In this document: positions 1 to 32,445 of the stretch, one piece after another | Layout of the letters: the number at the start of each line of letters is the position of its first letter | Numbering within the stretch: position 1 is the first letter of the stretch | Assembly: GCA_946481335.1 (NCBI GenBank) | Contig: CAMLMR010000009.1 | Span: 1 to 32,445, forward strand | DNA from: an uncultured Lactobacillus sp. | GTDB taxonomy: Bacteria; Bacillota; Bacilli; Lactobacillales; Lactobacillaceae | DNA length: 32,445 nt | Direction of reading: 5' to 3' | Notes under the pieces: generated by a model | The model's database searches: none | What the model was told of the DNA's origin: nothing | Seen by the model: only the letters and a program-made list of their open reading frames with translations | Translations under genes and position numbers: made by a program

Positions 1-40
1 ATATAACAAATAAAAAACAGATGACAAAACTTTTATAAAA

Positions 41-70
41 AAGAGGGATATCTAATATATCCCTCTTTTT
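41..70. terminator. Rho-independent terminator (bidirectional)
   Basis: AAGAGGGATAT-CTA-ATATATCCCTCTT hairpin with flanking A and T tracts, just 3' of the OYE gene. Confidence 0.8.
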
Positions 71-1110
71 TATTTTTGACCACGTTCATAAGATGCATCG
101 AAGACCTTAAAGTCATGATCATGTAATTCCTTGGCAGCGTCAGCCAACCAGTTGGTGTTTCTTAGAAGCGCTCTTCCTTCCATGATTAAATCGGCTTGGT
201 TGTTTTGTAGAATGTATTCAGCTAATCCTGCATTGTCTAGCAAACCAACAGTTGAAACATCAATATTTACCGCTTTTTTAAGTTCAGTGGCAAATGGTGT
301 TTGGTACCCGTCATGCACTGGGAAGTTTGGTCCCTTTGGTAATAATCCACCGGTTGAAACATCAATTAGTTTGATGCCAGCTTCTTCTAACCACTTACCG
401 ATTTGTTGCCAATCTTCCATAGTATTTTGGAGACCACTATCATCGTAATCGGTTAGTGATAAACGAATCCAGACAGGGCCAACAAAGTTTTCCTTCACAG
501 CATCGATAACTTCAGAAACGATGCGGAAACGGTTTTCTAGGCTACCACCGTATTCGTCTTCACGCTTGTTAGAAACTGCTGATAGGAATTGGTTCAACAA
601 GTATCCGTGGGCACCATGAATTTCAATCATATCTACCCCAGCATCGCTAGCTCGTTTAGCAGCTTGGCCAAATTCTGTAACGATGGTTTTGATATCTTCC
701 TTGCTTAGTTCATCGGGCGTGTTGCTATCTTCACTGAAGGCAATGGCACTTGGTGCAACTGGAACATCTTCGTCGGCAGCCTTTCTACCAGCATGGTTCA
801 ATTGAACCCCTACCTTTGAACCTAAGTAATGAAGAGAGTCGACTAATCGACTAAATTCACTAACTTGTTCATCGTTCCATAAACCAAGGTCGTTTTTGCT
901 GATACGACCTCTTGGATCAACGGCAGTTGATTCAGTAATAATCAAACCGGCGCCGCCAATTGCACGCATCCCATAGTGAGCAAAGTGAAATGGTGTCGCG
1001 ATTCCATTTTCACGGATCACTTCATAGGTACACATTGGTGACATCACTACTCGATTCTTAAGAGATAGTCCACCAACGTTTGCGGGTGCAAGTAATTTTG
1101 ACATATTCAT
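70..1110 (-). CDS. NADH:flavin oxidoreductase / Old Yellow Enzyme family (YqjM/NamA-like)
   Basis: 346-aa ORF with LLAPANVGGLSLKNRVVMSPMCTY N-terminus, IHGAHGYLLNQFLSAVSNKREDEYGGSLENRFR motif and C-terminal GRALLRN typical of OYE enzymes. Confidence 0.93.
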   Translation of the reverse strand: MNMSKLLAPANVGGLSLKNRVVMSPMCTYEVIRENGIATPFHFAHYGMRAIGGAGLIITESTAVDPRGRISKNDLGLWNDEQVSEFSRLVDSLHYLGSKVGVQLNHAGRKAADEDVPVAPSAIAFSEDSNTPDELSKEDIKTIVTEFGQAAKRASDAGVDMIEIHGAHGYLLNQFLSAVSNKREDEYGGSLENRFRIVSEVIDAVKENFVGPVWIRLSLTDYDDSGLQNTMEDWQQIGKWLEEAGIKLIDVSTGGLLPKGPNFPVHDGYQTPFATELKKAVNIDVSTVGLLDNAGLAEYILQNNQADLIMEGRALLRNTNWLADAAKELHDHDFKVFDASYERGQK

Positions 1111-1164
1111 CTTCCTTTCGCTTACTTAATGTAAGTCATTATACACGCATAAGGATTAAAACAA

Positions 1165-1190
1165 AAGAAAAAGACATCCATTCGGATGCC
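1165..1190 (-). terminator. Rho-independent terminator
   Basis: Minus strand GGCATCC-GAAT-GGATGTC followed by TTTTTCTTTT. Confidence 0.65.
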
Positions 1191-1444
1191 TACTTAGTCA
1201 ATGCTTTCATCGCGTTATTGAAACAATCAAGTGAACAGTTAATTTCGCCCTTAATGATTCTAAACTTACGATCAACATATTCTTGTGTTATTTCACGTTC
1301 ATCAGTTTCATTTAAATATTCTACTAAATGGTCAATATCTCGAACGACATTGCTGTCTCGATTAGTGCCATCCAGTGCATTAATGATGTGTGAACGCGTT
1401 CTTTTTAAGGTTAGTAAATTGTTGTCAATTTCTTCTCTACTCAT
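1190..1444 (-). CDS. Hypothetical protein, 84 aa, charged, helical
   Basis: ORF with SD (GGAGGTGG) upstream and a hairpin plus T-tract downstream (1165-1190). Confidence 0.7.
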   Translation of the reverse strand: MSREEIDNNLLTLKRTRSHIINALDGTNRDSNVVRDIDHLVEYLNETDEREITQEYVDRKFRIIKGEINCSLDCFNNAMKALTK

Positions 1445-1506
1445 CGCAATCCACCTCCAAATATTATCCTATTAATTATAATGATGTTTCATCAATTAAC
1501 AAATAT

Positions 1507-2727
1507 TTAGTTCTTATCGGTTTCAATTGATTTAATATTCTTACGAACTAGGAATAGATTAATTCCGGCTAGAATGGTTGTAGCGATGAACACACCACGG
1601 TAACCACCTATTAGAACAACGGCTGAACCAATCATTGGTCCAGTCACATTTCCGGCAGCTTGAAAACTTTGGTTCCAACTAAAGACCTGACTGATTCGAT
1701 CATGTGGACTGTACTTAGCTAAGATAGCTTGAACCGTAGGCAACAACGCCGCATCGGATATTCCAATTAAGAATCGTAATGTTCCTAATTGCCAGACGTT
1801 TTGAACGAATGTCGTTAGGAAGAATATCCCCATTGAAAAGACCAATCCAAATTTCAAGATTTGATGGGAACCAATCTTATCACCCAAACGACCAAAGAAT
1901 GGTGCAACGGATATCATTGCCACTCCGTTGATGGCTTGAATAATTCCAGCGGTCAACGCAATGTTGGTCGACGTTGGGTCCAATTGTTTAACATACAAAC
2001 TCAAAATGGGTGAGATTGAGTTATTAGTTGCTTGAATAAATAAGGTTGTTAAAAACATTCCAAACAAGATTTGTTTGGTAGGAATGCCTGATAGAAAATG
2101 AGGTTGTTTTTCCCCTTTTTCATGTGGAACTGGTTTGAAGTTTTCATGAACAAAAAAGATACTTAGAATAAATGCTACTAACATTGCCAAACCAGTAATC
2201 AAGAAAGTGTAACGATAGCCAAAAGTATCTGCAATTAATCCACCAATCATTGGTCCGATTAAAGTACCAGATACGTTTCCAGTCGCTAATTTTCCTGAAG
2301 CATGTCCTACATGACTCTTTGGTGTTTCCGCTGCAACTAACGCATTAGCATTACTAATGAATCCTGAAAAGACCCCTTGTAATAGACGCAATACAATTAA
2401 TTGCCATGCACTAGTAACCAGACTCATTGCACCAATTACAATGGCCATCCCCAAGGATGCTCTAAGTAACATTGGCTTTCGACCATACTTGTCGGCTAAA
2501 ATTCCCCACAATGGCGAAACAATCATTTTCACTAGGAAAGGCGCGGCGAACGCCATCCCACTATAGATTGATGTCTGAGTGGCATTGTAATTGCCTAGTT
2601 GACCTATAAATAATGCAATGAATGGACTGATACTACTAAATCCGATTCCAGCGACGAATGTTCCAAACCATAAAACGTTTAGGTTCTGTTTCCAATTTAT
2701 CTCTCGATCACCCAAGGGTGAACTCAT
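1507..2727 (-). CDS. MFS transporter, multidrug efflux type
   Basis: 406 aa, about 12 hydrophobic segments, motif GILADKYGRKPMLLRA; start may be the TTG at 2715 because AAGGAG directly abuts the ATG. Confidence 0.88.
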   Translation of the reverse strand: MSSPLGDREINWKQNLNVLWFGTFVAGIGFSSISPFIALFIGQLGNYNATQTSIYSGMAFAAPFLVKMIVSPLWGILADKYGRKPMLLRASLGMAIVIGAMSLVTSAWQLIVLRLLQGVFSGFISNANALVAAETPKSHVGHASGKLATGNVSGTLIGPMIGGLIADTFGYRYTFLITGLAMLVAFILSIFFVHENFKPVPHEKGEKQPHFLSGIPTKQILFGMFLTTLFIQATNNSISPILSLYVKQLDPTSTNIALTAGIIQAINGVAMISVAPFFGRLGDKIGSHQILKFGLVFSMGIFFLTTFVQNVWQLGTLRFLIGISDAALLPTVQAILAKYSPHDRISQVFSWNQSFQAAGNVTGPMIGSAVVLIGGYRGVFIATTILAGINLFLVRKNIKSIETDKN

Positions 2728-2875
2728 CTCCTTATTTTTTGAAATCTTGACACATAATTTAGAATTATAACACTTAAGGTACCTTTCTGTAATTATTAAG
2801 TAATTTTTAAGATTTCATCTATATATTTGAGCTAGAAAGAAACTGTGATAATATGTTCTAAATAAAACTTTCATC

Positions 2876-3112
2876 ATGGAGGTAAAAATAATGCAACACA
2901 CAGAGAGCTACTTTATGCTTTTCTCATACGGTGTATTTCTATTTGGTGCTATTTGTATGGGGATAGGATGGTTCTTCTTTAAGCTTCGCGCGATGTCTAA
3001 CCAACCAGCTTGGGACGGCATCGGTGGTAAGCTAATAAAGTTTGGTTTATTTATAGTTATAATTGGCGCAATCTTAGTAGGATTGGCTGTATATTTATTA
3101 GGAAGTAGATAG
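2876..3112 (+). CDS. Small membrane protein, 78 aa
   Basis: Two hydrophobic helices; an ATG (2891) follows GGAGG; extended -10 TGATAATAT upstream. Confidence 0.65.
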   Translation: MEVKIMQHTESYFMLFSYGVFLFGAICMGIGWFFFKLRAMSNQPAWDGIGGKLIKFGLFIVIIGAILVGLAVYLLGSR

Positions 3113-3121
3113 GTAAATAAT

Positions 3122-4144
3122 ATGAAAAAAACATTTAAAATGATTGCAGCAGCTGCTTTAATTGGTTCTGTATTAGCTTCTTCTGGTTCCGTTGTAACTA
3201 CTCATGCTAGTTCTACTAAAAAGGAATCAGCATTAATAAAAAAATTTAAGCAACAAACTACTGATGACGCAATTATTGCAACCAAAAAGTCAATCAGTAA
3301 ATTAACTACTGCTGATTTGAATAACTTCATTCCTACTCAAGCAATGAAGGTTTCAGGTAATGAGGTTACTGATCCTGGTTCTGATGCAAATTTTGTCACT
3401 AAAATTAACTACAAAGCAGCTAAAAACCCTAAAAATGTTATTAAGCTACCTAAAGGTTATACGAATGCTTCTTTAAAGAAAGCTGCTAGTGAAAAATCGA
3501 TTGGTAATTATAAATTACAAGTAAAAATGGGTAAGATTGGTCTAAATGGTCTAACAATAAACTCATTTACTCCAAGTAAAAAGGATCTAAGTCGTAATGT
3601 TAATCTAAACAAGATGACTTACAGTCAAAGAAAAGAACTTACTAAATTCGCACTTAGTGTATTAAATCCTGCTATTAAACAAGCCAAGGGAATTCAATAC
3701 AAGTCTTCTAAAAATACTATTGCAGTCGCCCAAACGTTCGCTAACGTTTACAGTAAAGACAACTGGAACAATACTGGCAAGAAAACTGGTCACGATTTAA
3801 GAACTAAAACAGTAGCATCAAAAAAATATAAAATTTCTGATGTTGCTGAAGAAAACTATAGTGACAACCCATCATTTGCTTTGACAAGTACTAAGATTAA
3901 AAAGCGCGTAGTTACAATGGCTGCTTTAAAACATGCAGTGTACAATTCAATTGCACTTCAATTATTTGAGGATGGACCATCATATTGGGGACATGCAACT
4001 GCCTTAATGAACTTGGACATTCACAAAAAATATCAACCAAATTATTTTGCTGTTTCATTTGATAAGTTTGGTGGAATTCATTTTGTGATGGTTCCACATA
4101 ATAAATTAGTTAACAAGAAATATAATCCAGGAGCACTCGTATAG
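3122..4144 (+). CDS. Secreted SEC10/PgrA surface-exclusion-domain-like protein
   Basis: Signal peptide MKKTFKMIAAAALIGSVLASSGSVVTTHAS; C-terminal ALKHAVYNSIALQLFEDGPSYWGHATALMN...GGIHFVMVPHNK resembles the SEC10/PgrA domain; no LPXTG. Confidence 0.6.
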   Translation: MKKTFKMIAAAALIGSVLASSGSVVTTHASSTKKESALIKKFKQQTTDDAIIATKKSISKLTTADLNNFIPTQAMKVSGNEVTDPGSDANFVTKINYKAAKNPKNVIKLPKGYTNASLKKAASEKSIGNYKLQVKMGKIGLNGLTINSFTPSKKDLSRNVNLNKMTYSQRKELTKFALSVLNPAIKQAKGIQYKSSKNTIAVAQTFANVYSKDNWNNTGKKTGHDLRTKTVASKKYKISDVAEENYSDNPSFALTSTKIKKRVVTMAALKHAVYNSIALQLFEDGPSYWGHATALMNLDIHKKYQPNYFAVSFDKFGGIHFVMVPHNKLVNKKYNPGALV

Positions 4145-4163
4145 TGTAAAATGGAGGTAAATA

Positions 4164-4193
4164 AAAAGCTCACATTCATTTGTGGGCTTTTTT
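4164..4193 (+). terminator. Rho-independent terminator
   Basis: AAAAAGCTCACA-TTCATT-TGTGGGCTTTTTT. Confidence 0.8.
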
Positions 4194-4210
4194 ATCCTAA
4201 ATAGGTAAGG

Positions 4211-5245
4211 ATGATATATATGTACTTTTCAATTTTGACATTAATAATTAGCATTGGACTACTATGTCTGTCTTTCTACAGAAACAAGGCATCCTTTTGG
4301 AATGGATTTTTATTTTTAATATCATTATTTTCACTAACTGGAAATGTTATGTTCTTCTCTCTAATTAGTAGTAGTAAAATATTACATTCTATTTTCTTAG
4401 TAATGACAATATTGATAGTTGTCTTATTATCATTAATATATGCCCTACATGCGATTCTATTAATATGGAATGGAATAATTGTTTGGAGAAGAGAAAGCCA
4501 CTCATTAGCGAACCTATTAACACTAATCATTGGTGTTTTCATGTTAATCTATCCGATATTGAGTTTCCTTTTCTTTAGAAAAATCATTCCCAAGCCTTAT
4601 AATTTAATGCTTGAGCATTTCACTGAGTTGGGGGCATTCTACATGATTAGTGTATTCTTAATTTTCTCCCTTTCAGTATGGATTTGTAATTTCTATCGTC
4701 CAAAGTACAATAAGGACTTTATCATTGTACTGGGAGCCGGACTACTAAATGGAAATGAAGTATCACCTTTACTTGCTTCTAGAATTGAGGTAGCAATTGA
4801 TTTTTATCAAAAGCAATCCGATTCTTCTAACAAACATCCACTAATCATATGTTCTGGTGGTCAAGGTGGTGACGAAAAGATTCCTGAAGGTGTTGCTATG
4901 CGTGATTACGTCATTCAAAAAGGTGTTAATCCTGATGATGTCATCGCTGAAGACAAATCTGTAAATACCATTCAAAACTTCGCCTTCTCCAAAAAAATCG
5001 TCGATCGTTACGATTTAGATCCAAATAACGGAATCTTTGTTTCCAATAACTACCACATCTATCGTGCCACCGCATATGCTAAAAATGCTGGTATGATCAT
5101 CAGCGGAATTGGTTCTAAGACCAGTGGATTCTTCCTACCAAATGCGATTATCCGTGAATTTATTGCTATCTTAATGAGACATAAAGTCGCCAACTTATTA
5201 GTCGTGCTATTATTCGTCGTAATTGCGGTTATTCAAAATATATAA
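4211..5245 (+). CDS. YdcF/SanA family (DUF218) membrane protein
   Basis: N-terminal TM segments, then FIIVLGAGLLNGNEVSPLLASRIEVAIDFY, IICSGGQGGDEKIPEGVAMRDYVIQKGV and EDKSVNTIQNFAFSKKIV. Confidence 0.88.
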   Translation: MIYMYFSILTLIISIGLLCLSFYRNKASFWNGFLFLISLFSLTGNVMFFSLISSSKILHSIFLVMTILIVVLLSLIYALHAILLIWNGIIVWRRESHSLANLLTLIIGVFMLIYPILSFLFFRKIIPKPYNLMLEHFTELGAFYMISVFLIFSLSVWICNFYRPKYNKDFIIVLGAGLLNGNEVSPLLASRIEVAIDFYQKQSDSSNKHPLIICSGGQGGDEKIPEGVAMRDYVIQKGVNPDDVIAEDKSVNTIQNFAFSKKIVDRYDLDPNNGIFVSNNYHIYRATAYAKNAGMIISGIGSKTSGFFLPNAIIREFIAILMRHKVANLLVVLLFVVIAVIQNI

Positions 5246-5249
5246 ATAA

Positions 5250-5277
5250 AAAAGCATCGAAATATCGATGCTTTTTT
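5250..5277. terminator. Bidirectional Rho-independent terminator
   Basis: AAAAAAGCATCGA-AATA-TCGATGCTTTTTT; shared by the DUF218 gene (+) and the 28-aa ORF (-). Confidence 0.8.
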
Positions 5278-5362
5278 ATTTGACCACATAAGCCACTACA
5301 CAGCCCAGTAGAATAATTCCCACGATTACCATTGCGGTCACAACTAATTTATCTTGTTTCAT
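5276..5362 (-). CDS. Putative 28-aa single-TM small protein MKQDKLVVTAMVIVGIILLGCVVAYVVK
   Basis: Hand-translated ORF absent from the track; AAAGGGG SD 7 nt upstream of ATG; K/D-rich N-terminus then a continuous hydrophobic helix; terminator at stop. Confidence 0.6.
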   Translation of the reverse strand: MKQDKLVVTAMVIVGIILLGCVVAYVVK

Positions 5363-5445
5363 AATATTACCCCTTTTGTAACCATAGTTTAACATTTATC
5401 ATATATTATTACTGCTATACTATTACCAATAAAGAAGGTGTATCA

Positions 5446-6192
5446 ATGAAAAAATTTTTTATTTTATTAACCCTTGTTTCTACCTTTGCAGTATCAACAA
5501 ACGGTTACCAAACCTTAGCTAAATCCAAAAATACTAAACCATATATTTATCGAGTGTCTGATGAAAATAACCATGGCGTTGGGATAATTAATTCAAAGCA
5601 CTATGAATACTTATACAATGATTTAACATTTACTAAATATACAAAACGCCTATACAAATTACAGGATCAGCGTGTCACTGTTGGGACTAGTTACCACGTT
5701 CAAAAATATAAAAATGGTAAAAAGTTTCAAGCCATATATCAGGCGATATACCAAAATCATCAATTAATTGGTTATGCTTGGCATGGAGCCATTCAATTAA
5801 ATAAAACTGCATCTTTTAATCATCAAATGGCAATCAATACAATTAATGTTATAAATATCGCAAGAGATTATAATGGATTGGCACCACTTCAACAAGATTT
5901 TGACTTGGAAATGGATGCTAACCAAAAGATTACATCCATTGAAAATATTCCAGTTCCTGCTAGTACTGCTAACGTTACTTATTGGCAATTCAGCAGTGAA
6001 GACTCTTATCGTGGAACGTCATTAAGCTGGATCCTATATTCTGAAATATCTGATAGCTCAGATTCAAACTACACTAAGCTATTAACTGACGGTAACATCA
6101 CTAAAATCGGTGTTTCCGCAAAGAATACAACCATTCTAAATGGTAAAACTAATAAATCAAATAACTACTACGTCGTAATTGAAACTAAATAA
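5446..6192 (+). CDS. Hypothetical secreted protein, 248 aa
   Basis: Signal peptide MKKFFILLTLVSTFAVSTNGYQTLAKS; SD AGAAGG; terminator downstream. Confidence 0.75.
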   Translation: MKKFFILLTLVSTFAVSTNGYQTLAKSKNTKPYIYRVSDENNHGVGIINSKHYEYLYNDLTFTKYTKRLYKLQDQRVTVGTSYHVQKYKNGKKFQAIYQAIYQNHQLIGYAWHGAIQLNKTASFNHQMAINTINVINIARDYNGLAPLQQDFDLEMDANQKITSIENIPVPASTANVTYWQFSSEDSYRGTSLSWILYSEISDSSDSNYTKLLTDGNITKIGVSAKNTTILNGKTNKSNNYYVVIETK

Positions 6193-6224
6193 AAAAGCGT
6201 TGCTATAAAGCAATGCTTTTTTAT
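6191..6224. terminator. Bidirectional terminator between convergent genes
   Basis: AAAAAGCGTTGC-TATAAA-GCAATGCTTTTTT. Confidence 0.8.
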
Positions 6225-6634
6225 TTTTTTATATCATCTAAATAGCTGTTAGTTAACTTCTTCATAGTATCTTCCCAATTATAGTTAGTACTATTACAAA
6301 TTGCATTAATGAAATTTAACTGTTCTTCTTCAATTTTTTCGATTAATTTTCGTCCATCATCCGTTAAATACACGACTTTTTTTCTCTTATCTGATTTAGC
6401 TGGACCAGTATAAACCAAATTGCGTTCTCGCAAATCTCGGCACGCAACATTTAGCGCTTGTTTGGAAATATCTAAAATTTGCAATAACTGTTTGATAGTA
6501 ATCTCATCGATAGTATCGATTGAGAATAACATTTTTTGTTGATTTGAAGTTAGGTTATACTTTGATAAATCGACGATACGATTAATTTCTTGGTACGCAA
6601 AGTAAAAGACCATTAATTTCTTTTTATCGATCAT
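6221..6634 (-). CDS. MarR family winged-helix transcriptional regulator
   Basis: 137 aa; ITIKQLLQILDISKQALNVACRDLRERNLVYTGPAKSDKRKKVVYLTDDGRKL is a canonical MarR wHTH. Confidence 0.88.
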   Translation of the reverse strand: MIDKKKLMVFYFAYQEINRIVDLSKYNLTSNQQKMLFSIDTIDEITIKQLLQILDISKQALNVACRDLRERNLVYTGPAKSDKRKKVVYLTDDGRKLIEKIEEEQLNFINAICNSTNYNWEDTMKKLTNSYLDDIKK

Positions 6635-6647
6635 TTTATTCTCCTTT

Positions 6648-6666
6648 AGGTCAATTAAGTTGACCT
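6648..6666. promoter_or_regulatory. Operator-like dyad 1 (AGGTCAATTAAGTTGACCT)
   Basis: Inverted repeat overlapping the marR SD and containing the -35 TTGACC of the alsS-directed promoter. Confidence 0.75.
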
Positions 6667-6687
6667 TATATAGAATAGTGCTATTAT
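6660..6687 (+). promoter_or_regulatory. Candidate alsS promoter TTGACC-N16-TATTAT
   Basis: -35 at 6660-6665 within dyad 1; -10 at 6682-6687. Confidence 0.55.
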
Positions 6688-6695
6688 TATAGAAA

Positions 6696-6714
6696 AGGTC
6701 AATCAGATTGACCT
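6696..6714. promoter_or_regulatory. Operator-like dyad 2 (AGGTCAATCAGATTGACCT)
   Basis: Same 7-bp arms as dyad 1, 48 bp away centre to centre. Confidence 0.75.
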
Positions 6715-6791
6715 AAAATATTATTTACTATTCTAGAGTATCAGAATTCATTCAATCTGTCAGAATTATTTATCATATTTGAGGTGACATT

Positions 6792-8465
6792 ATGGATAAA
6801 CAAACTACCGGATCAAAAGCTTTAATTCAAAGCATGATCAATCAAAATATTAAATATGTTTTCGGAATTCCTGGTGCAAAAGTAGACCAGCTATTCGAAG
6901 ACCTACAAGATTTCGAGGACAAAAGAACCCCTAAACTAATCGTGACTCGTCACGAACAAAATGCAGCATTTATTGCAGCTGCGATTGGCCGTTTAACCGG
7001 TGAACCAGGAGTCGTTGCAGTTACTTCAGGTCCAGGGGTTTCTAATCTGGCTACCGGATTAATCACCGCTACATCCGAAGGTGATCCAGTGATTGCAATT
7101 GGAGGTCAAGTAAAACGTGATGATTTATTACGCCTTACCCATCAAAGCATCAATTCAGCCGACCTATTAAAAAGTGCTGCTAAATCTAGTGTGGAAGTTC
7201 AAGATGCTAATAACATTTCAGAAACATTCTCAAATGCTTATATCACCGCCCAATCACCTAAAAAGGGTGCTACTTTCATCTCAGTCCCACAAGACGTTTT
7301 AGGTGATGAAGTATCTCGTCCAGTAATCGAAAAACTACCTAAGATTACTAATGGTAGCGTTGATAAGACACGCATGAAGGAAATCGCTCATTTAATTGAA
7401 AATTCAAAACAACCAGTAATTTTAGCAGGTATGCGTGCATCTACTCCTGAAGTAAGTGCATCATTGCATCAATTGCTACATAAGTTCTCAATTCCCGTTG
7501 TAGAAACCTACCAAGGTGCCGGTGTCATTTCAAAGGAATTAGTTAACAACTACTACGGTCGTGTCAGTCTGTTTGATAACCAAATTGGAGATACCATCTT
7601 AAAAAACAGTGATTTAGTGATTGCAGTTGGATACGATCCAGTCGAATATGAAGCCAGAAACTGGAATCAAGAGCACACCCAAGTAATCAATATCGATACC
7701 GTTTCACCAGAAATTACTGCTGAATACCAACCAAGTATCATCGTTAATGCAGATATCGCCGAAAGTATCGATGTCTTAACTGAAAACATCGATGATTCAA
7801 TGGAACTTTCAAAGGAAGTTACCGACCATTTACACAAGCTACGTGAGCACTTCACTGAAACAATCGAAGAAGTCCATGAAACTACTGAAAATGGTTTGCA
7901 TCCTATCTCAGTAATTCAATCACTACAAAAATTTGTGAATGAAGATACCATCGTAACTGTTGATATTGGTAGTCACTACATTTGGATGGGTCGCTACTTC
8001 AAAACTTACAAACCAAGACATCTACTATTTAGTAACGGTATGCAAACCCTTGGGGTATCTCTTCCATGGGCAATCGGTGCCGCACTAACCCATCCGGATG
8101 AACCGGTTATTTCAATCTCTGGTGATGGAGGGTTCCTATTCTCTGGACAGGAATTAGAAACTGCCGTCCGTCTAAAACTAAACATCATTCAATTGATATG
8201 GGTAGATGGGTACTACGACATGGTTAAGTTCCAAGAAGTTGCCAAGTATGGTCATGATGCCGGAGTTAAATTCGGTTATGTTGACTATGTCAAATACGCA
8301 GAAAGTTTTGGTGCTTACGGAATTCGTGCCAACAGCGTTGAAGACTTAAACAACGCCTTAAACCGTGCAAAAGACATTAACGGTCCCGTTATTATCGAAA
8401 TCCCTGTTGATTACAAAGACAATATTGAACTAAAGACCAAGTTAATTCCTAACGAATTAAACTAA
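6792..8465 (+). CDS. alsS: Acetolactate synthase, catabolic AlsS type
   Basis: 557 aa ThDP enzyme: YVFGIPGAKVDQLFEDL, RHEQNAAFIAAAIGRLTGEPGVVAVTSGPG, DGGFLFSGQELETAVRL; no FAD-type AHAS extension apparent. Confidence 0.92.
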   Translation: MDKQTTGSKALIQSMINQNIKYVFGIPGAKVDQLFEDLQDFEDKRTPKLIVTRHEQNAAFIAAAIGRLTGEPGVVAVTSGPGVSNLATGLITATSEGDPVIAIGGQVKRDDLLRLTHQSINSADLLKSAAKSSVEVQDANNISETFSNAYITAQSPKKGATFISVPQDVLGDEVSRPVIEKLPKITNGSVDKTRMKEIAHLIENSKQPVILAGMRASTPEVSASLHQLLHKFSIPVVETYQGAGVISKELVNNYYGRVSLFDNQIGDTILKNSDLVIAVGYDPVEYEARNWNQEHTQVINIDTVSPEITAEYQPSIIVNADIAESIDVLTENIDDSMELSKEVTDHLHKLREHFTETIEEVHETTENGLHPISVIQSLQKFVNEDTIVTVDIGSHYIWMGRYFKTYKPRHLLFSNGMQTLGVSLPWAIGAALTHPDEPVISISGDGGFLFSGQELETAVRLKLNIIQLIWVDGYYDMVKFQEVAKYGHDAGVKFGYVDYVKYAESFGAYGIRANSVEDLNNALNRAKDINGPVIIEIPVDYKDNIELKTKLIPNELN

Positions 8466-8467
8466 AT

Positions 8468-8498
8468 AAAAAGAGCTAGATAAATCTAGCTCTTTTTT
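8468..8498. terminator. Rho-independent terminator (bidirectional)
   Basis: AAAAAGAGCTAGA-TAAA-TCTAGCTCTTTTTT. Confidence 0.8.
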
Positions 8499-8883
8499 AT
8501 TCTTCTTTACTTGGTAGAATGGATAAAACAATATCCGATAATATTAATAATACATCGATTACTTGTATATACCACGGTAGATGTTTAACTGTATAAACAA
8601 GAATTGACGGTACAATAAATGTGATAATAACCCAATATGGGCTTATTCCGATATCGCGAAATCGCCTCACATATTGGGAAATATTAGGAATCACCGTTAG
8701 AACCGAAAAAATAAGATAAACTACTATTCCAACTTTAATATCAATTTTTTCGATTCCAGAAATAACTCCTGTGATAAGTGTTAATCCCAGAAAACTCCAC
8801 CAAAATTCAGATCTAGTGCTGCGACCCTTAAAGTCAAAGTATCGCATCCAATACATTGAAAAGCCTTCAATAAAATTTAGCAT
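8497..8883 (-). CDS. DUF805 family membrane protein
   Basis: MYWMRYFDFKGRSTRSEFWWSFL N-terminal signature, 4 TM-like segments, YVRRFRDIGISPYW. Confidence 0.85.
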   Translation of the reverse strand: MLNFIEGFSMYWMRYFDFKGRSTRSEFWWSFLGLTLITGVISGIEKIDIKVGIVVYLIFSVLTVIPNISQYVRRFRDIGISPYWVIITFIVPSILVYTVKHLPWYIQVIDVLLILSDIVLSILPSKEE

Positions 8884-8965
8884 CTTACCTCATCCAAAAT
8901 TTAGTTTTTTGTTATTTAATGTTACATTACAAGTTTATTGTATCAAATATATGTTGATTTCAACA

Positions 8966-8996
8966 CAAAAAAAGAGCGTTAACCGCCCTTTTTTAT
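8966..8996 (-). terminator. Rho-independent terminator
   Basis: Minus strand AAAGGGCG-GTTAA-CGCTCTTTTTTT (G:U pair makes minus orientation the stronger). Confidence 0.65.
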
Positions 8997-9433
8997 TATT
9001 TTCTATCCTTACTTGGCATTACCAAGATAACAAAGTTGATAATTGCAATAATCAAAATTACTGCTTGAACCCATGTATGCTTATCATAGAAAGTAGAACC
9101 TTCTATGATAAATGGAACACCATAAGTGATTAATAGTAACCATGGTGTGACCCCAGCATCACGATAACGACGGAAATGAAGTGATATTGTTGGAATAATT
9201 GCTGCAATGTAGTAGACAACCGCAACGATAAGACCAATAATAGCAGCAATACCTACTTCTTTTGGTCCATGACCAGTTACGATACCAGTAACCAATGCAA
9301 CACCACCAAAAGCGACAATAAATACTAAACTGATTAGTGAGTTAATTAGGAAAACCCACCAAAACTCAGATCTAGTACTTACACCTTTGAAATTAAAATA
9401 TTTTTTCCAAAATTGTTTATATGCTTTAATCAT
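8996..9433 (-). CDS. DUF805 family membrane protein (paralogue of 8497..8883)
   Basis: FWKKYFNFKGVSTRSEFWWVFL, HFRRYRDAGVTPWL. Confidence 0.87.
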   Translation of the reverse strand: MIKAYKQFWKKYFNFKGVSTRSEFWWVFLINSLISLVFIVAFGGVALVTGIVTGHGPKEVGIAAIIGLIVAVVYYIAAIIPTISLHFRRYRDAGVTPWLLLITYGVPFIIEGSTFYDKHTWVQAVILIIAIINFVILVMPSKDRK

Positions 9434-9535
9434 AATTAATATTTCCCCTTTTTTCTTTTTCTAAGTACATATTAATTAAATATAAAAGAAAAATCAATTT
9501 AAGAAATCATTAAGAATGAAATTTATAACACTAAT

Positions 9536-9560
9536 GTAATTATAACAATGTTATAATTAC
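9536..9560. promoter_or_regulatory. 25-bp perfect palindrome over the TM2-gene promoter
   Basis: GTAATTATAAC-AAT-GTTATAATTAC, 11-bp perfect arms; contains extended -10 TGTTATAAT (9549-9557). Confidence 0.7.
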
Positions 9561-9588
9561 TGTCATACAATACATAGGAGGATTTTAT

Positions 9589-10194
9589 ATGAATAACGTT
9601 AGTCTTTTAGAACAACAAGTTTTTGCTGCTCGTAAGAAATTATCTACTCAAGAACAATTAATGGTAAATGAATATGTTGATAACAATTCTGTTAGCCCTG
9701 TTGCTGCATGGCTACTTTGGGTATTTCTAGGTCAAGTTGGTGCGCATCGTTTCTTATTCAAGAAGCCATACGCAGCATTAATGTTAACTCTAGAAATCAT
9801 CGGATGGATTACTGCTATTATTTTAATTGGATTCGGTTTCTTATTTGCCGTTTGGATTTGGTGGATTGTTGATGCTTTCTCAATTCAATCATGGTTAAAG
9901 GAAAGTCGTCTACAAGCTGCATATAATGGAATTATGCAAGTAACTGGTAAATCAGTTGAACAATTAAGTGGTATCAACTACACTTCATTTGATGGTGGTG
10001 CATTTGTAAATTACAACAACCAACCGCAACAACCTCAACAACAAAACAACTTCGATCCTAACACTGGTGAACCAATCAACCAACAACCATCTTCAGCAAA
10101 TGTTGAACCACAACAAACTAGCGACACTTCTGCTAGTCAATCAATCAACACTACTGATGGTGATGACACTAACTTTAGCAAGCCAAACGAATAA
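9589..10194 (+). CDS. TM2 domain-containing membrane protein with Q/N/P-rich C-terminal tail
   Basis: VSPVAAWLLWVFLGQVGAHRFLFKKPYAALMLTLEII...WIWWIVDAFSI is a TM2 domain; tail NNQPQQPQQQNNFDPNTGEPINQQPSS; SD AGGAGG. Confidence 0.88.
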   Translation: MNNVSLLEQQVFAARKKLSTQEQLMVNEYVDNNSVSPVAAWLLWVFLGQVGAHRFLFKKPYAALMLTLEIIGWITAIILIGFGFLFAVWIWWIVDAFSIQSWLKESRLQAAYNGIMQVTGKSVEQLSGINYTSFDGGAFVNYNNQPQQPQQQNNFDPNTGEPINQQPSSANVEPQQTSDTSASQSINTTDGDDTNFSKPNE

Positions 10195-10201
10195 AGTCTT
10201 G

Positions 10202-10232
10202 AAAAGCTTCCGAATTTTTGGAGGCTTTTTTT
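10202..10232 (+). terminator. Rho-independent terminator
   Basis: AAAAGCTTCC-GAATTTTT-GGAGGCTTTTTTT. Confidence 0.75.
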
Positions 10233-10253
10233 GTTGCATTATTTTTTCGAACC

Positions 10254-10291
10254 TGTTATCTTATATGTAACATGTTAATTATAAAGTAACA
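10254..10291. promoter_or_regulatory. Two abutting 19-bp operator-like dyads
   Basis: TGTTATCTTATATGTAACA (10254-10272) directly followed by TGTTAATTATAAAGTAACA (10273-10291), each TGTTA-N9-TAACA. Confidence 0.65.
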
Positions 10292-10312
10292 CCTAGAAAG
10301 GTTGATAAAATT

Positions 10313-11167
10313 ATGAAATATGCAATTAGTGCTGTTACCGGTAACTTCGGTAAAGAAGCCATCAAAGTTTTAATGAAGAATGTTCACAGAACAGACATCG
10401 TCGCATTGGCAAGAAACGTTGAAAAGGCTGAAAAGCAATTACCTGCTGGTCTAGACGTTCGTCCATTTGACTACGGTAATCCAGACCAAATGGCAGAATC
10501 ACTACAAGGCATCGACAAATTATTATTTGTGTCATCACAACCAAGTCCTGTCCTACCTCGTATGACTCAACACCAAAACGTTATTGATGCTGCTAAGAAT
10601 GCTGGCGTTGAATTTATCGTATACACTAGTTTCCCTCATGCAGAAACTGCCGATAACTTCCTATCACACGATCACACTAAGACAGAAGCTGCTATTAAGG
10701 AAAGTGGCATTGCTCACTCATTTGTTCGTAACAACTGGTACTTAGAAAACGAAGTAACTGTGCTAAAACCTGCTAGTGAAGGTCAACCATTCGTATACGG
10801 TGCCGGTGACGGCCACGTTGGTTGGGCGCTTGAATCAGAATATGCTGAAGGTGCTGTTCGTGTTCTATTAAGCAAATCACCAAAAGAAATTTACGAATTT
10901 GCTGGTCCAAGTCGTACTTATGCTGATTTAGCTGAAGCTTTAAAGAAAGCTACTGGCAAAGACTTCCCTGTAATTTCTGCATCTGCTGAAGATTACAAAA
11001 ATGGTCTAAAGGAAGCTGGCTTAGACGACGCAACAGTTGGTATCGTTTCAGACATCCAAGCATTGATTGCTGATGGTCAATTAGACGAAGAAACTAATGA
11101 CTTAACTGCAGTAATTAGCCACTCACTTACACCAATCGAAGACGCTATTAAGAAGGTTATTAAGTAA
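10313..11167 (+). CDS. NAD(P)-binding NmrA-like SDR family oxidoreductase (QorB/YtfG type)
   Basis: N-terminal ISAVTGNFGKEAIKVLMKN Rossmann start, LLFVSSQPSPVLPRMTQHQNVIDAAKNAGVEFIVYTSF, NNWYLEN. Confidence 0.88.
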   Translation: MKYAISAVTGNFGKEAIKVLMKNVHRTDIVALARNVEKAEKQLPAGLDVRPFDYGNPDQMAESLQGIDKLLFVSSQPSPVLPRMTQHQNVIDAAKNAGVEFIVYTSFPHAETADNFLSHDHTKTEAAIKESGIAHSFVRNNWYLENEVTVLKPASEGQPFVYGAGDGHVGWALESEYAEGAVRVLLSKSPKEIYEFAGPSRTYADLAEALKKATGKDFPVISASAEDYKNGLKEAGLDDATVGIVSDIQALIADGQLDEETNDLTAVISHSLTPIEDAIKKVIK

Positions 11168-11604
11168 TGAAGTACTCACACCGTTTAAGTGACGCTGTTC
11201 ATATTTTGACTTACATCGGTGCCTCAGAAATTGTTGAAGATGATCTATCAAGCCGTGCTATTGCTGGAAGTATTAATTCCAATCCCAGCCTAGTGCGTCG
11301 ATTAATGTCATCACTTAAAAACGCCGGATTAATCACCAGCGAACCCGGCCGTGCCGCCGTTTCATTAAGTAAACCAACTTCTGACATCACCCTATTAGAT
11401 GTGTACAAAGCCATTGAAGAACCTGATTTGTTTCACGTGGATGAAGAAACCAATCAAAGTTGTCCAATCGGTGCCAATATTCAATCAGCGCTACACAAAG
11501 CATATGATGAAGTTCAAAAGCAAGCCGAAGACGAAATGGATAAGATTACCCTATCAGACATCGTTAGTGATGTCGTTGAAGGCAATAAAAAAGCACTATC
11601 CTAA
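11167..11604 (+). CDS. Rrf2 family transcriptional regulator
   Basis: MKYSHRLSDAVHILTYI...SSRAIAGSINSNPSLVRRLMSSLKNAGLITSEPGRAAVSLSKPTSDITLLDVYKAIE; single Cys in NQSCPIGANIQ; TAATG overlap with the SDR gene. Confidence 0.9.
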   Translation: MKYSHRLSDAVHILTYIGASEIVEDDLSSRAIAGSINSNPSLVRRLMSSLKNAGLITSEPGRAAVSLSKPTSDITLLDVYKAIEEPDLFHVDEETNQSCPIGANIQSALHKAYDEVQKQAEDEMDKITLSDIVSDVVEGNKKALS

Positions 11605-11621
11605 TGGATAGCGCTTTTTTT
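11587..11621. terminator. Bidirectional terminator overlapping the end of the Rrf2 gene
   Basis: AAAAAAGCACTATCC-TAAT-GGATAGCGCTTTTTTT. Confidence 0.8.
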
Positions 11622-11666
11622 ATGTACTTTATTTAACCATCGATTAAATCAAGCACCCTTATGGTA

Positions 11667-11993
11667 TTAAGCTAATGCTGCACCGAATAGAACAGTTACA
11701 ATGAATAAGATGAAGATAATACCAATGAATGAAATGATAGTACCTGCAATTGCAAGACCCTTAGGTTGCTTGAATAAACCAATAATTGAGAAGATGGCAC
11801 CTAGTAGCCATACGATAAAATCAAGAACTGGAATCCATGAAGTAACCAATAAAGCGATTAAGGCTAAAATGAAACCTGCTGTACCAATACCATTACTCTT
11901 AGCTTGGTTGATGTAAACTGATTGGGTACCACCGTTTGGTTGACCATTTTGTTGTTGAAAATTTGGTTGTTGGTTATTTGAACCGTTATCCAT
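11667..11993 (-). CDS. Small membrane protein (DUF4190-like) with Q/N-rich N-terminus
   Basis: MDNGSNNQQPNFQQQNGQPNGGTQS then GIGTAGFILALIALLVTSWIPVLDFIVWLLGAIFSIIGLFKQPKGLAIAGTIISFIGI; SD AGGGGG. Confidence 0.75.
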   Translation of the reverse strand: MDNGSNNQQPNFQQQNGQPNGGTQSVYINQAKSNGIGTAGFILALIALLVTSWIPVLDFIVWLLGAIFSIIGLFKQPKGLAIAGTIISFIGIIFILFIVTVLFGAALA

Positions 11994-12062
11994 TATGAGA
12001 ATCCCCCTAAATTAAGATAAAAATAATCATATCTAATCTTCTTATAATTATTTATTAACTTT

Positions 12063-12091
12063 ATGATACCCAACAAAAAGCGTAAGGTCAA
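12063..12091 (-). promoter_or_regulatory. Candidate promoter TTGACC-N17-TATCAT for 11667..11993
   Basis: Minus strand: -35 at 12086-12091, -10 at 12063-12068, 17-bp spacer. Confidence 0.6.
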
Positions 12092-12109
12092 TTTTTGCTT
12101 ATACCATTC

Positions 12110-12146
12110 TTATATCTAAGTTATATTACATATAACTTAGATATAA
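12110..12146. repeat. 37-bp near-continuous perfect inverted repeat
   Basis: TTATATCTAAGTTATAT-TAC-ATATAACTTAGATATAA, 17-bp perfect arms, 3-nt centre. Confidence 0.85.
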
Positions 12147-12178
12147 ATATTCACAAATAAATTCCATTAAAAATGTTA

Positions 12179-12212
12179 TGAAAAAAGGATGATTAACTAA
12201 TCATCCTTTTTG
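12179..12212 (-). terminator. Terminator overlapping the end of the DUF1003 gene
   Basis: AAAAAAGGATGATTA-ACTAA-TCATCCTTTTT (stem GGATGATTA/TAATCATCC with overlap). Confidence 0.7.
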
Positions 12213-12790
12213 TTTTGTAAATTATCTTCAATATTTTTCTCACGTTGTGAGGCTTCGATTCGAATCAACATTTCCATTTGTAGTTGGTTTAATTGACTTT
12301 GGTGCTTGTTGTACTTAGTTTGTAAATCCACTTTAGCGTGTAATAGCTTCAATTCTTCCTCAGAACGAAGGTTAACATGATAGTCGTTACGACGGTCTAG
12401 GTCGTCTTTTTCACCGGCACGGTTTTGACTCATCATGATGATGGGTGCTTGAATGGCTGAAATACATGAAAGTGCTAAATTCAATAGAATAAATGGATAT
12501 GGATCAAAATGCCAACCAAATAGTTGCATGACGTTGATAATCATCCAACCGACTAAAAAGACAACAAATGAGATTACGAATCCCCATGAACCACCAACTT
12601 TAGCCACCTTATCGGCTAGTCGTTTACCAAATGTGTAGTTTTCTTGAAGAGCCTTATCGGCATCAATCACTTTGAAGTCTTCATTGTTAATCTTTTGGGT
12701 TAAACGGCGGTCAATTTTGTTGAATGCCGCTTCGTCTTTTCGCATTACTTTTTTTATATCAGCATATTGTTGTGCGTAATTTTCCATCAT
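12197..12790 (-). CDS. DUF1003 family membrane protein
   Basis: VAKVGGSWGFVISFVVFLVGWMIINV...FDPYPFILLNLALSCISAIQAPIIMMSQNRAGEKDDLDRRNDYHVNLRSE. Confidence 0.9.
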   Translation of the reverse strand: MMENYAQQYADIKKVMRKDEAAFNKIDRRLTQKINNEDFKVIDADKALQENYTFGKRLADKVAKVGGSWGFVISFVVFLVGWMIINVMQLFGWHFDPYPFILLNLALSCISAIQAPIIMMSQNRAGEKDDLDRRNDYHVNLRSEEELKLLHAKVDLQTKYNKHQSQLNQLQMEMLIRIEASQREKNIEDNLQNKKDD

Positions 12791-12867
12791 TTCAACTCCC
12801 TAACTATGTATAAACAAAAGTCTATACTTTATTACCTAGATATACAAAGATAAAAACTCGCAGCAAA

Positions 12868-12896
12868 AAAGCCATGGTCAAAGCCATGACTTTTTC
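12868..12896 (-). terminator. Terminator of the pur operon
   Basis: Minus strand AGTCATGG-CTTTGA-CCATGGCTTTTTT, immediately 3' of purD. Confidence 0.8.
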
Positions 12897-12897
12897 T

Positions 12898-14154
12898 TTA
12901 TCTAAACGCTTTATCACCAATGTCGGTTCTAAAAGCATAATCGTTTGAATCAACATTATTCTTAATCGCTTGATTAACGTTATTTTGAGCAATCTTTAAG
13001 TCTTCGTCCGCAGAAATTACCATCATGATGCGTCCACCGGAACTGACTAATTGTTCATCCTGTTCGTCGACTCCTGCATAAGCTAATGCAAGATTACTGT
13101 CGTTAAATTGAGGAAGCTGAAGACCGTTTTTATGGTTTCCAGGATAACCCTTGGCAGCTAAAACATTACCTAGATAATAACGTTTAGTTTGCCATTCAAC
13201 CTTTTGGTCTCGATGATTCATCAAGTTGACAATCACTTCCCCCAAATCACTTTGCAACTGTGGCAAGATGACTTGAGTTTCTGGATCACCCATTCGAACG
13301 TTGAACTCGATTACTTTGACACCGTCTTTGGTCAGGATTAATCCAGCGTATAGAAAACCTTGGAACAAAATGCCTCGTTTGTGCATTTCATCCAACACGG
13401 GTCTAATCACCTTCACTAATCCTTCGTTTAAGACGTCATCCCCAAATTGAGGAAGTGGACTATACGCCCCCATCCCACCGGTGTTTGGCCCCTTATCGCC
13501 ATCGTAGATACGTTTGTGGTCTTGAGCCAGTGGCATGGTTATCACATCAGTTCCGTTTACCATCACAATCATCGAGAACTCTTGACCATCAAGATATTCT
13601 TCAATCAGAATTTCTTGGTTGGCATCGTTAGCATAGATGGAATCTAGAGTTTCTCTAGCTTCTGCTAAGCTCTTAATGATAAAGACACCTTTTCCGGCAG
13701 CTAAACCATTTAGTTTCACGACGATGGGAAAATCATGTTGTTCCATGTAAGCAAATGCTTCATCATGATTACTAAAGGTCGCATAAGAAGCGGTTGGAAC
13801 GTTAGCTGATTGCATTACTTCCTTGGCAAACTCCTTGGAGCTTTCCAACTGTGCAGCTTGTTGATTAGGTCCAAACACTTTCAAGTTAGCGTCGTTAAAA
13901 CGATCAACAATGCCATCGCTAAGTGGCTTTTCAGGACCAACTACTGTCCAATCAATCTGATTATTCAAAGCAAATTCAACTAATGTATCAAAATCTAATT
14001 CATCAATATCAACAGTCTCAACTCTTTCAAGGACATTCATCATTGGATTGCCTGGAGCTACAAAAACTTCTCGATTGACGTTTTTTGCTAAACTTTGGGC
14101 CATCGCATATTCACGACCACCTGAACCAATCAGTAACCATTTTTCCATCTTCAT
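12898..14154 (-). CDS. purD: Phosphoribosylamine-glycine ligase
   Basis: LLIGSGGREYAMA, VVKLNGLAAGKGVFI, GPNTGGMGAYSPLP, EFNVRMGDPETQVILP. Confidence 0.96.
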   Translation of the reverse strand: MKMEKWLLIGSGGREYAMAQSLAKNVNREVFVAPGNPMMNVLERVETVDIDELDFDTLVEFALNNQIDWTVVGPEKPLSDGIVDRFNDANLKVFGPNQQAAQLESSKEFAKEVMQSANVPTASYATFSNHDEAFAYMEQHDFPIVVKLNGLAAGKGVFIIKSLAEARETLDSIYANDANQEILIEEYLDGQEFSMIVMVNGTDVITMPLAQDHKRIYDGDKGPNTGGMGAYSPLPQFGDDVLNEGLVKVIRPVLDEMHKRGILFQGFLYAGLILTKDGVKVIEFNVRMGDPETQVILPQLQSDLGEVIVNLMNHRDQKVEWQTKRYYLGNVLAAKGYPGNHKNGLQLPQFNDSNLALAYAGVDEQDEQLVSSGGRIMMVISADEDLKIAQNNVNQAIKNNVDSNDYAFRTDIGDKAFR

Positions 14155-14166
14155 CGTAACCTCACT

Positions 14167-15699
14167 CTAGTGTTTGAAATGACGGTTGCCACTAAATACA
14201 AGGGCAATTCCTAATTCGTCAGCTTTATCAATTGAATCTTGATCACGGATACTTCCACCAGGTTCTACAATTGCGGTAATACCGTGTTTGGCAGCAAATT
14301 CAACACAGTCATCCATTGGGAAGTAAGCATCTGAACCTAGTACTGCGTTTGCGTAGTCAGATTTTGTTTCGGCCTTCTTGATAGCAATCTTGGTTGAGTC
14401 GATACGGTTAGGTTGACCTGAACCAACCCCTAGTGTTTGGTGGTCGGTAGTAACCACAATCGCATTACTCTTAACGTGTTTTACGGCGTTTTGGGCAAAT
14501 GCTAAAGCCTTCATTTGTTTTTCAGTTGGTTGTTTCTTTGAGACAACCTTGTATTCAGTTGGTTCTTCATGAAGTAAGTCACGTTCTTGAACTAACATGC
14601 CACCTAGAACGGAAACTAAATCCTTCTTATCTGGGTTAATCTTATCAAAATCAACAGTTAGTAGACGAATATTTTTCTTCTTAGCCAATACATCGTAGGC
14701 TTCGTCGGTAAATGAAGGAGCAATTACGATTTCTAAGAAGATGGCGTGCATCTTTTCAGCAGTAGCTAAATCAACTTCGCGGTTCAAAGCAATGATTCCA
14801 CCAAAGATTGAAGTAGAATCTGATTCATAAGCTAAGTTCCAAGCAGTTAATAGGTCGTCGGCAGTTCCAATACCACATGGGTTCATGTGCTTCAATGCTA
14901 CTACTGTAGCTTGATCTGGGAATTCCGCAACGATACGAAGTGCGGCATCGGCATCCCTTACGTTGTTGTATGATAGCTTCTTACCATGTAGTTGTTTGGC
15001 ATTAGCTAATGAGTATGTTTCAGGAATTGGTTCCTTGTAATAAGCAGCCTTTTGGTGACTGTTTTCACCGTAACGCATTGCTTCTACCTTTTCATATGTG
15101 AAAGTTAGCTTTTCTGGGAATTCTTCTTTGGTTAGGTAGTTGGCGATTAATGCGTCGTAAGCTGCTGTATGTCTAAATACCTTCGCAGCTAAACCACTTC
15201 TGTATTCAGCGTCGATTTCGTTGGCATCGTATCTTGAGATGTAGTCGTCATAATCAGCTACATCGGTAATTACGATAACGTCTTGGCTGTTTTTAGCAGC
15301 GGCTCTAAGCATTGAAGGACCACCGATATCAATATTTTCAATTGCATCGGCATATGTAACGTCCGGATTTTCAATTGTTTCCTTAAATGGGTATAGGTTC
15401 ACGCAGACTAGATCGATTAGACCAATGTTTTGTTCCTTTAGTTGTTGCATGTGTTCTTCATTGTCGCGACGAGCTAGAATTCCAGCGTGAATGCGTGGGT
15501 GCAAAGTCTTAACACGACCATCTAGCATTTCTGAAAAATTAGTAATTTCTTCAACGGCAATCGCGTCGACACCGTTGTCTAATAATGTCTTCAATGTTCC
15601 ACCGGTTGAGACAATATCGTAATCACGTTGTTCTAGTTGTTTGGCAAATTCAACAATTCCATTCTTATCTGAGACACTTAACAATGCTAACTTTTTCAA
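14167..15699 (-). CDS. purH: Bifunctional AICAR formyltransferase / IMP cyclohydrolase
   Basis: [72 protein letters not shown]; likely TTG start at 15699 after AAGGGAG (tracked ORF extends to 15720). Confidence 0.94.
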
Positions 15700-15700
15700 T

Positions 15701-16291
15701 TTAAATAACTCCCTTTTCAATTAATTGTAAAATCGTGCGTGGGTACAACTGATGTTCAACATCATGAATTCGATTTTCCAAATCCGCTAACGAATCACCT
15801 TCTTTTCGATAAACTTCTTCTTGAGCAATAATCTGACCGGAGTCAATCCCCGAATCCACAAAGTGAATTGTGACTCCCGTCTTATCGACGCCAGCGTTAT
15901 AGGCATCTAAAATGCCCTGCTTGCCTGGAAAACTCGGCAACAACGCTGGATGAATGTTGATAATCTTGTTGGGATAAGCATTTAGTAACGTTTCCCCTAC
16001 AATGCGCATGTAACCAGCTAAAATGATAACTTCAACGCCTTTTTGCTTTAGTTCTTCTAAGATGCGGCCCTCACGAACCGCTCTTTTTTCACCCTTATGC
16101 AGTTCAGCAATCAAGACATCCACGTTTTTTCGTTCAGCTCTTTGGACTACAAACGCGTCATGGTGATCACATACCAATAGCTTAATATCGATTGGTAAAT
16201 TGGCTTCTGCAATCGCGTCGAAGTTAGTGCCATTTCCCGATGCAAAGATTGCGACGGGCAGTTTAGTTGATTTCAACTGCTTGTTGCTCAC
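15701..16291 (-). CDS. purN: Phosphoribosylglycinamide formyltransferase
   Basis: [57 protein letters not shown]. Confidence 0.95.
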
Positions 16292-17297
16292 GTTTTACCA
16301 CCTCACCAATCTCAAAATATTCTAGGCCATTATCGGAAAGGTAGTTGGTTACTGCTTGAACGTATTCTTCAGGAGCAACTAACACCATTCCGATTCCTTG
16401 GTTAAACACAAGATCCATATCGCTTTGGTCCAAGTTACCCCAATCTTTCAGACACTTGAAGATGTTTGGGACCGTCCATGATGAACGGTCAATCTTGGCA
16501 GTTAAGTCGTTTGGAATTACTCGAGATAGGTTTTCAGCAATTCCACCACCGGTAATGTTGGCAATCGCATGAATGGCTCCTGATTCGATAATTCCTTTGA
16601 CGTAGTGGTAATACAAACGAGTCGGGGTTAGTAACTCATCAATCAGTGGTTGTGATAAACCTTGGTATGTGGCGTCTAGGTCAAGTTCTGCATCCTTGAT
16701 AATCTTTCTGACCAATGAATAACCGTTGGAATGAATACCGGATGATTTCAAACCAATTAGTTTGTCACCCTCTTTGACGTTTTGTGCACCTAGCAAACGT
16801 TTCTTGTCGGCGATTCCGACCGCAAAGCCACTCAAGTCATAATCATCTTGTTTGTAGATTCCAGGCATTTCAGCCATTTCGCCACCAATTAGTGAAAGAC
16901 CAGCTTGTTTGCATCCCATCACAACACCAGAAACGATTTCCTTTACTTCTTCTGGAAGTAACTTACCAATTCCGATGTAGTCTAGGAAAAATAGTGGTTT
17001 CGCACCTTGAGCTAGAATGTCGTTGGCACACATTGCGACTAAATCAATACCGATAGTGGTATGACGTTTAGCTTGAATGGCCAACATTAACTTAGTGCCG
17101 ACACCATCGGTTCCAGAAATTAGGACCGGGTCGTCGTACTTAGCAAAATGTGATTGAAGTGAATACATTGCGCCGAATCCACCCAGACCGTCGACAACGC
17201 TTTGATCATAAGTAGAAGCAACCATATCTTTGATTGACTTTACCGCTCTTTCGCCGCTTTCAACATCGACACCAGCTTCTTTATATTGATTAGCCAT
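16263..17297 (-). CDS. purM: Phosphoribosylformylglycinamidine cyclo-ligase
   Basis: YKEAGVDVESGERAV, LISGTDGVGTKLMLA, LIGGEMAEMPGIY, NITGGGIAENLSRV. Confidence 0.96.
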   Translation of the reverse strand: MANQYKEAGVDVESGERAVKSIKDMVASTYDQSVVDGLGGFGAMYSLQSHFAKYDDPVLISGTDGVGTKLMLAIQAKRHTTIGIDLVAMCANDILAQGAKPLFFLDYIGIGKLLPEEVKEIVSGVVMGCKQAGLSLIGGEMAEMPGIYKQDDYDLSGFAVGIADKKRLLGAQNVKEGDKLIGLKSSGIHSNGYSLVRKIIKDAELDLDATYQGLSQPLIDELLTPTRLYYHYVKGIIESGAIHAIANITGGGIAENLSRVIPNDLTAKIDRSSWTVPNIFKCLKDWGNLDQSDMDLVFNQGIGMVLVAPEEYVQAVTNYLSDNGLEYFEIGEVVKREQQAVEIN

Positions 17298-18753
17298 TCA
17301 CTTCATCCTCCTCGTATAGGTGTAGTCTCTTTGCTTCTGCATCGTATGTTTCTTGGTAGTCATACAATGGAGTTGGATACTTACCGTCAAAGTAAGCTGT
17401 ACATAGACCGTGATATTGGTTATCACAATCTAAACCAATTGCTTCGATTAAACCTTCAACACTTAGGTACTTCAATGAATCTGCTTCGATGATTTCCTTA
17501 ATTTCTTCAATACTGTGGTTGGCACCAATTAGTTCGCTTGGTTTTTGAATATCAATCCCGTAGAAACATGGGTATTTCAAGTCAGGAGAAGCGATTCGCA
17601 CGTGAACTGATTTAGCACCAGCATCCTTTAACATTTTGACGATAAAACGACTGGTAGTTCCTCGAACGATTGAATCATCAACTAGGATGACGTCCTTATC
17701 CTTAATCACTGATTTAACCACGGAAAGTTTCATAGAAACCCCACGTTCACGACGTTCTTGCGTTGGTTCAATGAAAGTTCTGGCAACGTATTGGTTCTTA
17801 ATCAATCCCATTTCGTATGGAATACCACTTTCAATTGCGTATCCCATCGCTGCGGATAGTGATGAGTTAGGTACTCCGATTACGACATCAGCCTTGGTAG
17901 GATTTTCACGGGCGACCAAAGCACCCATGCGTTTTCTCGCTTCATGAACTGAAACACCATGAATAACTGAGTCAGGACGAGCAAAATAGACATATTCCAT
18001 TGAACAAATTGTTAGTTCAGTATCTTCGGTAAAGTGGTCAATCTTGATTCCAGAGTCATCAACGATAATCACTTCACCAGGTTGAACATCCCTTACATAT
18101 TCGGCTTGAACTTGATCTAGCGCACAGGTTTCACTACAGATAACGACTGCGCCGTCTTTTCTTCTGCCGATAACCAATGGACGTAATCCGTTCGGGTCAC
18201 AGACAGCATACATTGCGTCGGGGCTAAGTAATACGTAGGCGAAACCACCGTGCATTTGGTTGGCGGCTTCCTTGATACGACCTAAGAATGTGTCTTGGTT
18301 ACTGATTTCAATCAAGTCACCGAAGATTTCGCTATCAGAGTCTGATTGGAAGATGGTTCCAGTTTTTCTAAGCATTTCTTTTAGAGTGTCGGCATTAGTT
18401 AGGTTCCCGTTGTGTGATAGAGCGAAGTGGGTTTCGGTGTTTTCAAACATGAAAGGTTGAACATTATTGATAGTATGGCTTCCAGCTGTAGCGTATCGAA
18501 TGTGACCTAGTGCTGCATTCCCATGTAGTCGATCAAAGGCATGCGGGTCATCAAAAATAGCGCCGAGTAAACCTTGTCCGCGATATCGGTTTAATCGTTT
18601 ATTTGCATCGATAGCTAGAATTCCAGCGCCTTCTTGCCCACGATGTTGCAAGGCGTGAAGACCACTGTAAGCAACCTTGGCGGCTGGACCTTCAACGCCC
18701 CAGACACCAAAGACACCACATTCATCGTTTAAGCTTTTGACTTCATTTGGCAT
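17290..18753 (-). CDS. purF: Amidophosphoribosyltransferase
   Basis: [12 protein letters not shown] (Cys nucleophile), [32 protein letters not shown]. Confidence 0.96.
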
Positions 18754-20951
18754 GATAAACTTTCCTTCCAGATGGTTTTTAGTGCAGTCATGTCTTCAAC
18801 ATATCTACCATCCTGTAGTTGTAAGTTGATTTGTTGACTGTCATCAGTGACACCAATCAAGTGAGCCTTCTTACCAGCTAGTCTTTCGAAGGCATCCTTG
18901 TCTTCTTGGCTAACTGAGACCACGTATCTTGATTGCGTTTCTGAGAATAGTTGTGCTTTCGTAATATCGATTTCACCCTTTAGACCAAGGTCGTTTTGGA
19001 ATAGTGATTCTAGGATTGAAACGATAATTCCACCTTCACTAACATCATGAGCTGATTCGATTAGGTGATTATGAATTAAATCTAGTATCAAACGTTGGTT
19101 GCTAAATTCTTCTTCTAGGTCAAAGCGAATCTTTCCTGAAATGTTTCCTTCTAGATTTTTTTGAATTTCTGATCCGGCGAAATCATCAAATGTATCACCA
19201 ATCACGTAGACTAATTCGCCAGCTTCTTTGATGTCTGATCTGGTAATGTATTGGTTATCTTCGATTAGACCAACCATTCCAATCATTGGAGTTGGGTAAA
19301 TTGCCTTGTTATCAGTTTCGTTGTATAGCGAAACATTTCCGGCGATGACAGGTGTATCGAATTTTTCGCAGGCCTTTGAAATACCTTCAACAGATTGGTC
19401 CATTTCAAAGTAACTTTCTGAATCATCGGGGTTTCCAAAGTTCAAACAGTCGGTGATACCAATTGGAACGGCACCACTAGCAACGATGTTTCTAGCAGCT
19501 TCTGAAACGGCGATTTGACCACCTAGTTTTGGATTTAGGTAAATATAACGACCGTTGGCATCAGTAGTCATCGCAAGTGACTTGTTAGTGCCACGAACAC
19601 GAATGACACCTGAATCACTACCAGGTTGGACAACCGTGTTGGCTTGAACACGACAGTCGTATTGGCGATAAACAGATTCTTTTGAAGCGATGGTAGGTTG
19701 ACCGATAATTGTCTTTACCATGTCGTTGACATCGTTTATAACCGGTGTTTTCGCTTCTTCAACGTTCTTTAGACGTTCGGGTTCAACAACATCGTGTTGG
19801 TATTCGGGAACATCGTGAACCAAGCTTGAAGTTGGAATGTCACAAACTACTTCACCGTGTTGGAACAAACGGTATTGCTTGTCGTCGTTAACGTGACCAA
19901 TCACAACAGCATCTAAATGATGTTTTTCAAAGACTTCTAGAACTTCGTCTTCGTGGCCAGCCTTAACACATAGCAACATTCTTTCTTGAGATTCGGAAAG
20001 CATGATTTCATATGGAGTCATGCCGATTTCTCTTTGTGGCACTAAGTCGAGATCTAAATCCACCCCACTGTTGGCCTTGTCAGCCATTTCAGCTGAAGAA
20101 GATACTAGACCAGCGGCACCCATATCTTGAATTCCGACTAGGATATCCTTGTGGTTATGGGTAACTTCTAGACAGGCGTCAACAAGTAATTTTTCCATGA
20201 ATGGGTCACCCACTTGAACGGCTGAGCGGTCTGATTCTTCCTCGGTACTGAATTGACTGGATGCAAATGTAGCACCATTGATTCCATCACGACCGGTCTT
20301 AGCACCAACGTAGATAATTGAGTTACCAGCACCTGAGGCACGTCCGGCTTCAATGTCTGCTTGATCCATTAGGCCGACACACATAACGTTTACCAATGGG
20401 TTTCCGTCGTAGCATGGGTCAAAACTAATTTCACCACCGACTGTTGGAACTCCGATACAGTTACCGTAACCGGCAATTCCGGCAACAACCTTGTCTAATA
20501 GAAAACGATTCTTGTCATTAGTTAGTTCACCGAAACGAAGACTGTCTAGAGAAGCAACCGGTTTGGCACCCATTGAGAAAATGTCTCTGATAATTCCACC
20601 AACACCGGTAGCGGCACCTTCGTAAGGTTCAACGTAACTTGGATGGTTATGACTTTCGGCCTTGAATACGACCGCTTGGCCATCACCGATGTCTAACACC
20701 CCGGCACCTTCACCAGGTCCTTGTAAGACGCGAGAACCATCTGACCAGAACTTTCTAAGCACTGGCTTTGAGTTCTTGTATGAACAGTGTTCGCTCCACA
20801 TTCCTGAGTACAAACCAGTTTCAGTGTAGTTAGGTAAGCGGTGCAAAATGTCATTTGCGATTAAGTTATATTCAAAATCAGTTAAACCCCAGTCTTGATA
20901 AATCTTTTGATCTTTAATGTCTTGGGGTGTAATTGTCTTTGGCTTTTCCAT
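18729..20951 (-). CDS. purL: Phosphoribosylformylglycinamidine synthase subunit PurL
   Basis: [70 protein letters not shown]. Confidence 0.96.
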
Positions 20952-20955
20952 CTTG

Positions 20956-21621
20956 TTAGCTCCTAACGTGATTTAATAATGACTTGAACAACTTCAAGCC
21001 GTCGGTTCCGCCTAAAATACTTTCCACGGCACGTTCTGGATGAGGCATCATTCCTAAAACGTTACCTTGTTCGTTAACAACTCCGGCGATATTATCGCAA
21101 CTACCGTTTGGATTGTCTTCGTAGGTGAAGACGATTTGATCGTTAGCCTTTAGTTGAGCCAATGTTTCATCGTCACAGTAGTAGTTACCTTCACCGTGAG
21201 CGATTGGAATATCAATTACTTCTGATTCTTCGTATTGGTCGGTAAACATTGTGTCGTTATTTTGTACGCGTAGTTTGGACCAATCTGAGATGAATTCCAT
21301 GCTGGTGTTGTGTTGAAGCGAGCCTGGTAAAAGGTTAGCTTCGGTTAAAATTTGAAAACCGTTGCAGACACCCAATACTGGTTTACCTTCTGCAGCCATC
21401 TCCTTAACTGATTCCATAACTGGTGCAAAACGAGCAACCGCACCACTTCTTAGGTAATCGCCGTATGAGAATCCACCGGGAATTAAGACGCCGTCGTATC
21501 CATCTAGGTTAGTGGCATCTGAAGTAACTAGGTCGACGTCTTCGTTTAGTGAATCGCGTACTGCATAATACATATCCATGTCACAATTGGAGCCGGGAAA
21601 ACTAATTACTGCAAACTTCAT
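20956..21621 (-). CDS. purQ: Phosphoribosylformylglycinamidine synthase subunit PurQ
   Basis: [56 protein letters not shown]. Confidence 0.96.
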
Positions 21622-21872
21622 TTCGCCACTTCCTTTAGTTCAAATTCGAAAGATTCCATGTTGTGGTTAACTAATAAATCTTTAGCAATGTCATTAACAA
21701 TCTTTGAAGCTTCATCTTCACTGTCTGCTTGGATGTTAACTTCGAAGTACTTACCTTGTTTGACTGAGTCAACTTTGTCGTAACCCAAACGTTGTAAGGC
21801 ATTCAATACTGCTTCACCTTGAGGATCTAAAATTGATGCTTTGTGATGAACATAAATTTGTGCTAAATACAT
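21618..21872 (-). CDS. purS: Phosphoribosylformylglycinamidine synthase subunit PurS
   Basis: 84 aa, [27 protein letters not shown]...GKYFEV; 4-nt overlap with purQ. Confidence 0.93.
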
Positions 21873-21885
21873 ATTTTCTTCCTCC

Positions 21886-22593
21886 CTAAATGGCTGCTCG
21901 TAAACGATTTAGAATTTCTAGATATCCTGGCATCATGTCGCCAGCTTCTTTTCTGAAAACATCCTTATCTAATGATTCATTAGTGTCTTTATCTAGTAAA
22001 CGACATGAATCTGGTGAAATTTCATCAGCTAGGATGATTTCGCCAGCTTCGTTAATCCCAAATTCTAGTTTGAAATCAACTAGTTTTACGTTCATCTTGT
22101 CGAATAATTGAGTCAAAATTTGGTTAACTTTCAAACCGTCAGCTTCTAGTTGAGCTAACTTGTCGGCTTCGATTAAATCCAAACCAATTGCATCAGACTT
22201 GGTAACGATTGGATCGTGTAAATCATTGTCCTTATAAAAAAATTCGACAACTGGTTCTTTCAATGTTTGAAGATAATCAGTGCCGAATCTTTTTTGGAAA
22301 TGTCCGGCTGCAAAATTTCTAACTACAACTTCCAGCGGAATCATTTCAACTTTTTTATTTAATTGATCTGTTTCGTTAACACGTTCAATAAAGTGCGTAG
22401 CAACGCCATTTTCGTTTAGGTATGTGAAAATCATACTTGAAATTTCGTTGTTAACCGCACCCTTGTTTTCGATTAATTCATTACGCAAGCCATCCCCAGC
22501 AGTGGTGTGGTCTGTGTAGTGCACACGCAATACACTTGAATCATCGGTGGTGTAAAGTTCTTTAGTCTTTCCTGATGCAACTAATGTAGTCAT
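21886..22593 (-). CDS. purC: SAICAR synthase
   Basis: SGKTKELYTTDDSSVLRVHYTD, IPLEVVVRNFAAG, DEISPDSCRLLD; ATG at 22593 is 7 nt after GAGGAG, preferred over 22608. Confidence 0.95.
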   Translation of the reverse strand: MTTLVASGKTKELYTTDDSSVLRVHYTDHTTAGDGLRNELIENKGAVNNEISSMIFTYLNENGVATHFIERVNETDQLNKKVEMIPLEVVVRNFAAGHFQKRFGTDYLQTLKEPVVEFFYKDNDLHDPIVTKSDAIGLDLIEADKLAQLEADGLKVNQILTQLFDKMNVKLVDFKLEFGINEAGEIILADEISPDSCRLLDKDTNESLDKDVFRKEAGDMMPGYLEILNRLRAAI

Positions 22594-22604
22594 TTTAATT
22601 CTCC

Positions 22605-23726
22605 TCATCTAAATAATTTAACGTCTTGCAATAACTGATCAATTGATGAACCAGTCACGGTAATGTGACCCATCTTTCGTTGATGCTTAATTTCTGCTTT
22701 ACCGTAATCATGGAAGTTCCATTCTGGATGGTTGACTAACTCGTTTCGACCGAGTGTCAAATTATCACCCAAAAGGTTTACCATAACGGCGTTATCAATT
22801 AACTTGATATCTGGTAAAGATAGATTACAAATACTTAAAATATGTGCTTTAAATTGAGAAACGTTGCAGGCCTCAATGGTGTAGTGACCTGAATTATGTG
22901 GTCTTGGCGCTAGCTCGTTAACCAGTAGTCTACCGTCTTCCATCAAGAAGAATTCGATACCTAATACACCGACTAGTTTCATTTCCGAAGCAATGTTTTC
23001 AGCAATCCTTTCGGCATCCTTATGAACCTTTTCGTCGGTTCTTGCTGGCACGATGCTAGTGTGTAAGATGTGGTCCTTATGAATATTTTCGCTAAGTGGG
23101 AAGACAATCACCTTGCCGGAAACATCTCGGTCTACCATTATGGAAACTTCCTGTACAAAAGGTTGCTTTCTTTCGTAGATCCACTCAATGCCGTCCAAGT
23201 GTTTAATGGCTTCCTTTAGGTCGTCTTCGTTATTAATATCGAATTGACCGTGGCCATCATATCCACCCTCAGCGGTTTTTAAAATCGCAGGAGTTGAGAT
23301 TTGTTGGTACGCCTTTAATAAATCGTCGGCGTTATTTACTGGCATGTAGTCAGTAACAGGTGCTCCAATGCTTTGTAAAAAGCCCTTTTCCTTGTTTCGA
23401 TTACTAGTGATTTCTAGTTCACTAATCGGTTGCGGAATATATGTAGTATCCGAGACCTTTTTGATTGCTTTTTGGTCGACGTTTTCAAACTCGTAAGTTA
23501 AAACATCAGACTTGTCAGCCAATTGTTTAATTGCAGATACGTCGTCATAATCAGCGATAATTTGAAAGTCAGCAACTTGAGCTGCCGGAGCGTCTGGGGT
23601 TGGATCTAAAACACCAACTTTATATCCCATTTCCTTAGCAACTAGTGCCATCATCTGACCCAATTGACCGCCACCTAAAATTCCAATGGTGGCTGGTGGC
23701 AAAATTGGCTTAGTGTAATTGTTCAT
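22605..23726 (-). CDS. purK: 5-(carboxyamino)imidazole ribonucleotide synthase
   Basis: ATIGILGGGQLGQMMALVAKEMGYKVGVLDPTPDAPAAQVAD, NELAPRPHNSGHYTIEAC; ATG at 23726 has AAAGGAGG SD. Confidence 0.95.
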   Translation of the reverse strand: MNNYTKPILPPATIGILGGGQLGQMMALVAKEMGYKVGVLDPTPDAPAAQVADFQIIADYDDVSAIKQLADKSDVLTYEFENVDQKAIKKVSDTTYIPQPISELEITSNRNKEKGFLQSIGAPVTDYMPVNNADDLLKAYQQISTPAILKTAEGGYDGHGQFDINNEDDLKEAIKHLDGIEWIYERKQPFVQEVSIMVDRDVSGKVIVFPLSENIHKDHILHTSIVPARTDEKVHKDAERIAENIASEMKLVGVLGIEFFLMEDGRLLVNELAPRPHNSGHYTIEACNVSQFKAHILSICNLSLPDIKLIDNAVMVNLLGDNLTLGRNELVNHPEWNFHDYGKAEIKHQRKMGHITVTGSSIDQLLQDVKLFR

Positions 23727-24192
23727 TACTATCAATTGCCTCCTTTGTTTGTCTTTCACGGAAATCATCTAGACTTTGTGCAATCTTTTCATCGCTAATC
23801 GCTAGAATTTGTGCCGCTAACAACGCAGCGTTCTTTGCACCAGCATCACCAATTGCGACGGTCGCAACCGGTACGCCAGAAGGCATTTGAACGATTGATA
23901 GTAGTGAATCGACTCCATTTAAGGTGCTTGTCTTAACCGGAATTCCGATTACCGGTAAAGTTGTATTTGCCGCTAACATCCCTGGTAAGTGCGCCGCACC
24001 ACCCGCCGCAGCAATAATCACCTTGTATTGTTCGTATTTTGCTGAACGACCAAAAGCTTGTAATTCGTTTGGCATCCGATGGGCTGAGATAATCTTGGTA
24101 TTATAACTAATGTCTAAGCTATCTAAAGTATCGATAGTTCCCTGTATTTTAGGGAAATCAGAGATAGAACCCATTACAACTGCTACATCCAT
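23710..24192 (-). CDS. purE: N5-CAIR mutase
   Basis: VAVVMGSISDFPKIQGT, SAHRMPNEL, IIAAAGGAAHLPGMLAANTTLPVIGIPV. Confidence 0.96.
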   Translation of the reverse strand: MDVAVVMGSISDFPKIQGTIDTLDSLDISYNTKIISAHRMPNELQAFGRSAKYEQYKVIIAAAGGAAHLPGMLAANTTLPVIGIPVKTSTLNGVDSLLSIVQMPSGVPVATVAIGDAGAKNAALLAAQILAISDEKIAQSLDDFRERQTKEAIDSNEQLH

Positions 24193-24225
24193 TTTTATAA
24201 GTCTCCCCTCTAAATGGTTAAACTT

Positions 24226-24254
24226 ATAATAACAACCGATTTAACTTTCGTCAA
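24226..24254 (-). promoter_or_regulatory. pur operon promoter TTGACG-N17-TATTAT
   Basis: Minus strand: -35 at 24249-24254, -10 at 24226-24231, 17-bp spacer; SD AGAGGGGAG before purE. Confidence 0.75.
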
Positions 24255-24257
24255 CTA

Positions 24258-24301
24258 AAAAGCGAACAATATTTTAAAATAATATATTATAGTTCGTTAA
24301 A
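24258..24301. promoter_or_regulatory. PurR PurBox pair (inverted)
   Basis: AAAAGCGAACAAT (24258-24270) and, inverted, ATAGTTCGTTAAA (24289-24301); 12/13 and 11/13 matches to AWWWCCGAACWWT. Confidence 0.75.
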
Positions 24302-24320
24302 AACACGAATATTAGCACAA

Positions 24321-24350
24321 AAAAGACCAACTCAGCAAAGTTGGTCTTTT
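24321..24350 (-). terminator. Terminator of the carboxypeptidase gene's upstream neighbour region, lying between dacA-like CDS and the pur promoter
   Basis: AAAAGACCAACT-TTGCTG-AGTTGGTCTTTTTT on the minus strand, 3' of the CDS at 24354. Confidence 0.75.
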
Positions 24351-24353
24351 GAA

Positions 24354-25277
24354 CTATTTAAATTCAGGAAATGTCTTGTAAATCATTTTGTACATTCTTG
24401 ATTGGTCGTAAGCATTGAATCGATCATGTAAAGATACGATAATGACACGATTCTTGTTTGGTAATTGACTAGTACTTACCAGGCAGTTACCTGCTAGTGG
24501 TGTGTATCCAGTCTTTAATCCATCGACATGCAATGCTGCATTACCCGCCAATAATTCGTTGGCATTCTTTAAGGTTTGGCCACTTTGGTGGTAACGATAT
24601 AGCTTGGCATCGTTGACGATTGCTGGATACAATCTTAATAGGTTGGCAGCAATCACAGCTAATGCTTTTGCTGATACACGGTTGTAGTCATAACGTGAAC
24701 CGTATCGAATGTAATATGGATATAAGTCGGAATTTTCTAATCCGGATGAAGAAACGAATCGAGCTTGAGAACTAATTCCCCATGCCTTTACTTGCGCATT
24801 CATCTTCTTGATAAACTTGTTATTAGTACCGGACACCCATTGACCCAGTGCAATTGTGGCACTGTTTGATGACGCAATCAAGGAAGCCTTGTATAAGTTT
24901 CTAACGGTGTATTGCTTGTTAGCCTTTAATACGTAGCTACCTAAAGAATGGTGTCTACTCATATTTGCTAAACTGCGTGAAATTTTAACTTTTTGGTTCC
25001 AACCATTCTTGGTAGTTTGGGCCTTTTGGATTGCTAAGTATAATGTCATAATCTTAGCAGTTGAAGCAACAGCACGTTTAGAAGTTGCATTCTTTTGGTA
25101 GTAGACCTGGTTAGTATCCATGTTAATCGCATAAGTCGCGCTACTTGTCTTGTTGTACTTATTCATCGCTTTGGTATAACTACTGTTAGTGTTCGCACTT
25201 GCACTGACAGTAACAAATGATGATCCAAGCATAAAGATAGCAAGAAACGCTACCATCATGTTTTTGACTTTTCTCAT
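24354..25277 (-). CDS. D-alanyl-D-alanine carboxypeptidase (PBP5/DacA family)
   Basis: Signal peptide; STAK (SxxK), SSNSA (SxN) and KTG (LKTGYTPLAGNCL) motifs. Confidence 0.9.
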   Translation of the reverse strand: MRKVKNMMVAFLAIFMLGSSFVTVSASANTNSSYTKAMNKYNKTSSATYAINMDTNQVYYQKNATSKRAVASTAKIMTLYLAIQKAQTTKNGWNQKVKISRSLANMSRHHSLGSYVLKANKQYTVRNLYKASLIASSNSATIALGQWVSGTNNKFIKKMNAQVKAWGISSQARFVSSSGLENSDLYPYYIRYGSRYDYNRVSAKALAVIAANLLRLYPAIVNDAKLYRYHQSGQTLKNANELLAGNAALHVDGLKTGYTPLAGNCLVSTSQLPNKNRVIIVSLHDRFNAYDQSRMYKMIYKTFPEFK

Positions 25278-25373
25278 TTTTCTTCATCCCCCTTAACGAA
25301 ATCAATAGCTATATATTACAACGTTTTGGCGGGATTTTAGTTTACAAATTATTACATTTATATTATGAATATT

Positions 25374-25406
25374 AAAAAAGGAACCTAATATATAGGTTCC
25401 TTTTCT
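25374..25406 (-). terminator. Terminator of pepN
   Basis: GGAACCTA-TATAT-TAGGTTCCTTTTTT on the minus strand. Confidence 0.75.
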
Positions 25407-25412
25407 TTATGA

Positions 25413-27935
25413 TTATTTAATTGATTCTCGGACAGCGTCTTTTTCAGATTCAACCAATTCAACGGAACTTGTAATTGCACTAGTATCCATCTTGATTTCA
25501 CGGGTTAAACCTGGAGTGTCTAGTTTTGGTTCAAAGAATGCTTTGAATTCATCTAGACGTGTTCTGGTATGGAAGATGTTTGAGATCACTGTAATGAATG
25601 TAGCAAATTCCATGTCACCACCAACAGTATCTTCTAGCCATTGCCATTCGTTTCTGATCCAATCCCATGCGAATTGTTGACCAGCTGGGTTTCTTAATAC
25701 ACCGGCAAACCAAGCACGTAAGTCTTGAGGTTTTACAACGCTACTATCTTCAAAGTTAGCCACTAGTTTACCTAATAGCTTAGCATCCTTAGTTGAAGTT
25801 AAAGCAGCGCAAATATCTGACTTGTAACTTGGGTCAGTTGATTGTTTGTATTCTTCCACTAATGAATCGAATTCTTCTGCGTTTGAGTAGTTCTTCATTT
25901 CATTAGCTAAGATGTATACACGGGTGTCAGCTGGTAATGATAACAAGTTTTCGTGATGGTCTTGGAAGATTGCGTGAGCAGCTTCAGCGAAGTCCTTGTT
26001 GTCATCGTATAATGCAGCACCTAAGATGTATGGACGAGTCAACTTATCGTTGTTGCTTTCACCATCAACACTAACTAAGCCTAAGCGGTCTAGTTGTTTG
26101 TCACTTAGTTGTCTGTATAACTTCTTCAAGTTGTCTTCGTCTTCAGTTCCTGGTTCAACAAACTTCTTCAAGTTGTTGGCTAGTGTGTAAACAGAGTCGT
26201 TAATCACATTAGATTCACTATCAGCAAATTGTTTTAGGACCGGAACAACGTCAGCGTATGACACCTGTTTGGCTTCAGCTAGTAAACGAAGGTCTTGTAG
26301 TAATTGCATCTTATCGATTGGGGATAGGTTATCTGCATCGTTTAAGATGTCTTCTTGTAATGTGTCATCGTATTTAACGATAAAGTGTGAGTTGTTACCA
26401 ACGTTTACTCTAAATGGCTTTCCATTTATCTTGCGTAATTCTTGGTAGTCACCTAAGTCGACAGTTTCTTCACTGAAGATATCAGGAGATTGATCGTAGT
26501 TTGCGTTTAAAGGAATTTGCCAACGACGGCCTTCATCCTTACCTTCACCTGTAAAGAATTGTTTTTGAGCTAGTTTCAAACGGTTATCTTCAACATATGC
26601 ATGGACAACTGGGTAACCTGGTTGTTCTAGCCATGATTCCATAATCTTGCCTAGGTCCATACCAGCAGCCTTACCAAGTGCATCCCATAGGTCAGCACCA
26701 GCGGCGTTACCATACTTGTGAGCAGCAAAGTAGTTCTTTAGACCTTCACGTAGTGCGTCGTCACCAATTAAGGCACGAACCATTACTAACATTCTGGCAC
26801 CCTTAGCGTAAACGATTGCGGCATCGAATAATGCATCAATTTCGGCTGGGTGGTGTACTTCAACGTGAACTGATTGAACACCGTCAACGGCATCACGTTT
26901 TAATGCTGCGGGAACGTCAGTTGTTTGGAATACTTCCCAAATGTTCCATGATGGTTCGATTGCATCAATCGCAACGTATTCCATCATGTTGGCAAAACTT
27001 TCGTTCAACCATAGGTCATCCCACCATCTCATGGTTACTAAATCACCGAACCATTGGTGAGCCAATTCATGGGCAATCACTGTAGCAACACGTTGTTTTA
27101 CTTCGAATGAAGTGTTGTCAGGATCTAGTAATAAGTAAGCTTCACGATAAGTTACTAGTCCCCAGTTTTCCATCGCACCTGCTGAGAAGTCAGGTAAGGC
27201 TAGTTGCCATGAATGTGGAAGTGGGTATGGTGTTTGATAGAAGTCTTCGAAGAATTCGATTGAGCGTTTAGCAATGTCTAAAGCAAAATCTAATTCCTTA
27301 GCGTCGTGAGCTTTGGTACCGAATACACCAACCTTGACACCACTCTTAGTTTCAGTCATCTTACTTTGCATGTCACCAAAGGCAAATGCAACTAAGTAAG
27401 TAGACATCTTAACAGTTTCATCGAAGTAATGAACACCATCTTCAACTTTGATTTCTGGCATATTAGCCAAAGCAGTTTCGCCAGGTTGTTCATCAAATTT
27501 AAGCGCTAGCTTAAACTTAGCCTTTGCTTCTGGTTCATCAATACAAGGAAACGCTTGTCTAGCAAAGTTGGTTTCAAATTGAGTTCCTACTAATTGTTTT
27601 TGTTCACCATTAACTTGGTAGTATGAAGGGTAAATTCCCATCATGGTATCAGTTAACTTGGCGGAGTATTCAATAGTTACGGCAACTTCACCGGTCTTAC
27701 CTAAAGATACGTTAATTACTTCGTTATCATTATCAACGTTAAAATCAACGGGAGTCCCATCTACTGAAACGCTGGTAACGTCAAAGTCTTTTTCGTGAAT
27801 GCCAATTTCTGATTCACTTGCATTACCGTAAATTGTGGTCTTTCCACTAAACTTCTTTTCACTACGGCTAACATCTAAATAGATATCGTAGTGATCTGGT
27901 TGAAATCGATTAAATAATCTAACTAATTCAGCCAT
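25413..27935 (-). CDS. pepN: Aminopeptidase N (M1 zinc metallopeptidase)
   Basis: GAMENWG and HELAHQWFGDLVT...WLNESFA motifs; ATG at 27935 (MAELVRLF) preferred over GTG at 27944. Confidence 0.96.
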   Translation of the reverse strand: MAELVRLFNRFQPDHYDIYLDVSRSEKKFSGKTTIYGNASESEIGIHEKDFDVTSVSVDGTPVDFNVDNDNEVINVSLGKTGEVAVTIEYSAKLTDTMMGIYPSYYQVNGEQKQLVGTQFETNFARQAFPCIDEPEAKAKFKLALKFDEQPGETALANMPEIKVEDGVHYFDETVKMSTYLVAFAFGDMQSKMTETKSGVKVGVFGTKAHDAKELDFALDIAKRSIEFFEDFYQTPYPLPHSWQLALPDFSAGAMENWGLVTYREAYLLLDPDNTSFEVKQRVATVIAHELAHQWFGDLVTMRWWDDLWLNESFANMMEYVAIDAIEPSWNIWEVFQTTDVPAALKRDAVDGVQSVHVEVHHPAEIDALFDAAIVYAKGARMLVMVRALIGDDALREGLKNYFAAHKYGNAAGADLWDALGKAAGMDLGKIMESWLEQPGYPVVHAYVEDNRLKLAQKQFFTGEGKDEGRRWQIPLNANYDQSPDIFSEETVDLGDYQELRKINGKPFRVNVGNNSHFIVKYDDTLQEDILNDADNLSPIDKMQLLQDLRLLAEAKQVSYADVVPVLKQFADSESNVINDSVYTLANNLKKFVEPGTEDEDNLKKLYRQLSDKQLDRLGLVSVDGESNNDKLTRPYILGAALYDDNKDFAEAAHAIFQDHHENLLSLPADTRVYILANEMKNYSNAEEFDSLVEEYKQSTDPSYKSDICAALTSTKDAKLLGKLVANFEDSSVVKPQDLRAWFAGVLRNPAGQQFAWDWIRNEWQWLEDTVGGDMEFATFITVISNIFHTRTRLDEFKAFFEPKLDTPGLTREIKMDTSAITSSVELVESEKDAVRESIK

Positions 27936-28062
27936 CAATAACACCCCTTCTTTATCATCATTTTCTCATTAGTTTTTAATTGTACGCTATTCAATTGTAA
28001 AATGCTACAAATATATTGTAGTGGTTAAAACCGTTTTATGCACATGTTAATAATTATATGTA

Positions 28063-28099
28063 TTAAAAAAAGACCCCGATATATTCTCGAGGTCTTCTT
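28063..28099 (-). terminator. Rho-independent terminator
   Basis: Minus strand AGACCTCGA-GAATATA-TCGGGGTCTTTTTTT. Confidence 0.7.
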
Positions 28100-28100
28100 G

Positions 28101-28748
28101 TTAGAATATTTGATTTAATCGTCTAACATCACTAATTTTAAAATGTTTATGTTGGCCATCTACTAACTTGTTACTCTTTTCATCACGTTTTACCAAACTG
28201 TATTGAGACTGATCTTGAATAAATTCTTGAATAATTGCTTTTAACCATTTAGTACTCTTAGTTTGGCTGATACGCATTTCAATTTCTTTTTGAATAACCT
28301 GTGTAGCGGCATTTAAGTCACTTTGTGAACTAGTAATGTCATATGTATCGTCACCATAGTCAAAATACTCGTTCATAAAATCAACGTATTGAGTTTCTAG
28401 ACGTTTGCTTGGCCACCAAGCCATTAGAATTGGTCGACGATCCTTTGCAGTGGACTTTTCCCACTTTTGACCGTTTCTTAAAATCATATTTGGTCGATAC
28501 CAGGTGTTAAACGTTAGATAACCATCTACAGTATCTATGTTGTGTTTATCAATCTTGTAAAACGCATTCTTGGCGGTATAATCATTTCGCGGATTATACG
28601 GCGGTTTTACAATTCCTGAAGTTTCTGCCTTGGAATTAGAAATCGATAGAATCAATCCAATCCCAAACAAAGTCGCTACCACGACTGCGCATGTCGCAAT
28701 CGAAAGTAGTAATTTTTTACGCAAGAAACTCAGCTGTCCTTTTTTCAT
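28101..28748 (-). CDS. Membrane-anchored GH70 glucansucrase N-terminal-domain-like protein without catalytic core
   Basis: TM anchor, then VDGYLTFNTWYRPNMILRNGQKWEKSTAKDRRPILMAWWPSKRLETQYVDFMN and SSQSDLNAATQVIQKEIEMRISQTKSTKWLKAIIQEFI, which resemble GH70 glucansucrases; ATG at 28748 follows GGGAG. Confidence 0.7.
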   Translation of the reverse strand: MKKGQLSFLRKKLLLSIATCAVVVATLFGIGLILSISNSKAETSGIVKPPYNPRNDYTAKNAFYKIDKHNIDTVDGYLTFNTWYRPNMILRNGQKWEKSTAKDRRPILMAWWPSKRLETQYVDFMNEYFDYGDDTYDITSSQSDLNAATQVIQKEIEMRISQTKSTKWLKAIIQEFIQDQSQYSLVKRDEKSNKLVDGQHKHFKISDVRRLNQIF

Positions 28749-28860
28749 TATAAGCACTCCCAGTTTCATATTGTGATGTTAATTTTACCATAAAAGAGCT
28801 TTTCTCTTGATTAATCTTCTGATTAATGAAATATTACTTAATATTGTTTTATTTTAGGAG

Positions 28861-29505
28861 ATGTTTATATTGAAAGCAAAGATGTTGTTTAGAATCATCT
28901 TGTACATAATCGGGCTGAACGTTTTAGCCCTTGGTACAACACTATTTGCTTGCGGAAAACTCGGGGTTAGTTCATTAGTTTCTGTTCCACAAACATTGTC
29001 ATTTATTATCCACACCACTTTGGGCCATGCCACCACCATGTTCTTCATCGTCTTGGTATTAATTCAATTATTAATTGTTAGAAGATTTGAATTAAAAATC
29101 GTCCTACAATTAGTGCTAGCATTCATATTCGGCTGGTTGGTTGATTTCTACGGATTAACAGTTGGATTAAAACGAATCCCATTAAATGGATATGCTGAAA
29201 GAATTCCGGTCACATTATTAGCCATCTTATGTACTGCATTAGGTATCTTTATGATGGTAAAGGCTTCTTTCGTGTTAATTCCAGCAGATGGGTTCGTTAA
29301 CGTCATCAGCGAAAAACTACATAAACCTTTTGGCCAAATGAAGTTCTGTTTCGATGCATCAATGATTGTCATCACAATCATTTTAGGATTGGTATTTCTA
29401 CATCACATTACTTCAATTGGAATCGGAACTGTTTTGGCAGTGCTATTCGTTGGTCAATTGATTAACCTATTTAATTACATTGTCGATAAGACTAAAAAAG
29501 CTTAA
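28861..29505 (+). CDS. YczE/YitT-like integral membrane protein
   Basis: GLNVLALGTTLFACGKLGVSSLVSVPQTLS, FIFGWLVDFYGL, ALGIFMMVKASFVLIPADGFVNVIS; probable TTG start at 28870, 9 nt after AGGAG. Confidence 0.75.
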   Translation: MFILKAKMLFRIILYIIGLNVLALGTTLFACGKLGVSSLVSVPQTLSFIIHTTLGHATTMFFIVLVLIQLLIVRRFELKIVLQLVLAFIFGWLVDFYGLTVGLKRIPLNGYAERIPVTLLAILCTALGIFMMVKASFVLIPADGFVNVISEKLHKPFGQMKFCFDASMIVITIILGLVFLHHITSIGIGTVLAVLFVGQLINLFNYIVDKTKKA

Positions 29506-29528
29506 AGCGACTGCTCTAAGCTTTTTTA
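29494..29528. terminator. Bidirectional terminator
   Basis: AAAAAAGCTTAAAGC-GACT-GCTCTAAGCTTTTTT. Confidence 0.75.
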
Positions 29529-29534
29529 TTTATT

Positions 29535-30416
29535 TTAAGCATTAAGAATATTTTCAACAGCTTGATGAATACTGTTTCTCTTGTTTGCGATCGTGATTGA
29601 TTGAGCAGAATAATGAGTAGCCTTTTCAACGTGCAAACCTAATCCGTATAATTTGTTGATAGTATCAACTAAGTCTTTAGATTCTACACCCAAACAAATT
29701 ACTCCCTTAGGTTTAATTAAATTCATAAGGTAAACAAATGAAGGAATATCGTATTTAGTTAATCTATCGACTAGACGATTTAGGATTTCTGCCTTACAAG
29801 TTGGACATGCACTAGGTTTACCATCTTCATGTTCTGGATCTGTGCATTTCGCTGCAAATTCACTGTAGTCATAATTAGGAACAGCACTCATATCGAAGTT
29901 ACTTACGTTGCCTAATGATGGCTTCTTTTCTTTTAATAAATTTTTCAAGCTATTAACAAATCCCTTTAAATTAGTACATGAAAACTTATTAATGATATCA
30001 AAAACAAAACTACCATAGGCTTCTGACTTGTCCAAAGAGTCTGTGTTCTCGATAGTATCAGTTCCAGTTTGGGATGAAGGTGTACCGTGTAAATCGATTA
30101 ATGAAGCAGCTAACTTAGCGTCATTTCCTTTTTTATAATCATGCATGGTTTGAAAACCACGACCATCATAACCGCCAACACGTTGGGCATAGTTTAATCC
30201 AACAAACACAATGCCACTATCTAAATTAATATCGTTTAGAAAAGCATCGCTGTTAATGTAGTCGTCCTCTAATTCGACATTTTTAGTTGATCCGGGCCCA
30301 AAAATATTATTCACGTTAGCTTTCGGATAGGTTAAGAAACTAGAAACCTCATCATATCCATTTTTCTTAAGGGTGTTAATAATATCTTTTTTCTCACCGA
30401 TTCCGTAATTGCTCAT
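29535..30416 (-). CDS. Uracil-DNA glycosylase-superfamily-like protein (tentative)
   Basis: 293 aa; GIVFVGLNYAQR (GxNP-like), LIKPKGVICLGVESKDLVDTIN, THYSA (HPS-like) and a Cys/His cluster CTDPEHEDGKPSACPTC. Confidence 0.4.
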   Translation of the reverse strand: MSNYGIGEKKDIINTLKKNGYDEVSSFLTYPKANVNNIFGPGSTKNVELEDDYINSDAFLNDINLDSGIVFVGLNYAQRVGGYDGRGFQTMHDYKKGNDAKLAASLIDLHGTPSSQTGTDTIENTDSLDKSEAYGSFVFDIINKFSCTNLKGFVNSLKNLLKEKKPSLGNVSNFDMSAVPNYDYSEFAAKCTDPEHEDGKPSACPTCKAEILNRLVDRLTKYDIPSFVYLMNLIKPKGVICLGVESKDLVDTINKLYGLGLHVEKATHYSAQSITIANKRNSIHQAVENILNA

Positions 30417-30490
30417 ACAATCATCCTCTTTCGTATGCGATTATTGATATATGATTATAAGTATATATGATTTTGTTAAAAATGCATTAT

Positions 30491-30525
30491 AAAAAAGCTT
30501 AGAGCAATTGCCCTAAGCCTTTTTC
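30491..30525 (-). terminator. Terminator of the DUF3278-like operon
   Basis: Minus strand GGCTTAGGGC-AATT-GCTCTAAGCTTTTTT. Confidence 0.75.
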
Positions 30526-30526
30526 A

Positions 30527-31006
30527 TTATTTAAAATTACGACGGTATCCTAAATACATTGAGGCAACAAATCCTATTGGATATATAACAAAGAGAATAA
30601 AGTCGAAGCCGCCGCCCAAAATTAAGTTGAAACAAATAAGAAGCGTCATTATAGCTACTAATGTAATTAAATTTTGAATGATAAAACTTCTGATAGCTAT
30701 TTTTCGTTCACTGTCGTTACCATAATCATATTCATCTAATCCATGTCGTTTCACGACGATATCCATATATGTTAATGCAATTAAAACGGCTATTGAATCT
30801 GCAAAAATCATCCCGATCGCAATATCGGAAGTATCGTCAAAGTTCCCTATTCCAAGTGATACAAAGATCGAAGCAAACAGAAAGATAATCAGTCCAAATG
30901 CCACCTTGTTGGCCGCCTCAGAAATTACCTTATTGGTAAATTCATCAAACGGTTCATTAATACCGTAAATAAATTTAATCATCTTAGTAAAAAAAGATTC
31001 CTTCAT
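30527..31006 (-). CDS. DUF3278-like membrane protein, paralogue 3
   Basis: KFIYGINEPFDEFTNKVISEAANKVAFGLIIFLFAS; 4 TM-like segments; MKESFFTK start at 31006 after GAGGTGA. Confidence 0.65.
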   Translation of the reverse strand: MKESFFTKMIKFIYGINEPFDEFTNKVISEAANKVAFGLIIFLFASIFVSLGIGNFDDTSDIAIGMIFADSIAVLIALTYMDIVVKRHGLDEYDYGNDSERKIAIRSFIIQNLITLVAIMTLLICFNLILGGGFDFILFVIYPIGFVASMYLGYRRNFK

Positions 31007-31017
31007 ATTCATTCACC

Positions 31018-31515
31018 TCATTTTTTAAATAGACGACAATACTGGGTATAGATTGCCACCAAAATACCAATAAAACAACCGATAAACATTGGCCAAATAC
31101 TTTCGGTCATTCCCAAATATCTAAACCAAACTGAAATTGGATACATAGCAAGTGACAAAGTCACTACCGTCGTTAATAATCTGCTGATAATAAATTTTTT
31201 ACCATAAATCTTTCGTTCTTCTTCGTTATCAAATTCATAGCGATCCAATTTATTTTTTCTAATGATTCTACCCATATATGCACTTGCAATGAAATACACA
31301 AAGGTGTCAGCAATGATTAAACCATTTACTACATTCATAGGACTGAACCAATTTATCAGTACCATCAATGCATATGCTGACACAAGAAGATACACCATTA
31401 ACCAAATCGCGATTTTATTTCCAGCATCGTTAATGACGTCCCTTGCAAACTCATCAAACGGTTTGCTAATTCCATAAAAATTTTTAACTAGTTTTATAAA
31501 CAAAGATTCTTTCAT
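31018..31515 (-). CDS. DUF3278-like membrane protein, paralogue 2
   Basis: MKESLFIKLVKNFYGISKPFDEFARDVINDAGNKIAIWLMVYLLVS; 4 TM-like segments. Confidence 0.65.
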   Translation of the reverse strand: MKESLFIKLVKNFYGISKPFDEFARDVINDAGNKIAIWLMVYLLVSAYALMVLINWFSPMNVVNGLIIADTFVYFIASAYMGRIIRKNKLDRYEFDNEEERKIYGKKFIISRLLTTVVTLSLAMYPISVWFRYLGMTESIWPMFIGCFIGILVAIYTQYCRLFKK

Positions 31516-31518
31516 CGG

Positions 31519-31719
31519 CTATTCCACTCCTTCATTCCAAAATAAAGTATTCAAATCTGTTTTTAGCGATTTGGCAATGTTGAAACATAGCTTCAAGCTT
31601 GGGTTGTACTCTCCCTTTTCAATCAAACTTAACGTTTGACGGGAAATACCTACAGACTTAGCCAAATCCTTTTGCTGCACATTTTCTTTTGTGCGTATTT
31701 CTCTAACACGATTGTCCAA
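31519..31719 (-). CDS. XRE/Cro-CI-type HTH transcriptional regulator (YozG-like size)
   Basis: NVQQKDLAKSVGISRQTLSLIEKGEYNPSLKLCFNIAKSL; TTG start at 31719, 5 nt after GGGGAG. Confidence 0.88.
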   Translation of the reverse strand: MDNRVREIRTKENVQQKDLAKSVGISRQTLSLIEKGEYNPSLKLCFNIAKSLKTDLNTLFWNEGVE

Positions 31720-31742
31720 AATAACTCCCCGCAATCTTTCCG

Positions 31743-32273
31743 TTATTTTTGAATTTTCTTTTTTTGTCTAAAATATGTCGCAATACCAATAAAAATAGAT
31801 AAGACTATAGAAATAATATTAAGTCTTAGATTTAAAAAAGCCGAAATAAAGGATACATCATCGCTCAATGCAGTTCCGATAACCCCATATAATCTTGTAA
31901 ATAACAAAAAAAGTATTCCTGAAATTATTCCTTGGCGTCTCGCTCTTCTTATTAAATCTTGATATGATAATTTATCATTTGCATCAACTAAATCAATTTT
32001 ACTCATTTTAATCCTATGAGTTAGATAAAATCCTACAAGCAAGAGCAAAAAAAAGTTAATCATTATTAAAATTGAGAACATATTAATTTTTAAATCATCG
32101 GAAAACGATGAAATAATGATGATAGACATTGCAAGAACTTCTATAAAGCTAAAAATAAAATAATACGCAAATGCATAAAATCCTGATTTATAAAGTTCTG
32201 CTTGTTGATATTCATCCATTTTAGACGGCAATCCAAATTCGTATTTAATGACTTTAAGTAATAATTGTTTCAC
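31743..32273 (-). CDS. DUF3278-like membrane protein, paralogue 1 (divergent)
   Basis: VIKYEFGLPSKMDEYQQAELYKSGFYAFAYYFIFSF; 4 TM-like segments; same operon orientation. Confidence 0.55.
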   Translation of the reverse strand: MKQLLLKVIKYEFGLPSKMDEYQQAELYKSGFYAFAYYFIFSFIEVLAMSIIIISSFSDDLKINMFSILIMINFFLLLLVGFYLTHRIKMSKIDLVDANDKLSYQDLIRRARRQGIISGILFLLFTRLYGVIGTALSDDVSFISAFLNLRLNIISIVLSIFIGIATYFRQKKKIQK

Positions 32274-32316
32274 TAAAATTCACTTCCTATTTTTCGTTAT
32301 AAAAGTAATATATATA

Positions 32317-32346
32317 TTCCATATGTAAACTATATATTACATGGAA
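32317..32346. promoter_or_regulatory. Imperfect dyad upstream of the DUF3278/XRE operon
   Basis: TTCCATATGTAA-ACTATATA-TTACATGGAA (one 2-nt bulge). Confidence 0.4.
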
Positions 32347-32375
32347 ATAAAAAACAAGTAATTATTTAGAAAATA

Positions 32376-32403
32376 AAAAAACGCCAATTCCTGGCGTCTT
32401 TTT
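32376..32403 (-). terminator. Rho-independent terminator
   Basis: ACGCCA-ATTCC-TGGCGT flanked by A and T tracts. Confidence 0.7.
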
Positions 32404-32410
32404 GCGTATC

Positions 32411-32445
32411 TTATTTATGATATGGACTACCTTCATTGATCATGA
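32411..32445 (-). CDS. C-terminal end of a CDS running off the window edge (...MINEGSPYHK*)
   Basis: Open frame to the edge, with a TAA stop at 32411-32413 followed by a terminator. Confidence 0.4.
   Translation of the reverse strand, partial: MINEGSPYHK

Follow-up and report, generated by a model that had tools for sequence, protein, structure and literature searches.

The 215–amino acid product of a gene at positions 28101–28748 (minus strand, stop codon included) of a 32,445-nucleotide stretch of DNA, hereafter the window, is homologous to GH70 enzymes and lacks their catalytic core. The source genome belongs to the Apilactobacillus kunkeei group, in which the gene is under selection and in conserved gene order. 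We consider it probable that the protein is a non-catalytic, exported, free-standing GH70 domain IV that arose by excision of the core, and we more tentatively ascribe to it a binding or adaptor role.

Gene signals and GH70 homology

The gene was delimited from its open reading frame, from Pfam and PDB matches, and from seven copies of the same length. A Shine-Dalgarno sequence, GGGAG (28757–28761, minus strand), is located 8 nucleotides before the ATG at 28748, and an intrinsic terminator consisting of a hairpin and a T-run (28067–28099, minus strand; ΔG of –17.4 kcal/mol, z of –6.4) lies directly 3' of the stop codon. The original prediction, which credited the gene with its own Shine-Dalgarno sequence, start, and terminator, was thus correct on this point. 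A second in-frame ATG is present at 28769, 7 codons upstream of the first.

Residues 13 to 37 (28638–28712, minus strand) form a nearly invariant hydrophobic stretch, with a Kyte-Doolittle value of 2.38 over 19 residues, that may be either a long signal-peptide h-region or an NH2-terminal transmembrane helix. It is followed by S-K/R-A (residues 39 to 41; 28626–28634, minus strand), a putative signal peptidase I site before ETSG that is kept in 7/7 copies. The membrane anchoring put forward in the original prediction is possible, but given that S-K/R-A|ETS follows the hydrophobic stretch in all copies, cleavage and secretion may also occur, and cleavage after S-K/R-A would yield a mature product of 174 amino acids. 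Both an anchored and a cleaved form are considered here, because the hydrophobic stretch is long, yet S-K/R-A|ETS is kept everywhere. The protein is possibly exported in one of these two forms.

The resemblance to GH70 enzymes that had been noted from the sequence alone was borne out by profile and structure databases. The Pfam family PF02324 (Glyco_hydro_70) matched residues 107 to 187 (E = 1.9e-19; 69.7 bits, with a cut-off of 24 bits; profile positions 1–81 of 831) and was the sole family above its cut-off, with the glucan-binding repeat family (domain V) being absent from the Pfam matches of the protein. With phmmer, PDB chains including those of glucosyltransferase-S, alternansucrase, and DSR-M matched residues 54 to 185/191, with E values down to 1.3e-31. 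In a PDB alignment, residues 59 to 168 aligned with the beginning of the chain of GtfB, with the residue offset being deduced from chain lengths. In GtfB of Lr121, domain IV comprises an NH2-terminal segment, IVn (residues 761–898, 138 amino acids), and a COOH-terminal segment, IVc (1586–1614, 29 amino acids) (PMC9732880). With these borders, residues 52 to 184 of the 215–amino acid protein (28197–28595, minus strand) correspond to IVn. Of 37 strongly conserved IVn positions of GH70, 31 are kept or conservatively replaced; up to residue 183 most of the conserved positions are retained, and half of the lost positions lie at residues 184 to 188, at the border between IVn and domain B. Sequence and conserved positions together thus indicate that the protein carries IVn of GH70 domain IV.

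The protein stops about 30 residues past the IVn segment, and neither the nucleophile, acid/base, and stabiliser motifs (II, III, and IV) nor the (β/α)8 barrel was found in it, as expected from the earlier claim that the catalytic core is missing. We therefore do not class it as a GH70 enzyme despite the PF02324 match. A profile alone would give it that name, which calls for caution in annotation.

The COOH-terminal tail and the origin of the gene

The nearest full-length relative is a compact GH70 protein of 874 amino acids from the sister species G002 (L106:5101–7725), which contains an export signal and a core with three catalytic motifs at about residues 258, 296, and 368. Its gene is located directly upstream of pepN-dacA and in the same orientation, with a gap of about 160 bp to pepN, compared with the 156 bp that separate the short gene from pepN in the window. 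The two genes thus share the pepN-dacA slot, a putative export signal right before IVn, 47% identity in IVn, and a similar end, whereas the G002 gene has a full core with the catalytic motifs and about 690 codons more than the short gene. Upstream of the G002 gene are two reverse transcriptase–like genes, called on the basis of motifs (L106:363–2348, minus strand, and 2639–3922, plus strand).

When the last ~28 residues of the short protein (residues 188 to 215; 28104–28187, minus strand) were searched across the 881-residue G002 frame, the best place was the extreme COOH-terminus, with the match ending at residue 880 of 881. The real score was reached by 2/150 shuffles for the whole G002 protein and by 4/3000 for its last 45 residues, and the tail ranked the G002 COOH-terminus first among 152 COOH-termini. 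In the PDB alignment, the G002 COOH-terminus aligned near the end of the GtfB chain. A generic GH70 IVc profile added no significant score to the tail, with 44/150 column shuffles equalling it (hhalign), and the support for IVc is limited to the G002 tail. Domain IV usually contains 170–180 amino acids in total (PMC9732880), a range that includes the 174 amino acids of the predicted mature product. AlphaFold2 run with shallow alignments gave pLDDT values of 40 for the whole protein and 36 for the mature part, which are too low to show a domain IV fold.

The tail is probably IVc, and with the tail read in this manner the protein would contain a complete domain IV (IVn plus IVc), a reading that we hold with moderate confidence. 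The designation of the protein as an NH2-terminal segment in the original prediction was therefore accurate with regard to the presence of IVn and probably not with regard to its being NH2-terminal only, given the G002 gene and the published borders (PMC9732880). Simple NH2-terminal truncation, in which IVn acquired an unrelated new COOH-terminal tail and domain IV is incomplete, would account for the nonsignificant generic IVc profile as well as for the fact that the tail is the fastest-changing part of the protein besides the short linker (dN of 0.25 relative to A. kunkeei DSM 12361). We consider this explanation rather unlikely, however, in that the tail matches the COOH-terminus of the nearest full-length relative end to end and its 28 residues equal the length of IVc.

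A tree of IVn grouped the short proteins with G002 and the non–glucan-binding GH70 proteins of Apilactobacillus with support of 92/91, and grouped the short proteins with G002 alone with a bootstrap value of 64%. Two of the genes for non–glucan-binding GH70 proteins (L053 and L054, in G013 and G005) have one TAA within the matched region, and internal stop codons have been described in some of the GH70 genes of A. kunkeei.

For an origin by core excision, an ancestral Apilactobacillus would have carried, next to pepN, a compact GH70 gene encoding a signal peptide and core. Loss of domains B, A, and C by in-frame deletion (of about 690 codons, corresponding to G002 residues of about 158 to 851) would have joined both chain segments of domain IV, to give a signal or anchor followed by IVn and IVc. 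A short linker could close the gap, in that the connections between domain IV and domain B lie next to each other; in the single-segment domain IV of GtfC, two adjacent loops connect to domain B (PMC9732880). The product may then have changed rapidly for a time before coming under the purifying selection seen across the A. kunkeei group, with the excised domain presumably keeping its fold and acting outside the cytoplasm, either anchored or secreted.

The slot is occupied by genes other than GH70 in seven genomes (G001, G003, G007, G009, G010, G012, and G014). Given such slots in other species and an intervening LPXTG gene, orthology with the G002 gene requires losses or a second insertion. 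The short gene and the G002 gene might thus represent two separate insertions at the slot rather than common descent. The simplest reading is that a GH70 gene was ancestral at the slot, with its core being lost in the lineage of the window and the gene being lost or displaced elsewhere. In the outgroup G001, the short gene is replaced by a gene for a 2119–amino acid surface protein with many repeat units (L102:1665–8024, minus strand). The LPXTG gene encodes a leucine-rich-repeat surface protein (749–756 amino acids in L035 and L031) and is located on the pepN side of the short gene in five of the other carriers (L030, L031, L033, L034, and L035); no such gene is present between 27945 and 28100 of the window or in A. 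zhangqiuensis (L032). The contig of A. kunkeei LMbo ends before pepN.

Selection and possible function

The gene is present in 7/16 Apilactobacillus genomes, at one locus. The carriers, which are bee-associated bacteria, include three A. kunkeei entries as well as A. waqarii, A. nanyangensis, and A. zhangqiuensis. The six other copies are 82–93% identical to that in the window, and all have 215 codons with no indel. Pairwise dN/dS ranged from 0.05 to 0.12 for most pairs among the seven copies, with values of 0.14 and 0.25 being obtained only for two near-identical A. kunkeei pairs (19 and 6 changes, respectively); dS between species was 0.25–1.2. The core of the protein evolves with a lower dN/dS than does the tail, and dN is lower for the neighbouring pepN and DUF6198 genes than for the short gene. 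The low pairwise dN/dS and constant length show that the gene is under purifying selection, and it is changing faster than its neighbours. The check proposed with the original prediction, a search for same-length orthologues together with dN/dS analysis, thus revealed neither variable-length remnants nor dN/dS near 1, and the view that the gene is not just decay was upheld.

With regard to function, we tentatively favour a binding or adaptor role outside the cytoplasm over catalysis or glucan binding; the domain would act as a non-enzymatic module that touches a protein or envelope partner. An alternative is that the loose domain IV acts in trans as a partner, regulator, or decoy that competes with or complements full enzymes and thereby tunes glucan synthesis. 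The strong retention of GH70-conserved IVn residues and the presence of full GH70 genes in 5/7 carriers are compatible with such a role. Two carriers (G006 and G008), however, have the short gene and no other GH70 match at 99% completeness, with the result that the short product needs no glucansucrase of its own genome, and GH70 genes turn over fast between strains (PMC12849098) whereas the short gene is steady. We judge this alternative unlikely, and an obligate form of the glucansucrase-partner role suggested earlier is disfavoured by the two genomes that keep the gene without a full GH70 gene.

Glucan binding, also suggested earlier, would make the protein an anchored surface receptor for dextran from its own cell or from neighbours. 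Its GH70 ancestry and the conserved aromatic motifs WYRP and WWP might be taken in its favour, but these motifs are kept GH70-wide, as expected of structural residues, known glucan-binding pockets are located in domain V rather than in domain IV (PMC8398850), and no carbohydrate sites were seen in domain IV (PMC9732880). We regard this role as quite improbable. Truncated GH70 genes are known in A. kunkeei (PMC12849098), but decay of a GH70 pseudogene has almost no likelihood here and was rejected on the basis of the fixed length of seven intact copies, the low dN/dS (near 0.1) at such between-species dS, and the gene's own Shine-Dalgarno sequence and terminator.

Relation to known proteins, distribution, and neighbouring genes

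Domain IV distinguishes GH70 from GH13; its role has been called unclear, and no relatives of its fold were known (PMC9732880, PMC11299179). The domain IV of GtfB and of permuted glucansucrases (for instance, GTF180, 3KLK, and Lr121 GtfB, 5JBD) has the same DGYLT, WYRP, and WWP motifs and following helical stretch as the short protein, together with the size of 170–180 amino acids, and the tail of the short protein resembles its IVc. Unlike these enzymes, the short protein is free-standing, without domains A, B, C, and V, has a putative export signal of its own, and has its COOH-terminal segment joined straight to the NH2-terminal one. The single-segment domain IV of GtfC (7ZC0) is likewise contiguous, and the IVc-like part maps to its NH2-terminal end; the GtfC domain differs, however, in that it forms an insertion within the domain B of an enzyme, in its non-permuted order, and in its size of 110 amino acids. 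Domain IV has been proposed to act as a hinge that links auxiliary domains to the catalytic core (PMC11299179, PMC6070258). It is conceivable, and we put this forward only tentatively, that a hinge domain that an ancient circular permutation had split in two was closed again when the core was excised and then came under selection for an extracytoplasmic function independent of glucan synthesis. A natural, selected, free-standing domain IV would offer a direct way to study the function and folding of the domain without the enzyme, and the gene is, in a tractable bee symbiont, a candidate example of an enzyme that evolved into a non-enzyme through excision of its core.

A 2026 paper on the GH70 and GH32 enzymes of A. 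kunkeei mentions, in one sentence, a conserved gene for a protein of ~90 amino acids similar to the NH2-terminal ends of GH70 domains (PMC12849098) and sets it aside without analysis of origin, selection, or tail. This gene very probably belongs to the short gene family; the Pfam match covers ~81 residues, and the figure of ~90 amino acids may refer to the annotated domain rather than to the whole protein. The literature searched did not describe a core-excision origin, selection, or domain IV identity for the short gene, and the main-text passages of A. kunkeei secretome papers do not name the protein.

Among 401 Lactobacillaceae genomes, 76 had GH70-type matches, and a free-standing form was found only at the seven loci of the A. 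kunkeei group. An order-wide sample of 398 Lactobacillales genomes, partly overlapping the 401, yielded no further free-standing copy, with these two non-exhaustive samples amounting to ~800 genomes in sum. Viral contigs contained no relatives of the short gene, and matches in a plasmid collection were GH70 genes where annotated, with none spanning 80% of the query. A 200–amino acid frame with an NH2-terminal match in G348 (L115) was rejected as a second free-standing case, being a frameshifted full-length GH70 gene.

Downstream of the short gene in the window are pepN (25413–27944, minus strand), which encodes aminopeptidase N, was named from the original prediction and sequence resemblance, and marks the conserved slot, and then a dacA-like gene (24354–25277, minus strand) that resembles those for D-Ala-D-Ala carboxypeptidases and comes next in the conserved order. 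The 156 bp that separate pepN from the short gene contain the terminator and leave too little room for GH70 debris of note, consistent with the original statement that no such debris is present. On the other side, a divergent gene for a DUF6198 (YczE-like) membrane protein (28861–29505, plus strand; PF19700, E = 2e-15) adjoins the short gene in 7/7 genomes. Beyond it, 29535–30416 encodes a 293–amino acid protein that has no Pfam match and has relatives with 52% and 28% identity near the same locus in G001 and G011, respectively. The region from 30527 to 32273 contains three genes for DUF3278-like membrane proteins, two assigned by Pfam and the third by similarity, as well as a small XRE-type HTH gene (31519–31734) among them. 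The two nearest DUF3278-like copies vary strongly between species (~45–94% identity).
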